Part shown: positions 1 through 64,000 of the stretch, in pieces
Position numbering within the stretch: position 1 is the stretch's first letter
Layout of the letters: each line of letters starts with the position of its first letter
Source of the DNA: Georgenia muralis
GTDB lineage: Bacteria; Actinomycetota; Actinomycetes; Actinomycetales; Actinomycetaceae
Direction of reading: 5' to 3'
Assembly: GCF_003814705.1 (NCBI RefSeq)
Contig: NZ_RKRA01000001.1
Location: 558,001 to 622,000 of the forward strand
DNA length: 64,000 nt
The notes under the pieces: generated by a model
What the model saw: the letters and a program-made list of their open reading frames with translations, nothing else
What the model was told of the DNA's origin: nothing
The model's database searches: none
Position numbers and translations under genes: made by a program

Positions 1-345
1 GTCGCTGCGGGGGGAGAGCCGCTCGTGCGGCAGGGTCTCCCACGCGGGGAAGACCGCGACGTCGTCGTCGGGGAGGAAGTTGCGCAGCGCGCTCGCCGCC
101 TCGTCGGCCTCCCGGCCGGTGGCGGTGACGACCACGACCGGGCGGCCGCCGTCCGCCCCGGACCGGTGCGCCGCGCCGTCGGGCGTGCCGTCCGCACCGG
201 CGAGCTGGGCCACGAGCGGTGCGCGCACGCCGAGCGGGACGTCGACGGACACCATCGGAGCGAGGACCGGCTCGCGGGCGAGCTCGACGGCGGAGGCGAC
301 GGCGGGGTCGGTGCGCAGCAGCGGGAGCAGTCCGGTGAGCTTCAT
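1..345 (-). CDS. mfd: Transcription-repair coupling factor Mfd, N-terminal part (runs off the window)
   Basis: Only the first 115 codons are present; the gene continues beyond base 1. Mfd is the ATP-dependent translocase that removes RNA polymerase stalled at DNA lesions and recruits UvrA for repair. The visible part is the start of the UvrB-like damage-recognition module: a short helical start (MKLTGLL), then [14 protein letters not shown] and the hallmark [13 protein letters not shown], which in the family precedes the UvrB-homologous fold. The ATG at 345 has GAAGGA a few bases upstream. It is the first gene of a minus-strand housekeeping series whose other members (pth, rplY, prs, glmU) lie about 31 kb away in this window. 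The helicase and translocation domains cannot be checked here. Confidence 0.93.
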
Positions 346-370
346 GGGTCCTTCGCAGGTGGGCGACCGG

Positions 371-429
371 TGCGTGCTCCCCGGCCCGGGCAGCACGCAG
401 GCCCCGCATCCGTGAGGGCTGCGGGGGCC
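371..429 (-). terminator. Two consecutive hairpins between the DUF2231 gene and mfd
   Basis: Bases 371-378 (TGCGTGCT) pair perfectly with 392-399. Bases 400-408 (GGCCCCGCA) pair with 420-429, leaving one bulged G. Both lie downstream of the DUF2231 stop at 478 and upstream of mfd. There is no T tract, as is common for terminators in GC-rich actinobacteria, so this could instead be leader structure for mfd. Confidence 0.35.
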
Positions 430-477
430 GCGGACCAGTCTACGTTTCGGCCCTCGGTGGGCGCGCGGGGGCCGCCG

Positions 478-1050
478 TCAGCCGGCCTGGCTCGTGCCCA
501 CGCCGCCCCACACCGACCGGGCGCCGCTCTCCCCCACCCGGTAGACCTGGAAGCCGGCGGCGAACGCCGCGACCACCGCCAGCGCGGCCACCACCGTCAC
601 GGCCCCGCCGGCGGTGCGGGTCTCGCGCGACGTCGTCGCCGCCATCGCCCCCACGCCGCGCCGGGGGGCGGGGCGCCCGTCGTCGGCCGCGCGCCGGCCC
701 GTGCCGGCCGCTCGTGGAGCGTCCGCCGGGACCGCGCGCCGGTCCATCACGACGAGCGCCCACAGCAGGAGCGCCATCGGCAGGACGAACCAGAGCAGCT
801 GCCCGCCGAGCACCTGGTGGTCGCCCGCCGGCGCGCCGACCCGGGCCACGAGCGACTCGCCGCTCTGCGTCGCGACGGGCACCAGCGCGGTGCCGGCGGT
901 CGTGACGAGTGCGACGAGGGGTCCGAACGTCCGGCGCCACCGGGGCACGAGGGCGACGGCGAGCGTGCCGGCGACCGCGAGGGGCAGCAGGACCACGACC
1001 GCGTGCACGACGAGGGGGTGCAGGGGCAGGCCCTGGATGGTGTCGAACAT
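478..1050 (-). CDS. DUF2231-type integral membrane protein
   Basis: A 190-residue membrane protein. The start FDTIQGLPLHPLVVHAVVV is the typical opening of DUF2231 proteins, small four-helix membrane proteins of unknown function with conserved His/Pro residues in the first helix. Hydrophobic segments lie near residues 12-33, 40-60, 82-102 and 150-172. A polar, Arg/Ala-rich loop separates the third and fourth. The ATG at 1050 is chosen because AAGGAG precedes it at good spacing; the open frame continues upstream with unlike, Arg-rich sequence. It stands alone between a repeat-rich gap and mfd, so its context gives no clue to function. Confidence 0.75.
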   Translation of the reverse strand: MFDTIQGLPLHPLVVHAVVVLLPLAVAGTLAVALVPRWRRTFGPLVALVTTAGTALVPVATQSGESLVARVGAPAGDHQVLGGQLLWFVLPMALLLWALVVMDRRAVPADAPRAAGTGRRAADDGRPAPRRGVGAMAATTSRETRTAGGAVTVVAALAVVAAFAAGFQVYRVGESGARSVWGGVGTSQAG

Positions 1051-1363
1051 CTGGAGCTCCTTCGTCGGTGCGTCCCTTCCACGGCCGCGCCGGGGCGGGC
1101 GCCGTGGCCTGTGTGGGGTACGGCCGACAGCGCGCGCGGGATTGCCGGTCACTCACGCGGTGACCGCCCGACCGACGTCGGCCGGTCACCGAGGTGGCGA
1201 ACGCCCGGGCCCCGAGCACCCGGGCCCGAGCCCCAGAAGCACCCGGAAGCACCCGGAAGCACCCGACGCGCCCGCAGCACCCGCAGCACCCGACGCACCC
1301 GCAGCACCCGAGAGTCCGAGCGTCCGAGCGCCAGCCCGAGAAGCACCCGGAAGCGGAAGAATC

Positions 1364-1382
1364 CGTCAGGAATGTCCTGACG
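1364..1382 (-). terminator. Hairpin followed by a T-rich run, downstream of the ABC exporter gene
   Basis: Bases 1364-1371 (CGTCAGGA) pair perfectly with 1375-1382 (TCCTGACG) around a 3-base loop. Read on the minus strand, the hairpin is followed by GATTCTTCC, the most T-rich run nearby. It fits a rho-independent terminator for the exporter gene ending at 1574, although it is about 190 bases past the stop. The symmetry TCAGGA-N3-TCCTGA could equally be a regulator site. Confidence 0.45.
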
Positions 1383-1434
1383 AAGTCTCCTGCTTCCAGG
1401 GGTCGGCTACGCCGCCACACGCCCCGCACCCCCG

Positions 1435-1507
1435 CCGGCCGGCCGCCGAACGCACGCCCGACCCCCGGCCGGCCGCCGAACGCACGCCCGACCCCCGGCC
1501 GGCCGCC
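1435..1507. repeat. Tandem 30-bp repeat, about 2.4 copies
   Basis: Bases 1441-1470 and 1471-1500 are identical, and the periodicity extends to 1435-1507. The unit begins GGCCGGCCGCCGAACGCACG. It is non-coding and lies directly downstream of the exporter stop codon. Confidence 0.9.
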
Positions 1508-1573
1508 ACCCTCACGGCAGACCCGGGCCGGCCGCCACACGCACGCCAGGCCCGGGCCGCACGCCAGTGAACC

Positions 1574-3556
1574 TCAGGCGTGCTGGTGCGAGAACTGCGT
1601 CTCGTACAGCTCGGCGTACAGACCGCCGGCGGCGAGCAGCTCGGCGTGCGTGCCCTGCTCCACGATCCGGCCGCGGTCCACCACCGCGATGGAGTCGGCC
1701 TTGCGCACCGTGGAGAGCCGGTGGGCGATGACGATCGACGTGCGCCCGGCCATGGCGCTGTCCAGCGCCTGCTGCACGGCTGCCTCGGACTCGGAGTCCA
1801 GGTGCGCCGTCGCCTCGTCCAGCACGACGATCCGGGGTGAGCGCAGCAGGAGGCGCGCGATCGCCACGCGCTGCTTCTCCCCGCCCGAGAGACGATGCCC
1901 GCGCTCGCCGACCACCGTGTCCAGGCCCTCGGGCAGGCGCTGGATGAGCGGCTCGACGTGCGCGGCGCGCAGTGCGTCGAACAGCTCCGCCTCGGTCGCG
2001 TCCGGCCGCGCGTAGCGGAGGTTGGCCCGGACGGTGTCGTGGAAGAGGTGAGCGTCCTGGGTGACGACACCGACAGCGCGGTGCAGCGAGGCCTGCCGGA
2101 CACGGCGCAGGTCCAGCCCGGCGATGCGCACCGCCCCCGAGGTGGGGTCGTACAGGCGCGCCACCATCGTGGACAGCGTCGTCTTGCCGGCGCCCGAGGG
2201 GCCCACGAGCGCGAGCATCGTGCCCGGCTCGACCCGCAGGGTGATGCCCTTGAGAACCTCCTCCCCCGCGTCGGGGGGAGCCTCGTCGGTGTCGTCCTCG
2301 GAAGCGTCCGCAGCCTCCACCGCCACGGCCGCCGCGTTCTCCCCGCCGTCAGCGAGGGCCTCGGCGGTCCGGGTCGGCTCGCCCTCGAGCGAGACGATGG
2401 AGACCTGGTCCGCCCGGGGGTAGGCGAACCGGATGTCGTCGAGCTCGACGTCGAGGGGGCCCTCGGGCAGGTCGACGGCGTCCTCGGCGTCGGTGATCAT
2501 CGGCTGCAGGTCGAGCACCTCGAAGACACGCTCGAAGCTGACGAGGGCGCTCATGACGTCGACCTGGACGTTGCTCAGCGCGGTGACCGGGCCGTACAGG
2601 CGGCCCAGGAGCCCGGCGAAGGCGACCAGGGTCCCGATGGTGACCACCTGGTCGATGGCCAGGACGCCGCCGACGCCGTAGACCAGGGCGGTGGCGAGGG
2701 AGGCCATGGCACCGAGCGCGGCGAAGAAGACCCGCGAGCTCATCGCCGTGCGGACCCCGATCTCGCGGACCCGGGCGGCCCTCTCGGCGAACTCCGCGTC
2801 CTCGCGCTGGGGGTCGCCGAAGAGCTTGACGAGCAGGGCGCCGGCCACGTTGAAGCGCTCGGTCATCCGGTTGCCCAGCTCGGCGTTGAGCTCCATGCCG
2901 CGCCGGCGCAGGCCGGCCAGCCGGCGCCCGACCCGCCGGGCGGGCAGCAGGAGTGCGGGGACGACGAGCAGCGCCACCACGGTGATCTGCCAGGACAGCG
3001 CCAGCATCGTGATCAGAACCACGGTGACGGAGAGGACGTTCGAGACCACGCCCGAGAGGGTGGAGGTGAAGGCCTGCTGCGCGCCGATGACGTCGGAGTT
3101 GAGGCGGGTGACGAGCGAGCCCGTCTGTGTCCGGGTGAAGAAGGCGACCGACTGGCGCTGGACGTGCCCGAAGACGTCGGTGCGCAGGTCGTAGATCAGG
3201 CCCTCGCCGATACGCGAGGAGAACCAGCGCTGGAGGAGGTTGAGGACCGCCTCGGCCACGGCCACCGCGGCGACGAGCCCGGCGAGGATGACGACGAGGC
3301 GCCGGTCCTCGTTCGCGACGCCGTCGTCGATGATGCGCTGGAGGAGCAGCGGTGTGGCGACCACCATGAGCGAGCCGACCACCACGAGGGCGAGGAAGAC
3401 GGCGATGTACCGGCGGTGGGGCGCGGCGTAGGCGAGCACGCGCCCGGTGGTGCCGCGCCGGAGGCGGTGGTCCTTGACGGAGTCGTCCTGGCGCAGGGTG
3501 CGGCCGAAACCGCCGGGACCGCCCATCCCGCCGTGGCCCATGCCGCCCATGCTCAT
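1574..3556 (-). CDS. ABC exporter, fused membrane and ATPase domains (660 aa)
   Basis: A type IV ABC half-transporter exporting lipids, drugs or peptides as a dimer. Residues about 45-330 form the six-helix membrane domain (VTRLNSDVIGAQQAF and MTERFNVAGALLVKLFG are typical). The C-terminal ATPase has Walker A GPSGAGKTT, a Q-loop in VVTQDAHLF, signature LSGGEKQR, Walker B IVVLDEA and the switch His in IAHRLSTVRKA. Two oddities: the N-terminus is a Gly/Met/His string (MSMGGMGHGGMGGPGG), and an acidic Ala/Glu/Asp-rich insert of about 60 residues sits inside the ATPase between its first strand (FAYP) and GITLRVEPG. The ATG at 3556 is chosen because GAAGAG precedes it and the family alignment begins just after. 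No partner half-transporter is adjacent, so a homodimer is likely. The substrate is unknown. Confidence 0.9.
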   Translation of the reverse strand: MSMGGMGHGGMGGPGGFGRTLRQDDSVKDHRLRRGTTGRVLAYAAPHRRYIAVFLALVVVGSLMVVATPLLLQRIIDDGVANEDRRLVVILAGLVAAVAVAEAVLNLLQRWFSSRIGEGLIYDLRTDVFGHVQRQSVAFFTRTQTGSLVTRLNSDVIGAQQAFTSTLSGVVSNVLSVTVVLITMLALSWQITVVALLVVPALLLPARRVGRRLAGLRRRGMELNAELGNRMTERFNVAGALLVKLFGDPQREDAEFAERAARVREIGVRTAMSSRVFFAALGAMASLATALVYGVGGVLAIDQVVTIGTLVAFAGLLGRLYGPVTALSNVQVDVMSALVSFERVFEVLDLQPMITDAEDAVDLPEGPLDVELDDIRFAYPRADQVSIVSLEGEPTRTAEALADGGENAAAVAVEAADASEDDTDEAPPDAGEEVLKGITLRVEPGTMLALVGPSGAGKTTLSTMVARLYDPTSGAVRIAGLDLRRVRQASLHRAVGVVTQDAHLFHDTVRANLRYARPDATEAELFDALRAAHVEPLIQRLPEGLDTVVGERGHRLSGGEKQRVAIARLLLRSPRIVVLDEATAHLDSESEAAVQQALDSAMAGRTSIVIAHRLSTVRKADSIAVVDRGRIVEQGTHAELLAAGGLYAELYETQFSHQHA

Positions 3557-3706
3557 ACGCTGGTGTCTCTTCCCCGGTGTGCGTGACGCCCGTCGTCGTG
3601 GTTCCCAATTCGACCACATCGGACGGCACCACCTTGCACACTGGACTCTCATCCGGGTGCCGGCGCAGACGCACCCGGCCGGCCTGCCGGACGGGCGGGA
3701 GGACCT

Positions 3707-4519
3707 ATGGATGCGCACGGCGAAGCACCGGCGGCGCCCGGTCGCGGCCCGGGTCGCCGGCTCACGGCCGCGGTCGTCGTCCTCCTGGTCGTGGTCATCG
3801 CCATCGTCGTCGCGGTCGTCGGCCGTGGAGCGGGGGACACGGGCGAGGTGCAGGTGGTCGGCGCCACCGCGGCAGGCGACGGCACGGCGGCGGCCGAGGA
3901 CCCCGCCGCCGACGCCGGCACGGCGGCCGGACCCAGCTCGCGCGGCGCCCCAACGGCCGGCCCACCGGCCGGCACGGACCCGCCCGGCACGGAGCCGCCC
4001 GGCACGGAGCCGCCCGGCACGGACGAGCCTGCTGACGCGGACCGGCCTGGCCCCGACCAGCCCGCCGAGGGGACCGCACCCGGGAGTGCGGGACTCGACG
4101 GGCCGCCCGTCGGCGACGACGAGGAGTCGCAGCCGCAACCAGCACCCGCGCTCCCGAGGCTCGAGCTACCGTCCGTGCCTCCCGCGAGTGCGGCCGCCGA
4201 GGGGTCGCTCGTGGCAGGGTTCCCCGAGTCCATCGTGCCGGTCCTCGTGGACGCGACCGTGCGGAGCTCGTCCGTGGCGGCGGAGGACGACCGGATCCAG
4301 GTCACGCTCGTGGCGACCACGGAGGCGCCGGCGCAGGAGGTGGTCGACGAGTACTGGGCGGCGTTCGGTGCCCAGGGCTTCGCCCAGAGCCCGCGGCCGG
4401 CCGTCCCCGGGACCGAGGCACACGCATTCACCCGCGACCGTCACGCCCTGCTCCTGAGCGTGCGGCCGAACGGTTCGGGCACCGTCTTCACCGTCGCCGG
4501 CGTCCTGGTCACCGGGTAG
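3707..4519 (+). CDS. Membrane-anchored protein with Pro/Gly/Glu-rich stalk, function unknown
   Basis: A 270-residue protein. It has a basic N-terminus, one membrane helix (about residues 19-39, VVVLLVVVIAIVVAVVG) and a long Ala/Gly/Pro/Glu-rich low-complexity stalk (about 45-150) with the repeat PPGTEPPGTEPPGTDE. A compact folded domain of about 110 residues follows and ends in TVFTVAGVLVTG. The anchor and stalk suggest the domain is displayed outside the cell. GGAGG lies just before the ATG. The MFS gene starts 6 bases after its stop, so the two are almost certainly co-transcribed. I do not recognise the domain. Confidence 0.75.
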   Translation: MDAHGEAPAAPGRGPGRRLTAAVVVLLVVVIAIVVAVVGRGAGDTGEVQVVGATAAGDGTAAAEDPAADAGTAAGPSSRGAPTAGPPAGTDPPGTEPPGTEPPGTDEPADADRPGPDQPAEGTAPGSAGLDGPPVGDDEESQPQPAPALPRLELPSVPPASAAAEGSLVAGFPESIVPVLVDATVRSSSVAAEDDRIQVTLVATTEAPAQEVVDEYWAAFGAQGFAQSPRPAVPGTEAHAFTRDRHALLLSVRPNGSGTVFTVAGVLVTG

Positions 4520-4525
4520 CGGGCC

Positions 4526-5842
4526 GTGTACATCAGCCTGCGCGACCGGCCGGGCCGGGAGGAGCCCGCTCGGCGAACCGGCCGGACGTCGTCCACAGTC
4601 GTCACGCTCGGCGTCGTGAGCCTGCTCACCGACGTCTCCTCCGAGTCGGTCGCGGCCGTCCTGCCGCTGTACCTCACGACGGCGCTCGGGCTCTCGTTCG
4701 TCGCGTACGGGGTGATCGACGGGATCTTTCAGGGGGCCGGTGCACTTGTGCGGGTGCTGGGCGGGTGGGCGTCCGACCGCGGCGACCGGCCCAAGTGGGT
4801 GGCGTTCGCCGGCTACCTGCTCTCCGCGCTCAGCCGGGGCGGGCTCCTCCTCGCCCAGGGCTTCGGCGCGGTCACGGCCGTCGTGGTGGTCGACCGGTTC
4901 GGCAAGGGCATCCGCACCGCACCGCGGGACTCCCTCATCGCGGCGTCCTCGGCGCCGGAGACACTCGCGCGCTCCTTCGGCGTGCACCGCACCCTGGACA
5001 CCGTGGGCGCGGCGCTCGGTCCGCTCCTCGCGTTCGTGATCCTCACCCTGGTGCCCGAGGGCTACTCCTCCGTGTTCGTCATGTCCTTCGGCTTCGCGGT
5101 ACTCGGGGTCCTGACCCTGGGACTCTTCGTGCCCGACCGCCGTCCCCGGCGCGAGCTCGCCGCACCCGGCACGCGCCCGGAGCCGATCGACTGGCGCCGG
5201 CTCGCCGACCCGCGCCTCCGGCGTCTCGTCGTCGTCGTCTCCGTACTCGGACTGCTCACGATCGGCGACGGCTTCGTCTACCTCTCGCTCCAGGCCCGCG
5301 ACGGCTTCGCCACCCGGTGGTTCCCCCTGCTCTCCGTGGGCACGAACATCGCCTACATCGCCCTCGCCGTACCCTTCGGGCGTCTCGCCGACCGGTTCGG
5401 TCGCGCCCGGGTCCTCGTCCTCGGCCACGTCGGTCTCCTGGTGGCGTACGCGCTCGCCGCGGCCCCCGCTGCCGGCACCGCCCTCACGCTGGCCAGCCTG
5501 GCCGCCCTGGGCGCCTACTACGCCGCCACCGACGGCGTCCTCGCGGCAGTCGCGGGCCGGTTGGTGGACCCGTCGCTGCGAGCCAGCGCCATCGGTGCGG
5601 CCCAGGCCGTCGTCGCCCTGTCCCGGATGCTCGCGTCCGCGCTCTTCGGTGTGCTCTGGTACACCCTCGGCCGCGGCGGCGCCATGCTCGCCGTCACGGT
5701 CGCGCTGGCCGTGGCGCTGCCACTGTGCCTGCGCGCGGTGTCCCGGCTGGACCCACCGGCTCCCGGGCCGGCGGTGGAGCCGGGGTCGCCCGCCCCGGGG
5801 GAGACTGAGGCGAGCGAGCGCACGGGGGAGGGCGAGAAGTGA
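4526..5842 (+). CDS. Major facilitator superfamily transporter
   Basis: A 438-residue secondary transporter with two six-helix bundles. The loop 2-3 region reads GGWASDRGDRPKW (the MFS motif A region), followed by DRFGKGIRTAPRDSLIAASS, a signature of the MFS subfamily found in many actinobacterial genomes with unassigned substrate. The second half repeats a motif-A-like loop (FGRLADRFGRARVLV). The C-terminal tail after the last helix is Pro/Glu-rich and cytosolic. The GTG at 4526 follows the upstream stop by 6 bases. The stop overlaps the next gene's start (GTGA), which implies translational coupling. Export of a surface precursor is possible given the neighbourhood, but nothing in the sequence fixes the substrate. 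Confidence 0.85.
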   Translation: MYISLRDRPGREEPARRTGRTSSTVVTLGVVSLLTDVSSESVAAVLPLYLTTALGLSFVAYGVIDGIFQGAGALVRVLGGWASDRGDRPKWVAFAGYLLSALSRGGLLLAQGFGAVTAVVVVDRFGKGIRTAPRDSLIAASSAPETLARSFGVHRTLDTVGAALGPLLAFVILTLVPEGYSSVFVMSFGFAVLGVLTLGLFVPDRRPRRELAAPGTRPEPIDWRRLADPRLRRLVVVVSVLGLLTIGDGFVYLSLQARDGFATRWFPLLSVGTNIAYIALAVPFGRLADRFGRARVLVLGHVGLLVAYALAAAPAAGTALTLASLAALGAYYAATDGVLAAVAGRLVDPSLRASAIGAAQAVVALSRMLASALFGVLWYTLGRGGAMLAVTVALAVALPLCLRAVSRLDPPAPGPAVEPGSPAPGETEASERTGEGEK

Positions 5843-6855
5843 GCGCACGGGTTAGGGCGGTCGTGGCAGGGGTCGTCACGATCTCCGTCGTGATCGCCGT
5901 CGTCCTGTTCGTGCGCACGGCGTACCTCGCGTCCAGGGACGGCGGTGTCTCCCCCGTCCCGGCCGCGGCTGCCACCGGCCCGGCGACCCCGCCGCCCGCG
6001 GGCGCGCACATCGTCTTCCGCAGCACCGCACCGGGTCCCGACTACGGCCTCGTCGCCGCTGTGTCCTTGGACGATCCTGCTGGGCCCCGGGCGTCCACCG
6101 GTGTGGCCTGCGACCGCGTCGACGCCGTCGCGGACGCGGTCTCGTGCCTGCGCACACGGCGAGGGGTCGTCACGACCTTCGAGGCGGTCCTGCTCGACGG
6201 CTCCTGGGAGGAGAGCCGCACCTGGCCCCTCGCCGGCATCCCCAGCCGCACCCGCCTCTCGGCCGCCGGCGACCTCGTGGCCACCACCGCGTTCGTCTCG
6301 GGGCACTCCTACGCGGCCACGGGCTTCTCCACCCAGACCGAGGTCACCCGCACGGACGGGGAGAGCCTCGGCAACCTCGAGGAGTTCACCCTCCTGGTCG
6401 ACGGGCGCGAGATCGCGCCGGTCGACCGCAACATCTGGGGCGTGACGTTCGCCGGTGGCGACCGCTTCTACGCCACCGCCGCGTCGGCCGCGCTCGGCCG
6501 GACGTGGCTCGTCGAGGGCGACCTGCGCGCCCGCACGCTCACGGCAGTGCGGGAGGACGTCGAGTGCCCGTCCCTCTCCCCCGACGGGTCACGGATCGCC
6601 TACAAGAAGGACGTGGGCGACCGGCACTGGGCGATCGCGGTCCTGGATCTCGCCAGCGGCGACGAGTCGGTCCTCGGTGAGAACCGGTCGGTGGACGACC
6701 AGGTCGCGTGGCTCGACGACGCCACGCTGCTCTACGGCCTGCCACGCCCCGGCGAGGCTGGGGCCGCGGACGTGTGGTCGATCAGGACCGAACCGGGGTC
6801 GCAGCCCGACGTGCTCATTCCCGACGCCTGGTCCCCCGCGGTGGTCCGCGAGTAG
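5839..6855 (+). CDS. Membrane-anchored TolB/PD40-like beta-propeller protein
   Basis: A 338-residue protein with an uncleaved N-terminal membrane helix (about residues 7-30) and an extracytoplasmic domain. The segment CPSLSPDGSRIAYKKD followed by WAIAVLDLASGDESVLGE is a PD40/WD40-like blade as in TolB-type propellers, and further degenerate blades are likely. Such domains usually bind proteins or sugars and have no catalytic role. The GTG start overlaps the MFS stop by 4 bases, so MFS and propeller are translationally coupled. It is the last gene of this cassette; the next gene has its own leader. Confidence 0.75.
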   Translation: MSARVRAVVAGVVTISVVIAVVLFVRTAYLASRDGGVSPVPAAAATGPATPPPAGAHIVFRSTAPGPDYGLVAAVSLDDPAGPRASTGVACDRVDAVADAVSCLRTRRGVVTTFEAVLLDGSWEESRTWPLAGIPSRTRLSAAGDLVATTAFVSGHSYAATGFSTQTEVTRTDGESLGNLEEFTLLVDGREIAPVDRNIWGVTFAGGDRFYATAASAALGRTWLVEGDLRARTLTAVREDVECPSLSPDGSRIAYKKDVGDRHWAIAVLDLASGDESVLGENRSVDDQVAWLDDATLLYGLPRPGEAGAADVWSIRTEPGSQPDVLIPDAWSPAVVRE

Positions 6856-7070
6856 CACGCACGCCGCCGACCTGCGCGTTCACGGTCTGGGGGCCGTAAC
6901 CGCCACCGGATCGCTCTCGTGTGAGATATGTCATACCCATTGCGGGACCAACGTCTGCCCCCGGAGACGTCACCCCAGGTGGTGGGGACAGGCCGAGCCC
7001 ATTTCGTCCCTGTTCGACCGATGTGCGGCGTGCTTGCCCTGTGGGGTGTGATAGCGAAACATGGCCGAGC

Positions 7071-7088
7071 GTTACCGACTCGTTATCT
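7071..7088 (+). promoter_or_regulatory. 18-bp direct-repeat box shared with both rpf genes
   Basis: GTTACCGACTCGTTATCT, two GTTAcC-like heptamers 11 bases apart, ends 45 bases before the ATG of the DUF4082/beta-helix gene. The same box, differing at two positions, occurs at 52833-52850 and 54118-54135 next to the two Rpf-like genes. The GTAAC-type direct-repeat layout resembles sites described for the MtrA response regulator, which is known to control rpf and cell-wall genes in actinobacteria. That assignment is inference. Confidence 0.55.
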
Positions 7089-7133
7089 CTTCGCCCCGCC
7101 CGGTGGCGCGGTCTCTCCAGCAAAGGTTCCCTC

Positions 7134-8777
7134 ATGTCCCTCTCCTCACCCGCGCGCGCTCTTCCGCTGCGCACCAGACGCTCGCTGTGGGCCGCCGTCG
7201 GCGTGGTCGTCGCGGTCGTCGCGCTGCTGCTGACGGCCTTTCAGCCCCTCCGGGCCGACGCCGCGACCGATCCCGTCGGTCTTCTCACCAGCGGGACCCC
7301 GGACGAAGCCGCGGTGGACTCCGATCGCCGGTCGGTCGAGCTCGGGATGCGATTCACCGCGAAGACGGAGGGAGCGGCGACGGGAGTGCGCGTCTACCAG
7401 GCCTCGAGCTCGCGATACGCGACACCCCGGACGGGCACCCTGTGGAGCGAGTCCGGCGAGGCGCTGGCCATCGCGAGCTTCAAGCCCGTCCGCAACGCGG
7501 GATGGCGCACGGTCACCTTCTCCGAGCCCGTCGAGCTGACCCCCGGGCGGACCTACACCGTCTCGGTCTTCGCGCCGAACGGACGCTACGCCGCCACGAA
7601 CGACTACTTCTCCGACGCGGTGAGCACAGAGAACCTCCGGGCCCCCGCCGACGCCGGCGTCTACCGGTACGGCTCCAGCTCCGGCTTCCCGACGAGCACC
7701 TTCCGTTCCTCCAACTACTGGGTCGACGTGATGTTCGTGCCCGGCGCCGCCACCGGACCGACGCCCGAGCCCACCCCCGAGCCGACGCCGGAACCCACGC
7801 CCGAGCCCTCGCCCGAGCCCACGCCGGAGCCCTCGCCCGAGCCCACCCCCGAGCCCACCCCCGAGCCCTCGCCCGAGCCCACCCCCGAGCCCTCGCCCGA
7901 GCCCACCCCCGAGCCCACCCCCGAGCCCTCGCCGGAGCCCGAGCCGGAGCCCGAGCCCGAGCCCGAGCCCACGACGACCCCCGGTCAGTTCCCCACGCGC
8001 ACGAGCACCGGCGTCCCCGCCGGCTGGACCCCCTCCCGGACCGTCACCGGCAACTACACCGTGAGTACTGCAGGTGCCGTCGTCGAGGACCTCCGCATCA
8101 ACGACGGCACCCTCGTCGTCAACGCGCCGAACGTGACCGTGCGCCGTGTCGAGATCCTCGGCGGCAGCATCAACAACTTCGTCGGACCCGTCTGCTACGA
8201 CGGCCTGGTGGTCGAGGACACGACGATCACCCGCTCGACCAGCCAGAGCACGAGCGGTGACTGGCCGGCACTCGGCACCGGTGGCTACACCGCGCGGAAC
8301 GTCGAGATCGACGGCCTCCCTGAGGGCTTCCGGGTCGGCGGCAAGGGCGACTGCGGCCCCGTGACGATCGAGAACTCGTTCGCCTCCGTCCGGTACCCGG
8401 ACCAGTGCGTGGACTGGCACGGCGATGCGCTCCAGGGCTACGACGGCCCGGCACTCACCATGCGCAACACGACGCTGGAGATGATCCAGAGCAGCTCCTG
8501 CGGCGGCACCGCGCCGTTCTTCTACCCGCACAGCCAGGGCAACACCTCCGTCGACATCGACAACCTCCTGGTCAAGGGGGGCGGTTACCCCTTCCGGTTG
8601 GGGATGCCCGGCACGGTCGACGGGCTCAAGATCGTCGACGGTTCGTGGAACTTCGGCCCGATCGATGTCAAGTGCTCGGTGCTGTCGAGCTGGGACGCGG
8701 AGATCGTCACCCTGGACGCCGACGGCCAGCCCGTGACCGTCCGTGACCAGGCCTGCAACACGGAGTCCGGCAACTGA
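7134..8777 (+). CDS. Secreted DUF4082 / TPEP-linker / beta-helix protein
   Basis: A 547-residue exported protein. Residues 1 to about 43 form a signal peptide ([20 protein letters not shown], then ...LRADAA). Residues about 50-200 are one DUF4082 module ([20 protein letters not shown] ... YAATNDYF ... [12 protein letters not shown]). Residues about 208-282 are an almost pure TPEP/SPEP repeat linker. Residues about 285-547 form a compact domain with many short beta repeats ([26 protein letters not shown]), typical of right-handed parallel beta-helices, with cysteine pairs and [15 protein letters not shown]. That last domain is repeated in the next gene. The ATG at 7134 is chosen because AAAGG precedes it and the signal peptide begins there. 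Beta-helix folds often bind or cleave polysaccharides; no catalytic residues are assigned. The location beside the polysaccharide locus fits a surface role. Confidence 0.85.
7759..7972 (+). repeat. In-frame [11 protein letters not shown] coding repeat
   Basis: A 6- to 12-base periodic stretch coding for alternating Thr/Ser-Pro-Glu-Pro units and ending in Pro-Glu pairs. It forms an extended linker between the two folded domains of the exported protein. The Thr residues are plausible O-mannosylation sites, given the PMT gene at 59983. Copy number is likely to vary between strains. Confidence 0.9.
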
Positions 8778-8912
8778 CGCCGCCTCGCTGAGCCCCGTCA
8801 CCGGCCGCGGGCCGGGTCGTGCCGCACGACGGCAGACCCGGCCCGCGGCCTCGCTCCTGCGTCGTTGGCTCGTAACAGCCACGAGTGGCAGCGGGTACGT
8901 CACCATGGGCGG

Positions 8913-9878
8913 ATGGAGCACGAGCCTGTCGGCCCCGCCGGCGCCCCGCGCCGGTCCACGACACGCCCCGTGGTGCTGCTCGCCGTGTCGCTCGCGGGCG
9001 GCGCCGTGCTCGCCGGGACGTTCCTGCTCCTGCGTCCCGACCGCCCCGACGACGGCGCGCCGCAACCGCCCGGGCGCGGGGATGCGCCATTCCCGACACG
9101 AGAGACGACCGGGGTGCCGGAGGGGTGGGAGCCGGTGCGGGTCGTCCGAGGCGATCTGGAGGTGGACACCCCGGGCGCCGTCGTCGAGGACGTCCGCATC
9201 CTGGACGGCAGTCTGCTGGTGGACGCGACGGACGTGACCGTCAGGCGAGTGGAGATCCTCGGTGGGGGGATCAACAACTTCCCCGGTCCGGTCTGCAGCG
9301 ACGGTCTGGTCGTCGAGGACACGACGATCCGGTCCTCCGGTCCTACCACGGAGGACCAGCTGCCGGCCATCGCGTACGGCGGCTACACAGCACTGCGGGT
9401 GCTCCTCGACGGCGTCCCGGAGGGGTTTCGCGTCGGCGGCGCGGGAAGCGGGTGCGGGCCGGTGACCGTGGTGGACTCGTTCGCCTCCGTGCGCTACCCC
9501 GACGATTGCACCGACTGGCACGGCGACGCGGTCCAGGGCTACGACGGACCAGCGCTGGTGATCCGCAACACCACGCTCGAGCTCGTCCAGACCGCCGACT
9601 GCGGCGGCACTGCGGCCTTCTTCTACCCCGCGGACCAGGGGAACACCACCGTCGACGTCGACGGCCTGCTGGTGAGCGGGGGTGGCTACCCGTTCCGGCT
9701 CGGCACGGCGGGCACCGTGAGCGATCTCGCGGTGGTGGACGGCTCCTGGACCTTCGGCCCGATCGACGTCAGGTGCTCGGCACTGACGGAGTGGGACGCA
9801 GCTGTCGTCGAGGCGGCCCCCGACGGCACGGTCCGCCGACTCAGGCCGCTCCCCTGCGATACCGACGGGGGCGGCTGA
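8913..9878 (+). CDS. Membrane-anchored paralogue of the upstream beta-helix domain
   Basis: A 321-residue protein: a short cytosolic start, one membrane helix (about residues 22-45, VVLLAVSLAGGAVLAGTFLLL), a short Pro/Gly linker and a domain that aligns end to end with the C-terminal domain of the preceding gene. Shared blocks include [70 protein letters not shown] and [10 protein letters not shown] local duplication is therefore clear, one copy released and one anchored. The ATG at 8913 is preferred; a TTG at 8865 would add 16 polar residues. The gene converges on the Wzz-like gene ending at 9901. Function is unknown; binding or processing of the locus polysaccharide is a reasonable guess. 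Confidence 0.8.
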   Translation: MEHEPVGPAGAPRRSTTRPVVLLAVSLAGGAVLAGTFLLLRPDRPDDGAPQPPGRGDAPFPTRETTGVPEGWEPVRVVRGDLEVDTPGAVVEDVRILDGSLLVDATDVTVRRVEILGGGINNFPGPVCSDGLVVEDTTIRSSGPTTEDQLPAIAYGGYTALRVLLDGVPEGFRVGGAGSGCGPVTVVDSFASVRYPDDCTDWHGDAVQGYDGPALVIRNTTLELVQTADCGGTAAFFYPADQGNTTVDVDGLLVSGGGYPFRLGTAGTVSDLAVVDGSWTFGPIDVRCSALTEWDAAVVEAAPDGTVRRLRPLPCDTDGGG

Positions 9879-9900
9879 CCGGCCGGGACGGCCGAGTGCC

Positions 9901-10578
9901 TCACCCGGCGCCGACCGACACGCCCGCCCGCTCCTGCCGTCCGCGCCTGCTCGCCCGGGGGCGGGGGCCGACCAGCAGCACGGCTCCGAGAGTGAGTCCG
10001 CCGCCGAGCAACGCCGTCATCACCAGGGCCCGCCGAGGCTCCCCGGTCAAGTGGTGCACCGTGGGAGGGTCGACGGCAACCTCGGTGGTGATGCGGTTGA
10101 CGGCAGCCACGCCCGTCTCGTCCTGGATCTCCTCGAGGATCTCGTCGATCCGGCCGAGGACCCGCGCCTGCTCCGCCCGCACCGACTCCTCGGTCGGTCC
10201 GACGACCTGGACGTCAAGAACCTGCCGGTTGAAGTTGGGCGCCCACTGCCCGCCGGTGTCAGGGAGCACCACCAGCGAGCCCCGAAGCTCTCCCCGTCCG
10301 ACGAGCGTGGCGGAGGTCTCCGCGAGCTTGCGTGGCTGATCGGTCCCGTTGAGGACGGTCTCGACGATGCCGGCGGTCTGGATCAGGTCTCCCGAGGTGG
10401 TCGCGAGCGAGTTCGGGTAGAGGGCGCTCGACGGCGCCATGAGGATCACGTCGACCCGTGAGTAGTAGACCCCGTCGTGCTCCAGCACGTAGAACCCCGC
10501 CAGCGTCGTGCAGACGACGCCGGCGACGACCACGTACCACCCACGCCGGACGGATCGCCACAGGTCCGCGATGACCAT
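9901..10578 (-). CDS. Wzz-like polysaccharide chain-length / co-polymerase protein
   Basis: A 225-residue protein with the Wzz topology: a first membrane helix near residues 13-33 (GWYVVVAGVVCTTLAGFYVL), an extracytoplasmic region of about 140 residues predicted to be mostly helical, and a second helix near 188-208 (ALVMTALLGGGLTLGAVLLV). The Arg-rich tail carries no tyrosine-kinase domain and no Tyr cluster. Such proteins set polymer length or organise export with Wzy. The ATG at 10578 has a perfect AGGAGG upstream; the frame continues further but without another such site. It is transcribed away from the Wzy-like gene, with about 200 bases of shared promoter region. A second protein of the same layout lies at 14826. 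Confidence 0.75.
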   Translation of the reverse strand: MVIADLWRSVRRGWYVVVAGVVCTTLAGFYVLEHDGVYYSRVDVILMAPSSALYPNSLATTSGDLIQTAGIVETVLNGTDQPRKLAETSATLVGRGELRGSLVVLPDTGGQWAPNFNRQVLDVQVVGPTEESVRAEQARVLGRIDEILEEIQDETGVAAVNRITTEVAVDPPTVHHLTGEPRRALVMTALLGGGLTLGAVLLVGPRPRASRRGRQERAGVSVGAG

Positions 10579-10779
10579 GGCTCCTCCTAGCCCTACCTCG
10601 CCTGACAGTGTTGCATGCGAGAGCTCGCGGGTCAGCGCCTCCCGGACGGAGGTCCGCAGTAGCATCGAGCGAGCCGAGCTACTCCCGTGCTGGCGGTGCA
10701 TGATGGACACGACACAGGCGCCTGAGACCTCGAGCCGGCGTGCGCCCGCACGGGCCGCCGGCGTCCAGGACCGGCTGCC

Positions 10780-12132
10780 GTGATGCTCGCGCGCAAGCAT
10801 CGGGTCGGCGGGCTCGTCACCGGGTTGCTCCCCGACTCCGTCACCTGGCTCACGGTCTACCTCGTCCTGCTTCTCGCCATCCCCTCCCGGCTCGTGCTCC
10901 AGCCGCTCGCCAGTGCGGGCGCCCCCTCACAGCTGTTCGCCCTCGTCGGTCTGCTGTGGTGGGCGTGGTACCAGGTCAGTCGCTGGAACGTCGCCGACAC
11001 CTGGCACGGCCCCGTGCGGACGGCACTCGCTGCGTTCCTGGCGAGTGTCGCGCTCAGCTACATCGGCGCGATGCTCAGGCCGATCGAGGCCGACGAGGTC
11101 TCGACGGCGGACGTGGCCCTCATCGCCGCGGCGTCCTGGGCGGGGACGTTCCTCGTGGCGCACGACGGCATCCCCTCGAGGGAGCGCCTCGACCTGCTGG
11201 TCGGGCGCCTCGCGATGGGAGGTGGGCTGCTCGCGCTGCTCGGGCTGGTCCAGTTCGCCACCCGGCAGACGCTGGTCGACGTGATCGACATCCCGGGCCT
11301 GAGCGCAAACCAGCAGGCCTTCGACTTCGAGCGGTCGGGGTTCACGCGCCCGTCGGGAACGGCCACCCACCCGATCGAGTACGGCGTCGTGCTGACGATG
11401 TTCCTGCCGCTCGCACTCCATTCCGCCTTCCACGCCAGACACACTTCGCTCGTCGCACGCTGGCTGCCTCTCGCGGCGATGGCGCTGATCATCCCGCTCT
11501 CCCTCTCGCGCTCGGCCGTCGTGGGCACCGTCGTGTGCCTCCTCGTCCTGATGCCGACCTGGCCTGCCGCGCGCCGCCGCCTGGCCCTCGTGAGTGGGGC
11601 CGCGCTCCTCGGTGTCGTCTTCGTGACCGTCCCTGGTGTCCTCGGCTCGTTCACGTCGATGTTCACGCAGATCGAGAACGACCCGAGCGCCCGCTCGCGC
11701 ACCGACAGCTACGGGCTGGTCCTGGACTTCGTCGCGGACTCGCCGCTCATCGGCCGAGGCCTGGGCACGTTCCTCCCCAAGTACTGGATCCTGGACAACC
11801 AGCTGCTGCTCCTGCTCGTCACGGTGGGGGTTCTCGGCCTCGCGACCTTCCTGGCGACACTGACCGCCGCGGTGGTCGTGCTCACCAGGTTGCGCCGCAG
11901 CAGCCGCGACGCCGACACCCGTGACCTCGCCCAGACCCTCGTGGCCTCCCTCGCCGCCGGGACGGCGGGCCTGGCCTTCTTCGACGGCTTCGCCTTCCCG
12001 ATGACGGCCGGCACGCTCTTCCTGCTCCTCGGCATGTCCGGCGCCCTCGCCCGGGTCGAACGGCCCGCTCTCCGGCGGCCGAGCCGAGCGACGTCGTCCG
12101 AAGCACCGCCGACGACCGTGCCTGGACCGTAG
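10780..12132 (+). CDS. O-antigen polymerase/ligase-like membrane protein (Wzy/WaaL type)
   Basis: A 450-residue protein with about 11 membrane helices and one larger outside loop holding RPSGTATHPIEYGVVLT and, later, DSYGLVLDFVADSPLIGRGLGTF. These are the two hallmark regions of the Wzy_C family: the conserved Arg and the His-Pro-x-Glu, and the G-x-G loop. It should polymerise or ligate lipid-linked repeat units on the outer face of the membrane. The start is ambiguous between GTG 10780 and ATG 10783. A possible 26-codon leader frame (10703-10783) ends in TGATG across this start. Upstream it is divergent from the Wzz-like gene; downstream a deacetylase follows after 42 bases. I cannot separate polymerase from ligase by sequence reading. 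Confidence 0.85.
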   Translation: MMLARKHRVGGLVTGLLPDSVTWLTVYLVLLLAIPSRLVLQPLASAGAPSQLFALVGLLWWAWYQVSRWNVADTWHGPVRTALAAFLASVALSYIGAMLRPIEADEVSTADVALIAAASWAGTFLVAHDGIPSRERLDLLVGRLAMGGGLLALLGLVQFATRQTLVDVIDIPGLSANQQAFDFERSGFTRPSGTATHPIEYGVVLTMFLPLALHSAFHARHTSLVARWLPLAAMALIIPLSLSRSAVVGTVVCLLVLMPTWPAARRRLALVSGAALLGVVFVTVPGVLGSFTSMFTQIENDPSARSRTDSYGLVLDFVADSPLIGRGLGTFLPKYWILDNQLLLLLVTVGVLGLATFLATLTAAVVVLTRLRRSSRDADTRDLAQTLVASLAAGTAGLAFFDGFAFPMTAGTLFLLLGMSGALARVERPALRRPSRATSSEAPPTTVPGP

Positions 12133-12174
12133 GCTGCCGGACACAAGAACATCCTCATCCGACGGGGGAGCGCC

Positions 12175-12843
12175 ATGGCAGGTCGCTGGGTCACGAACCT
12201 GTGCTTCCACGGCATCGGCAGTCCGAACCGCGAGCGCGAGCCCGGCGAGTCCTCGTACTGGGTCGACCAGGAGACCTTCAGCAGGGTCCTCGACGTCGTG
12301 GCCGCGAGGTCCGACGTGCGCCTCAGCTTCGACGACGGCAACGCCTCCGACCTCGCGGTCGCGCTGCCCGAGCTGGTCGACCGCGGCCTGAACGCCACCT
12401 TCTTCCCGGTCGCCGCCCGGCTGGACCGTCCCGGCAACCTCACCCGCACGGACGTGCGCGCCCTGGTCACCGCCGGCATGACGGTCGGCTCCCACGGCAT
12501 GCACCACCGCTCGTGGCGGGGGATGGACGCCGCCGCCATGAGCGACGAGCTCGACCGGGCGAGGAGCGAGATCGCGGCAGCCGCGGGAAGACCGGTGACC
12601 GCCGCTGCCTGCCCGCTCGGCGCCTACGACCGCACCGTGCTCCTCGCGCTGCGCCGGCGCGGCTACGAGGCGGTGTACACCAGTGACCGCGCCGGAGCCC
12701 TCGAGCGTGCGTGGCTCCAGCCACGGTTCAGCGTCCGCGCCACCGACGACGTCGAGGACGTGCGCGCGGTCCTCGAACGCTCCTCCGGCGCCGCACGCGC
12801 GGTCCGTGCCGCTGCCCGGATCGTCGCCAAGAGCCTGCGCTGA
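12175..12843 (+). CDS. Polysaccharide deacetylase (NodB-type, CE4)
   Basis: A 222-residue NodB-fold protein removing acetyl groups from amino sugars in a glycan. The metal-binding and catalytic motifs are visible: LSFDDGNASD (motif 1, Asp-Asp) and GSHGMHHRSW (motif 2, the two His ligands). CPLGAYD stands in the place of the usual RPPYG-type motif 3, so the usual Arg is replaced, which may change activity. No signal peptide is seen, so it either acts in the cytosol on lipid-linked intermediates or is exported another way. GGGGG precedes the ATG. It sits between the Wzy-like gene and glycosyltransferases, so it probably tailors the locus polysaccharide. Confidence 0.85.
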   Translation: MAGRWVTNLCFHGIGSPNREREPGESSYWVDQETFSRVLDVVAARSDVRLSFDDGNASDLAVALPELVDRGLNATFFPVAARLDRPGNLTRTDVRALVTAGMTVGSHGMHHRSWRGMDAAAMSDELDRARSEIAAAAGRPVTAAACPLGAYDRTVLLALRRRGYEAVYTSDRAGALERAWLQPRFSVRATDDVEDVRAVLERSSGAARAVRAAARIVAKSLR

Positions 12844-12895
12844 CCAGGTCCTTGCCGGCCCCGTGAAGTGTTGTACGTCGGCGCCCGGACCCCGT

Positions 12896-12901
12896 TAGCA
12901 T
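12896..12901 (+). promoter_or_regulatory. Putative -10 for leaderless glycosyltransferase mRNA
   Basis: TAGCAT lies exactly 7 bases before the GTG at 12909, so transcription would begin at or next to the start codon. No ribosome-binding site is present. This is the usual layout of leaderless actinobacterial genes. The -35 is unclear (TTGTAC at 12871, 19 bases away). Confidence 0.4.
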
Positions 12902-12908
12902 CCGGTCC

Positions 12909-13808
12909 GTGACCTGTTCCATCACCGTCGTGGTGGTGACGTACAACAGCGAGGACCACGTCGGCGCGCTGCTCGACAGCCTGCCCGACGCCTTCGGCGA
13001 CCGCGCCTACACGACCGTCGTGGTCGACAACGGCTCGCAGGACGGCACGGTCGCCCTGCTGCTCGGGCGCGACGACTGCACCGTGGTCCGGTCCACCAAC
13101 GACGGTTTCGCGGCCGGGGTGAACACCGGCGTCCGGCACCAGGGCGGCACAGGGCCGATCCTCGTGCTCAACCCCGACGTCGTGCTCGAGCCGGGGGCGG
13201 TGCCCGCGATGGTGGGCGCGCTGGAGGCCCCCGGCACCGGGATCGTCGCGCCGCTCGTGCTCGAGGCCGACGGGAGACTCTCCCCGTCGCTGCGCCGGGA
13301 GCCCACGCTTGCCCGCGCGACCGGTCTGAGCTTCACCCGCCTGGCGCGGTTCTCCGAGCGCGTCGACGACGTCCGGGAGTACACGAGACCGCACGTCGTC
13401 GACTGGGCGATGGGCGCGATCCTCCTCCTCGACCGGGCCTGCTACGAGGCGGTCGGAGGGTTCGACGAGTCGTACTTCCTGTACTCGGAGGAGACCGACT
13501 TCTGCCTCACGGCGCGGGACCTTGGCTGGTACACGGTGTTCGAGCCCTCCGCCCGGGCGATGCACGTGGGCGGCGGCTCGGGGGAGAGCGACGCCACGCA
13601 CGCCATGCAGGTGGTCAACCGCGTCCGGCTCTACCGGCGGCGCAACGGGGACCTGAAGGCGTGGCTCTACTTCGCCCTCGTGCTCGCGCGGGAGGTGCGT
13701 CGCGCCGTCGTCGGACGCCCGTCGGCCCTGGCGGGAGCCCGGGCACTGCTGCGCCCGGCGCTGCGCCCCCCGGAGCTCGCGTGCGGGCCGGGGCTCCTGC
13801 CGCGCTGA
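12909..13808 (+). CDS. Glycosyltransferase family 2 (rhamnosyltransferase-like)
   Basis: A 299-residue GT-A enzyme. Motifs in order: VVVTYNSEDHV at the start, VVVDNGSQDGT for nucleotide-sugar binding, LNPDV (the DXD-equivalent that holds the metal), WAMGAILLLDR, and the ED-like catalytic segment SEETDFCLTARDLGW. The HVGGGS segment and C-terminal amphipathic region match WbbL-type rhamnosyltransferases that extend lipid-linked glycans at the membrane. It starts without a Shine-Dalgarno, behind a -10-like TAGCAT. It is followed by another GT2 gene 65 bases on. The exact donor sugar cannot be read from sequence. Confidence 0.85.
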   Translation: MTCSITVVVVTYNSEDHVGALLDSLPDAFGDRAYTTVVVDNGSQDGTVALLLGRDDCTVVRSTNDGFAAGVNTGVRHQGGTGPILVLNPDVVLEPGAVPAMVGALEAPGTGIVAPLVLEADGRLSPSLRREPTLARATGLSFTRLARFSERVDDVREYTRPHVVDWAMGAILLLDRACYEAVGGFDESYFLYSEETDFCLTARDLGWYTVFEPSARAMHVGGGSGESDATHAMQVVNRVRLYRRRNGDLKAWLYFALVLAREVRRAVVGRPSALAGARALLRPALRPPELACGPGLLPR

Positions 13809-13873
13809 TCCTGCCCGGGCACGCCGGCGCCGAAGCTGCCCGAGCGGGGCGTCCGGTCTGCGACGATGACCGG

Positions 13874-14737
13874 GTGACGCCCGCCACACCGGCCGGACCG
13901 GGCCCCCTCGCATCGGTCGTGGTTCCGGCCCATGACGAGGAGCGGTCGATCGCACGGCTGCTCGACCAGCTGGCGCCCGGAGCGGGCGACGAGTTGCTCG
14001 ACGTGGTGGTGGTGTGCAACGGCTGCACGGACGCGACGGCGGCCGTTGCCCGGGGCTACGACGTCACGGTGGAGGAGATCCCGCAGGCGTCCAAGCGGGC
14101 CGCGCTCGAGCGGGGCGACGCCGTGGCCCGCACCTACCCGCGGGTGTACCTCGACGCCGACGTGGAGATCACCGCGGGCGACGTCCTCCGCCTCGTCGCG
14201 GCGGTCGCGACCGGCCGGTACCTCGCGGCCGGGCCGCGCCGGGTCGTCCCTCGCGACGGGGTGACCACGGCGGTGCGGTGGTACTACGACGTCTGGGAGT
14301 CGTTGCCCCAGGTCCGCACGGGGCTCTTCGGCCGTGGTGTGGTGGTCGTCTCGCAGGCGGGCGCCGAGCGGATCCACCGGCTGCCGATGCTCATGTCGGA
14401 CGACCTGGTGATGAGCGAGGCCTTCGCACCGCACGAACGTGTCGTCGTCCCCGAGGCGACGGTCGTGGTCCATCCCCCGCGGTCCGTCCCGGACCTCCTC
14501 CGCCGCCGTGTCCGCGTTGCCACGGGCAACGCGCAGAGCGACGCCGCCGGCAGGCGTAGCGACTCGGCACGCACCTCGGTCCGGAGCGTGGCGGGCGTCG
14601 TGATCCGCCGGCCCGGGCTGGCGCTCAAGCTGCCGGTCTTCGCCGCAGTGACGCTGGCAGCACACGTGGGAGCACGCCGTGCTGTCCGGCACGGTGACTT
14701 CACGACGTGGCGCCGCGACGAGAGCTCGCGTCGGTGA
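13874..14737 (+). CDS. Glycosyltransferase family 2
   Basis: A 287-residue GT-A enzyme: SVVVPAHDEERSI at the N-terminus, VVVCNGCTDAT for nucleotide binding, VYLDADVEITAGD as the DXD motif, then MLMSDDLVMSEAF as the acidic catalytic segment. The C-terminal quarter has an amphipathic or membrane-touching helix (RPGLALKLPVFAAVTLAAHV). The GTG at 13874 is preferred because the family homology begins there; the open frame continues upstream but overlaps the preceding gene. It lies between a GT2 gene and the second Wzz-like gene, so it probably adds one sugar of the repeat unit. Confidence 0.85.
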   Translation: MTPATPAGPGPLASVVVPAHDEERSIARLLDQLAPGAGDELLDVVVVCNGCTDATAAVARGYDVTVEEIPQASKRAALERGDAVARTYPRVYLDADVEITAGDVLRLVAAVATGRYLAAGPRRVVPRDGVTTAVRWYYDVWESLPQVRTGLFGRGVVVVSQAGAERIHRLPMLMSDDLVMSEAFAPHERVVVPEATVVVHPPRSVPDLLRRRVRVATGNAQSDAAGRRSDSARTSVRSVAGVVIRRPGLALKLPVFAAVTLAAHVGARRAVRHGDFTTWRRDESSRR

Positions 14738-14825
14738 TGCGAGCCGTCGCCGACCGGCCTCACGACCGCAGTTCGTGGGCCCGTACTACCCTGGGCACAG
14801 GCGCCCGCGAGGAGGTGACCGACCG

Positions 14826-15536
14826 GTGTATCTACGCGAGCTTGCGCGCAGCCTGATCCGCCGCTGGTACCTCGTCGCCGTCGGCCTCGTCGCCGTCGGT
14901 GGACTCGGCGCCTTCGTCCTCACGGTGGTCCAGCCGACCTACCAGGCACGGGCGAACCTCCTCCTGCTCCCCCCTCAGTCCAGCCTCGAGACCGGGGACA
15001 ACCCCTTCCTTGCGCTCGGTGGGCTCATCCAGCCGCTCGACGTCCTCACCCGCATCCTCGACGCGGGCACGACCCGGGAGGAGCTGCTCTCTGAGACGAC
15101 GGACGGTGACTACGTCGTCGAGGCGGACACGAGCACCAACAGCCCGATCCTTCTCGTCGAGGCGATGGGCGGTGACGCCGACGAGGCGCTCGGCGTCCTC
15201 GAGACCGTCCTCGACGTGGCACCCCCGACGCTGGTGGACCTTCAGGAGGAGCTGCAGATCCCCGCCCGCGACCAGGTCACCACGATGACCCTGACAGTCG
15301 ACGAGGTCGCGACCCCGGACCGCGGCGACCAGGTCCGGGCCCTGCTGGCTGTCGTGGCCGTGGGGACCGGTGCCGTGGTGCTGCTCGTCGGGCTGGTCGA
15401 CGGCATCCTGTTGGCCCGGGGCCGTCCGCGCGTCTCGCCGACCGGGAACCGGGCTGGCCCCTCGCCACAACCACCGACCGCGCCGGATCCGACCCTGAAG
15501 GACCAGTCCTCGTCGCCGGTACGCGGAGGCCGATGA
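14826..15536 (+). CDS. Second Wzz-like chain-length / co-polymerase protein
   Basis: A 236-residue protein with the same layout as the one at 9901: a basic start, membrane helix 1 (about residues 13-35, WYLVAVGLVAVGGLGAFVLTVV) followed by QPTYQARANLLLLPP (the Wzz N-terminal consensus region), an outside domain, and membrane helix 2 (about 180-203). The Pro/Ser-rich cytosolic tail has no Walker motifs and no Tyr cluster. GAGGAGG stands 10 bases before the GTG. The stop overlaps the next gene's ATG by 4 bases. Two Wzz-like proteins in one locus suggest a heteromeric assembly or two length classes. Confidence 0.75.
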   Translation: MYLRELARSLIRRWYLVAVGLVAVGGLGAFVLTVVQPTYQARANLLLLPPQSSLETGDNPFLALGGLIQPLDVLTRILDAGTTREELLSETTDGDYVVEADTSTNSPILLVEAMGGDADEALGVLETVLDVAPPTLVDLQEELQIPARDQVTTMTLTVDEVATPDRGDQVRALLAVVAVGTGAVVLLVGLVDGILLARGRPRVSPTGNRAGPSPQPPTAPDPTLKDQSSSPVRGGR

Positions 15537-16720
15537 TGGCGAACCGGCGGTCCCCCGTCTCGGTCGTCTGCGTCTTCAACGACGCCGACGTGCGTCGTGA
15601 CTGTCTCGACCGCTCCGTCTCGGACGGGCTCGCACTCGCCCCGGGGACCGACCTCGTGGCGGTGGACAACACGACCGGCAGGTTCGCTTCGGCGGGAGCG
15701 GCCCTCAACCACGGCGTGTCTCTGGCTCGCAACGCCCACGTCGCACTCGTCCACCAGGACGTCTACCTGCACTCCCTCCCGGCCCTCGAGGAGGCCGCGG
15801 CGATCCTCGGGTGTGGCGAGTTCGGGCTCCTCGGAGCGGTGGGGATGACGAGGGACGGGCACCTGGTCGGCCGGATCAGGGACCGGGTGGTGCTCTCGGG
15901 CCGGACAGCCCGGACGCCACGCGAGGTCGACAGCCTCGACGAGGTCCTCTTCATGGCCTCCCGCGAGCAGCTCATCCGGGAACCGCTCGCCGAGTCCCCC
16001 GACCTCGCCTGGCACGCCTACGCGGTGGAGTACGGGCTCCGGGTACGCGGGCTCGGCCGCCGCGTCGGGGCGATCCACCTCCCCGTCACGCACAACAGCC
16101 TCTCGGTCAACCTGGACCGGCTTGATGCCGCGCACGCCGCCGTCGCCGCGATGTACCCCGACGTCCTACCGGTGCGCACCACCTGCGGGACGGTGGCCTC
16201 GCCGGCGCCCCGGCGACCGCTCCCCCGTCCGATCGAGGCGCAACGCTGGCGCTACCGGTGGGTGCGCGAGTCCCTCGCGGTGCGCCCGGCACACCGGGCG
16301 GCACGGGACGTGCCCGTCGTCCTGAGCGACATCCGCCACGAGATCGACGACGTCCTCGAGTGCTTCGGCCGACCGCTGCCGGTGGTCAATCTCGAGCTGC
16401 CCGACGACCGGTTCACGCCCGGGTCCCCGCCTCTGGACCTCACCCGACGCGGGCGTCCGCTCTCGGTGCGCACGGCGACGCTCGAGGAGCTCATCGACAA
16501 CGACGTCACCGCAGAGGGCTCCGCGCTGGTCACGAACGTCCGGCCCTCAGACCTGACTGTCCTCATCCCGGCCCTGGAAGGCCTCCCGCTCCGGCTGGGG
16601 TTCCAGGAGGACGCCGGCCTGTGGCTCGCCACCGGCGCGCTGGCCGAGGTCGAGCTGGCCGGGTGGAGACGTGGCGGGGGACGTCCCCTGCTGGCGGCCG
16701 GGCGCGCCGTGCGGTCGTAG
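15533..16720 (+). CDS. Glycosyltransferase-like protein (StrF/GT2-type N-terminal domain)
   Basis: A 395-residue protein. Residues 1 to about 200 match the GT2-like domain found in StrF-type proteins: VVCVFNDADV, AVDNT, ALNHGVSLARNAHVALVHQDVYL (the DXD-like His-Gln-Asp), GLLGAVG and SLDEVLFMASREQL. Residues about 230-395 are an extra region I cannot place, ending near VELAGWRRGGG. The ATG overlaps the Wzz-like stop (ATGA). Its 3' end overlaps the convergent gene at 16547 by 174 bases, so the last 58 codons are read on both strands. It probably transfers one sugar of the repeat unit. Confidence 0.7.
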   Translation: MMANRRSPVSVVCVFNDADVRRDCLDRSVSDGLALAPGTDLVAVDNTTGRFASAGAALNHGVSLARNAHVALVHQDVYLHSLPALEEAAAILGCGEFGLLGAVGMTRDGHLVGRIRDRVVLSGRTARTPREVDSLDEVLFMASREQLIREPLAESPDLAWHAYAVEYGLRVRGLGRRVGAIHLPVTHNSLSVNLDRLDAAHAAVAAMYPDVLPVRTTCGTVASPAPRRPLPRPIEAQRWRYRWVRESLAVRPAHRAARDVPVVLSDIRHEIDDVLECFGRPLPVVNLELPDDRFTPGSPPLDLTRRGRPLSVRTATLEELIDNDVTAEGSALVTNVRPSDLTVLIPALEGLPLRLGFQEDAGLWLATGALAEVELAGWRRGGGRPLLAAGRAVRS

Positions 16721-18301
16721 CCGCCCACTGGCCGCGGCCGCGGCCACCCGCTGGCGGTCCGCCAGCATGTCGGCCGCGGTGAGGGCCACGCCGTGGCGCC
16801 GCAGCGCGTGGACGGCGGAGAGCCGTTCACCGGCGGGCAGCAGGCCGAGTGCGGAGCGCAGGGACCCGGGGACGCCCTGGCTGTGCGGCGAGCGCGTGAC
16901 CACCTGACGAACCAGCTCCTCCAGCGTGCCGGTACGGCGTGGGGGGACCCGGAGCGTGATCTCGGGTGACGAGCGCGCGGCGTGGGCGTAGACCCGTCTC
17001 GCCTCGGTCTGCCAGACGTCCGCCCCGTGTCGGTCGAGGATCGACGCCCGGATCGCGTCGCCCGCCTGGTGGCGGGCTGGTGCCTCGTCGACGAGCAGCG
17101 ACAGCTCCTGGCGCAGTCCGTCGGGAGTCGTGGGACGCGACATCGCCTCGTCGACGCCTTCGGTGTCGGCTCCCAGGACGTCGCACCCCTCGGGGTGCCC
17201 CCGGTAGGTGACGACCGGGTTGCCGAGGGTTCCGGACTCCAGCAGGGACGTGAGGGAGGCGAAGGGGAAGGAGTCGAGATACACGTCCGCCGCCTGGTGG
17301 AGGAGCCCCACGTGCGGCAGCGGGCCCAGGGCGCGCACCCGGCCGTGGGTCAGCCGCGCCGCGCGCGCCCACTCCCCTTCCGGTGCCGGCCCCGCGGCGA
17401 GCAGGCGGGCGTGTCGGTTCCGCAGGAAGACGGGCAGGACCATCTCGACCAGACTCGGTCCGCCGACGGGCTCGTACTTCGACGCGTCGGCTGCGGTCAG
17501 GACCAGCACGTCCGTCGGGTCGATGCCCAGCTGCCGTTTCGCGGCCTCCCGGCTCATGGTGCGGGCGGGTGTCTCCAGGGGACGCATGCCCATGACGATC
17601 CGCGACGGCTCGACGCCCCTGCGCCGGACCGCCAGGGCGGCTCCGCTGCGGCGCATGCTCAGCAGGGTCTGGGCGATCGAGACGCCGACCCAGAAGACGT
17701 GGTCCGCCTGGTCGACGAGGACCACAGGTGCCACGGACGTGCCCTGATCCGCCAGCGCGAGGACCGGGACGACGTCACCCGGATGGGCGTGGACGAGGAC
17801 GACGTCGGCACGTGCGGCTGCGCGCCTGAGCGCGAGGGCGCGGCCGAGGATGCCGCCGGGCATCGTGTCGGCCCGGACGATCCTCAGGACCCCGTCCCGC
17901 CTGCGGGCGTCCAGCTTCTCGGGCAGGGGGGTGGTCAGCTGGCGGGTGAGGAGGAGGACGTGCCGTCTGCCCCTGTCCTGGTCCGCCCAGCTCGCGATGT
18001 ACTGGGTCGAACCCCCGCTCTGGTAGGCCTGGGTGGCGACGTGGAGCACGGTGCCCGGGTCGGACGTCCGTGCCACCTCCACGCGCGTCCGGGGCAGCCG
18101 ACGGCCGACGTCGATGAGCAGCTGCTCGAGCTCGGCGCTGGCGAAGATGCCGGACGGGTTGAGCCACGCGTGGTGCGCGGCGACCTGGCACGACGCCGCC
18201 GCGGCCGCGAGCCGCCCCTGGTCGAGCAGCGTGCGCGCCGATACGAGGAGGTGGGCGAAGGCGACGTGGTCCCGGTCGAGGCCGTCGCGCGATCCGGTCA
18301 C
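16547..18301 (-). CDS. Glycosyltransferase with GT-B fold
   Basis: A 584-residue protein. The middle, VLHVATQAYQSGGSTQYIASW, looks like the N-terminal half of GT4-type enzymes. VLVLTAADASKYEPVGG...LLAAGP through LHQAADVYLDSFPFASLTSLLE...GNPVVTYRGHP is the C-terminal nucleotide-sugar-binding half with its acidic residues. Residues 1-80 are a helical, TPR-like start. The last about 60 residues are Gly/Gln/Arg-rich and antisense to the neighbouring gene, so their functional value is doubtful. The GTG at 18301 overlaps the flippase stop by 4 bases (GTGA), which fixes the start. It is the final gene of the long minus-strand operon. Confidence 0.75.
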   Translation of the reverse strand: MTGSRDGLDRDHVAFAHLLVSARTLLDQGRLAAAAASCQVAAHHAWLNPSGIFASAELEQLLIDVGRRLPRTRVEVARTSDPGTVLHVATQAYQSGGSTQYIASWADQDRGRRHVLLLTRQLTTPLPEKLDARRRDGVLRIVRADTMPGGILGRALALRRAAARADVVLVHAHPGDVVPVLALADQGTSVAPVVLVDQADHVFWVGVSIAQTLLSMRRSGAALAVRRRGVEPSRIVMGMRPLETPARTMSREAAKRQLGIDPTDVLVLTAADASKYEPVGGPSLVEMVLPVFLRNRHARLLAAGPAPEGEWARAARLTHGRVRALGPLPHVGLLHQAADVYLDSFPFASLTSLLESGTLGNPVVTYRGHPEGCDVLGADTEGVDEAMSRPTTPDGLRQELSLLVDEAPARHQAGDAIRASILDRHGADVWQTEARRVYAHAARSSPEITLRVPPRRTGTLEELVRQVVTRSPHSQGVPGSLRSALGLLPAGERLSAVHALRRHGVALTAADMLADRQRVAAAAASGRLRPHGAPGRQQGTSPATSPPGQLDLGQRAGGEPQAGVLLEPQPEREAFQGRDEDSQV

Positions 18302-19851
18302 ACGGTCACCTCCTCCTGGTCGGGGGACGCGACGGAGCGCAGCCGGAGGAGCGCGCCCCGGTCCAGCCACAGCAGCACGGCCATGACGACCGCCGCCCCG
18401 CCGGCGGCCGTGAGGGACGCCGCGGCCGGCGCCATCGTCGTCGTCGCCGCCCAGGCTCCGGCACCACCGAGCGCCGACACCGCTGCGGGCAGCGCCAGGC
18501 GCCTGAGTGCAGCAACGGAGGTGATGCCCGCCCGCTGCAGGTGGAAGAGGTACAGCGGCAGGAGAACGAGCGCCGCGGTGGCGGCCTGCGCCAGCGCGAC
18601 ACCGCGGATACCGTCCGCCACCGCGCCGAGGAGCTGCGCCGGCAGGACCACCAGCAATGACAGGACCTGGATCCTCAGGAGGACGCCGGAGGCGCCGGCG
18701 ATCACGAGGTAGTCGTAGGCGAGCTCGAAGACGATCCGGAACGCGGCGAAGAAGGCGAGCCACACGAGCGCGGCGGCAGCCGGCGCCCATACGTCCCCGT
18801 AGACGAAGGGCACCACGGCCGACGCTGCGCCGGCCAGGAGCAGACACACCGGGAATGCCACGGCTGCCACCACACCGAGGATCGCCGTGAACGTCCGGCG
18901 CATCTCGTCAGGATCGTGCTTGAGACGGGCGAAGACGGCCGGAGCGACCGACCGCAGCGGCTGCGAGAACACGTTCACGGGCCAACTGGACAGGTTCGCG
19001 GCGAGGACGTAGAAGCCCAGCGCCGTCGATCCCAGCATGCCGCCGACCACGAGCTGGTCGGCGTTGCCCAGCGCGAAGACGATGACGCTGGCACCGGCGA
19101 GCGGCAGGCCGAACTGGAGGAGCGGTCGGACGTGGGTCCGGTCGAGGCCCAGTCGGAACGGGAAGGGCGAGAGCACGAGGAAGAGCACCGCGGAGGCGAG
19201 CGCACCCGCCAGGCGGCCGACAGCGAGGCTCATCGCCCCCGTGCCGGTCAGCGCCAGCGTCAGCGAGACCAGCGCACCGAGCCACACGCCCACCTGGTCG
19301 ATGAGCATCTTCCGGCGCTGGAGGAACTGTCGCTGCATCACCATCGCGGGGGTCGCGACCACGCCGCTGACCACGACGGCGACCGCCAGGAGTCGCACCA
19401 CCGGGGTGGCGCCCGGGTCGCCCATCTCACGGGCGAACGCAGGTGCCGCGGCGAAGGCGATCCCGAACACGGCCAGACTGCTCACCACCGAGATGGTCGA
19501 GACCGTCGGGGCGATCAGGCGCGGGTCACCGGCCCACCGCACGATCGCCAGGCTCACGCCGAGCTCGTTGAGGCTCAGGGCCGCCGTGAGGGCGACCAGC
19601 GCGACGGCGAAGGTGCCGAACTCCTCCGGGCCGAGAAGGCGTGCCAGCACGATGCCGATGGCCAGGGTCCCGATCCGAGACGCCACCGTGTTCGCGAAGC
19701 TCCAGGCCAGCGCCCTGGGCGCCCGACCTACATCCTCCGGCGTCCCGGTCGCTCCGGCACGGGCTCGTCCTGAGGCGCGGTCCGCCCGCTCACCGCCCGC
19801 GGTCTCCCGTGGACGATCCCGGTGCGCGGCCCGGTGACGACGCCGGCTCAT
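18298..19851 (-). CDS. Polysaccharide flippase (Wzx/RfbX, MOP superfamily)
   Basis: A 517-residue protein with about 12-14 membrane helices after a polar, Arg-rich N-terminal extension of some 45 residues. ALAWSFANTVASRIGTLAIGIVLARLLGPEEFGTFAVALV is the standard opening of the Polysacc_synt family, and NADQLVVGGMLGSTALGFYVLAANLSSWP is the mid-protein consensus. It should translocate undecaprenol-linked repeat units across the membrane to the Wzy-like polymerase. The ATG at 19851 lies 9 bases after the preceding gene's stop, with AGGACG upstream; internal starts near residue 45 cannot be excluded. It is translationally coupled to the downstream glycosyltransferase. Confidence 0.9.
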   Translation of the reverse strand: MSRRRHRAAHRDRPRETAGGERADRASGRARAGATGTPEDVGRAPRALAWSFANTVASRIGTLAIGIVLARLLGPEEFGTFAVALVALTAALSLNELGVSLAIVRWAGDPRLIAPTVSTISVVSSLAVFGIAFAAAPAFAREMGDPGATPVVRLLAVAVVVSGVVATPAMVMQRQFLQRRKMLIDQVGVWLGALVSLTLALTGTGAMSLAVGRLAGALASAVLFLVLSPFPFRLGLDRTHVRPLLQFGLPLAGASVIVFALGNADQLVVGGMLGSTALGFYVLAANLSSWPVNVFSQPLRSVAPAVFARLKHDPDEMRRTFTAILGVVAAVAFPVCLLLAGAASAVVPFVYGDVWAPAAAALVWLAFFAAFRIVFELAYDYLVIAGASGVLLRIQVLSLLVVLPAQLLGAVADGIRGVALAQAATAALVLLPLYLFHLQRAGITSVAALRRLALPAAVSALGGAGAWAATTTMAPAAASLTAAGGAAVVMAVLLWLDRGALLRLRSVASPDQEEVTV

Positions 19852-19860
19852 CCCTGCGTC

Positions 19861-20997
19861 CTATCCGCGGGCCCGGGCCATGGCCGGCCGTGGGCCGGGC
19901 ACGGCGCTCTGCAGTGCCGCCACCACGAGGTCCTGCTGCTCGTCCGTGAGGTGCGGGTAGAGGGGCAGCGAGAGGATCGCGCCCGCTGCCCGCTCGGCCA
20001 CGGGGAAGGAGCCCGGACCGAGCCCGAGGTGCGAGTAGGCGCGGGTGAGGTGCAGCGGAGTGGGGTAGTGGATGCCGGCGCCGACGCCGGCACCCTGGAG
20101 CTCGCCGAGGATCCTGTCCCGGTCGGCCACGCGCACCACGTACAGGTGCCAGACGTCTTCGTTCCCTGGCGCAGAGGCGGGCGTGCGTACCCCCGCCGTC
20201 CCCGCGAGGAGGCTGGTGTACCGCTGCGCGGCGGCTCGGCGACGGCCGTTCCACCTCTCGAGCCGCGTGAGCTTTGCCCGCAGCACCACCGCCTGGACCG
20301 TGTCCAGGCGCGAGTTGAACCCCACCACCTCGTGGTCGTACTTCGTGCGGGAGCCGTGTGCGGCGAGCACCCGGACCCGGTCGGCGATCGTGGGGTCGTC
20401 GGTGGTCACCGCACCCGCGTCGCCGGCGGCACCGAGGTTCTTGCCCGGGTAGAAGCTCGTCGCCGCGGCGGCACCGATGTGGCCCGCGGCGCGGCCGAGC
20501 TGCCGGGCGCCCTGGGCCTGGGCGGCGTCCTCGACCACCGGCAGACCCGCTTGCGCCGCGAGCGCCGTCACCGCCTCCATGGGGGCCACCTGACCGAAGA
20601 GGTGCACGGGCACCACCGCCTGGGTCCGGGTGGTCAGGGCCCGCTCGACGGCGGCGGGGTCGATGAGCAGGTGGTCCTCGTCGACGTCCACCAGGACGGG
20701 CCTGGCCCCGATGCGCGAGACCGCCTCGGCGGTGGCGATAAAGGTGTTGGCCGGGAGGACGACCTCGCCCCCCGTGGTGACCCCCACCGCCCGCAGCGCC
20801 AGCTCCAGGGCGTCGGTGCCGTTGGCCACGCCGACGCAGTGGGCCGCGTTCACGAAGGCGGCGTACTCCGCCTCGAACTTCGCGACGGCAGGCCCTCCGA
20901 TGAAGGCGGCCGTCGCGAGGACCTCGCGCAGCCCGGCGTCCACCTCCTCGGCGACCTCCCTGTGCTGCGCGGCGATGTCGACCAGGGGCACTCTCAT
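19861..20997 (-). CDS. DegT/DnrJ/EryC1-type sugar aminotransferase (first of two)
   Basis: A 378-residue PLP enzyme that transfers an amino group from glutamate to a keto-sugar nucleotide. Visible signatures: FIGGPAVAKFE, GVANGTDALELALRA, VLPANTFIATAEAV, VVEDAAQAQGA (PLP-phosphate region Asp) and FYPGKNLGAAGDAGA with the Schiff-base Lys. HYPTPLHLTRAY near the C-terminus is like FdtB/QdtB/WecE-type enzymes acting on dTDP- or UDP-3-keto sugars. The ATG overlaps the acyltransferase stop by 4 bases (ATGA). Next to the acyltransferase it suggests an N-acylated amino sugar, such as a 3- or 4-acylamino sugar. Confidence 0.9.
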   Translation of the reverse strand: MRVPLVDIAAQHREVAEEVDAGLREVLATAAFIGGPAVAKFEAEYAAFVNAAHCVGVANGTDALELALRAVGVTTGGEVVLPANTFIATAEAVSRIGARPVLVDVDEDHLLIDPAAVERALTTRTQAVVPVHLFGQVAPMEAVTALAAQAGLPVVEDAAQAQGARQLGRAAGHIGAAAATSFYPGKNLGAAGDAGAVTTDDPTIADRVRVLAAHGSRTKYDHEVVGFNSRLDTVQAVVLRAKLTRLERWNGRRRAAAQRYTSLLAGTAGVRTPASAPGNEDVWHLYVVRVADRDRILGELQGAGVGAGIHYPTPLHLTRAYSHLGLGPGSFPVAERAAGAILSLPLYPHLTDEQQDLVVAALQSAVPGPRPAMARARG

Positions 20998-21695
20998 CGT
21001 CGGGCTCCCTCACGGACGGTCCGGCCGGCCCCGGACGGGTCCGGGCCCGGGGCGCCCGACGTCAGGGGGCCGGCCGGGACGCCCGCCCAGACCTGCCCGG
21101 CCGGCACGTCGCCCAGGACGACGGCGCCCATCCCGATCGTGGCCCCGGGACCGATCTCGACGTGCTCGCGCAGGCACACGTTCATGCCGACGTACGCCCC
21201 CTCGCGCACCGTGACGGACCCCCCGAGACTCGCCCCGGCACAGACCGTGGCGAAGTCGTCGAGCACGTCGTCGTGGGTGAGCGAGGCGTTGGGCATCAGG
21301 ACGACGTGCCTGCCGACGCGCACGTCTGCCGTGATCGCCACCTGCGCCAGCACGACCGATCCTGCCCCGATGGTGCAGCCCGGGGGGACGTCGACGCTCG
21401 GGTGCTTGACGACCGCGTACCGGGAGTCCTGCACCCCCGCGGACGCCAGCCGGTCCGCAAGCGATCGCCGCACGACGCCGCGACCGGCGCACAGCACGAG
21501 CATGGCGCCGGGGTGCCGGTCCACCTCCGCCGGCCCGCCGAGCACCGGGACGCCGTCGAGCTCGGTCCCGTGCGTCGCGGGGTCGTCGTCGAGGACGCCG
21601 ACGAGCTCGTGGCTCCCACTGGAGCGCACCAGGGCGATGACCTCCCGGGCCAGGCCACTCGCAGCCACCAGCAGCAGATCGGGCCGGCTCCTCAC
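20994..21695 (-). CDS. PglD/NeuD-type sugar O- or N-acyltransferase
   Basis: A 233-residue left-handed beta-helix enzyme. Residues 1-80 form the Rossmann-like PglD N-terminal domain (DLLLVAASGLAREVIALV ... VGVLDDDPATHG). Residues about 95-215 hold hexapeptide repeats (CTIGAGSVVLAQVAIT, VRVGRHVVLMPNASLTHDD, EIGPGATIGMGAVVLGDV, WAGVPAG). These enzymes move an acetyl or other acyl group from CoA to an amino sugar; the conserved His is in SLTHDDVLDD. The GTG at 21695 overlaps the upstream DegT stop by 4 bases, and its own stop overlaps the next DegT start. Coupling with both aminotransferases points to acylation of their product. Confidence 0.88.
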   Translation of the reverse strand: MRSRPDLLLVAASGLAREVIALVRSSGSHELVGVLDDDPATHGTELDGVPVLGGPAEVDRHPGAMLVLCAGRGVVRRSLADRLASAGVQDSRYAVVKHPSVDVPPGCTIGAGSVVLAQVAITADVRVGRHVVLMPNASLTHDDVLDDFATVCAGASLGGSVTVREGAYVGMNVCLREHVEIGPGATIGMGAVVLGDVPAGQVWAGVPAGPLTSGAPGPDPSGAGRTVREGARR

Positions 21696-22834
21696 GGTCG
21701 CACCCCCGCGGGGACGGACGTGAGGACGTCGAGGACGCGCGACTGCTCGTCGTCGGTCATCTCGTGGAAGAGCGGCAGGATCAGGGTGGAGTCGGTCAGT
21801 CGCTCCGTCACCGGCAGCGGTGCGTGCGGGTACCCCGCGTAGGCCGGCTGGCGATGGGCCGCCATGATGCCCCGCCGGGCGGAGATGTCGGCCCGCGCAA
21901 GCCTGGCGAGGACCTCCTCGCGGTCGATCCCCCGCTCGGGCGCGACCTCGAGCCAGTACGACTGGAAGTTCGTCTCCCCCCACGGCGGGTCGGCCACCGG
22001 ACGCAGCCCAGGCGTGCCGGCGAGGGCGTCGGTGTAACGACGGGCGAGCTCGCGCCGTCGCCGCACGATCTCGGGCAGCCGGCCGAGCTGAACGAGACCG
22101 ACGGCAGCCTGCAGGTCCGTCATCCGGTAGTTCCAGCCGACCTCGGCGTACTCCTCGGCTGGTGCGAGCACGCTGGCGTGCCGGGCCGAGGCCGAGATGG
22201 TCATCGCGTGCTCGCGCAAGGTCCGGGCCCGCGCCGCCCAGTCCTCGCGTGCCGTCGTGATCATTCCGCCCTCACCGGTGGTGAGGACCTTGCGGGGGTG
22301 GAAGGACCATGCGGAGATGTCGGCGCCGGCACCGACCGGCCGCCCACGGTAGGCCGACCCCACGGCACAGGCGGCGTCCTCGACCACGACGATCCCGAGC
22401 GGGTCGCACAGAGCGCGCACGTCGTCGAGGTCGACCGGCACGCCGCCCTGGTCGACGACGACCACGGCGCGCGTGCGCTCGCTGAGCACCGGCTCGACCG
22501 TCCCCGCCGTCACGTTGCCCGTCACCGGGTCGACGTCGGCGAAGACCGGTCGCGCACCGGCGTGCACGACGACGTTCGCCGTCGCGATGAACGAGAACGA
22601 GGGGACGACGACCTCGTCGCCGGGACCGATGCCGGCGACGACGAGGGCGAGGTGGAGAGCGGTGGTGCACGAGGAGGTGGCGACAGCGTGCCGTGCCTGC
22701 TGCGCCTCGGCGAAGGCCTCCTCGAACCGGGCGACCCGGGGGCCCTGCGCCACCCAGCCCGACGCGACGACCTCGGCGAGAGCTGCGGCCTCCTCCTGCC
22801 CCAACCAGGGCCGCATCACGTTGATCCGAGTCAT
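21692..22834 (-). CDS. DegT/DnrJ/EryC1-type sugar aminotransferase (second)
   Basis: A 380-residue PLP aminotransferase only distantly like the one at 19861. Signatures: WVAQGPRVARFEEAFAE, ATSSCTTALHLALV, VVVPSFSFIATANVV, VVEDAACAVGSAYRG and WSFHPRKVLTTGEGGM with the PLP Lys. NYRMTDLQAAVGLVQLGRL is typical of PglE/ArnB/PseC-like enzymes that aminate a 4-keto sugar. It is preceded by the epimerase/dehydratase (overlap 22831-22834) and followed by the acyltransferase (21692-21695). The 4-keto substrate would be made by a dehydratase, possibly the neighbour at 22831. Confidence 0.9.
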   Translation of the reverse strand: MTRINVMRPWLGQEEAAALAEVVASGWVAQGPRVARFEEAFAEAQQARHAVATSSCTTALHLALVVAGIGPGDEVVVPSFSFIATANVVVHAGARPVFADVDPVTGNVTAGTVEPVLSERTRAVVVVDQGGVPVDLDDVRALCDPLGIVVVEDAACAVGSAYRGRPVGAGADISAWSFHPRKVLTTGEGGMITTAREDWAARARTLREHAMTISASARHASVLAPAEEYAEVGWNYRMTDLQAAVGLVQLGRLPEIVRRRRELARRYTDALAGTPGLRPVADPPWGETNFQSYWLEVAPERGIDREEVLARLARADISARRGIMAAHRQPAYAGYPHAPLPVTERLTDSTLILPLFHEMTDDEQSRVLDVLTSVPAGVRP

Positions 22835-23826
22835 CGCCGGACCGCCGCTCGTCCCGCAGCGATCGCCTCACGCTGCGGCCGCCACCACTCCACCAGCATC
22901 CGCAGGCCCGCCTCCAGTCCGATCTCCGCCTCGAAGCCGAGCTCCCTCCTGGCGCGAGAGGTGTCGGCGAGGCGCCGGGTGACGCCGTTCACGGCCCGCT
23001 CGGGGCCGATCTCGACGTCGAGGTCGCTGTCCATCGCGCGCAGCAGGGCGCGGGCGAGGTCCAGGAGAGAGGTTTCCCGACCACTCGCGATGTTGTAGGC
23101 ACCTTCTACGACCTGGCTCCCCGCGGCGAGGACGTTGGCGCGGGCGATGTCGGGCACGCAGATGATGTCCATCGTCTGGCTGCCGTCACCGAAGATGACC
23201 GGTGGCAGCCCGTCCGCGATGCGCTCCATCCACCGCACGAGCACCTCGGTGTACAACCCGTGCACGTCCATCCTGGGCCCGTAGACGTTGAAGTACCGCA
23301 GGCTGACGTGGTCGAGGCCGCGCATGGCGCGGAAGCTGCGCAGCAGGCCCTCGCCGAAGGACTTCGCCGCGCCGTAGATCGTGTTGTTATGGTGGTGGTG
23401 GTGGCGCTCGGGCGTGGGGAACTCCTCGGCCAGCCCGTACACCGAGGCGCTCGAGGCGGCGACGATCTTCGACACGCGGTGGTCGGCTGCGGCCTCGACC
23501 ACGTTGTAGGTGCCGTCGACGAGTACCTCCAGTGCGAGCCTGGGGTCCTCCGCGCACTGCGTGATCCGGATCGCGGCCTGGTGGAACACGAGGTCCTTGC
23601 CCCGGGTGAGGTCGTGCACGAGGTCGCGGTCGCGGATGTCGCCGTCGACAAGCTGGACGCGGCCGCTCGCCAACGCATCGGCGAGGTTCTCCCGCCGTCC
23701 GCGGACGAGGTTGTCCACCACGTCGACATGGGCGACGCCCGCGTCCAGGAGATGGTCGACGAGTGTGGAGCCGATGGTCCCGGCGCCGCCGGTGACGAGG
23801 GCGGCCGCTCCGTGCAGCGCAGTCAT
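22831..23826 (-). CDS. NAD-dependent nucleotide-sugar epimerase/dehydratase (extended SDR)
   Basis: A 331-residue extended SDR. The NAD-binding motif is VTGGAGTIGSTLVDHLLDAG, followed by VVDNLVRGRRENL and DGDIRDRDL. The catalytic Tyr/Lys pair is in IYGAAKSFGE, with Ser in AASSASVYG. YFNVYGPRMD is the sugar-binding loop. It should epimerise or dehydrate a UDP- or dTDP-hexose feeding the DegT enzymes. A natural run of five His (residues about 143-147) sits just before the catalytic Tyr, where relatives carry a short polar loop. Both ends overlap neighbours by 4 bases, so it is firmly inside the operon. Confidence 0.9.
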   Translation of the reverse strand: MTALHGAAALVTGGAGTIGSTLVDHLLDAGVAHVDVVDNLVRGRRENLADALASGRVQLVDGDIRDRDLVHDLTRGKDLVFHQAAIRITQCAEDPRLALEVLVDGTYNVVEAAADHRVSKIVAASSASVYGLAEEFPTPERHHHHHNNTIYGAAKSFGEGLLRSFRAMRGLDHVSLRYFNVYGPRMDVHGLYTEVLVRWMERIADGLPPVIFGDGSQTMDIICVPDIARANVLAAGSQVVEGAYNIASGRETSLLDLARALLRAMDSDLDVEIGPERAVNGVTRRLADTSRARRELGFEAEIGLEAGLRMLVEWWRPQREAIAAGRAAVRR

Positions 23827-24890
23827 GCCCGCACCTCCAAGAGCGGGTGGGCCGGCTCCACCTCGACCAGTCCGCCGCCGTGGTCCAGGCTTCGTCGGCT
23901 GGCCTCGAGCACGCCGAGCACCCTCAGGCCCGCGGCGCCGTCCGTCCGTGGGCTGCGCCGCTGCCGGATGCTCGCGGCGAGCTCGGCGACCATCTGGCCG
24001 AGTGCCTCCCGCTCCGGCAGAGCCGGCGCCCACGCGTCGCCGAGCCGGTACGAGACGTTCACGGCTGCCTTCTTCCCGCCGTTCGTGAGCTCGTCGAGCA
24101 CGACGCCGCGGTCGTAGACGGTCAGGCGCTGGTTGGGGTTGAGGTCGTCCCAGACCATCGTTCGTCTGCTTCCCCCGACGACCATCTGCCGGATCTTGGT
24201 GGGACTGAGCCAGTTGACGTGCACGTGGGCGATCGCTCCGCCGGCCAGTGGCAGGGTGAGGTACCCGACGCACGGCTGTCCCGCCCCGATGGGATCCGCC
24301 CCCTGAGCGGCGACACCGCGCGGTACCAGCCCGCCGGGCAGGATGAAGTCCAGAATCGACAGGTCGTGCGGCGCGAGGTCCCAGAACACGTCCACGTCCG
24401 GCTGGACGAGTCCGAGGTTGATGCGGACCGAGTCGACGAACAGGACGTCCCCGAGGGCCCCGGTCGCGATGAGCTCCTGCATCTTCAGGACGACCGGGGT
24501 GTAACAGAAGGTGTGGTCCACCATGAGCACGCGGCCGACCTCGTGCGCGCGTGCCACCATCTCGCGGCCCCTCGCCGACCCGTCGGCGATGGGCTTCTCC
24601 ACGAGGACGTGCTTGCCTGCGTCGAGCGCAGCCAGGGCGAGCGAGGCGTGGGTGCGGGCGGGGGTCGCGATGGCGACCGCGTCGACGTCGTCGCGGGCGA
24701 GCAGCTCGGCGGTGGACGTCATGACCTCCACGGTGCTGCGGGCGCCGACGACCCGCCGGGCACGGTCGGCGTCGAGGTCGCAGACCGCGACGAGGTCCCA
24801 GTCGGGGCTGTTCCGGAAGTTACGGGCCAGGTTCGGCCCCCAGTAGCCTGCTCCGACGACGGCGGCGCGCAGCGGTTCGTCCTGAGTCAT
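23823..24890 (-). CDS. Gfo/Idh/MocA-family oxidoreductase (WbpB-like)
   Basis: A 355-residue enzyme with an N-terminal NAD fold (AAVVGAGYWGPNLARNFR, VCDLDADRARR, VAIATPARTHASLALAAL) and the family hallmark EKPIADG, whose Lys takes part in catalysis. The C-terminal alpha/beta domain holds DLAPHDLSILDFIL, which contains the catalytic His. In polysaccharide loci, members such as WbpB oxidise the 3-position of a UDP-sugar before DegT transamination. The ATG at 24890 has GAGGAGAG upstream and lies 21 bases after the giant gene's stop; an ATG seven codons earlier is less likely. Together with the DegT and acyltransferase genes it supports synthesis of a 3-acylamino sugar or a relative. Confidence 0.88.
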   Translation of the reverse strand: MTQDEPLRAAVVGAGYWGPNLARNFRNSPDWDLVAVCDLDADRARRVVGARSTVEVMTSTAELLARDDVDAVAIATPARTHASLALAALDAGKHVLVEKPIADGSARGREMVARAHEVGRVLMVDHTFCYTPVVLKMQELIATGALGDVLFVDSVRINLGLVQPDVDVFWDLAPHDLSILDFILPGGLVPRGVAAQGADPIGAGQPCVGYLTLPLAGGAIAHVHVNWLSPTKIRQMVVGGSRRTMVWDDLNPNQRLTVYDRGVVLDELTNGGKKAAVNVSYRLGDAWAPALPEREALGQMVAELAASIRQRRSPRTDGAAGLRVLGVLEASRRSLDHGGGLVEVEPAHPLLEVRA

Positions 24891-24911
24891 GGTCTCTCCT
24901 CGCTCCGGCAC

Positions 24912-27900
24912 TCAGGGTTGGATGATGAACACCGGGTCGACCCAGTAGTTCGTGGTCGAGGTGTTGGTGGGGTACCCGGTGGCGTACAGGTAGACGCCAC
25001 CCTTGGCCTGTGCGGTCAGCGGTCCTCTGGTGTACGGGCTGGAGAGCCCTCCGCGGGTCACCGAGTACCGGCCCGAGGTGGTGTGGTAGGAGACCGCGTA
25101 GACCTGTCCTGCGGTGACGGGGACAGGCTCCGCGAAGCTCACCCGCTGCCAGCCGGACGCGCTCTCGTCCGCGGAGGCGGCGCTCGCCAGAAGTGTGCCG
25201 TCCGGGGACCAGAGCATGACCGTCTTCGTCCCGGTGTTCGCGAGACCCTTGTAGAACCGCACGCCGGTGACGTAACCGTCGACCCCGGTCGTGAACCGGA
25301 CGCCGACCTGGACAGCCGAGCGGTCGTTCCATGACTCGTTCGACGGCACGGCCGTGTCGGGCCACAGGGAGCACGGACAGTCGGCCGCGGAGAAGGCGGA
25401 GGTCGCGAAGCTCCAGGACCCGCCGCTCAGAGCCGTACCACCCATCGAGGCGACGACGGAGACAGTGGCGCTGGACGGCAGCGGCGACGCGGGAGCGAAC
25501 GTCACCGTCCGCGTGAGCGCGTCGTAGGTGGATGCTCCGGCGATCGGCCCCTCGGGGCCGGAGACGGCAAGGGTCGGTTCGGCGTATGGGGCCTTGGACA
25601 GGGTCGCCGTGATGGTGCTGTCGATGGAGACGCTGTCGGCACCGCCCGGAGGGTCGGTCGAGACCACGGTCGGCGCGGAGATCGCAGCAGGCGAGAAGAC
25701 GACGTCGACGAGGTAGTTGGCGCCGGAAGAGCTGATCTCGGTCGGGAAGCCGCCGCCGTAGCGGAACCGGCCGTTCGACGTCGACGGTGCGGTCAGCGGA
25801 CCGGCGACGTGGTCGGCTGCGAAGTAGCCCGTGGTCCGCGCGAACCCGCCCTCCGGCGCCAGGTAGGAGACGACGTAGTCGGTGTCGGCGGCAATCTCAA
25901 CCGGCTCCGCGAACGTGGCCGACTGCCAACCGGAGTCGGTCTCTCCCGTGAAGTCCACGGTCGCGAGACGGGTACCGCCGACCGTCCACAGGGAGCCCGT
26001 GTGGGTACCCGTGTTCAACGGCCCCTTGTAGAACCGTATGCCGGTGACGACGCCGGACTCGGACGAACTGAACGTGGTTCCGAGCTCGATCAGGTCCGGC
26101 TCGGGGACCGAGCTCGTCTCCGGCAAGAGGTTGCCGAAGAGTGTGCACGGGCACTCCACCGCGGCGGTCTGGAAGGACCAGGTCCCGTCCGTGACGGTCG
26201 TGCCACCGACCGTCACGGCGGCGGTCAGGGCGGCCGTGGCTGGCAGCTGACCCGAGGGTGTGAACGAGACCTGACGAGCGGTCGCGTCGTAGGAGCTCTG
26301 CCCGAGTACCGGGCCGGCGGGCCCCGTCACCGTGAGCTCGGGCGTGGTCGGCGGCGCCTTGGAGAGCGTCGCTGTGATCACCTTGTCCAGCGCGACCGCT
26401 TCGGCGCCATCAGCCGGATCCTTGGCCGTGACCGTGAGCGGGGCGGGCTCCCCGGGCGTGAACACGACGTCGACGAAGTAGTTCGCGCCGCCGTACGTGG
26501 ACGTCGGGAAGCCGCCACCGTACCGGTACCACCCGTTCTCCGGTCCGGCCGTGAGCGGCCCGACGGTGTAGGGACCGCCGGAGAAGAAACCCGTCGTGGC
26601 CGAGTAGCCGCCGCCGGGGGCGAAGTACGAGGCCATGTACGTGGTGCCCGGTGCGACCTCGACGGGCTCGGAGAAGTGGGCGGTCTGCCAGCCGCCGGTC
26701 GTCCCTGCGCTGAACTGCACGGTGGCGAGCTGCTGACCCGTGTCGCTCCAGAGTGTGCCGGTGTGGGTGCCGGAGTTCTGCGGACCCTTGTAGAACCGGA
26801 TGCCCGTGACGAAGCCGGCGGTGGACGGCGTGAAGGTGACCCCCAGCTCCAGTGATCCGGTGTCCGCCACCGACGCCGTGGCGGGCACGTCCCCCGAGAA
26901 GAGCGTGCACGGGCAACCGGTCTCATCGGCCGTCTCGAAGGACCACGACTCCGGCTGCTCGCCGGTGGCGGTGGCCTCGGCGGTGTACGGCGCTGCCAGG
27001 GCGAGGGGAGCGTCCGGGGCCAGGACGAGGGTCTTGCCGTCAGCCGCGACGGTCACCTCTCCGGTCACCGCACCGTCCGGGCCCGTCAGCGTGAGCGTGC
27101 TACCGGTTGGGACGGCGCCGGAGAACGTGGCGGTCACGGTCGTGGCGGTGTCCACACCGATAGCGCCCGGCCTGGGCTGCTGGCTCACCACTGTCAAGGG
27201 CTGCGGGTCGGGCTCGAGGACGACATCGACGAGGTACGTGGTCGAGGACCCGGCGCCCGGGAACCCGTCGGCGTAGGTGTACGCGCCGCCGTTCGGCGAG
27301 ACCCGCAGCGGTCCGCGCTGAACCCAGTCGGTGTAGGCGGCTGGTGTGTAGGAGTACCGGCCCACGGTGGTGCGGTACGAGGCCACGTACCGCACGTCTT
27401 TCTCGATGGCGACCGGCGCGTCGAACGTCAGGGTCTGCCAGCCCTGGGTCGTCTCCGCGGTGAAGGTTCCCTGCGCCAGGATCGTGCCGGTCTCGGTCCA
27501 CAGGGTGCCGACGTGGGTTCCGATGTTCCCGGGGCCCTTGTAGAACCGGACCGCGGTGACCTTGCCGGACTGCGAGCTGGTGAAAGTGACGCCGAGGGTG
27601 ACGGCGTCGGTGTCGGCCGCCTCCAGGACCTCGGGCGTGCTGACGTCGCCGAACAGCGAGCAGGGGCACTGGCCCTCGGTCGCGTTCGGCGCCGCGGTGG
27701 TGAAGGTCCACGAGGTCGCGCCCTCGATACCCACACCCCGCGGGTCCGTCGCGCTCACCTCGGCGGTGTAGTCGGTGGTCGTAGCGAGGGGCTGGTCCGG
27801 GGTGAACGCGGCGGTGCGGGTGGTGGAGTCGTAGGTGGTGGTGCCGGTGACAGGGGTCCCGTCGGCGGCGTGCAGCGTCATGGCGACGCTCGTGGTGTCC

Positions 27901-30380
27901 ACCGGCTTCGACATCACCGCGGACACAGCTGTGCCCCAGGGCACGCTGCTCGAGCCGGGCAGGGGTGACTGGGAGCCGATGGCGAGCGGGGTGTCGTCGA
28001 CGGTGTTGAAGACCACGTCGACGTAGTAGTGGCTCGAGTTGTAGCTGGAGCTCGGGAACTGACCCGGTGCCGCGTAGACACCCGAGCTCGACGAGCCGAA
28101 CCCACCGGGAACGGTGAGCGGGCGGGCATCGACGCCGAAGCTCCAGAACGCGTCGGACTTCGCGGCGTACCGGCCGTTGGGTGCCGTGTAGGACACGACG
28201 TAGGTCGTGCCGGCCGAGAGCGCGACCGGTGTGGTGAACAGTGCCGTCTGCCAGCCGGATGCGCTCTCATCGGTGAACTGCACCGACCCCAGCCGCTGAC
28301 CCGTGCTAGTCCAGACCGACCCCGTGTGCGTGCCGGTGTTGCCCGTGCCCTTGTAGAAGCGCACGCCCGTCGCGAAGCCGTCGACCGTCGGGCTGAACGT
28401 CAGGCCGAGCTCGAGGCCGGCACCGTCGTTGACCTCAGGCTGCGCCGGCACCTCGGCGCCGAACACGCTGCACGGGCAGGAGACGCTGACGTCGACCCGT
28501 GCCGCATCGCCGATGTTGGCGCTGTCGTCCACGGCGCGGACCAGCAGCGGGGTGGATGCGAGGCCGTGCTGCACGTAGGTGTAGGTCCATTGCTCCGTTC
28601 CGGTCGCCGGGTGCCAGCTGGTGCCTCCGTCGGTGGACACCTCGACTCCCGCGACGCGCCCGCCGCCGGTGTCGGCGGCGGTTCCGGTGGCGGTCACAGA
28701 GGTGCCGTTGGCGATGGACTGCCCGGCCGTCGGCGTCGTGACCGAGACCGACGGACCAGTCGTGTCGGTGGTCTTCGTGGCGGCGACGAGACCACTCTGA
28801 AGCGTGGCCGGCTGGACACCCATGTCCGCAAACAGGTTCACCGTCGCCTGCTGCATGCGCGGGTCGGGGGCGGCGCCGTCACCGTCATGCTCCTGGTCCA
28901 GTCCCCAGGACCACTGGATGCTGCCGGTGGAGAAGACGAGGGCTCCGCTGGGCGCGCGGTACAACGTGGTGTGATGCGTGGTGGTGCCCTCGGCGACAAC
29001 GCGACCGAAGTCCTGCAGGTACTGCGGTACCTCGCCCGTCGTCGTCGAGAGCCGGATGAGCCCCTCGGGCCGGAAGCCGTTGTCGAGGTCCTCGTTCGAC
29101 TCGTACCCAACGGTGTGGGGCGCCAGCTCGGCCGTGCCACCCGCCGGAAGGGAGGACAGGGAGGTGTTGCGCCACAGCCGGTACTTGCCCTCCTCGGCCG
29201 AGACTCTGACGGGCAGGTCCGAGTAGTTCACCATGTAGGCGGTTCCGGTGACGCCGTTCTCGGGGAGCCCGCCCCCGTTCTGCGTCGAAGCGAACCGCGG
29301 GTCCCGCCACGTGCCGGTCCACTCGGGCGAAGGGTCGATCTTCGTGTCGGCCCAGGTCTCCTTGTACGACACCATCGTGCGGTAGGCGGTCGGCTCGCCC
29401 GCGACTGAGTCCTCCCACCGGATGCGCCAGTAGCCCTCGTTGCCGGTGAAGAATCCGAGGCTGACTCCGGCGTCGCGGGCGGCCTCGATGTTGGCGCGCT
29501 GACGTCCGGACCAGTACTCGTCGTGGCCGACCGAGAGGAACGCATCGTGCGTCTTGAGCAGCTCCCCCCGGCGGTCGGTGTCGACGTCGGTGCTGTAGCT
29601 GACGTCGTAGCCGTTGCGCTCGAGGAACCGCACCATGGCGTACTCGGAGGCGAAGTAGAAGTCCCGTCCCGAGGCGTGTGCGCGGGTGTTGAAGGGCCTG
29701 TTGTAGCTCAGCTTGTACGCCCGTCCGTTGACGGCACCCTCGTAGAAGCTCGAGCCGCCGTAGGAGTTGTACGCGTGCCATGTCGTGTCCGACGTCTGGA
29801 ACAGCACGTCGGAGGCGCCGGTGTCGTCGCGGACGACGAACGTGATGTGGCTCGACTCGTTGGTGTCCGCCCGGTGCAGGCGCGCGATGTAGACCCCCGA
29901 GACCGCGCTGGTCGGGACGTCCCAGGAGGCGGAGACGGCCCAGTTCCCACAGTCGTACAGCTCGGTGGTGAGATCCGAGACGCACTCCGGCTGGCTCTGA
30001 GGCAGGGACGCGGCCGGGGCCACGGTCGCGATCTCTCGGGCGCCGAGCCCGCCGTACCAGCCGGTGCGGTAGATCGTCACCGTGTACGCCTGGGCGTCGG
30101 TGTCGATCTTGAAGTCGACCCGCTGGCCCTTGTTGACGCTGATGTCCGTGGCGAAGCCCTGGATACCTTCGTCGCCCGCGTTCCGGATGTCCCACTCCGC
30201 GGGGTCGGTCCCGGGCTTGGAGTTCTCGCAGGTGATCTCGTTCCCGGCGGGTCCGCACGGGTCCGCCGAGGCGGGCGTGGCGGCCACCGCGATCACGACC
30301 GGGGACAGCATCGCCGCCCCCAGGAGGGCACCCGCCACCCGTCGCCGTGCTGTCCGGAGGACGGCTGCCGGTGCTCTCAT
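24912..30380 (-). CDS. Giant secreted protein: DMFA-like domain plus five DUF4082 modules (1822 aa)
   Basis: Residues 1 to about 39 are a signal peptide (VAGALLGAAMLSPVVIAVAA ... ASADP). Residues about 40-525 match the C-terminal domain of the N,N-dimethylformamidase large subunit and its relatives (NKGQRVDFKIDTDAQAYTV, YRTGWYGGLGAREIA, SVGHDEYWSGRQRANIEAAR, FFTGNEGYWRIRWED). An Ig-like domain covers about 540-630. Then come five DUF4082 modules starting near residues 634, 904, 1154, 1410 and 1667. Each opens with a CPC[ST] motif and contains TGVRFYKG-like, GWQ and YWVDVVF-like cores. Four Big_5-type Ig domains (..PSSATVSVVASMGG.., WSF) separate them. No LPXTG signal or C-terminal membrane helix is seen, so it should be released or held non-covalently. 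GAGGAGG precedes the ATG. It heads the sugar-biosynthesis operon 21 bases before the next gene. A surface or extracellular carbohydrate-linked role is inferred, not shown. Confidence 0.9.
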   Translation of the reverse strand: MRAPAAVLRTARRRVAGALLGAAMLSPVVIAVAATPASADPCGPAGNEITCENSKPGTDPAEWDIRNAGDEGIQGFATDISVNKGQRVDFKIDTDAQAYTVTIYRTGWYGGLGAREIATVAPAASLPQSQPECVSDLTTELYDCGNWAVSASWDVPTSAVSGVYIARLHRADTNESSHITFVVRDDTGASDVLFQTSDTTWHAYNSYGGSSFYEGAVNGRAYKLSYNRPFNTRAHASGRDFYFASEYAMVRFLERNGYDVSYSTDVDTDRRGELLKTHDAFLSVGHDEYWSGRQRANIEAARDAGVSLGFFTGNEGYWRIRWEDSVAGEPTAYRTMVSYKETWADTKIDPSPEWTGTWRDPRFASTQNGGGLPENGVTGTAYMVNYSDLPVRVSAEEGKYRLWRNTSLSSLPAGGTAELAPHTVGYESNEDLDNGFRPEGLIRLSTTTGEVPQYLQDFGRVVAEGTTTHHTTLYRAPSGALVFSTGSIQWSWGLDQEHDGDGAAPDPRMQQATVNLFADMGVQPATLQSGLVAATKTTDTTGPSVSVTTPTAGQSIANGTSVTATGTAADTGGGRVAGVEVSTDGGTSWHPATGTEQWTYTYVQHGLASTPLLVRAVDDSANIGDAARVDVSVSCPCSVFGAEVPAQPEVNDGAGLELGLTFSPTVDGFATGVRFYKGTGNTGTHTGSVWTSTGQRLGSVQFTDESASGWQTALFTTPVALSAGTTYVVSYTAPNGRYAAKSDAFWSFGVDARPLTVPGGFGSSSSGVYAAPGQFPSSSYNSSHYYVDVVFNTVDDTPLAIGSQSPLPGSSSVPWGTAVSAVMSKPVDTTSVAMTLHAADGTPVTGTTTYDSTTRTAAFTPDQPLATTTDYTAEVSATDPRGVGIEGATSWTFTTAAPNATEGQCPCSLFGDVSTPEVLEAADTDAVTLGVTFTSSQSGKVTAVRFYKGPGNIGTHVGTLWTETGTILAQGTFTAETTQGWQTLTFDAPVAIEKDVRYVASYRTTVGRYSYTPAAYTDWVQRGPLRVSPNGGAYTYADGFPGAGSSTTYLVDVVLEPDPQPLTVVSQQPRPGAIGVDTATTVTATFSGAVPTGSTLTLTGPDGAVTGEVTVAADGKTLVLAPDAPLALAAPYTAEATATGEQPESWSFETADETGCPCTLFSGDVPATASVADTGSLELGVTFTPSTAGFVTGIRFYKGPQNSGTHTGTLWSDTGQQLATVQFSAGTTGGWQTAHFSEPVEVAPGTTYMASYFAPGGGYSATTGFFSGGPYTVGPLTAGPENGWYRYGGGFPTSTYGGANYFVDVVFTPGEPAPLTVTAKDPADGAEAVALDKVITATLSKAPPTTPELTVTGPAGPVLGQSSYDATARQVSFTPSGQLPATAALTAAVTVGGTTVTDGTWSFQTAAVECPCTLFGNLLPETSSVPEPDLIELGTTFSSSESGVVTGIRFYKGPLNTGTHTGSLWTVGGTRLATVDFTGETDSGWQSATFAEPVEIAADTDYVVSYLAPEGGFARTTGYFAADHVAGPLTAPSTSNGRFRYGGGFPTEISSSGANYLVDVVFSPAAISAPTVVSTDPPGGADSVSIDSTITATLSKAPYAEPTLAVSGPEGPIAGASTYDALTRTVTFAPASPLPSSATVSVVASMGGTALSGGSWSFATSAFSAADCPCSLWPDTAVPSNESWNDRSAVQVGVRFTTGVDGYVTGVRFYKGLANTGTKTVMLWSPDGTLLASAASADESASGWQRVSFAEPVPVTAGQVYAVSYHTTSGRYSVTRGGLSSPYTRGPLTAQAKGGVYLYATGYPTNTSTTNYWVDPVFIIQP

Positions 30381-30730
30381 CGCCCCCGCCTCCTCTCGGT
30401 CGCTCCGTCTCCGCGCATCGCAGACGACGCCGTCTGACCCACACGGGCCTCGTCGTTGAAGTCTCGTGGGGGGACGTGGTGAGTAGGGATGAGAGAGAGG
30501 ATGAATTCACCGTTCGCGCGGGTGAATCGTCCACGGGCGCCCCGGGTGATGTCGTGACCGGTGCAGGGTGACGCCGACCTCCCCCGCCAGGGACGGAAGG
30601 CCTACTTCTTCCCGATCTGAGCCTCACCCTCTCGGCTGGACGAGGGTGAGAGGCGTGCGGGGCCGACATGGCTCAACCCCCAGCCATAGGGGCTTGTTGG
30701 CCTACCGGCCGGCGAAGATCGTTCTTCACC
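30381..30730. promoter_or_regulatory. Divergent promoter region of the giant DUF4082 gene and the Alg13/14-like gene
   Basis: No gene is seen in these 350 bases. An inverted repeat lies at 30623-30631 (CTCACCCTC) and 30642-30650 (GAGGGTGAG), with a 10-base loop, about 80 bases before the ATG at 30731 and 240 bases from the giant gene's ATG. It could be an operator or a leader hairpin. The stretch 30485-30520 (GATGAGAGAGAGGATGAATT) is the most A-rich part of the neighbourhood and a plausible promoter core. No promoter hexamers can be fixed with confidence. Confidence 0.4.
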
Positions 30731-31783
30731 ATGACGACGGGACGCACGCTGCTGGTGGCCTCGACCGGTGGGCATCTCGAACAGCTCCACCGGCTCCGCA
30801 GCAGGTTCCGCCCCGTGCTCGGTGAGGTGGAGTGGGCGACCTTCGACGATCCTCAGGCTGAGTCGTTGCTGGCCGGAGAGGTCGTGCACACGGTGCCCTA
30901 CATCCCGCCGCGCGGGTACGCACAGGTGGCCCGCGCCGTCCCCACGGCGGTGAAGCTGCTCTCGGGCGGCAGGTTCGCACGCATGATCAGCACCGGCTCG
31001 GGGATCGCGCTCGCGTTCGTGCCGGTGGCCCGGTCCTTCGGGGTCGCGGCCCACTACGTCGAGAGCGCCGCCCGGGCCGAGGGTCCCAGCATGACCGGCC
31101 GCCTGGTCTCGCACGTGCCAGGCACACGCCTGTACGCGCAGTACCCCTCGTGGGCGGGCCGCTCGTGGCAGTACCGGGGCTCGCTCTTCGACGACTTCCG
31201 TCCGGCGCAGCGGGCGGTGACGTCGACGCAGGCCAAGCGCGTGGTGATCACCCTCGGCACGATGCGGGGGTACGGCTTCCGGCGGGCGGTCGAGCACCTG
31301 GTCAGGGTCGTGCCCCACGTACTGGCCGGAGACGCTCAGGTGTTGTGGCAGGTGGGCTGCACCGACGTCTCCGGCCTTCCCGTCGACCCACGCACGGAGG
31401 TGCCCTCCGCCGAGCTGCACCGGGCGATCGCCGAGGCCGACCTGGTGGTGGCCCACGCGGGCATCGGCTCGTGCCTGGCGGCTCTGGACGCCGGGCGCTG
31501 CCCGGTGATAGTCGCCCGGCAGCCGGAGCTGGGCGAGCACGTCGACGCCCATCAGCGCATGATCGCGGCCGAGCTGGACCGGCGCGGGCTTGCGGTGTGG
31601 CGGCGTCCGGAGGAGCTGACTGCAGCCGACCTGGTCACCGCCATGAGCCGTACCGTCGAGCGGCTGGACACCCCGGGGCCGTTCGCCCTGGCCGACACGT
31701 TGCGCGACGCCCGGACCACCGGGCATCACGGCGCCCACGTGGCGGACCACACGCCGCGTCGCCCCTTGCGCCGGGCCTCGTGA
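30731..31783 (+). CDS. Fused Alg14/Alg13-like glycosyltransferase (GT28 type)
   Basis: A 350-residue protein. The N-terminal half (LLVASTGGHLEQLHRLRSRF ... HTVPYIPPRGYAQVARAVP ... ISTGSGIALAFVPVARSFGV) matches Alg14/PssD/EpsE. The C-terminal half (VVITLGTMRGYGFRRAVEHL ... LVVAHAGIGSCLAALDAGRCPVIVARQPELGEHVDAHQ) matches Alg13/PssE, the GT28 C-terminal domain that binds UDP-sugar. In most loci these are two genes whose products form a complex; here they are fused. It probably adds the second sugar to an undecaprenyl-diphosphate-linked primer. The ATG at 30731 is chosen by homology; no strong Shine-Dalgarno is visible. It is divergent from the giant gene and isolated from the other transferases. 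Confidence 0.85.
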   Translation: MTTGRTLLVASTGGHLEQLHRLRSRFRPVLGEVEWATFDDPQAESLLAGEVVHTVPYIPPRGYAQVARAVPTAVKLLSGGRFARMISTGSGIALAFVPVARSFGVAAHYVESAARAEGPSMTGRLVSHVPGTRLYAQYPSWAGRSWQYRGSLFDDFRPAQRAVTSTQAKRVVITLGTMRGYGFRRAVEHLVRVVPHVLAGDAQVLWQVGCTDVSGLPVDPRTEVPSAELHRAIAEADLVVAHAGIGSCLAALDAGRCPVIVARQPELGEHVDAHQRMIAAELDRRGLAVWRRPEELTAADLVTAMSRTVERLDTPGPFALADTLRDARTTGHHGAHVADHTPRRPLRRAS

Positions 31784-31836
31784 CCGCCTCCGCGTCACCC
31801 CCTTTGCACCGGGCCTCGTGACCGGCCCGGAGCCGC

Positions 31837-32433
31837 TCAACGCGCGGCTGTGTGCAGCTGTTGCTGCGCCTTCTCCAGACCTAGGACGACGACGTTCTCG
31901 ATCACGTCCGCGGCCTCCTCCAGGGTGACACCGAGACCGGGCCGCTCGGCGACGGCGAAGTCGCGCAGCACGAAGTCGGCCGCCTCCATGCGGCCCGGCG
32001 GACGTCCGATGCCCACACGCAGCCGCACGTAGTCCTTCGCGCCCAGCGCCGAGGAGATCGACCGGAGGCCGTTGTGGCCGCCCTCGCCGCCGTCGCGCTT
32101 GAGCCGCAGCGTCTCCGCCGGCAGGTCGAGCTCGTCGTGGACCACGAGCAGCTGCTCAGGGCCGACGTCGTAGAAGCGGGCGAGCGCGGCGACCGAGGCC
32201 CCCGAGACGTTCATGTACGACGCCGGCTTGGCCAGGACCACGCGGGGTCCGGGAGCGCCGCCCGGCAGAGTTCCCAGGCGGCCGTCGAGGACCTGCGCCC
32301 TGGCCTTGTGCGTGGTGAACGTGCCGCCGATCCGGCTCGCGAGCACGTCGAGGACCATCTGCCCCACGTTGTGGCGGTTACCTGCGTACTGCGGCCCCGG
32401 GTTCCCCAGGCCGACGACGAGCCACGGACTCAT
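31837..32433 (-). CDS. pth: Peptidyl-tRNA hydrolase
   Basis: A 198-residue enzyme that releases tRNA from prematurely dropped peptidyl-tRNA in the cytosol. Motifs: [22 protein letters not shown] (with the catalytic His), [39 protein letters not shown] (catalytic Asp and tRNA-contacting residues) and [17 protein letters not shown]. The length is normal for the family. The ATG at 32433 has GGAGAG upstream. It follows rplY on the same strand, the order usual in actinobacteria, with a strong hairpin between them. Downstream, mfd would be expected next, but here the polysaccharide locus intervenes. Confidence 0.97.
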
Positions 32434-32546
32434 GCTCTCCCTCTCCTCCGGCGCCGTCACCCTCGTGGGGGTGCCGCCGCCCCATCCTCTCGTGGGACGC
32501 GCCCGCGTGCAGCATCCGCCGGGGACGCCCTCGCGGGGGAACGACG

Positions 32547-32574
32547 CGCGCCCAGGCCGGGGGGCCTGGGCGCG
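32547..32574 (-). terminator. Perfect 12-bp hairpin between rplY and pth
   Basis: CGCGCCCAGGCC (32547-32558) pairs perfectly with GGCCTGGGCGCG (32563-32574) around a GGGG loop, 29 bases after the rplY stop. There is no T tract. It is probably an intrinsic terminator or an attenuator separating rplY from pth. Confidence 0.6.
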
Positions 32575-32602
32575 GTGCCGTGCGGTGCGGTGCGGGGAAG
32601 CC

Positions 32603-33229
32603 TCAGGCCTCCTCGGACCCCTCACCGGCAGAGGCGGCCGGGGCAGCAGCGGTCTCGCCCTCGGCGGCCTCGGTCTCCTCCTCCTCGGCGCGCGGGGTGG
32701 AGATGAGGACGACGATCGTCTCGGGGTCGGCGTCGATCGTGGCGCCCTCGGGGCGCGGGATGTCGGCGATGCGGACCTGCGCGCCGTCCTCGAGGCCCTC
32801 GACCGAGATGACGATCTGCTCGGGGATGGACGTCGCCGGGACCGTGACGGTCAGCGTCTGCTGCTCGACCTGGTGGATGGTCCCGGGGGCCGACTCGCCC
32901 TCGACGTGGACCGGGATCTCGACGGTGACGCGCTCGCCCTTGCGGACGACCACGAAGTCGATGTGCTCGATGGTGCGGCGGACCGGGTCGCGCTGGATGT
33001 CCTTAGCGAGCGCGAGCTGCTCGCCACCCTCGATGTCGAGGTTGATGAGCGCGTTGGCGTGACCCTTGACCGCGAGGAAGGTCTCGTGGGAGGGCAGGGC
33101 GAGGTGCTGGGGGTCGGTGCCGTGCCCGTAGAGGACGGCGGGGATGAGGCCGCTGCGGCGGGCGCGCCGGGCGGCGCCCTTGCCGAACTCGGAACGGATG
33201 GTCGCAGAGAGCTTGATCTGGTCAGCCAC
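32603..33229 (-). CDS. rplY: 50S ribosomal protein L25/general stress protein Ctc
   Basis: A 208-residue CTC-type L25 that binds 5S rRNA in the large subunit. Residues 1 to about 95 are the L25 domain ([33 protein letters not shown] ... [20 protein letters not shown]). Residues about 100-185 form the C-terminal beta domain ([34 protein letters not shown]). An acidic Ala/Glu tail ends the protein. The GTG at 33229 has GAGGAG upstream and matches the family start. It is placed between prs and pth as in other actinobacteria, although two accessory genes now lie between it and prs. Confidence 0.96.
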
Positions 33230-33527
33230 GGGGGTCTCCTCGGGGGCGTTCGGGTTTCTCGATGGGCGGTGGGCCTCAGCGTGGGACGTCGTACGGACGG
33301 CGCAACGAGGCACCACCGCGTCGATCACGGAACCGGGGGCTCCGCAGGTGCGGTGCCCGGAGCCTGCTGGCCCGTCCGGCGTCCCTCGCCGAGGCAACCT
33401 GCACATCTTAGCCGCTCCCCGCGGGGTGGCGGTAACCGGGCGTTGTGGGGTCGACCGGGAGCGCCTCGGCGAGATCGCCGCCAGACTGTGGCAGTGGGCG
33501 GGCGCCGTCCCGCGTGAAGGAGCCTTG
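33230..33527. promoter_or_regulatory. Divergent promoter region of rplY and the dienelactone-hydrolase-like gene
   Basis: These 298 bases hold no gene. On the minus strand TAAGAT (33405-33410) is a possible -10 for rplY, which would leave a leader of about 170 bases. GGTAACCGGGCGTT at 33431-33444 slightly resembles the GTAACCG half-site of the 18-bp box elsewhere, but lacks the second half. Confidence 0.3.
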
Positions 33528-34229
33528 ATGACCGACCAGCCGACGAGCGTGACGATCCCCACAGACGACGGCGACATGCCTGTTCACCTCTGGCTCCCGC
33601 CGTCGGGCACCGGTCCCGGACTCGTGGTGCTGCAGGAGATCTTCGGCGTGAGCCGCTACGTCCGGTCGCGCTCGGCCGACCTTGCCGCGCTGGGGTACGT
33701 CGTGATCGCGCCGGAGATCTACTGGCGGCTCGACGACGCCGGGTTCGACGAGTCGGGTGAGGACTTCCTCGAGCGCGCGATGGGTCTCGTCGCCCGGCTC
33801 GACCGGCCGCGTGCCGTCGCCGACGCCGTCGCTGCGCTCGGGGCGCTGCGCGGCCGGGCCGAGGTCACCGGCGGCGCCGGCGTCCTGGGGTTCTGCTTCG
33901 GCGGGGGCCTGGCGTTCGAGGTCGCCGCCCGCGCGGACCCGGACGTCCTCGTCGCCTACTACGGCTCCGCCCTGCCGCAGCTGCTCGACCTCGCACCGGC
34001 CGTGCGCGCGCCGAGCCTGCACCACTTCGGCACGGAGGACGCCTACATCCCGATGGCGACCGTCGAACGGATCCGCGAGGCCGTCGCGGGTCCCGGGGTC
34101 GAGCTCCGGCTGCACGAGGGCGCCGGTCACGCCTTCGACAACCCGCACCCGATGTTCCACCACGCCCGCGCGAGCGCCGAGGCGTGGGCCCAGACGACCG
34201 ACTTCCTCGCCCGCCGCATGCCCGTGTAA
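33528..34229 (+). CDS. Dienelactone hydrolase family protein
   Basis: A 233-residue alpha/beta hydrolase with the Cys-Asp-His triad of the dienelactone hydrolase family. Nucleophile motif: GFCFGGGLAFEVA. The Asp lies in FGTEDAYIP and the His in HEGAGHAFDNP. LVVLQEIFGVSRYVRS is the family's N-terminal strand-loop with the conserved Glu. It hydrolyses lactone or ester bonds, but the physiological substrate is open because most members are not part of chlorocatechol breakdown. GAAGGAG precedes the ATG. It is divergent from rplY and convergent with the gene at 34358, with no catabolic neighbours. Confidence 0.9.
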   Translation: MTDQPTSVTIPTDDGDMPVHLWLPPSGTGPGLVVLQEIFGVSRYVRSRSADLAALGYVVIAPEIYWRLDDAGFDESGEDFLERAMGLVARLDRPRAVADAVAALGALRGRAEVTGGAGVLGFCFGGGLAFEVAARADPDVLVAYYGSALPQLLDLAPAVRAPSLHHFGTEDAYIPMATVERIREAVAGPGVELRLHEGAGHAFDNPHPMFHHARASAEAWAQTTDFLARRMPV

Positions 34230-34260
34230 GGGCCACCACCTCATCGGCCACCGCGTGCAG

Positions 34261-34275
34261 CCCCCCCGGGGGGGG
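34261..34275. other. C7G8 palindromic run between convergent genes
   Basis: Seven C followed by eight G lie between two convergent stop codons (34229 and 34358). It may act as a bidirectional transcription stop, or simply be a slippage-prone tract. Confidence 0.3.
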
Positions 34276-34357
34276 TACCCACCGAGGCGGCCAGGGCCCA
34301 CCGCACGAGGGCCGTCCACCTCTGGCCACCGCGTGCCGGCGGCCGACGGCGGCGGTC

Positions 34358-35257
34358 TCAGCGGGCCACCACGCCGACGCGGGCCATGACGGCACGGAAG
34401 CGGTCGACGTCCCAGGCGTCGGTCCACGTCCACCGGACGACGCCACCGACGACCAGCCGGAGCCGGTCCTCCCGCTGCTTCTCCCGCCACAGGACCTCGG
34501 TCCCGCCGGCTCCGTACTTCGTGCGGCCGTCGAACTCGCCGGCAAGGCGCAGGCTCTCCCACCAGAAGTCGGTCCGGGCCACGAAGCCGTCCGCGTCCCT
34601 GAACTCGCGCTGGAGCTCGGGCAGAGGAAGCCCGAGCTCCATCATGCGAGCACGGCTGACGGACTCCCCCACCGACTCCGACCGGCCGTCGGCGGCCAGC
34701 ACCACCGCCCGTGCACGCCGCGCACCCCTGGCACCGTTGACCTGGTCGAGCTCGACCATCAGGTCCTCACGCGTCGCTGCGCCCGTGCGGAGCGCATGGT
34801 CCGCAGCAGGCAGCGCGGAGGCCAGGGGGCGACCACGTGCGAGGTCGACGACGGTCCGGGCGACGGATGTGACGAGCACGCCGCCGACCGAGGTCACGGA
34901 GGGGATCGTCTGCACGCGGTGCCGCCGGATCCCGGCGGACGACCGCCCTCCCCGGGCGGCATCGGAGGTCACGTGCACCTGCTGCGGAGCCGGCCCGACG
35001 ATCGGTAGCCCGTGGAGCACAGCGGCCGACTCGTGCGACAACACGGCCGGGCCGCGCAGCACGTCCAGCGTGCCCAGAACGAGGTACCGGTGCCGCTCGG
35101 ACACCGTTGCCGCCCGCCACCGCTCACGCTCGACGTACGTCCCACGCCGCACCCGAAGCAGGTCCGGCCGTCTGGACGCCCTGTCGCGCGAGACCGCCGT
35201 GGCGGGATCCGCCCGACCGAGACGGACCAGCCCGCGAGGTACGTGCGTCGTCGCCAT
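34358..35257 (-). CDS. AbiEi-antitoxin-like / DUF559-like orphan protein
   Basis: A 299-residue protein of a type common in actinobacteria. The N-terminal half (RRPDLLRVRRGTYV ... YLVLGTLDVLRGPAVLSHESAAVLHGLPIV ... VHVTSDAARGGRSSAGIRRHR) resembles AbiEi-type antitoxin or regulator domains. The C-terminal part (VARTDFWWESLRLAGEFDGRTKYG ... LWREKQREDRLR) has the Asp-x-W and Glu-Phe-Asp-Gly layout of DUF559/endonuclease-like folds. No AbiEii toxin gene is adjacent, so it is probably not a working toxin-antitoxin pair. The ATG at 35257 is chosen by where the conserved part begins; its ribosome-binding site is poor. The function is unknown. Confidence 0.6.
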   Translation of the reverse strand: MATTHVPRGLVRLGRADPATAVSRDRASRRPDLLRVRRGTYVERERWRAATVSERHRYLVLGTLDVLRGPAVLSHESAAVLHGLPIVGPAPQQVHVTSDAARGGRSSAGIRRHRVQTIPSVTSVGGVLVTSVARTVVDLARGRPLASALPAADHALRTGAATREDLMVELDQVNGARGARRARAVVLAADGRSESVGESVSRARMMELGLPLPELQREFRDADGFVARTDFWWESLRLAGEFDGRTKYGAGGTEVLWREKQREDRLRLVVGGVVRWTWTDAWDVDRFRAVMARVGVVAR

Positions 35258-35365
35258 GCGGAGGAGGCTCGCAGCACGGACCCGCGGCTCATGCCTCCAC
35301 TGTGGACAACCACACCGCGCGCGACCTTGGGGATTGCCCGCAGCGCTCACGCGCGGTGCGCCAGT

Positions 35366-35409
35366 GATCCCTTGGTGACCGAACGATCCCTTGGTGACCG
35401 AGTGATCCC
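35366..35409. repeat. 19-bp direct repeat, 2.3 copies
   Basis: The unit GATCCCTTGGTGACCGAAC starts at 35366, 35385 and (partial) 35404. Its core CGATCCCTTGGTG is nearly the reverse complement of the CACCAGAGGGATCG core in the array at 35430, so the two arrays could pair into long hairpins downstream of prs. Confidence 0.8.
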
Positions 35410-35429
35410 CGCACACCACTCTCACTCGG

Positions 35430-35561
35430 CACCAGAGGGATCGCTCGCGCGCACGACCTCCCGCCCACGCCACCAGAGGGATCGCTCGCGCGCACGACCT
35501 CCCGCCCACGCCACCAGAGGGATCGCTCGCGCGCACGACCCCCCGCCCACGCCACCAGAGG
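35430..35561. repeat. 41-bp tandem repeat, three copies plus a partial fourth
   Basis: Copies start at 35430, 35471, 35512 and (partial) 35553, with only one substitution seen. The unit begins CACCAGAGGGATCGCTCGCG. There are no spacers, so this is not a CRISPR array. It lies just past the prs stop and may act with the 19-bp array as a terminator or a REP-like element. Confidence 0.85.
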
Positions 35562-35590
35562 ACCGCACGCTCGCGAGGACCCCGATCGGC

Positions 35591-36571
35591 TCAGGCGTTG
35601 CCCTCGAACAGCGAGGTGACGGACCCGTCGTCGAACACCTCGCGGATCGCGCGGGCGAGCAGCGGGGCGATCGGTAGCACCGTCAGCTGGGGGAAGTGCT
35701 TGTCCGCGCTGATCGGGAGGGTGTCGGTGACGACCACCTCGCGCGCGCCGGACTCGGAGAGCCGCTGCGCCGCGGGGTCGGAGAGCACCCCGTGCGTCGC
35801 GGCGACGATGACGTCGGAGGCGCCCGCCGCGAGGACCACCTTGACCGCCTCGGCGATCGTGCCACCGGTGTCGATCATGTCGTCCACGAGCACGGCGGTG
35901 CGGCCCTTGACGTCGCCGACCACCCGGTTGGCCACCGACTGGTTCGGCCGGCTGATGTCGCGGGTCTTGTGCACGAACGCCAGCGGCACCCCGCCCAGGC
36001 GTGCCGCCCACTGCTCGGCCACGCGGATACGGCCGGCGTCCGGGGAGACCATCGCCGCGTTGGCGGTGTCGATCCGGGTCCGGACGTAGTCGGTGAGGAT
36101 CGGCATGGCCCACAGGTGGTCCACCGGACCGTCGAAGAACCCCTGGGACTGCGCGGCGTGCATGTCGATGCTCAGCAGCCGGTCCGCCCCCGCGGTCTTG
36201 AACAGGTCGGCCACGAGACGCGCGGAGATCGGCTCACGCCCGCGGTGCTTCTTGTCCTGCCGCGCGTAGGGGTAGAAGGGCGCCACCACCGTGATCCGCT
36301 TGGCCGAGCCGCGCTTGAGGGCGTCGACCATGAGCAGCTGCTCCATGAGCCACTGGTTGATCGGCGAGGTGTGCGACTGCAGGACGAACACGTCCGAGCC
36401 ACGCACCGACTCGTTGAAGCGCACGTAGATCTCGCCGTTGGCGAAGTCGTACGCCGAGGTCGGCAGCAGGTCGATGCCCAGCTCCTGCGCGACGTCCGCC
36501 GCGAGCTGAGGGTGGGCGCGGCCGCTCACCAGGACCAGCCGCTTCTCACCCTGGGTGATGATGCCCGTCAT
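35591..36571 (-). CDS. prs: Ribose-phosphate pyrophosphokinase
   Basis: A 326-residue enzyme making PRPP from ribose-5-phosphate and ATP for nucleotide, His and Trp synthesis. Motifs: [70 protein letters not shown] (ATP-binding flexible loop), [35 protein letters not shown] and [14 protein letters not shown] (the PRPP-binding loop). The length is normal. The ATG overlaps the glmU stop by 4 bases (ATGA), a conserved pairing that links PRPP and UDP-GlcNAc supply. Repeat arrays lie immediately downstream. Confidence 0.98.
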
Positions 36572-38217
36572 CGGACGCTGTCTCCTTCTGCCGAGGTACC
36601 CGGGACCGTGTGGTCCCGCGGGGTCGTGGAGCTGCCCTGGGCGCGGCGCGCGCGCTCGGCCCGGGCCTGGGGGGAGAGCCCGCCCGGGGCCACACCGGCG
36701 TCCGCGTCGGCCTCGGACATCCCGAGCGCCCGGGCCGCGGCGCGCGCTGCGGCCGTGCCCGGCCGACGCCGGAAGACCCAGCCCTCGATGATGCGCTGGG
36801 AGGCGCCCGTGACGGAGAGCGCGCCCGGCGGCACGTCCTCGCGCACCGTCGTGCCCGCGCCCGTGTAGGCGCCGTCGCCGACGGTCACGGGCGCGACGAA
36901 CATGTTGTCCGAGCCGGTGCGGGCGTGCGCGCCGATCCGGGTGCGGTGCTTCTCCACGCCGTCGTAGTTGACGAACACGGAGGACGCGCCGATGTTCGTG
37001 CCCTCGCCGATGTCGGCGTCACCGACGTAGGTCAGGTGCGGCACCTTGGCGCCGGCGCCGATCCGGGCGTTCTTCACCTCGACGAAGGTGCCGATCTTGC
37101 CCCCGCTGGCCAGGTGGGTCCCCGGCCGCAGGTAGGCGAACGGCCCGACGTCGACGCCGTCCTCGAGGACCGCCGACGAGCCGTGCGTGCGGCAGACGGT
37201 CGCCCCGGCGCCGACGGTGACGTCGGTGAGCGTCGTCTCGGGCCCGAGCGTCGAGCCCTCGCCCACGCTCGTCGACCCGTGCAGCTGGGTACCGGGCAGG
37301 AGGGTCACGTCACGGGCGAGCTCGACGTCGACGTCGACCCAGGTCGTCGCGGGGTCCACCACCGTCACGCCCGCCCGCATCCACTCCTCCACCGTGCGCC
37401 TGTTGAGCTCGACGCCGAGCGCCGCGAGCTGGGCGCGGTCGTTGACGCCCTCGACCAGCCAGGAGTCCTCCACCGAGATGGCCTGGACCCGCAGCCCCTT
37501 GCCGTGGGCGAGCGCCACGACGTCGGTGAGGTAGACCTCGCCCTGGTCGTTGGCGCGGCCGACGCCGCCGAGCGCCTCGCGCAGCACGGCGGCGTCGAAG
37601 ACGTAGGTGGAGGTGTTGATCTCGCGGATCTCCCGCTGGGCGTCCGTGGCGTCGCGCTCCTCGACCACGCCGACGACGGCGCCCGTGCCCGCCTCGCGCA
37701 GGATCCGCCCGTAGCCGTACGGGTCCTCGACCGTCGTCGTGAGCACCGTGACGGCGTTGACGTCCTCGGTGTGGGCGCGCAGGAGCTCACCGAGGGTGTC
37801 CGCGTCGAGCAGGGGCGTGTCCCCCGCCATGACGACGACGGCGCCCGACAGCACCGGCGGCTCCGCGGAGTGGTCGGGGACGCCCGGGCCCTCGTGCCCC
37901 GCGACCGCGGCGCCGAGCGTGACGGCGTCGAGCGCCCCGAGCGCCACCTGGACGGCCCGTCCGGTACCCGGCACGGCGTCCTGGTCGACGATCATGACGC
38001 CGGGGTCGACCTCACGGGCGTGGGCGGCGACGGCGTCGCGGCCGTGCCGCACGACCACGGCCAGACGCGCCGGCGCCAGACCACGCGCGGCCGTGAGGGC
38101 GTGCCCCAGGAGGCTGCGGCCCCCGATCCGGTGCAGCACCTTGGGGGTGCGCGACTTCATGCGGGTGCCCTCACCTGCGGCGAGGACGATGACGGCAGCA
38201 GGTTGGGTCGGGCTCAC
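36568..38217 (-). CDS. glmU: Bifunctional GlcNAc-1-P uridyltransferase / GlcN-1-P acetyltransferase
   Basis: A 549-residue enzyme for the last two steps to UDP-GlcNAc, the precursor of peptidoglycan and probably of the sugars in this window's polysaccharide locus. The N-terminal pyrophosphorylase has [30 protein letters not shown] and TSTYVFD. The C-terminal left-handed beta-helix has [26 protein letters not shown] (catalytic His/Arg region) and [15 protein letters not shown]. Two oddities: an insertion of about 35 residues ([19 protein letters not shown]) ahead of VVVMAGDTP, and a C-terminal Arg/Ala/Ser tail of about 60 residues, as in other actinobacterial GlmU. The GTG at 38217 is chosen by homology with GAGGGAG upstream. 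tRNA-Gln lies directly upstream. Confidence 0.97.
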
Positions 38218-38295
38218 GCCGGCTCCCTCGGATCTCCGCCCGTGATCGCCCCGGGCGTCGTGCACGGATCACTCTAGCGGCGTCCGGACGACCGG

Positions 38296-38367
38296 CTCCG
38301 CCCCCAGGATTCGAACCCGGACCGCAAGGCACCAAAGGCCTGCGTGCTGCCGTTACACCAGGGCGGA
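38296..38367 (-). tRNA. tRNA-Gln (anticodon TTG)
   Basis: A 72-base cloverleaf. The acceptor stem TCCGCCC (38367-38361) pairs with GGGCGGA (38303-38297). The T arm reads CCGGG-TTCGAAT-CCTGG. The anticodon loop CTTTGGT gives the anticodon TTG, decoding CAA and CAG. CCA is not encoded; the bases after the discriminator G are CCG. The anticodon stem has four good pairs plus one mismatch by my reading. No integrase or direct repeat was seen beside it. Confidence 0.93.
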
Positions 38368-38469
38368 CCGCGCGTGCGCGCCCGACAAGTGTGCCAGCAC
38401 CGGGCACCGTCCCCGCCGCCGGGGGTCTGGTTCGCCCCTGCCCCTTGCTGCGCACGGCATGATGGGGGG

Positions 38470-39261
38470 ATGTCCGAGCCGCGCCGCGCCCCACGGGTGC
38501 GCATGACCGGGAGCCAGCGGCGCGAGCAGCTGGTGACGGTCGGGCGCGCGCTCTTCGCCGAGAAGGGCTTCGAGGGCACCTCGGTGGAGGAGATCGCCGC
38601 ACGGGCGGACGTCTCCAAGCCGGTGGTGTACGAGCACTTCGGCGGCAAGGAGGGCATCTACGCCGTCGTCGTCGACCGCGAGGTGCAGCGCCTGCTGGGC
38701 ATGCTCACCGAGCAGCTCAGCTCCGGCGGCCACCCCAAGGACGTCGTCGAGCGGGCGGCCCTGGCCCTGCTGGACTACATCGAGGACAACACCGACGGCT
38801 TCCGCATCCTCGTGCGCGACTCCCCGGTCGCGCAGGCGACCGGGACGTTCTCCTCGCTCATCGGCGACGTCGCGAGCCAGGTCGAGCACCTCCTCGGCGC
38901 CCAGTTCCGCGGCCGCGGACTCGACCCGGAGGCCGCCCCCATGTACGCGCAGATGCTCGTCGGTCTCATCGCGCTCACCGGGCAGTGGTGGCTCGAGGCC
39001 CGGCATCCGGCCAAGCGGGACGTCGCGGCCCACATCGTCAACCTCGCCTGGAACGGGCTCTCGGGCCTGCAGCGCGACCCGCACCTGCGTTCGCCGGAGT
39101 CCGGCCCGCGGGCACAGCGGCCCTCGCGCGCGCCGACGCCCGCCGAGCCGACGCCCGGCCCGTCGACATCCGGTCCGTCGACACCCGGTCCGTCGACGCC
39201 GAACCCGTCGACACCCGGCCCGTCGACATCCGGACCGTCGATGCCGTCCGCGCCGGCGTAG
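38470..39261 (+). CDS. TetR-family transcriptional regulator with Pro/Ser-rich tail
   Basis: A 263-residue repressor. The helix-turn-helix is at residues about 15-60: QRREQLVTVGRALFAEKGFEGTSVEEIAARADVSKPVVYEHFGGKEGIYAVV. The C-terminal ligand domain (about 65-200) includes LIALTGQWWLEARHP, as in a common actinobacterial TetR subgroup found beside tRNA-Gln and glmU. After residue 205 the protein becomes a low-complexity tail of five-residue repeats (TPGPS, TSGPS, TPNPS), encoded by a 15-bp minisatellite, which is not needed for the fold. CATGAT lies 6 bases before the ATG with a run of six G between, so a leaderless start is possible. Its target is unknown. Confidence 0.85.
   Translation: MSEPRRAPRVRMTGSQRREQLVTVGRALFAEKGFEGTSVEEIAARADVSKPVVYEHFGGKEGIYAVVVDREVQRLLGMLTEQLSSGGHPKDVVERAALALLDYIEDNTDGFRILVRDSPVAQATGTFSSLIGDVASQVEHLLGAQFRGRGLDPEAAPMYAQMLVGLIALTGQWWLEARHPAKRDVAAHIVNLAWNGLSGLQRDPHLRSPESGPRAQRPSRAPTPAEPTPGPSTSGPSTPGPSTPNPSTPGPSTSGPSMPSAPA
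39160..39243 (+). repeat. 15-bp coding minisatellite in the TetR gene tail
   Basis: Five full units of CCGTCGACAYCCGGT-like sequence plus a partial sixth encode P-S-T-[PS]-[GN]. The length is probably strain-variable, and unit gain or loss keeps the frame. Confidence 0.85.
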
Positions 39262-39265
39262 CCGC

Positions 39266-39613
39266 TCAGCCGAGCGGCCACCCCGGAACGAGCGTGTCAT
39301 AGTCGAAGAACCGGCTCGCCACCACGTGCAGGGCCACGTAGTACGCGCCCACCGCCAGGTACGTCAGCACCAGCTTGGGCAGGGTCGACTGCAGGAGGAC
39401 CAGCATCAGCAGGGCGGCCGCCACCAGCGGGACGGCGACCACCGCCGTTGCCGAGCCGCCCAGCATGGTCGTCACGACGCCGAGCGTCACGACGGCGAAC
39501 CCGACGGCGGCTGCCTCGAACCAGCGCAGGCGGCGGAACAGCGAGCGGTCACCGAGGAAGACACTCAGGGCCGTCAGCGCCACGGCCACCGCGTACACGA
39601 CGAGGTCCGGCAT
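39266..39613 (-). CDS. Small integral membrane protein, function unknown
   Basis: A 115-residue protein with four hydrophobic stretches (about residues 3-20, 32-52, 55-75 and 80-100), starting MPDLVVYAVAVALTALSVFLG and ending FFDYDTLVPGWPLG. The ATG at 39613 is chosen because the conserved-looking hydrophobic start is there; no clear ribosome-binding site is visible. It is convergent with the TetR gene (4 bases between stops) and divergent from the MarR gene. I do not recognise a family. Confidence 0.6.
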   Translation of the reverse strand: MPDLVVYAVAVALTALSVFLGDRSLFRRLRWFEAAAVGFAVVTLGVVTTMLGGSATAVVAVPLVAAALLMLVLLQSTLPKLVLTYLAVGAYYVALHVVASRFFDYDTLVPGWPLG

Positions 39614-39725
39614 GGGCACATCATGTCCGCGACAGCCGTCGCCGTGGGGGACGTTCGGCTCAAGATTTCGGCAAGAACCCCGCCCTCTCGCCGGGGCGCA
39701 CCCCGCGAGGTCTCTCGACGTCAAG

Positions 39726-39731
39726 TAATCT
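39726..39731 (+). promoter_or_regulatory. Putative -10 for leaderless marR-type mRNA
   Basis: TAATCT lies 6 bases before the ATG at 39738, so the first transcribed base would be the A of ATG. The bases between (TCGAGG) could alternatively serve as a weak Shine-Dalgarno. The flanking CGACGTCAAG is partly palindromic and may bind the regulator itself. Confidence 0.45.
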
Positions 39732-39737
39732 TCGAGG

Positions 39738-40400
39738 ATGAGCGCAGCGCAGCCGAACGGGATCGCCGTCCCTGAGGGCGCCCGTCCCGCGGCCGCCGAG
39801 GCAACCGCGCCCACCGGCGCCGGTCCCGGGGCGGCCGACGCGCCCACCGTCCCGGGCGAGGTCCGGCCCGCCGCAGCGGACGAGGTCGACCGGATCGTGG
39901 CCGCCTGGCAGCGCGAGCGCCCCGACCTCCAGCCGCTGCCGCTGCACATCTTCTCCCGCGTCACCCGGCTCGCCCGGCACCTCGACCTCGCCCGGCGGGC
40001 GGCCTTCGCCCGCCACGGCATCGAGGCGTGGGAGTTCGACGTGCTCTCGGCGCTGCGCCGCGCCGGCGAGCCCTACGAGCTCACCCCCGGCCGCCTCATC
40101 GCCGAGACGCTCGTCTCGTCCGGGACCATGACGAACCGGATCGACCGGATGGTCGACCACGGCCTCGTCGTGCGGGCCGCGGACACCCAGGACCGTCGCG
40201 TGGTCAAGGTCCGCCTCACCGCCGAGGGCCGCGCACGGGTCGACGCCGCGATGTCCGCGCTCCTGGCGTCCGAGCGGGAGCTCCTCGCCGGGCTCTCCAC
40301 CGAGGACCACGACCGCCTGCGCGACCTGCTCCGCGCGGTCCTGCTGCCCTTCGACCGCGGCCCCGTCCCGCCGGCGCGGCCCGGCGATCCGTCCGCCTGA
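39738..40400 (+). CDS. MarR-family transcriptional regulator
   Basis: A 220-residue regulator. The first 45 residues are an Ala/Pro-rich extension. The winged helix covers about 60-190: LHIFSRVTRLARHLDLARRAAFARHGIEAWEFDVLSALRRAG, recognition helix LIAETLVSSGTMTNRIDRMVDHGLV, wing AADTQDRRVVKVRLTAEGRA. Members control efflux or stress genes in response to small phenolic ligands. There is no adjacent co-oriented target; the ABC-F gene converges on it. Autoregulation through the promoter overlapping its start is plausible. Confidence 0.9.
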   Translation: MSAAQPNGIAVPEGARPAAAEATAPTGAGPGAADAPTVPGEVRPAAADEVDRIVAAWQRERPDLQPLPLHIFSRVTRLARHLDLARRAAFARHGIEAWEFDVLSALRRAGEPYELTPGRLIAETLVSSGTMTNRIDRMVDHGLVVRAADTQDRRVVKVRLTAEGRARVDAAMSALLASERELLAGLSTEDHDRLRDLLRAVLLPFDRGPVPPARPGDPSA

Positions 40401-40456
40401 CCGGCACGTCGCCACCGCCGGTCCCCGCCCTGCCGGCCGGCTCGTCACGGCGGGTG

Positions 40457-42349
<1,893 letters not shown>

Positions 42350-42522
42350 CTAGCGGATCTCCCTCGTCGTCATGGGCACCAGTGTCCCAGGACCGCACGG
42401 GCGGGGACGACGGCGCGGCCCGGCGCGGGAGCCGAGGCCTGAGCTGCCCGCCCGACCCGGGCGCGAGCAAGCGCGCGCCCCGGGCGCGGGGTCGGGCTCG
42501 GGGCCGGGCTCGGGGCCGGGGC

Positions 42523-42960
42523 TCAGCGGTGCCGGAGACGCTCGGTCAGACGCACGAGGTCCTTGGTCATCGCGCGCCTCATCGCCGTCGCCATGACGGG
42601 GGCGGCGACCTTGGCGAAGCCGCTCGGGGTACCCCGGTTGCGCAGCCTCATCCGGGTGCCGCCGGGCACCGGTTCCCAGGTGTAGGTGGTCTCCATCGGG
42701 AACGGGCCGTCGGCGGTGCGCATGACCAACCGTCGCCCCGGCTCGAGCCCGACCACCTCGTAGGTGTAGCTCAGCCGGCGCCCGAGGAAGGTGGCCACGA
42801 AGTCCATCCGCGACCCCAGCGCGAGCGGTGGCGGCGTCCGTCGGTCGACCGAGACGATGTTGGCGTACCAGGTCGGTGCGTTCCCCGGGTCGCCGGCGTA
42901 AGCCGCGACCACCTCGGGTGGGTACGGGATGACGGCCTCCACCTCGACGTCGACGTCCAT
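42523..42960 (-). CDS. SRPBCC / polyketide-cyclase-like ligand-binding protein
   Basis: A 145-residue START-like fold: MDVDVEVEAVIPYPPEVVAAYAGDPGNAPTWYANIVSVD, then FLGRRLSYTYEVVGLEPGRRLVMRTADGPFPMETTYTWEPVPGGTRMRLRNRG and a long C-terminal helix. These proteins bind hydrophobic ligands in a deep pocket, but the ligand cannot be read from the sequence. CATACT lies 7 bases before the ATG, so the mRNA may be leaderless. It follows no operon partner; a GC-rich tandem of GGGCTCGGGGCC units fills 42485-42522 between it and the ABC-F gene. Confidence 0.8.
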   Translation of the reverse strand: MDVDVEVEAVIPYPPEVVAAYAGDPGNAPTWYANIVSVDRRTPPPLALGSRMDFVATFLGRRLSYTYEVVGLEPGRRLVMRTADGPFPMETTYTWEPVPGGTRMRLRNRGTPSGFAKVAAPVMATAMRRAMTKDLVRLTERLRHR

Positions 42961-43263
42961 GCCACCGAGTATGCGCCCGGGCCGGGGGCGCCTCGCATAC
43001 CCCGTGCACCGCGCGCACCCGGGGCACCGCACACCGGGGGGCAGCTCGCACACCCGGGGCACCCGAGCCGCCCGGGCCGAGCGTCGCCGGGACTGCGACG
43101 AGCGAGCCCCGCTCGGCGCCCCGGGCGTCCGTCCGCCGAGTCGCGGTAGGGTGCGGAAAGCGCTCGCCAAACGGTGGCTTGACCGGACAAACTCGGGCGC
43201 GGACCGTTTCATCCCGAGCGGCGGACACCCGCCCAGCCGACAGCCGCAGACGAAGGAGTCCCC
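42961..43263. promoter_or_regulatory. Upstream region of the arabinofuranosidase gene with a LacI-like operator
   Basis: 303 bases without a gene. CACCCGGGGCACCG-type direct repeats fill about 43005-43065. GGAAAGCGCTCGCC at 43155-43168 has the AAAGCGCT core with a central CG that is typical of LacI-family operators controlling glycosidase genes. TTGACC at 43179-43184 is a good -35; no clear -10 follows. GAAGGAG at 43252-43258 is the ribosome-binding site for the TTG start at 43264. Confidence 0.4.
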
Positions 43264-44811
43264 TTGGCCAGCTCGACCGCCGCGACCACCGGCACCGAAG
43301 CCGTTCCCGCCGACGATGCGGCCCGCGCCACCGCCGCAGCCACAGCCGGAGCCGGAGCCGCGGAGCGTGCCGGCGCCACCCTCGTCCTCGACCCGGCCTT
43401 CAGCGTCGGTCCCGTCCGCCGGCGGACCTTCGGCGCGTTCGTCGAGCACCTGGGTCGCTGCGTCTACACCGGCATCCACGACCCCGGTCACCCCACCGCC
43501 GACGAGGACGGCTTCCGCGGCGACGTCATCGACCTCACGCGCGAGCTCGGCGTCTCCACGGTGCGCTACCCGGGCGGCAACTTCGTCTCGGGGTACCGGT
43601 GGGAGGACGGTATCGGTCCGGTCGACCGGCGCCCGGCCCGGCTGGACCTGGCGTGGCACTCCACCGAGCCGAACACCGTGGGCGTGGACGAGTTCATGCG
43701 CTGGGCGAAGAAGGCCGGCGTCGAACCGATGATGGCGGTCAACCTGGGCACCCGCGGCGTCCAGGAGGCCCTGGACCTCCTCGAGTACTGCAACATCGCA
43801 TCGGGCACCGCGTGGTCGGACCTGCGCCGGGCCAACGGCACCGAGGACCCCCACGGCGTGCGGATGTGGTGCCTCGGCAACGAGATGGACGGCCCCTGGC
43901 AGATCGGGCACAAGACCGCCGAGGAGTACGGCCGCCTCGCCACCGAGACGGCCCGCGCGATGCGGATGGTCGACCCGGGTCTGGAGCTCGTCGCGTGCGG
44001 CAGCTCCAGCACCTCGATGCCGACGTTCGGCGAGTGGGAGCGCATCGTCCTGACGGAGGCGTACGAGGTCGTCGACCTCATCTCGGCCCACGCGTACTAC
44101 TGGGAGGAGGACGGCGACCTCGCGAGCTTCCTCGCCTCGGCCGTGAACATGGACCGGTTCATCGACGACGTCGTGGCCACCGCCGACGCCGTCCGCGCCG
44201 CCCGCAAGCTCGACAAGCGCATCCACATCTCCTTCGACGAGTGGAACGTCTGGTACCTCAACGCGTCCCCGTCCCAGGCCCCGAAGGACGACTGGCCCGT
44301 CGCCCCGCCCCTGCTCGAGGACCACTACTCCGTGGCCGACGCCGTCGTCGTGGGCGGGCTGCTCATCGCCCTGCTCCGGCACACCGACCGGGTGCACTCG
44401 GCCAGCCTGGCCCAGCTCGTCAACGTCATCGCCCCGATCATGACCGAGCCGGGCGGGCGGGTGTGGCGGCAGACGACGTTCCACCCCTTCGCGCTGACGT
44501 CGCGGCACGCGGCCGGGCAGGTCCTGCGGGTCAAGCTCGACTCCCCCACGCACGAGACCGCCAGGTTCGGCGAGACCCCGCTCGTCGACGCCGTCGCCAC
44601 GCACGACGCCGACTCGGGCGAGGTCGTCGTGTTCGCGGTGAACCGGCACACCACCGAACCGGTCACCGTCGAGGTGGACGTGCGGGCCTTCGGCGCTCTC
44701 GGCGTGACCGAGGCGCTGACCCTGTCCAGCGACGACCCCTACGCCAGGGCGAGCGCCGACGACGACACCTCCCGGTCAAGTCCTCTGGAGTGGTGTACGG
44801 GTTCGGCGTGA
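43264..44811 (+). pseudogene. GH51 alpha-L-arabinofuranosidase, C-terminus cut by an IS256-family element
   Basis: The reading frame codes for 515 residues. It is an intracellular (no signal peptide) GH51 exo-arabinofuranosidase: (beta/alpha)8 barrel with PGGNFVSGYRWEDGIGP, the acid/base Glu207 in LGNEMDGPW and the nucleophile Glu326 in FDEWNVWYL, then a C-terminal beta-sandwich. At 44773 the gene is interrupted by an IS, and the last 12 residues (RSSPLEWCTGSA) are read from the element. Removing the element and one copy of the 8-bp target duplication joins 43264-44773 to 46204-46310 in frame and gives 538 residues ending ELPPVSWSVMRLAPAGA, a normal GH51 end. About 36 native residues, including the last beta-sandwich strands, are lost, so activity or stability is doubtful. 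AAGGAG precedes the TTG start; its N-terminal 35 residues are an Ala/Thr-rich extension. Confidence 0.93.
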
Positions 44812-46195
44812 TTCCTTCGTGGGGTGTTAGGCGCTGATGGCGCCTGTGGGGGTGTTCTCCTCCTGTCCGGTCTCGGTGGTGGTGATGAGGGTCAGACGGG
44901 CTTTGGCGAGGGCGTCGAGGCCGAAGTAGCGGCGGCCTTCGGCCCATTCGTCGTGCTGCTCGGCGAGCACGGCCCCGACGAGGCGGATGATGCTGGTCCG
45001 GTCGGGGAAGATCCCGACGACGTCGGTGCGGCGGCGGATCTCGCGGTTGAGGCGCTCGTTGGGGTTGTTGGACCAGATCTGGCGCCACAGGGCCTTGGGG
45101 AAGCCGGTGAAGGCCAGGATGTCGCCGCGGGCGTCGTCGAGGTGGGCGTGGACGTCGGGCAGCTGGGTCTGGACGGCGTCGAGGAGCTTGTCGAACTGGG
45201 CCTGGACGGCGGGGGCGTCGACCTGGTCGTAGACCGAGTGCAGCATGGCCTTCACGGCCGGCCAGGACGCCTTGGGGCACTTGGCCATGAGGTTCGCCGC
45301 GTAGTGCGTGCGACACCGCTGCCACGCCGCCCCGGGCAGGGTCGCCCCGATGGCCTCGACCAGGCCGGCGTGGGCGTCGGAGGTCACGAGCTTGACCCCG
45401 GTCAGGCCCCGGGCAACGAGGTCACGGAAGAAGGCGAGCCAGCCGGCCCCGGACTCGGCCGTGGCGACCTGGACACCGAGGACCTCGCGGTGGCCGTCGG
45501 CGTTGACGCCGGTGGCGACCAGGACGGCGACCTTGACCACCCGGCCACCCTCGCGGACCCGCATCGTGAGCGCGTCCGCGGCGAGGAACGTGTACGGGCC
45601 GGCGTCCAGCGGCCGGGTGCGGAAGTCCTCGACCTGGGCGTCGAGATCCTTGGCCATCTGTGAGACCTGCGACCTGCTCAGCCCGGTGATCCCCAGGGTC
45701 TGGACGAGCTTGTCCATCCGCCGGGTGGAGACGCCCAGGAGGTAGCAGGTCGCCACCACGGTGGTCAGGGCCGCCTCGGCGCGGCGGCGCCGCTCGAGGA
45801 GCCAGTCGGGGAAGTAGGACCCGGTGCGCAGCTTCGGGATCGCGACGTCGATGGTCCCGGCGCGGGTGTCGAAGTCGCGGTGGCGGTAGCCGTTGCGCCG
45901 GTTGGTGCGCTCGTCCGAGACCTGCCCCCACGCTGCACCACACACGGCGTCGGCGTCGGCGGAGAGCAGGGCGTTGATGAACGTGGTGAGCAGCTGGCGC
46001 AGCAGGTCCGGGGACGCCTGGGCAAGGTGGTCCTGGAGAATCCGGGCAGGGTCGATACTGGAAGGAGCGGTCATCGCAGTCGGTCCTTTTCGAGAGTGCT
46101 GTGGAAGGTTCACTCGAAGGATCACGCGGTGACCGCACTCGTCTACGACGACACGCTCACCGAGCTACCGGTACACCACTCTGCTGGACGCAACT
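44774..46195 (-). mobile_element. IS256-family insertion sequence (1422 bp) within the GH51 gene
   Basis: It is flanked by an exact 8-bp duplication CACCTCCC (44766-44773 and 46196-46203), the size expected for IS256. The ends are imperfect inverted repeats. Aligned from the tips, both share GTCC at positions 7-10 and the block GAGTGGTGTAC at positions 15-25 (44788-44798 and 46171-46181 reversed), then GG-T. It carries one transposase gene (44827-46074) in the direction opposite to the host gene. Confidence 0.92.
44827..46074 (-). CDS. IS256-family DDE transposase
   Basis: A 415-residue Mutator-type transposase. DDE residues: Asp in AADALTMRVREGG, Asp in KLVTSDAHAGLVEAI and Glu in NNPNERLNREIRRR; the C-x2-H between them is in WQRCRTHYAANLMAKCPK. 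The N-terminal part (RRNGYRHRDFDTRAGTIDVAIPKLRTGSYFPDWLLERRRRAE) is the family's DNA-binding region. The length is normal and no frameshift is seen, so the element may be active. The ATG at 46074 follows GAAAAGGAC. The gene ends about 50 bases from the left IS tip. Confidence 0.96.
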   Translation of the reverse strand: MTAPSSIDPARILQDHLAQASPDLLRQLLTTFINALLSADADAVCGAAWGQVSDERTNRRNGYRHRDFDTRAGTIDVAIPKLRTGSYFPDWLLERRRRAEAALTTVVATCYLLGVSTRRMDKLVQTLGITGLSRSQVSQMAKDLDAQVEDFRTRPLDAGPYTFLAADALTMRVREGGRVVKVAVLVATGVNADGHREVLGVQVATAESGAGWLAFFRDLVARGLTGVKLVTSDAHAGLVEAIGATLPGAAWQRCRTHYAANLMAKCPKASWPAVKAMLHSVYDQVDAPAVQAQFDKLLDAVQTQLPDVHAHLDDARGDILAFTGFPKALWRQIWSNNPNERLNREIRRRTDVVGIFPDRTSIIRLVGAVLAEQHDEWAEGRRYFGLDALAKARLTLITTTETGQEENTPTGAISA

Positions 46196-46310
46196 CACCT
46201 CCCTGGCGCCGACGCCGAACGAGACCGCCACGGCCGAGGGCGGAGCCGTCCGCATCGAGCTCCCGCCGGTGTCGTGGAGCGTCATGCGGCTGGCGCCGGC
46301 CGGCGCCTGA
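46196..46310 (+). pseudogene. Severed C-terminal end of the GH51 arabinofuranosidase
   Basis: The segment begins with the second copy of the 8-bp duplication and codes for TSLAPTPNETATAEGGAVRIELPPVSWSVMRLAPAGA, the missing end of the gene at 43264, in the matching frame. It has no start of its own. The TGA stop at 46308-46310 lies inside the CTGAG target duplication of the next IS, so a second insertion hit exactly at the stop codon. Confidence 0.92.
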
Positions 46311-46351
46311 GCCCTGATCCACCGGTGTGGTGAGCGTGGCGTAGAACGAGA

Positions 46352-46414
46352 ATGCCCTTCTGGGCAGGGAGGATCTGGATTACGACGTCTAGATCCGACC
46401 ACCCGGAAGGGCAT
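46352..46414 (+). promoter_or_regulatory. Nested hairpin masking the IS1380 transposase start
   Basis: ATGCCCTTC (46352-46360) pairs with GAAGGGCAT (46406-46414), and inside it GGATCT (46371-46376) pairs with AGATCC (46391-46396). The 3' arm includes the GGAAGGG Shine-Dalgarno of the GTG at 46422. Transcripts entering from outside would fold and hide the start, the usual protection of IS elements against read-through expression. Confidence 0.6.
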
Positions 46415-46421
46415 CTCGTAA

Positions 46422-47798
46422 GTGAAACCCTCTCACACGATTCGACCGGTCTTCGATGAGTCCAATCTGGTGTCGGCGGCGGGTCTGGTCCCGGCCCTGC
46501 GGCTGGCGGAGTCCGCGGGTTTGTACGGCCTGGTCGAGGGGTTGACGGTGCCCTCACCCAACGCGGGGGTGAAGACGGCGAGTGTGGTCGGCGGGATGCT
46601 CGCCGGTGCGGACTCCATCGATGACCTGGACCTGTTGCGCCATGGCGGGATGGGCCGGGTCTTCGACGGGGTCCGGGCACCCTCGACGTTGGGCACGTTC
46701 CTGCGATCGTTCACCCACGGTCACGTCCAGCAGCTCGACAAGGTCAGCGGTGCGCTGCTGGCAGGGCTCGCTCGACAGGTTCCCGCCCTGGTGAACAGCG
46801 GCGCGAGGGCGCAGGGCATCGCGTTCGTCGATGTCGACGACACGATCCGGGAGGTCCACGGCTACGCCAAGCAGGCCGCGGCGTACGGCTACTCCGGGGT
46901 CCGGGGCCTGAACGTCCAGCTCGCCACTCTCTCCACGGAGGTGGCGGCGCCGGTGATCGTCCGGGCCCGGCTACGGCGCGGCAACGTCGCCTCGCACACC
47001 GGCGCCGGCCAGCTCCTCGCCCAGGCCCTGGGGACCGCCCGCGCCGCGGGCGTGAGCGGACCGGTGCTGTGCCGGGCGGACTCGGCGTACTACGGCCACG
47101 CCTTCGTCGCCACCGCCCTGCGCCACGGGGTGTGGTTCTCGGTGACCGTGCGGATGAACCCCCAGGCCAAGGCGGCCATCGCGGGCATCGGCGAGGACGC
47201 CTGGACCCCGATCAGGTACCCGCACGCGGTCTGGGACGAGGCCGAGCAGCGGTGGGTCTCCGACGCCGAGGTCGCCGAGGTCCCCTTCGTCGCGTTCACC
47301 TCCCGCCGCAAGGCCGAGCAGGTGACCTGCCGACTGATCGTGCGCCGCGTCCGACGGCTCCAGCCCCTGGCCGGTGACGGCAGCGAGCAGGGCGAGCTGT
47401 TCGCGGCCTACCGCCACCACGCGTTCATCACCAACTCCGACCTGGACACCATCGAGGCCGACCAGCGTCACCGGGGGCACGCGATCGTCGAGCAGGTCAT
47501 CGCCGAGCTCAAGGACGGGCCCCTGGCGCACCTGCCGTCCGGGAAGTACGCGGCGAACGCGGCCTGGGTGGCGATGGCGACGATCGCGTTCAACATCGCC
47601 CGCGCCGCCGCCGTCGCCGCCGACATGGCCACCGCCCGGTGGGCCACCCTGCGCCGGAAGATCATCAACGTCCCCGCCCGGATCGCCACCACCGGCCGCC
47701 GGCTGATCCTGCACCTGCCCGCCCGCTGGGCCTGGGCCGAGCACTGGACCACCCTCCACACCGCCGCGACCGGGCCACCACCAGCCACCACGACCTGA
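46422..47798 (+). CDS. IS1380-family DDE transposase
   Basis: A 458-residue transposase. Catalytic residues: Asp in AFVDVDDTIREVHGYAKQ, Asp in VLCRADSAYYGHAFV and Glu in RHRGHAIVEQVIAELKDGPLAHLPSGKYAANAAW (the family's C-terminal signature). GGMLAGADSIDDLDLLRHGGM near residue 70 is a typical IS1380 block. It is intact with normal length. The GTG start has GGAAGGG upstream, inside a hairpin. About 140 non-coding bases follow before the split right end. Confidence 0.95.
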   Translation: MKPSHTIRPVFDESNLVSAAGLVPALRLAESAGLYGLVEGLTVPSPNAGVKTASVVGGMLAGADSIDDLDLLRHGGMGRVFDGVRAPSTLGTFLRSFTHGHVQQLDKVSGALLAGLARQVPALVNSGARAQGIAFVDVDDTIREVHGYAKQAAAYGYSGVRGLNVQLATLSTEVAAPVIVRARLRRGNVASHTGAGQLLAQALGTARAAGVSGPVLCRADSAYYGHAFVATALRHGVWFSVTVRMNPQAKAAIAGIGEDAWTPIRYPHAVWDEAEQRWVSDAEVAEVPFVAFTSRRKAEQVTCRLIVRRVRRLQPLAGDGSEQGELFAAYRHHAFITNSDLDTIEADQRHRGHAIVEQVIAELKDGPLAHLPSGKYAANAAWVAMATIAFNIARAAAVAADMATARWATLRRKIINVPARIATTGRRLILHLPARWAWAEHWTTLHTAATGPPPATTT

Positions 47799-47950
47799 CC
47801 ACCCAGCCCCCACGGGCACGACCCAAGGAACCCAAGAGTGGAAGAGCCGGCACAGACCGGCGGCCCCACCACGCCCACAAACCCGCCATCCCCAGCACGC
47901 CGCCCGAACAACGACCACCCGGCAGAATCGGTGGATTCTCAATGACTTTG

Positions 47951-49165
47951 TCAAGCCGTTTGGGCCATCGGTTCTCGCGAGGGTGGGGCGAGTTCGAAGG
48001 GTCGGTTGTCGCGGAGCAGGGCCCATAGGACGTCGACGCGTCGGCGCGCCAAGGCGATGAGCGCTTGGACGTGCCCGTGGCCTTGTCCGCGCTTCTTGAG
48101 GTAGTAGTCGCGGTTGGGGCCCTCGCGCATCATGGCGGCTGAGGCGGAGAGGTAGAACACTCTGCGCAGCTTGCGCGAGTAGCGCATCGGCCGGTGCAGG
48201 TTCCCGGTGCGCCGGCCAGAGTCCCGCGGGACCGGGACAAGCCCGGCGGCCGAGGCGAGCCGTCCGGCGTTCGCATAGGCGGCAAGGTCCCCTGCGGCGG
48301 CTACCAGCTCGGCACCGAGGATCGGTCCCATGCCGGGCAGGGACTCGATGATCTCGGCCTGGGGGTGCGCGCGGAAGGTGGTGGTGATCCGGGCGTCGAG
48401 GTCGGAGATCCGCGCGCCGAGCGCCAGGAGCTGAGCGGCGAGGTCGGCCACGATGCTGGCCGCCACATCCTGCCCGGGCACGACGGTCTGCTGGGCCTTG
48501 GCCGCACCGAGCGCAGCTGCAGCGATCTGGTCGGCGCTGCGCACCTTCCGCTTGACCAGCCATGCCCGCAACCGCGACTCACCCGTCCGGCGGATCGCCT
48601 GCGGCGTCTGGTAGCCCGTCAGCAGGACCAACGCACCCCGGCTATGGGCGTAGTCGAAGGACCGCTCCAGCGCAGGGAAGTAGCCGCTGAGCACGTCGCG
48701 GAGCCGGTTGACCACGCGGACCCGGTCACCGACCAGGTCGGTGCGGTGGGTCACCAGTAGCCGCAGCTCGGTCACCAGCGCGGTGGCGACCTCGACGTCC
48801 TGTAGATCGCCGCGGTGTCGCAGGGTCTCGGCGATGACGTAGGCATCGCGGGCGTCGGTCTTGGCCTCACCGCGGTAGGCGCTGGCCATCTGGTTCACCG
48901 TGCGGCCGGGGACGTATCTCACCCGCTGACCGTGGGCTGCCAGCAGTGCCAGCAGCAGTCCCGACATGGTCCCGGTGACGTCTACTCCCCAGACGACCTC
49001 GTCGGCGTGGCCAAGGACGCCGGCGATCGCGTCGAGGATGGCGGCCTCGTCGTTGACCACCTTCGTCGACCAGACTGTGGTGCCGGCCTCGTCGATCAGG
49101 CAGATCCAGTGATGACCCTTACCGACGTCGACACCAGCCCACCCGGGCGCGATCCGTTGCTTCAT
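47951..49165 (-). CDS. IS110-family recombinase (DEDD transposase)
   Basis: A 404-residue protein. The N-terminal RuvC-like DEDD domain has GVDVGKGHHWICLID, VVWGVDVTGTMSGLLLALL and GEAKTDARDAYVIAETLR. A helical middle follows. The C-terminal transposase-20 domain is ESLPGMGPILGAELVAAAGDLAAYANAGRLASAAGLVPVPRDSG, with the conserved Ser believed to attack DNA, followed by RPMRYSRKLRRVFYLSA. The length is normal and no damage is seen. GGAGGAG precedes the ATG at 49165. It needs a bridge RNA to select donor and target, and the upstream 200 bases carry a good candidate. Confidence 0.95.
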   Translation of the reverse strand: MKQRIAPGWAGVDVGKGHHWICLIDEAGTTVWSTKVVNDEAAILDAIAGVLGHADEVVWGVDVTGTMSGLLLALLAAHGQRVRYVPGRTVNQMASAYRGEAKTDARDAYVIAETLRHRGDLQDVEVATALVTELRLLVTHRTDLVGDRVRVVNRLRDVLSGYFPALERSFDYAHSRGALVLLTGYQTPQAIRRTGESRLRAWLVKRKVRSADQIAAAALGAAKAQQTVVPGQDVAASIVADLAAQLLALGARISDLDARITTTFRAHPQAEIIESLPGMGPILGAELVAAAGDLAAYANAGRLASAAGLVPVPRDSGRRTGNLHRPMRYSRKLRRVFYLSASAAMMREGPNRDYYLKKRGQGHGHVQALIALARRRVDVLWALLRDNRPFELAPPSREPMAQTA

Positions 49166-49199
49166 CAACTCCTCCTTCGAGCACACGAGCGATTGCCAT

Positions 49200-49350
49200 G
49201 GCCCGAAGGAACACCCCGCCGACAGATCCGTAAACAGCGACCAGGACGCGCATCTCAATCAGCAGTCAAGGCGCCCCAGGAGGAACCGGGCGGCCAATCC
49301 ATCGGAGCCATCAACGGGCGATCAAGGCTCAGCCACACCCAGCCCTCCCG
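49200..49350 (-). ncRNA. Candidate IS110 bridge RNA (borders approximate)
   Basis: The non-coding end of the IS110 element, transcribed in the recombinase direction, contains four segments that match what a bridge RNA needs, in the known order. (1) 49333-49320: 12 of 14 bases equal the left half of the target, seen intact at 49370-49383. (2) 49305-49297: 7 of 9 bases complementary to the other target half, 47928-47936. (3) 49259-49253: 7 of 7 equal to the element's own end at 47937-47943. (4) 49233-49226: 8 of 8 complementary to the opposite element end, 49365-49372. Segments 1-2 would be the target loop and 3-4 the donor loop. The matches are read directly; transcription and folding are inferred. 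Confidence 0.7.
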
Positions 49351-49459
49351 GGCCACCCAAGAACTTACGGATCAGGGCTGAGCCGCCGCGGCCGGCGCCT
49401 GAGCCGCCACCGGGGCGCGAGCCCGTCCGCGACCGGCCGCGAGCCCGTCCACGTCCGCC

Positions 49460-50395
49460 CTACGGGCGGCGGCTGTGCACGTGCTCGAGCACCCGCGCGC
49501 CGGGCACCGGTCCGGTGACGAGGAGGATCTCCTTGGCCACCTCCGCGGCGCGCATGACCCCGGCGACGCTGACGGCGTGGGCGTGGTCCAGGGCCAGGGC
49601 CGCGACCGTCGGCCCCGAGCCGGACACCAGCGCGGCGAGCGCACCCGCGCGGTCGGCTGCGGCCAGGACGTCCCCGAGCTCGGGCCGCAGCTCCAGCGCC
49701 GCCTCCTGCAGGTCGTTGCCCAGCTGGCGGGAGAGCTGGATGGGGTCCCCGGAGAGCAGTGCGGCGAGGACGGCGTCGTCGAGGCGGGGGGCGGGGCCGT
49801 CGTCGAGGTCGAGGTGCTGCAGCTGGTCGTACTCGCGGAAGACCTCGGGGGTCGACAGGCCCTCGTCCTGCACGGCGAGGACCCAGTGGTAGGTGCCACG
49901 GCTCATGACCGGGGTGATGAGGTCGCCGCGACCGGTCCCCATCGCGGACATGCCGGTCAGGGCGAACGGGACGTCCGCGCCGAGCTCGGACGCGAGCTCG
50001 GCGAGCTCGTCACGCGAGAGGCCCGTCCCCCACAGCTGGTCGCAGGCGAGGAGGGTCGCGGCGGCGTCGGCCGAGCCGCCGGCCATGCCGCCGGCGACCG
50101 GCACCTGCTTCGTCAGGCTCAGGTGGGCCCCGGCGCGCGTGCCCGAGGTCTCACACAGGAGGACGGCGGCCCGGACGGCGAGGTTGGTGGCGTCGACCGG
50201 CAGGTCCTCACCGCGGCCGTGGATCTCCAGGCTGATGCCGTCCGCGCGGGTGGCGACGACGTCCTCGTAGAGGGAGACGGCCTGGAAGACGGTGGCGATC
50301 GGGTGGTAGCCGTCCGGGCGCGGGGCGCCGACGCGCAGGGCGAGGTTGATCTTGCCCGGCGCGCGGACCTGGACCGCGATGGGGGTGGCCGTCAC
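49460..50395 (-). CDS. ispE: 4-diphosphocytidyl-2-C-methyl-D-erythritol kinase
   Basis: A 311-residue GHMP kinase of the MEP isoprenoid pathway, phosphorylating the 2-hydroxyl of CDP-ME in the cytosol. Motifs: [37 protein letters not shown] (substrate loop with catalytic Lys/Asp region), [20 protein letters not shown] (glycine-rich ATP loop) and [13 protein letters not shown] (motif 3). The GTG at 50395 overlaps the rsmA stop by 4 bases (GTGA). The pair rsmA-ispE is conserved. Downstream lies the IS cluster, inserted between ispE and the ABC-F/glmU block. Confidence 0.97.
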
Positions 50396-51300
50396 GTGGC
50401 CAGCGTGCCAGAGGGTCCCCCGGGCCCGCGCGGGGAGGGCCGGTGCTCGGCGATCCGGGCGAAGTCGGCGATGGCGAGCTTCTCCCCTCGCTCGGACGGC
50501 TCGACCCCGGCGGCACGCAGCGCCTCCTCGGCAGCCGCGGGCGACCCGGCCCACCCGGCGAGGGCGGCTCGGAGGGTCTTGCGACGCTGGGCGAAGGCGG
50601 CGTCGACGACGGCGAAGACCTCCTCGCGGGTCGCCGTCGTCGCCGGTGCGGGGCGCCGGCGGAGCCGCACGAGCGCGGAGTCGACGTTGGGGACCGGCCA
50701 GAAGACCGTCCGGGAGATCGTGCCGGCGCGCTCGGCCGAGGCGTACCACGCGGCCTTGGCGGACGGGACGCCGTAGGTGCGCGAGCCGGGCGGGGCGGCG
50801 AGCCGGTCGGCGACCTCGGCCTGGACCATCACGAGGACGTCGGTGACGCTGGGCAGGTTGCGAAGCAGCGTGAGCAGCACCGGGACGGCGACGTTGTAGG
50901 GCAGGTTCGCCACGAGGCGGTTCGGCGCCACCGGGCCAGGCAGGTCGGCGGGGCCGCGCACGGTCATCGCGTCGGCGGTGAGAACGTCCAGGCGTCCGAC
51001 GGCGTCGGGCATCCGCTCCGCGACCGTGGCCGCCAAGGCCCGGGCCAGCGGGGGGTCGATCTCGACGGCGACGACGTGCGCGCCCGCCTCGAGCAGCGCC
51101 AGGGTCAGCGAGCCCAGGCCCGGCCCGACCTCCAGGACGACGTCACCGGGGGCGACCCCGGCCGCCCGGACGATCCGCCGGACGGTGCCGGCGTCGTGGA
51201 CGAAGTTCTGCCCGAGGGTCTTGGTGGGCCGCACGCCGAGGACGGTGGAGAGCCGGCGGACGTCGGCCGGGCCGAGCAGGCCGGGAGGTGTGTCGGGCAC
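50392..51300 (-). CDS. rsmA: 16S rRNA (adenine1518-N6/adenine1519-N6)-dimethyltransferase
   Basis: A 302-residue SAM enzyme (KsgA) dimethylating two adjacent adenines in helix 45 of 16S rRNA during 30S maturation. Motifs: [22 protein letters not shown] at the start, [20 protein letters not shown] (motif I), [40 protein letters not shown] (NLPY catalytic motif IV) and [15 protein letters not shown]. The GTG at 51300 is the family start. It follows the rpf gene across a strong hairpin and is coupled to ispE. Confidence 0.97.
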
Positions 51301-51366
51301 GTGGCGAGCCTACTGGGGGACGGGGCGGCGCCGCGGGCCCGGCCGTGACCTGCGCGCCCGCCACGA

Positions 51367-51394
51367 CGGCGGCGCCCCGTCAGGGGCGCCGCCG
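51367..51394 (-). terminator. Perfect 12-bp hairpin after the Rpf gene
   Basis: 51367-51378 pairs perfectly with 51383-51394 around a GTCA loop, starting 36 bases after the rpf stop at 51430 and ending 67 bases before rsmA. The stem is all G/C with no T tract. It is the best terminator candidate in the window. Confidence 0.7.
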
Positions 51395-51429
51395 GTTCGT
51401 GTGGTCTTCCGCGTTCGGAGCGGCTCCGG

Positions 51430-52659
51430 TCAGAGGAGGCCGAGCTTGGCGGCGCAGGCCGGCCACTGACCCCAGCCCGCGCGGGCCTGGAGGGTCTGGG
51501 CACGCATGGTCTGCTCCGCCGGCGAGGCCTGGGAGGGAAGGCCGGAGCCGCCCACGGAGGCCCAGGTGCTCAGGGAGAACTGGTAGAGCCCGTAGTAGAG
51601 CCCGTTCGCGCTCACCGCGGCGGGGTTGCCGCCGGACTCGCACTGGGCGAGCGAGGCCCACACGCCGCTGGTCGGCGCCGCCGGGGCGGACGGCGCGGGG
51701 GCCGCGGCCGGGGCGGGCGCGGAGGAGGTGGTGGGCGCGGGAGCCGGGGCGGGGGCCGGCGCGGGCGCGGGCGCGGGACGCTCCTTGGTGCCCACGGCGA
51801 CGACCTTGTCCACCGGCGCGGTGGTGACCTCGTCGCCGGTCTGCGCCGAGTGCACCTCCTTGCCGTCGACGGTCACCGTGGAGAAGGTGAGGGTCCGGAT
51901 GCCGGCCTGGCCCTCCTGGACCACCTTCGTCCGGCCCTCGTAGATCGCGTCATCGGCGCGCTCGACGACGGCGAAGTCGACCGGCTGCTCCTCGGTCCGC
52001 TCGCCCCGCACGACGCGGGTGACGACGACCTCGGGCGTGCCGTCCTCGGCGGAGCCGACGACGACGCGGTCGATGCGCGAGACCTCGACCTCCGCGGCCT
52101 CGAGGGCGTCCGCGAGGTACGCCTCGCCCTCGAGGGTGACGCTCTCGGTGGCGCCGTCGGCGACGACGTCGACCTCCCCGTCGATGACGAGCGGGAGGTC
52201 GAGCGCGTCGCGGGCCAGCGAGCGGGACGCCGCGACGGTGACGTCGCGACCGGACTCGAACATGCTCCGGACGAGCTCACCCTGGGTCTGCGCCGTCGTC
52301 CACACCTCCTCAGGCTTGCCGTCGACGTCGACCGTGACCTGGCGGGCCGTGCGGAAGACGATGTCGGCACCGTCGCGCAGGGCGGTGTCGGCGGCGGGCG
52401 CGAGGAGGTCCTGGCTGCGGACCTCGATGCCCTGCTCGTCCAGCAGACCCTGGACCGAGCCGGCGAACGTGGAGAGGGTGTGGGTCTGGCCGTTGATCTC
52501 GAGGTCGATGCTCTTGTGGGCCTGGGCCGCGACGGCGGAGCCGGCGACGAGGACCGGGACGATGCCCAGCGCCAGCCAGCCGAGGCGACGCCTGCGGGGA
52601 GCCTCGACGCTCGAGGCGGGGGTGGTGTGCTGCGGGTTGAGGGTGCTCTTGGAGCTCAC
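51430..52659 (-). CDS. Resuscitation-promoting factor, RpfB-like
   Basis: A 409-residue exported cell-wall hydrolase. The N-terminus has an Arg-rich stretch and one membrane/signal helix (about 27-48, LGWLALGIVPVLVAGSAVAAQA). Three DUF348 domains follow (about 50-95, 105-150, 155-205), then a G5 domain (about 215-295) and an Ala/Pro linker (about 300-345). The Rpf transglycosylase domain ends the protein (GVWASLAQCESGGNPAAVSANGLYYGLYQFSLSTWASVGG), with the catalytic Glu in QCESGGN. The DUF348x3-G5-Rpf order is that of RpfB. It cleaves peptidoglycan at division and supports regrowth from dormancy. GAAGGA precedes the GTG at 52659. An 18-bp box lies 174 bases upstream. Confidence 0.93.
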   Translation of the reverse strand: MSSKSTLNPQHTTPASSVEAPRRRRLGWLALGIVPVLVAGSAVAAQAHKSIDLEINGQTHTLSTFAGSVQGLLDEQGIEVRSQDLLAPAADTALRDGADIVFRTARQVTVDVDGKPEEVWTTAQTQGELVRSMFESGRDVTVAASRSLARDALDLPLVIDGEVDVVADGATESVTLEGEAYLADALEAAEVEVSRIDRVVVGSAEDGTPEVVVTRVVRGERTEEQPVDFAVVERADDAIYEGRTKVVQEGQAGIRTLTFSTVTVDGKEVHSAQTGDEVTTAPVDKVVAVGTKERPAPAPAPAPAPAPAPTTSSAPAPAAAPAPSAPAAPTSGVWASLAQCESGGNPAAVSANGLYYGLYQFSLSTWASVGGSGLPSQASPAEQTMRAQTLQARAGWGQWPACAAKLGLL

Positions 52660-52832
52660 GGGGTTCCTTCGACGCGGTGCCCGGTCACAGAGCGACGTCG
52701 GTGCTCGGCTCGCACCTCGGCGCGGCCGGCCGGCCCCGGGGCGGGGCGGCTCGACGTGTCGGTCTGATCCGGCTGTCGGGCGGGCCGGAGGAGGCCCACG
52801 GTGCGGCCCGAGCTGGCGGGCCGGAGGCAACC

Positions 52833-52850
52833 GTAACCGATTCGTTATCT
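52833..52850. promoter_or_regulatory. 18-bp direct-repeat box upstream of the RpfB-like gene
   Basis: GTAACCGATTCGTTATCT on the + strand, identical to the copy at 54118-54135 and two bases different from 7071-7088. It is 174 bases before the GTG of the rpf gene and 54 bases past the stop of the next upstream gene, so it belongs to the rpf promoter. Confidence 0.6.
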
Positions 52851-52903
52851 TTCGGTCTACGTGCGTTGCACCACACGAGCGGACGCGGCGCTCGCGCCCG
52901 CAC

Positions 52904-54070
52904 TCAGTACCAGTTGACCGCCTGCGACTGGGACCAGGCCGCGCACGGGGTGCCGTACCGGTCGCCGATGTAGTTCAGGCCCCACGTGATCTGAGTGGCC
53001 GGGTTCGTGAGGTAGTCCGCACCGACAGTGGCCATCTTCGACGCGGGCAACGACTGCGGGATGCCGTAGGCGCCGGAGCTCGGGTTCTTCGCCAGGGGGT
53101 TCCAGTTGGACTCCTTGGTCCACAGTGCGTCGAGGCAGCTGAACTGGTCGGCGCCCCAGCCCCGGGCGGCGGCGAGCTCGCGGCCGAGCGCGCGCGGGTC
53201 GCCGGAGTAGGTCGCCGCGGCAGGGGCAGGGGCAGGAGCGGAGCTCGCCGCCGCGGCGGGCGCCGGGGTCGGCTCGGGCTCGGGCGCCTTGGTGCCCACG
53301 CGCACGACCTCGTCGACCTTGACCGACGCGATGACGGAGGCGAGAAGCGTGCGCGAGAGCTCCTCGTCGCCGGCGCGGAGGATCTCGAAGGTCGACGTCG
53401 AGACGCCCTCGACCCCCTCGGTCTCGACCTCACGCTCACCCTCGGGCAGCGTCGGGTCGTCCTTCTCCACGGTGGCGAAAGGCTCGACCGTCTCCTCGGT
53501 GACCGTCTCGCTGGTGACCCGGGTGACCTCGACGGTCTCCCCGGCCGGCACGGCGCCGGAGATCGGGGCGGAGACGCGGTCGTCGGCGCCGAGGACGATG
53601 CCCGCCTCGTCGAGCGCTTCGGCCAGCGTGGCTGCCGTCGTCGTGATCTCGCGCTCCTCGCCGTCGACCGCCACGGTGAAGGTCCGGGCACCGTCGGCCT
53701 CGAGCGCCAGACGGCCTGCGATCTCGGAGCGGGAGGCGACGTCGCCGGCCCGCAGCGCCAGCGTGCCGCTCTCGGCGACCGCGACGTCGCCGGGGTCGGC
53801 GGGCTCGGCCGCGACCTGGGTGAGGGTGAAGGCTCCCGTACTGACGACGACGACGCCCAGCATACCCGCGCGCACGGCCTTGAGCGTGGCGCCGGAGGCG
53901 CGGGTCGGGGCGGCAGCCGCGGCGGGCGCTCGGTGCACCTGCCCGAGGGGCAGTGCCTCGGTGGGGTGGTCCCGGGTGGTGCGCAGGGCGCGACGCGACC
54001 CGGGGGTGGGGTCGCTCGGGACGGAGGCGGGCGTGCGGGCGCCGGAGCGCTCGGCAGTGTGACGAGCCAA
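52904..54070 (-). CDS. Second cell-wall hydrolase: DUF348-G5-lysozyme-like transglycosylase
   Basis: A 388-residue exported protein. A 65-residue polar N-terminus precedes one membrane helix (about 68-88, AGMLGVVVVSTGAFTLTQVAA). One DUF348 domain (FTVAVDGEEREITTTAATLAEALDEAGIVLG), a G5 domain and a Pro/Ala linker follow. The C-terminal lysozyme-like domain reads LDALWTKESNWNPLAKNPSSGAYGIPQSLPASKM ... YGTPCAAWSQSQAVNWY, with the likely catalytic Glu in TKESNWNP. It is a different catalytic type from the RpfB-like neighbour, though the front half is homologous. The start is uncertain: TTG 54070 is the best option, with AGGAC upstream. The 18-bp box lies 48 bases before it. Confidence 0.85.
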   Translation of the reverse strand: MARHTAERSGARTPASVPSDPTPGSRRALRTTRDHPTEALPLGQVHRAPAAAAAPTRASGATLKAVRAGMLGVVVVSTGAFTLTQVAAEPADPGDVAVAESGTLALRAGDVASRSEIAGRLALEADGARTFTVAVDGEEREITTTAATLAEALDEAGIVLGADDRVSAPISGAVPAGETVEVTRVTSETVTEETVEPFATVEKDDPTLPEGEREVETEGVEGVSTSTFEILRAGDEELSRTLLASVIASVKVDEVVRVGTKAPEPEPTPAPAAAASSAPAPAPAAATYSGDPRALGRELAAARGWGADQFSCLDALWTKESNWNPLAKNPSSGAYGIPQSLPASKMATVGADYLTNPATQITWGLNYIGDRYGTPCAAWSQSQAVNWY

Positions 54071-54117
54071 GGTGAGGGGTCCTGTCCTGGAGGGGAAAGC
54101 CGGTTCCGGGGTCGACC

Positions 54118-54135
54118 GTAACCGATTCGTTATCT
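54118..54135. promoter_or_regulatory. 18-bp direct-repeat box upstream of the second cell-wall hydrolase gene
   Basis: GTAACCGATTCGTTATCT, the exact sequence found at 52833-52850, here 48 bases before the TTG start at 54070. Identity over 18 bases in two otherwise different upstream regions argues for a regulator site. Confidence 0.6.
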
Positions 54136-54270
54136 GGAGGGAAGCCGTCGGGTGGACAGCTGTCGATGTGACGTTCTCCACACGCGGACCGGACCAAGGT
54201 CCGTGGACTGCCCGGACAGCCAGCCCCACGCACGCCGCCACAGCGCTGACCTGCGACGACGCGGGCTCCC

Positions 54271-54290
54271 TCCGCTCGGCTCGGAGCGGA
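54271..54290 (-). terminator. Weak hairpin downstream of tatD
   Basis: TCCGCTC (54271-54277) pairs with GAGCGGA (54284-54290) with a 6-base loop, 44 bases after the tatD stop. A second short hairpin, CGGACC-AA-GGTCCG, lies near 54191-54204. Either could end the metG-tatD transcript. Confidence 0.35.
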
Positions 54291-54333
54291 CGGTTCCGCG
54301 ACGGACACGGCGGACGCCCCGTACGCCGCTGCT

Positions 54334-55269
54334 CTACCAGGTGCCGTACACGGCGTCGGTGTTGGCGGTGAGCACGCGGCAGCTCTCGTCGAGCGGGAGC
54401 CGGAGCTGGTCCGCGATCGCCCGCACGGTGATCGGCATGACGTACGGGGCGTTGGGCCGCCCCCGGTACGGCGTGGGCGTGAGGTAGGGCGCGTCCGTCT
54501 CGACGAGCACGAGCGAGGCAGGCAGCGCCCGGAGCGCCGCGCGCAGCGAGTCGTTGGCCTTGTGCGTGACCGGGCCGGCGAAGGAGGCGTACCAGCCGTG
54601 CTCGGCGAGCACGCCCGCGAGCTCGGCGTCGCCGGAGAAGCAGTGGAAGACGGTGCGCTCGGGCGCACCGTCGGCGAGCAGGGTGGCCACGACGTCGGCG
54701 TGCGCGTCACGGTCGTGGATCTGCAACGGCTTGCCGAGCTCCTTGGCCAGGGCGATGTGGTCGCGGAAGGCCCGGAGCTGGTGGGCCCGCCCCTCCTCCC
54801 CCGTGCGGAAGTGGTCCAGCCCGGACTCCCCGACCGCCACGACGCGCTGGTCCCGCGCCAGCTCCGCCACGCGGGCGAACGCCTCGGCGAAGGACAGCAC
54901 GTGGTGCTCGCGCACCGCCGGGTCCAGACCGTCCGGGGCGACCTCTCGCACCCCGGCGTGCAGCGGCGCCTCGTTGGGGTGGATGGCCAGCGCGGCCGCG
55001 ATCTGCGGGTGGTCGTGGGCAAGACGGACGGACCCGGCGAGCGAGGGGACGTCGCACCCCACGGTGAGCACGCGCACCACGCCGGCCGTGGCCGCCCGCG
55101 CGAGCTGCTCGGCGGTGGTCAGCGGCGCCTCACCGGGCGGGAGGGCGACGTCGTCGTCGTCGACGGGCGTGCCGTCGTCGTCGAGGACGGGCAGGTGGGC
55201 GTGGTTGTCCACCACCGGGCCGGGCAGCGGCTCGGGCGGCTCCGGCCAGCCGCGGGACCCGCGCCCCAT
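54334..55269 (-). CDS. tatD: TatD-family metal-dependent DNase
   Basis: A 311-residue TIM-barrel hydrolase. Metal ligands and motifs: DNHAHLPVLDDDGTPV (the His-x-His pair near the start), AIHPNEAPLHAGV, VVAVGESGLDHFRTGEEGRAHQLRAFRDHIALAKELGKPLQIHDRDAHADVV, VFHCFSGDAELA and VETDAPYLTPTPYRGRPNAPYV. It acts as a 3'-5' exonuclease in DNA repair or turnover. A short acidic insert (DDDGTPVDDDDV) follows the first His pair. The ATG at 55269 overlaps the metG stop by one base (TGATG), so translation is coupled. metG-tatD-rpf-rsmA is a conserved order. Confidence 0.94.
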   Translation of the reverse strand: MGRGSRGWPEPPEPLPGPVVDNHAHLPVLDDDGTPVDDDDVALPPGEAPLTTAEQLARAATAGVVRVLTVGCDVPSLAGSVRLAHDHPQIAAALAIHPNEAPLHAGVREVAPDGLDPAVREHHVLSFAEAFARVAELARDQRVVAVGESGLDHFRTGEEGRAHQLRAFRDHIALAKELGKPLQIHDRDAHADVVATLLADGAPERTVFHCFSGDAELAGVLAEHGWYASFAGPVTHKANDSLRAALRALPASLVLVETDAPYLTPTPYRGRPNAPYVMPITVRAIADQLRLPLDESCRVLTANTDAVYGTW

Positions 55270-57068
55270 CAGCCCTGGCCGCGCAGGCGCGCGAGCTCGT
55301 CGTCGACGACGGAGTCGTCCAGCTTGGTGAAGACCGGTACGGGCTTGGCCACCGGCGTCCCGGGCGTCACCGGACGCGGGCCCCACACCGGGACGACGTC
55401 GCGGCCGTAGCTGCCGGTGATGACGGGGTACGGGTCGCCGCCGTCGAGGTCCTCGACCTCCTCGATCCGCGGCATGGGCGCGACGTCCCCCGGCCCGCCG
55501 AGGACCCGGTCGACGGCGTTGGCCGCGTGCGGCAGGAAGGGCGAGAGCATGACGTTGAGGTCGGAGACGGACTGGGCGAGGGTGTGCAGCACGGTGGCGA
55601 GGCGCTGACGCTGCTCGGGGGCCTTGAGCTTGAAGGGCTCGGTGCGGGTGACGTAGGTGTTCGCCTCCCCCACCAGCCGCATCGCCTCGGCCAGCGCGGC
55701 GCGCTGGCGGTGGGAGCCGATGGACTCACCGACCGTCGCGAAGCCCGCCCGGACCGTCTCGAGCAGCTCGGTGTCGATCGGCTCGAGCTCCCCGGGCGCG
55801 GGGATCTCGCCGAAGCTCTTCGCGATCATCGCCGCGGTGCGGTTGACGAGGTTGCCCCAGCCGGCGACGAGCTCGCCGTTGGTGCGCCGGACGAACTCGG
55901 CCCAGGTGAAGTCGCTGTCCTGGTTCTCCGGGCCGGCCGCGGAGATGAAGTAGCGCAGCGCGTCGGGCTGGTAGCGCGCGAGGACGTCGCGGACGTAGAT
56001 GACGACGCCGCGGGAGGAGGAGAACTGCTTCCCCTCCATGGTGAGGAACTCGCTGGAGACGACCTCGGTGGGCAGGTTCAGGGTGCCGTAGGTGCCCGGC
56101 GCACCGCCGCGGTCACCCTCCCCGTTCTGCGCGAGGAGCTCGGCGGGCCAGATCTGGGAGTGGAAGACGATGTTGTCCTTGCCCATGAAGTAGTAGGACA
56201 GCGCCTCGGGGTCGTTCCACCACCGCCGCCACAGGTCGGGGTCGCCCTGGCGGCGGGCCCACTCGATCGAGGCGGAGAGGTAGCCGATGACGGCGTCGAA
56301 CCACACGTACAGCCGCTTGGTGGGCTGGTCCTCCCAGCCCGGGACGGGGATGCCCCAGTCGATGTCGCGGGTCATCGCGCGGGGGCGGATCTCGTCGAGG
56401 ATGTGCTGGGAGAACTTGATGACGTTGGGGCGCCAGGTGCCCGAGGCGGCACGGTCCTGCAGCCATGTCCCCAGCGCGCCGGCCAGCGCCGGCAGGTCGA
56501 GGAACCAGTGGTTGGTCTCGACGAACTCGGGCGTCTCGCCGTTGATCTTGCTGCGCGGGTCGATGAGGTCGGTGGGGTCGAGCTGGTTGCCGCAGTTGTC
56601 GCACTGGTCGCCGCGCGCCTCGGGGTAGGCGCAGATGGGGCACGTGCCCTCGATGTAGCGGTCGGGCAGCGTGCGCCCGGTCGAGGGGCTGATCGCGGCC
56701 TGGGTGGTCCTCTCGACCATGTAGCCGTTGTCGCGCACGGTCCGGAACATCTCCTGCACGACGGCGTAGTGGTTGCGCGTCGTCGTGCGGGTGAACAGGT
56801 CGTAGCTCAGGCCCAGTGCCACGAGGTCCTCGACGATGAGGCGGTTGTTGCGGTCGGCGAGCTCCTTGGCGCTGACCCCGGCGGCGTCCGCGGCGACGAG
56901 GATCGGCGTGCCGTGCTCGTCGGTGCCGGAGACCATGAGGACGTCGTGGCCGGCCATGCGCATGTAGCGGGAGAAGACGTCCGAGGGCACGCCGAACCCG
57001 GCGACGTGGCCGATGTGGCGAGGCCCGTTGGCGTACGGCCAGGCCACGGCGGAGAGGATGCGCGTCAT
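55269..57068 (-). CDS. metG: Methionyl-tRNA synthetase
   Basis: A 599-residue class I synthetase charging initiator and elongator tRNA-Met. The signature is [51 protein letters not shown]. The zinc-binding knuckle is [23 protein letters not shown] (four Cys). The catalytic KMSKS loop is degenerate, KQFSSSRGV, as in many actinobacterial enzymes. The anticodon-binding helical domain follows ([19 protein letters not shown]). There is no C-terminal tRNA-binding (OB) extension. The ATG at 57068 fits the family. It is upstream of and coupled to tatD; a G/C-repeat gap of 180 bases separates it from the SDR gene. Confidence 0.97.
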
Positions 57069-57247
57069 GGCGACCAGCCTAGTTGCGGCGGGGCGGCCCA
57101 CCCGACGGGGCCGCTCGCGCCGACGGGCCGTCCCGGCACGGGTGCGGCGGAGCCCGGCACGGGGCCGACGGGCCGGCCCGGCACGGGTCCGGCGGGGCCC
57201 GGCGCGGAGCGGGCCCCGGCGGGGCCGCCCTGCTCGCCGGTCCGGCG

Positions 57248-58174
57248 TCAGAAGACCGGCTTGCCGCCGGTGACGCCCAGGACGGTCGCCGAGACGTAGC
57301 TCGCCTCCGAGGGCGAGGCGAGGAACACGAACGCCGGAGCCAGCTCGGCCGGCTGCCCGGCACGGCCCAGTGGGGTGTCCCCGCCGAAGGACTCCAGGTG
57401 CTCGCCCTCCTGCGTCGCGGGCTGCAGCGGCGTCCAGATCGGACCGGGCGCCACGGCGTTGACCCGGATCCCGCGCTCGCCCACCTCGGCGGCGAGGTTG
57501 ACCGTGAAGTTGTTGATCGCCGCCTTCGTGGACGCGTAGTCCAGCAGCGTCTGGGAGGGCTGGTAGGCCTGGATGGAGGACACGTTGATGATGCTGGCGC
57601 CCCGGCCCAGGTGCGGCAGGACGGCCCTGGTCAGCCAGAACATGGCGTAGAGGTTGGTCTTGAAGACCCGGTCCATGTCCTCGGTGCGGAGCTCCTCGAG
57701 CCCGGTCGTGCGGGCCATCTGGAAGCCGGCGTTGTTGACGAGCACGTCGAGACCGCCGAGCTCGGCCACGGCCCGCTCCGCGACGTCGGCGCACGTCTGC
57801 TCCTCGCGCAGGTCCCCGGGCAGGAGGACGGCGCGGCGCCCTGCCCGGCGCACCCACTCGGCGGTCTCCTCGGCGTCCTCCTGCTCCTCGGGCAGGTAGG
57901 AGATGGCGACATCGGCACCCTCGCGGGCGAAGGCGATCGCGACGGCCCGCCCGATGCCGGAGTCGCCGCCGGTGATGAGGGCGCGCAGCCCGGCCAGCCG
58001 GTCGTGACCGACGTAGGTCTCCTCGCCGTGGTCCGGCCGGGGGTTCATCCTCCCGGTCAGGCCCGGCGGCTGCTGCTCCTGGGCGGGGAAGCCGCCCTGG
58101 TCGTTCGTCAGGGCGGCCGCCCGCTCGGCGACGACGGACGTCGTGGGGGCCCGCTTCGAGGTTCTCTCGTCCAT
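57248..58174 (-). CDS. SDR-family oxidoreductase (YghA/general-stress type)
   Basis: A 308-residue short-chain dehydrogenase with the extended N-terminus of the YghA/GspJ group: [67 protein letters not shown], catalytic Ser in [11 protein letters not shown] and Tyr/Lys in [19 protein letters not shown] are present, then [15 protein letters not shown]. It probably reduces aldehydes or ketones with NAD(P)H, and such genes are often stress-induced. The ATG at 58174 has no strong Shine-Dalgarno. It is divergent from pncA with 78 bases between, so the two promoters overlap. Confidence 0.92.
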
Positions 58175-58252
58175 GTCCCGAACGTAACCGCACCTGCCGA
58201 CTTCCTCATCCGGAGCGGCACAATGGGAGCAGCCGACTCCCGGAGGTTTGCC

Positions 58253-58867
58253 GTGCCCCAGGCCACGAACGTGCCCGAGCCCCAGGCCACGAAGGCGCCC
58301 GCCCGCGCGCTGATCCTCGTCGACGTGCAGCCGACCTTCTGCGAGGGTGGCGCACTGCCCAGCGAGGGAGCGAACGCCGTCGCCGAGCGGGTGGCCCGCT
58401 TCGTCCGCGGCCACGGCGACGACTACGTCGCCGTCGTCACCACGCAGGACTGGCACATCGACCCCGGCGCGCACTTCTCGGACGAGCCCGACTTCGTCGA
58501 CACCTGGCCGCCGCACGGCGTGGCCGGCTCCGCAGAGGCCGAGCTGCACCCCGCCCTGGACGGCCTGTCGTTCGACGCCTCGGTGCGCAAGGGGATGTAC
58601 GCCGCCGCCTACTCGGGCTTCGAGGGGGTCGACGACGAGGGCCGGTCGCTGGAGGACATCCTGCGCGGGCGCGGCGTCACCGGCGTCGACGTCGTCGGCC
58701 TCGTGGAGTCCCACTGCGTCAAGGAGACGGCGCTGGACGCCCGGCGTCGGGGGCTGGATGCGCGGGTGTTTACCGACCTCACCGTGCCGGTCACGCCCGA
58801 GCTCGGCGCCCAGGCACGCGAGGTGATGGCCGAGGCGGGTGTGGAGCTCGCCGAGTCCGGCACCTGA
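58253..58867 (+). CDS. pncA: Nicotinamidase
   Basis: A 204-residue cysteine hydrolase converting nicotinamide to nicotinate in NAD salvage. The catalytic triad is visible: Asp24 in ILVDVQPTF, Lys113 in VRKGMYAAAYSGF and Cys155 in VESHCVKETALDA. The metal site is in DWHIDPGAHFS. GGAGG precedes the GTG at 58253; an upstream in-frame ATG (58223) lacks this. A CACAAT -10-like element lies near 58220. It is convergent with rsmI, with 24 bases between the stops. Confidence 0.94.
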   Translation: MPQATNVPEPQATKAPARALILVDVQPTFCEGGALPSEGANAVAERVARFVRGHGDDYVAVVTTQDWHIDPGAHFSDEPDFVDTWPPHGVAGSAEAELHPALDGLSFDASVRKGMYAAAYSGFEGVDDEGRSLEDILRGRGVTGVDVVGLVESHCVKETALDARRRGLDARVFTDLTVPVTPELGAQAREVMAEAGVELAESGT

Positions 58868-58891
58868 CCCGGCCCGGAACGCCGTCACCCC

Positions 58892-59911
58892 TCAGGTGGC
58901 GCGGCGTTCGAGCGCGGCCTGGTAGAGCTCGCGGCGCCCCAGGCCGGTCTCGGCGGCCACGGTGGCCGCGGCGTCCTTGAGCCTGGCTCCGGCGTCGGCG
59001 AGGGCGACGACGCGGTCGACGTGGTCCTCGACGCTGGCCGCGACGGGGGTCGCCCCCGCGACGACGAGGGTGATCTCCCCGCGGACCCGCTCGGCCGCCC
59101 AGTCCGCGAGCGCGGCGAGCCCGCCGCGCCGGACCTCCTCGTAGGTCTTGGTCAGCTCCCGGCACACGGCGGCGGGCCGGTCGGGCCCGAAGGCGGCGGC
59201 CATGTCCGTCAGGGTGGCGGCGAGCCGGTGCGGGGACTCGAAGAAGACCATGGTGCGCGGCTCGGACGCGAGCGCCGTCAGTACCCGCGCCCGGTCGCCG
59301 CCCTTGCGCGGGACGAACCCCTCGAAGCAGAAGCGGTCGGTCGCGAGGCCCGAGATCGCCAGGGCCGTGAGGACGGCCGACGGGCCGGGGAGCACGCTGA
59401 CGGGCACCCCCGCGTCGGTGGCCGTGCGGACGAGGCGGTACCCCGGGTCGGAGACGGAGGGCATGCCCGCGTCGGAGACGACGAGGACGCGCCCGCCGTC
59501 GCGGGCCGCCGCCACGAGGTCGCCCGCACGCTCGCCCTCGTTGTGCTCGTGGAAGCTCAGCACGCGCCCGGTCACGCGGACCCCGATCCGTGCCGCGAGG
59601 GCCCGGAGACGGCGGGTGTCCTCGGCAGCGACGACGTCGGCCTCCGCCAGCGCCCGCCGCAGCCGTGGCGGGGCGTCGCCTGCGTCGCCGATGGGGGTGG
59701 CGGCGAGGAGGATGACGCCGGGCGTCATGGGGCGCGCGCCGGCGTCGGCGTCGGCGTCGGGCACGTCGGCGTCGGGCACGTCGGGCACGTCGTCGCCGAG
59801 TGCTCCGTGGTGGTCGACCGCGCCGTCGTCCGTCCCGTCCCTGTCGTGCTCGAGGCCGGGGTGCTCGCCGGCTGCGTGCTCGCCGGCGTCCGGCTTCTCC
59901 TCGGTGCTCAC
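58892..59911 (-). CDS. rsmI: 16S rRNA (cytidine1402-2'-O)-methyltransferase
   Basis: The core (about 275 residues) is a tetrapyrrole-methylase-fold SAM enzyme methylating the ribose of C1402 in the decoding centre. Motifs: [113 protein letters not shown] and [13 protein letters not shown]. Starting at GTG 59911 gives 339 residues with a 61-residue acidic extension of PDAD/VPD repeats unlike the family. The internal ATG at 59728 would give a standard 278-residue enzyme but has no ribosome-binding site. The extension may be real or the annotated start may be wrong. It is divergent from the O-mannosyltransferase gene. Confidence 0.9.
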
Positions 59912-59970
59912 CGGCCCAGTCTTCCCCACGGCACGTGGACCGGCGGCCCCCGGCGCCGCGCGCACCGACC

Positions 59971-59976
59971 TAGACT
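59971..59976 (+). promoter_or_regulatory. Putative -10 for leaderless O-mannosyltransferase mRNA
   Basis: TAGACT lies 6 bases before the GTG at 59983, so transcription would start at the GTG. No Shine-Dalgarno is present. The spacing is the one typical of leaderless actinobacterial genes. Confidence 0.45.
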
Positions 59977-59982
59977 CACCGC

Positions 59983-61902
59983 GTGACCGAGCCCGGGACC
60001 GACCGCGAGCCGCCGGGCGAACCCGGCGGGCCCGAGGTCCGCCGGGTCCAGCTCCGGGACCGGCTCGCAGGGATGACCCCGCCCGGCCCACCCGGCAACC
60101 ACGCGCTCGCCACGTCACCGGACGGGACCGGGGATGCGCCGGGGCGCCCGGCGGCGCGGCTGAGCGGCCCTGGCCCCGAGACCGGCCCGCCCCTCGAGAG
60201 AGGTTCCGCGGCGGACGACGAGGCGCCCGAGGCCGGCTCGGGACGCGGCACCGACGAGCCCGTGACACCGCCGACCGAGGACGAGCTGCGGGTGCGCCTG
60301 GGACTGCGCCCCCTCGCCGCGCGGACCGACCCCGCGACGCTGCTGTGGGGATGGGTGGGCCCGCTCGCCGTCGCCACGCTCGCCGCCGTGGTGCGTCTGG
60401 TGGGGCTGACCCACCCCGGGCGCCTCATCTTCGACGAGACCTACTACGTCAAGGAGGCCTTCTCCCTCCTCACGCTCGGCTACGAGGGCGACTGGCCCGC
60501 CGAGGACGCCAACGCCCGCTTCCTCGCCGGCGACTACTCGGCGCTGTCCACCGAGGCCGACTACGTCGTCCACCCGGCGGTCGGCAAGTGGATGATCGCG
60601 CTCGGGATCCAGCTGTTCGGCGCCGACAACGGGACGGGCTGGCGGTTCTCGGGCGCCGTCGTCGGCGCGCTCTCGGTGCTGCTCCTCGCCCGTGTCGCGA
60701 CGCGGATGTTCCGCTCGCCGCTGCTGGGCACGACCGCAGGCCTGCTGCTCGCCCTCGACGGCATCCACCTCACGCTCTCCCGCACCGCCCTGCTCGACAT
60801 CTTCCTCAGCTTCTGGGTGCTCGTCGGGCTGTGGTTCGTCCTGCGCGACCGGGAGTCCAGCCGCGCCGCCCTCGCCCGGCGCGTGGCCGCCGAGACCGCG
60901 TCGGGCCGCACCCTGAGCGCGTGGGGACCACGCGTGGGTCCGCGCTGGTGGCTCGTGGGCGCCGGCGCCGCCCTCGGCCTCGCCAGCGGGGTGAAGTGGT
61001 CGGGGATCTACGCCGTCGCGGTCCTCGGCGTCCTGGCCTTCGCCTGGGACGTCGCCGCCCGTCGCGCGGTGGGCACGCGGCTGTGGCTGGGGTCCGGGGT
61101 CTTCCGGGGCGGCCTGCCCGCGTTCGTCGCGCTCGTGCCGACGGCGGCCCTGACCTACGTCGCCGGCTGGTTCTCGTGGTTCGTCCAGCCCGACGCCTAT
61201 CGCCGGCAGTGGGCGGCCGACCTGCGCGCCGCCGGTGACGTCGTCCCGCGCGGGTGGCTGCCCGACGCCGTCAACTCCTGGTGGGAGTACCACCTGGTGA
61301 TGTGGCAGTTCCACAACAACCTCGACTCCGAGCACACGTACGAGGCCCACCCGGCGGGCTGGCTGCTCCAGCTGCGGCCCACCTCGATGTACTGGCCCGA
61401 CCCGGCCCCGCCGCCGGAGGCCTGCGGGGCCGAGCGGTGCGTCGAGGCGATCGTCGCCCTGGGCAACCCGGCGGTGTGGTGGGCCGGTGCCGCGGCGCTC
61501 CTCGTCGTCGTCTACCTCGCGGCCCGGCGGGACTGGCGGGCCTGGGCGGTCCTGGCTGGGTACGGCGCGATGTACGTGCCGTGGCTGTTCTACTCCCACC
61601 GCACGATCTTCACCTTCTACTCCGTCGCCTTCGTCCCCTACGTGGTCCTCGGCCTGGTCATGGCGCTCGGCTGGGTCATGGGGATCGTCCGCCCGCCCGG
61701 CGCGGCGCCCGTCGGCCCCGACGACGACGGCGACGGAGGCGTCGACGGCACCGGCTCGCCCACCCCGCTGGCCTGGGTGGTGCTCGCTCTCGTCGTCGGC
61801 CTCACGGTGGCGCTGTTCGTCTTCTTCTGGCCGGTCTGGACCGGCCGGACCATCGCCTACGACGCCTGGCTCCTGCGCATGTGGCTGCCCCGCTGGGTGT
61901 GA
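59983..61902 (+). CDS. Protein O-mannosyltransferase (PMT family, GT39)
   Basis: A 639-residue polytopic membrane enzyme that moves mannose from polyprenyl-phosphate-mannose to Ser/Thr of proteins during Sec export. The N-terminal 110 residues are a disordered Pro/Gly-rich extension. About 10-11 membrane helices follow. The first outside loop has [24 protein letters not shown], with the Asp-Glu essential in PMTs. Other family blocks: [88 protein letters not shown] and [17 protein letters not shown]. Likely acceptors in this window are the Ala/Pro/Thr linkers of the Rpf and DUF4082 proteins (inference). It is adjacent and divergent to rsmI, a widespread pairing. Confidence 0.95.
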
Positions 61903-61949
61903 GGGCCCACAATGGGACGCCCACCCCAGCCAGCTCCCTGGAGGACCGT

Positions 61950-62774
61950 GTGACCTCGACCGTGCGCGGAGCGCGCATCCTCATCACCGGCGCGAGCCGC
62001 GGCATGGGCCGCCTCTTCGCCGAGCGTGCCGCGGCCGAGGGCGCCGCCGCGCTCGCCCTGTGGGGCCGGGACGCCGACGCCCTCGCCGAGGTGGCGGCGA
62101 GCATCGCCCGGCCCGGTCTGCGCGTGCGCACCGACGTCGTCGACCTGGAGGACCTGGACGGCCTCGACGCCGCGGCCGAGGCGGTGCTCGCGGACCTCGG
62201 CGGCCTCGACGTCCTCGTCAACAACGCCGGGGTCATCACCGGCAACCGTTACTACTGGGAGCTCGAGCCGGGCGCGGTGAGCCACACCCTGCGGGTCAAC
62301 ACCCTGGCCCCCATGCACCTCGTCTCCCGGCTGCTGCCCGCGATGCTGGCCGAGCCCGGCCGGGCCAAGTGCATCCTCAACGTGGCCTCGGCCGCGGGCA
62401 TCGTGCCCAACCCGCGGATGTCGGTCTACGCGGCGTCCAAGGCGGCGATGCTGAGCTGGTCCGACACGCTGAGGCTCGAGCTCGAGCAGGCCGGCCACCA
62501 CCACGTCAGCGTCACGACCTTCAGCCCGTCGTACGTGGCCACCGGGATGTTCTCCGGCACCCGGCCTGTCGCGCTCACCCCGGTCCTGACGCCCGAACGG
62601 GCGGTGGACCGCGCGTGGCGGGGGATGCTCGCGGGCCGGGCGCACGTGGTCACCCCCGCGATGGTCCTCGTCGCGCGGGCCGCCCGGGGCGCACTGCCGA
62701 CGCGGGCCTGGGACCGGCTGGCACGGACCTTCGGGGTGCACCGGTCGATGGACGGGTTCGCCGGCCGTCACTGA
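61950..62774 (+). CDS. SDR-family oxidoreductase
   Basis: A 274-residue classical short-chain dehydrogenase: GARILITGASRGMGRLFAERAAAEGA (NAD(P) binding), NNAGVITG, ILNVASAAGIVPNPRMSVYAASKAAMLSWSDTLRLEL (catalytic Ser/Tyr/Lys) and TFSPSYVATGMF. The C-terminal VDRAWRGMLAGRAHVVTPAMV with a basic amphipathic end resembles retinol-dehydrogenase/DltE-like SDRs that act on lipid or isoprenoid substrates at membranes. GGAGG precedes the GTG at 61950. It follows the PMT gene by 47 bases and may be co-transcribed. The substrate is unknown. Confidence 0.88.
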   Translation: MTSTVRGARILITGASRGMGRLFAERAAAEGAAALALWGRDADALAEVAASIARPGLRVRTDVVDLEDLDGLDAAAEAVLADLGGLDVLVNNAGVITGNRYYWELEPGAVSHTLRVNTLAPMHLVSRLLPAMLAEPGRAKCILNVASAAGIVPNPRMSVYAASKAAMLSWSDTLRLELEQAGHHHVSVTTFSPSYVATGMFSGTRPVALTPVLTPERAVDRAWRGMLAGRAHVVTPAMVLVARAARGALPTRAWDRLARTFGVHRSMDGFAGRH

Positions 62775-62850
62775 CCTCGCCGCGGGACGCCGCCGGGTCA
62801 GCCTCCCGCGCCGCCCCGCGGCCAGGGGCACCCGGGCCCGCCCGCCCGGG

Positions 62851-63528
62851 TCAGCCAGTTCCACGCACGCGGGTCACCCAGACGGCGCCGGCCGCGGGCA
62901 GGCCGATCTCGGCGGGTTCGCCGCCGTCCACCCGGATGCTGATCGTGCCGGCGAACTCGCGGCGCTCGAGCACCTCGAGCTCGGTGTCGAGGGCGACCCC
63001 CAGATCGGCGAAGTAGCGCAGCACCTGGGGGTCGTCGTCGGAGATCCGAGCCACCCGCACCAGCGAGCCGTCGGGCGCACGGTCGAGCGGGGCGGCGGGC
63101 GGTGCGGGCACGGTGCCGTCCGCCGCCGGGATGGGATCGCCGTGCGGGTCGCGCTCGGGATGACCGAGCCGGGCGTCGAGGGCGTCGACGAGGCGGTCGG
63201 AGACGGCGTGCTCGAGCACCTCGGCCTCGTCGTGCACCTCGTCCCAGGCGTAGCCGAGCTCGGCGACGAGGAACGTCTCGAGGATTCGGTGCCGGCGCAC
63301 CATCCCCAGGGCGGCGGTCCGGCCGGCGGCGGTGAGCTCGATCGAGCCGTACCGGGCATGGGTGAGTAGGCCCTGCACCGTGAGCTTCTTGACCGCCTCC
63401 GAGACCGTGGAGGGCGAGTTGCCGAGCTTGCGGGCGAGCATGGTCGTGGTCACCGGGTCGTCGGACCACTCCTGGGCGGACCAGATGACCTTGAGGTAGT
63501 CCTCGGTGGCAGGCGTCAGCTCGGGCAC
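62851..63528 (-). CDS. mntR: DtxR/MntR-family metal-dependent repressor
   Basis: A 225-residue regulator. The winged helix is at residues 1-62 (TPATEDYLKVIWSAQEW ... VTTTMLARKLGNSPSTVSEAVKKLTVQGLLTHARYGSIELTAAG). The metal-binding dimerisation domain (about 65-140) holds RRHRILETFLVAELGYAWDEVHDEAEVLEHAVSDRLVDALDARLGHPERDPHGDPIP, with the His/Glu/Cys-type ligand positions of the family. A C-terminal FeoA/SH3-like domain covers about 150-220. It is divergent from an NRAMP manganese transporter with a palindrome between, so manganese-responsive control of mntH is the best reading. An IdeR-like iron role cannot be excluded. The GTG at 63528 fits the family start. Confidence 0.88.
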   Translation of the reverse strand: MPELTPATEDYLKVIWSAQEWSDDPVTTTMLARKLGNSPSTVSEAVKKLTVQGLLTHARYGSIELTAAGRTAALGMVRRHRILETFLVAELGYAWDEVHDEAEVLEHAVSDRLVDALDARLGHPERDPHGDPIPAADGTVPAPPAAPLDRAPDGSLVRVARISDDDPQVLRYFADLGVALDTELEVLERREFAGTISIRVDGGEPAEIGLPAAGAVWVTRVRGTG

Positions 63529-63677
63529 GACGCCACGCTACGCGAGCCGGACACCCCCGGTCCGCGGGCCGCGGCCCCGCCGCAGCGCGCCGAGTGTGGC
63601 GTTGTTGCGCCTCCCGCGGCCGGCTCGACAGCAAGAACGTCCCAGTCGGCGGGCCGCCCCTGGCTCTCCGGGGCGCC

Positions 63678-63700
63678 CGCGGTCCGCGGGCCGGACCGCG
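63678..63700. other. 8-bp inverted repeat between mntR and mntH
   Basis: CGCGGTCC (63678-63685) pairs perfectly with GGACCGCG (63693-63700) around a 7-base loop. It lies between the two divergent genes, 150 bases from the mntR start and 61 bases from the mntH start. It may be structural or a second regulator site. Confidence 0.4.
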
Positions 63701-63720
63701 CCGCGTCGTGGTTCACTAAT

Positions 63721-63737
63721 GTTTCGGTCCACCGAAC
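63721..63737 (+). promoter_or_regulatory. Probable MntR operator before mntH
   Basis: TTCGGT (63723-63728) and ACCGAA (63731-63736) form a palindrome with a 2-base centre, overlapped on its left by a -10-like TAATGT (63717-63722). The centre is 31 bases before the mntH ATG. Its position between a DtxR-family repressor and a manganese transporter, next to the promoter, makes it the best operator candidate. Confidence 0.55.
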
Positions 63738-63760
63738 TTCACTGAGAGGGTGACACGAAC

Positions 63761-64000
63761 ATGGTGTCCGACGTTCGAGCCCGTCCCCGCCGGACGCTGC
63801 CACTGCTCGGGCCCGCGTTCGTCGCGGCCGTGGCGTACGTCGACCCCGGGAACGTCGCGGCCAACATCACCGCCGGTGCCCGCTACGGCTTCCTCCTCGT
63901 GTGGGTCATCGTCGTCGCGAACGCCATGGCCGTCCTCGTGCAGTACCAGTCGGCGAAGCTGGGTCTCGTCACGGGCCGGACCATGCCCGAGCTGCTCGGG
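63761..64000 (+). CDS. mntH: NRAMP-family manganese/divalent-metal transporter, N-terminal part
   Basis: The first 80 codons; the gene runs off the right edge. It is a proton-coupled Mn2+/Fe2+ importer of the inner membrane. The first helix contains the metal-binding motif AYVDPGNVAANITAGARYGFLLVWVI (Asp-Pro-Gly-Asn, with the metal-binding Asp and Asn). The second segment MAVLVQYQSAKLGLVTGRTMPELLG is also typical. The ATG at 63761 has GAGAGGG upstream. It is divergent from the DtxR-family gene, with a palindrome overlapping its promoter. Confidence 0.95.
   Translation, partial: MVSDVRARPRRTLPLLGPAFVAAVAYVDPGNVAANITAGARYGFLLVWVIVVANAMAVLVQYQSAKLGLVTGRTMPELLG

Follow-up and report, generated by a model that had tools for sequence, protein, structure and literature searches.

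Insertion sequences of the IS110 family have reportedly been found in the terminal repeats of other mobile elements, namely IS4321 and IS5075 in those of the Tn21 family and IS1383 in those of IS1384, and going by title IS4321 and IS5075 are said to belong to the IS1111 group. According to the accessible part of the seekRNA report, an RNA from the non-coding region of IS1111 and IS110 elements selects the target, with this region lying upstream in the IS110 type (PMC11187229), and the excerpted text on IS900 places TC within a directional target with the motif CATGNNNNNNTCTCCTT (PMC8141618). For IS621, the available portions of two reports describe a DEDD recombinase with both Pfam domains and an RNA in the upstream (left) end, a target loop that stands before a donor loop, guides that include the core, and left guides pairing with the bottom strand and right guides with the top strand (PMC11208160, PMC11208158), as well as a circle-junction promoter built from the joined ends (PMC11208160); the element described here resembles IS621 in all of these points. 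It is an IS110-group insertion sequence within a stretch of 64,000 nucleotides, the whole of which we call the window, and it very probably carries a bridge RNA that guides it into the terminal repeats of IS1380-type elements, which are the habitual target of its clade. What we observed in favour of this is the identity of the sites of its copies, covariation between guides and DNA, a covarying fold, a junction promoter and the grouping of the relatives into a single clade; transcription, excision and RNA-guided strand exchange would follow by analogy with IS621.

The IS110 element sits inside another mobile element (Table 1). This host has a DDE transposase, inverted 13-bp terminal repeats and a short CTNAG target duplication as IS1380-type elements do, and its Pfam domain DDE_Tnp_1_4 is one which we take to represent the IS1380 family. 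As the left repeat is in place and CTGAG stands on both sides, the IS1380-type element is complete except for its right repeat, which the IS110 insertion has split. A Mutator-type transposase gene (44827-46125, minus strand; PF00872, E 5.5e-139) adjoins the nest just to its left, so that three transposable elements follow one another. The recombinase of the IS110 element possesses both domains of the group, DEDD_Tnp_IS110 (PF01548) and Transposase_20 (PF02371), and the closest solved structures are those of ISCro4 (9t56, E 2.1e-8) and IS621 (8wt6, E 8.5e-7). Its listed open reading frame begins at TTG 49258, instead of which we took the ATG at 49165 as the start. The long non-coding left end precedes the gene, as in the IS110 group, and measures about 206 nt from the core to this ATG, and the short right end extends about 15 nt past the stop codon.

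Table 1: Features of the IS110 element and its IS1380-type host, in positions of the window.
Feature	Position	Strand	Basis or remark
IS110-group element	47936..49371	-	1436 bp including one TC core copy; 8 left and 7 right ends compared
DEDD recombinase, 404 aa from ATG at 49165	47951..49165	-	PF01548 E 6.6e-49, PF02371 E 8.4e-19
Core dinucleotide TC, right-end side (GA on +)	47934..47935	-	core comparison, 12 elements
Core dinucleotide TC, left-end side (GA on +)	49370..49371	-	core comparison, 12 elements
TTGACA, putative -35 half of circle-junction promoter, in right end	47949..47954	-	TTGACA in 23/24 elements, TTGACT in 1/24
TAAGTT, putative -10 half of circle-junction promoter, in left end	49362..49367	-	17-bp spacer once joined
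Predicted bridge RNA region (ends estimated)	49210..49369	-	held-out covariance model, alignment, fold
Predicted target-binding stem-loop	49280..49348	-	outer stem 49348-49331/49295-49280; inner stem 49319-49317/49309-49307
Predicted donor-binding stem-loop	49213..49274	-	outer stem 49274-49265/49223-49213; inner stem 49249-49247/49239-49237
Predicted left target guide (LTG) GAGCCUUGAUC	49320..49330	-	matches own target; covariation; in loop
Predicted right target guide (RTG) CGAUGGA	49298..49304	-	one A-C mismatch to TCCACCG
Predicted left donor guide (LDG)	49250..49259	-	ATTGAGA equals right end; last three positions match poorly
Predicted right donor guide (RDG) GTTTACGGA	49227..49235	-	reverse complement of left end
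Host IS1380-type element, main part	46312..47935	+	DDE_Tnp_1_4; repeat and duplication read in sequence
Left IS1380 repeat CCCTGATCCACCG	46312-46324	+	sequence reading
IS1380-type transposase gene	46422-47798	+	DDE_Tnp_1_4 domain
Outer tip of right IS1380 repeat, severed by IS110	49372..49377	+	inner part is 47929-47935
CTGAG duplication left of IS1380-type element	46307..46311	+	sequence reading
CTGAG duplication right of IS1380-type element, beyond IS110	49378..49382	+	sequence reading

The genome consists of one contig and contains eight left ends of this element. All eight show the left junction CTNAGCC(CT or TC)GA-TC-CGTAAG and all seven right ends the junction GAGAA-TC-CACCG, the eighth copy being truncated, with its right end missing from the sequence examined. 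Comparison of these copies with empty IS1380 ends of the same genome reveals site-specific insertion at a shared core without target duplication. The dinucleotide common to both junctions is TC, with GC in two of 12 divergent elements (loci L086 and L099), and its two positions in the window define the element as 47936-49371. CC and AT were also considered as core and ruled out, the former failing in L085, L087 and L088 and the latter in L041 and L082. The target comprises the 13-bp IS1380 repeat CCYYGATCCACCG and the edge of the CTNAG duplication. The original prediction that IS1380 ends are the natural target, which unrelated sites at the other copies would have undone, has held up well: the left half-site, cut before TC, is shared by all eight copies and all seven right flanks match empty IS1380-type ends, with 92-100% identity over 159-160 bases in six of them and 94% over 102 bases in L017.

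It could be argued that the IS110 element never chose this site repeatedly but was carried along by IS1380 elements. The copies in the window, L012 and L013 indeed lie in near-identical IS1380 ends (99-100% over 160 bases), and one nested insertion that moved could explain some of them. However, the seven right flanks represent five distinguishable ends, and six of the eight copies (window and L110-L114) adjoin IS1380-type transposase genes whose products fall into three types, sharing 93-100%, about 60% and 56% identity with the transposase of the window. Relatives in other genera hit further IS1380 types, which differ still from those in this genome. Such hitch-hiking may hold for single copies, but the complete set contradicts it and we consider it extremely improbable. 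The exact AGCCNNGATCCACC is present 20 times in the genome, 19 times as an IS1380-type end (with CTNAG outside in 18) and once elsewhere (L035), and the looser AGCCYYGATC 65 times, made up of 8 guides, 8 occupied junctions, 19 empty ends and 30 other sites. Occupancy amounts to 8 of 27 occupied or empty ends against none of 30 other sites (Fisher p 0.0013, a descriptive value as the ends are not independent). A phylum-wide pattern search gave single matches in three genomes besides this one. Nesting can be reciprocal: at L115 (C1:1973600-1978900) an IS110 copy located in an IS1380-type end has its recombinase gene interrupted at a CTCAG by an IS1380-type copy (C1:1974861-1976495), whose own ends are in turn empty targets for IS110. 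At L111 (C1:2527400-2532400) the IS1380-type transposase next to the IS110 copy matches in two parts, which about 1.2 kb of other DNA separates.

Four short blocks in the non-coding end had been proposed as guides, with 49320-49333 equal to 49370-49383 at 12 of 14 bases, 49297-49305 matching the reverse complement of 47928-47936 at 7 of 9, 49253-49259 equal to 47937-47943 at 7 of 7 and 49226-49233 matching the reverse complement of 49365-49372 at 8 of 8, and each of these matches was recovered exactly. Their order and strand pattern likewise agree with the bridge RNA of IS621 in the part of that report available (PMC11208160). When the end (49195-49360) was shuffled 10,000 times by mononucleotides, matches as good as the first, second, third and fourth block arose in 6, 4179, 5 and 8 cases, respectively, and all four in order in none. 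Taken alone the second block (RTG) is thus at chance level, and its support comes only from the comparison with relatives. LDG is mismatched beside the core. The left guide CCUUGAUC would pair with both repeat types, CCCTGATC and CCTCGATC ends, using one G-U pair each.

As the window end folded alone gave no signal (z -0.60, with 54 of 200 shuffles as stable), folding was based on an alignment. The consensus fold of 20 aligned left ends consists of a target stem-loop followed by a donor stem-loop, both with internal loops, as in a bridge RNA. On this fold 96.2% of the cells are paired against 90.0% in shuffles, two-sided changes are found in 12 of 30 pairs against 4.8 (none of 500 shuffles being as high), and sliding the partners by 1-3 columns lowers the pairing to 32-55%; pairing is weaker in the donor stem (87.5 and 91.4% of the cells) than in the target stem (99.0%). 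LTG, RTG, LDG and RDG all lie within internal loops. The expectation that the blocks are guide loops and not stems is borne out by this covariation, except that 49331-49333 of the first block belong to the closing stem and 49320-49330 form its loop part. A roughly calibrated covariance model based on 11 distant relatives, with the window clade held out, found the window end as anticipated for a model from related IS110 elements, giving a single match in the 64-kb window (49210-49354, minus strand, 98.8 bits, E 4.9e-20). Applied to 24 other loci it reached E < 1e-8 in 12 and only 4e-4 to 3e-3 in L073, L074 and L075, with nothing up to E 1 at L053, L072, L076, L077, L081, L092 and L101. Rfam gave no match up to E 1 within 47800-49500. 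One might still regard the blocks as chance matches in a GC-rich end without any bridge RNA, for which the frequency of RTG-like matches in shuffles and the insignificant single-sequence fold could be cited, but we assign next to no probability to this since the ordered set of four blocks never arose in the shuffles and the covarying fold, the held-out model and the guide-DNA covariation contradict it.

This covariation was measured by permuting the pairings between guides and DNA 100,000 times. Across 17 divergent elements, permutations as good as the true pairing numbered 0 for target-left (LT), 32 for target-right (RT), 50 for donor-left (RE) and 0 for donor-right (LE), and across 12 elements 0, 324, 1607 and 2, respectively; the larger set is the smaller one plus six plasmid copies with L067 dropped, and L081, which has 71% identity and lacks a recognisable left end, was omitted from the guide tests. 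All four guides hence covary with target and donor DNA on the strands bottom, top, bottom and top, as expected of a bridge RNA. Single cases are noisy, as the own DNA is best or tied in only 11 (LT), 6 (RT), 4 (RE) and 12 (LE) of the 17 elements. Clear examples are L082, with the guide ATGGGGGCTT and the site ATGGGGGCTC, and for the right guide L086, L134 and L135, which fit at 8 of 8 positions each. Within the window clade the right guide CGGTGGA (L041, L048) fits TCCACCG exactly and CCATGGA (L044, L050) fits its own TCCGTGG with one G-U pair, yet L047 has the same CCATGGA and a site that misfits. The right flank of L066 and L067 begins another IS110-type gene, so their right-target assignment cannot be relied on. 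The 12-element tests include both of them and the 17-element test includes L066, and their presence reduces the right-target score. These two elements lie at the same place in an integrase-core transposase gene (rve-like, with an E of 4.3e-6 that misses the Pfam cut-off), and the sequence of that gene at the insertion place is matched by the left guide of each.

The guide-DNA covariation supports the idea that the element was steered by its RNA into the IS1380 repeat. Recognition of IS1380 ends by the recombinase protein, with the guide matches as a by-product of shared descent, would be the other way to explain the data. Recombinase sequence and target do change jointly along the tree, so that protein and guide are confounded between clades, and within one genome guide and protein vary together as well (L045-L047 and L044/L050). 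Against this, left guides match unrelated sites under the same fold (L082, L131, L134, L135 and others; none of 100,000 permutations as good), and LTG is the largest difference between clades while the stems for the most part and the donor guides are alike. We therefore regard protein recognition as very unlikely and keep to an RNA-guided choice of the target.

To cover relatives, the protein search sampled 213 family, 396 order and 394 class genomes together with genome contigs and plasmids, and 6 of 168 plasmid records with a match were examined. The left half-site AGCCNNGA-TC is present in all 13 clade relatives with an intact left flank (including L042, L047, L048 and L057), and 11 of the 16 relatives having a right flank show an IS1380-type end there. 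No such end was recognisable in the right flanks of L040, L042, L047, L048 and L057, and IS1380 ends are accordingly verified for most but not all of the clade. The left-flank counts omit L040 (left flank mostly missing) and L052 (internally deleted), the right-flank counts omit L068 (right end lost), and L039, which looks the same as L064, was counted once. This target is specific to the lineage, as sister elements use other sites, mostly translation starts. Empty sites were rebuilt for 20 insertions of 17 sister elements (40-75% protein identity), and 14 of them show a Shine-Dalgarno-like stretch (judged by eye), a short spacer and the ATG of a frame of at least 48 codons running away from the element. 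At L089 the same pattern opens a frame of 18 codons, and it is absent at L087, L104, L088, L066 and L067. At four plasmid loci with gene tables, the listed gene starts exactly at the site in L131, L132 and L135 but not in L133. The left ends of sisters such as L088 and L089 (TCCTTAAG) and L085 (TCCTTACC) carry AAGGA outward, beside the spacer and start codon. Judging from these sequences, a gene whose ribosome-binding site is separated from its ATG by such an insertion may receive a substitute Shine-Dalgarno sequence.

A maximum-likelihood tree of 36 proteins, midpoint-rooted and with long branches and some partial rows, unites the 13 rows that carry the AGCCNNGA-TC half-site in a single clade (100/100), which lies within groups that are otherwise mostly start-targeting (99/97 for 21 rows, 98/98 for 20 rows). 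Comparing seven rows of the window clade with seven close start-targeting elements, identity is 0.34 in LTG and 0.57 in RTG, against 0.86 in LDG, 0.79 in RDG and 0.89 in the 5' side of the target stem. The 3' side of this stem and both inner hairpins reach only 0.68, so the change is strongest in the guides without being limited to them. The simplest reading of these sequences is that one replacement of the target guides explains the target change of the clade, and the direction of the switch depends on the sampling of genomes and plasmids. On balance we favour the wider picture of an RNA-guided lineage, present in several actinobacterial genera, that parasitises IS1380 and arose once from readers of ribosome-binding sites and start codons, with its target guides replaced and its donor half and ends much the same, one guide serving two repeat types through G-U pairing and the insertion probably immobilising the copies entered.

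When the ends of 24 elements are joined, TANNNT follows 17 bp after the -35 half in 21 of them, and this conserved junction promoter is suggestive of a circular intermediate. In the mechanism that we propose, circular excision would join TTGACA of the right end to TAAGTT of the left end and so create a promoter for the bridge RNA. Its first loop would pair with the IS1380 terminal repeat, the left guide with one strand and the right guide with the other, and its second loop with the element's own joined ends, whereupon the DEDD recombinase would exchange strands at the common TC core and place the element inside the 13-bp repeat. The IS1380 ends would then be the habitual target of the clade and no accident of the window copy, with insertion expected at CTNAGCCCTGATCCACCG and CTNAGCCTCGATCCACCG and not at an unrelated site.

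A search of literature titles and abstract openings, with most full texts outside its reach, gave nothing on IS110 elements in IS1380 ends and no match linking IS900 with a bridge RNA or IS1380 with CTNAG. Since precedents exist for IS110-family elements in the ends of other elements, the instructive part here is the natural retargeting. Reprogramming of bridge RNAs has been achieved in the laboratory, and the window clade would be a natural counterpart in which the site differs in line with the left target guide. It offers natural guide-target pairs for studying pairing rules such as G-U tolerance, the TC core and the length of the right guide, an explanation at the RNA level for IS110 relatives that insert between ribosome-binding site and start codon, and an example of a mobile element that specialises in the ends of a different one. 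It shares with IS4321/IS5075 and IS1383, as far as these are described, the use of another element's terminal repeats by an IS110-family element and differs from them in its hosts and target families. The motif CATGNNNNNNTCTCCTT, given for IS900 in the available text (PMC8141618), is also the kind of site at which most of the sister elements lie, whereas the target of the window clade has no start codon and lies in IS1380 ends. While seekRNAs were shown experimentally on other elements, according to the portion of that report at hand (PMC11187229), the RNA of the window element is a prediction. Compared with IS621 as far as it is covered by the excerpts, the window element has only about 20 nt before the target stem in place of a 5' stem-loop, a longer 5' sequence being present in 10 of the 20 aligned relatives, its core is TC and not CT, and its target is the IS1380 repeat where IS621 uses REP elements.
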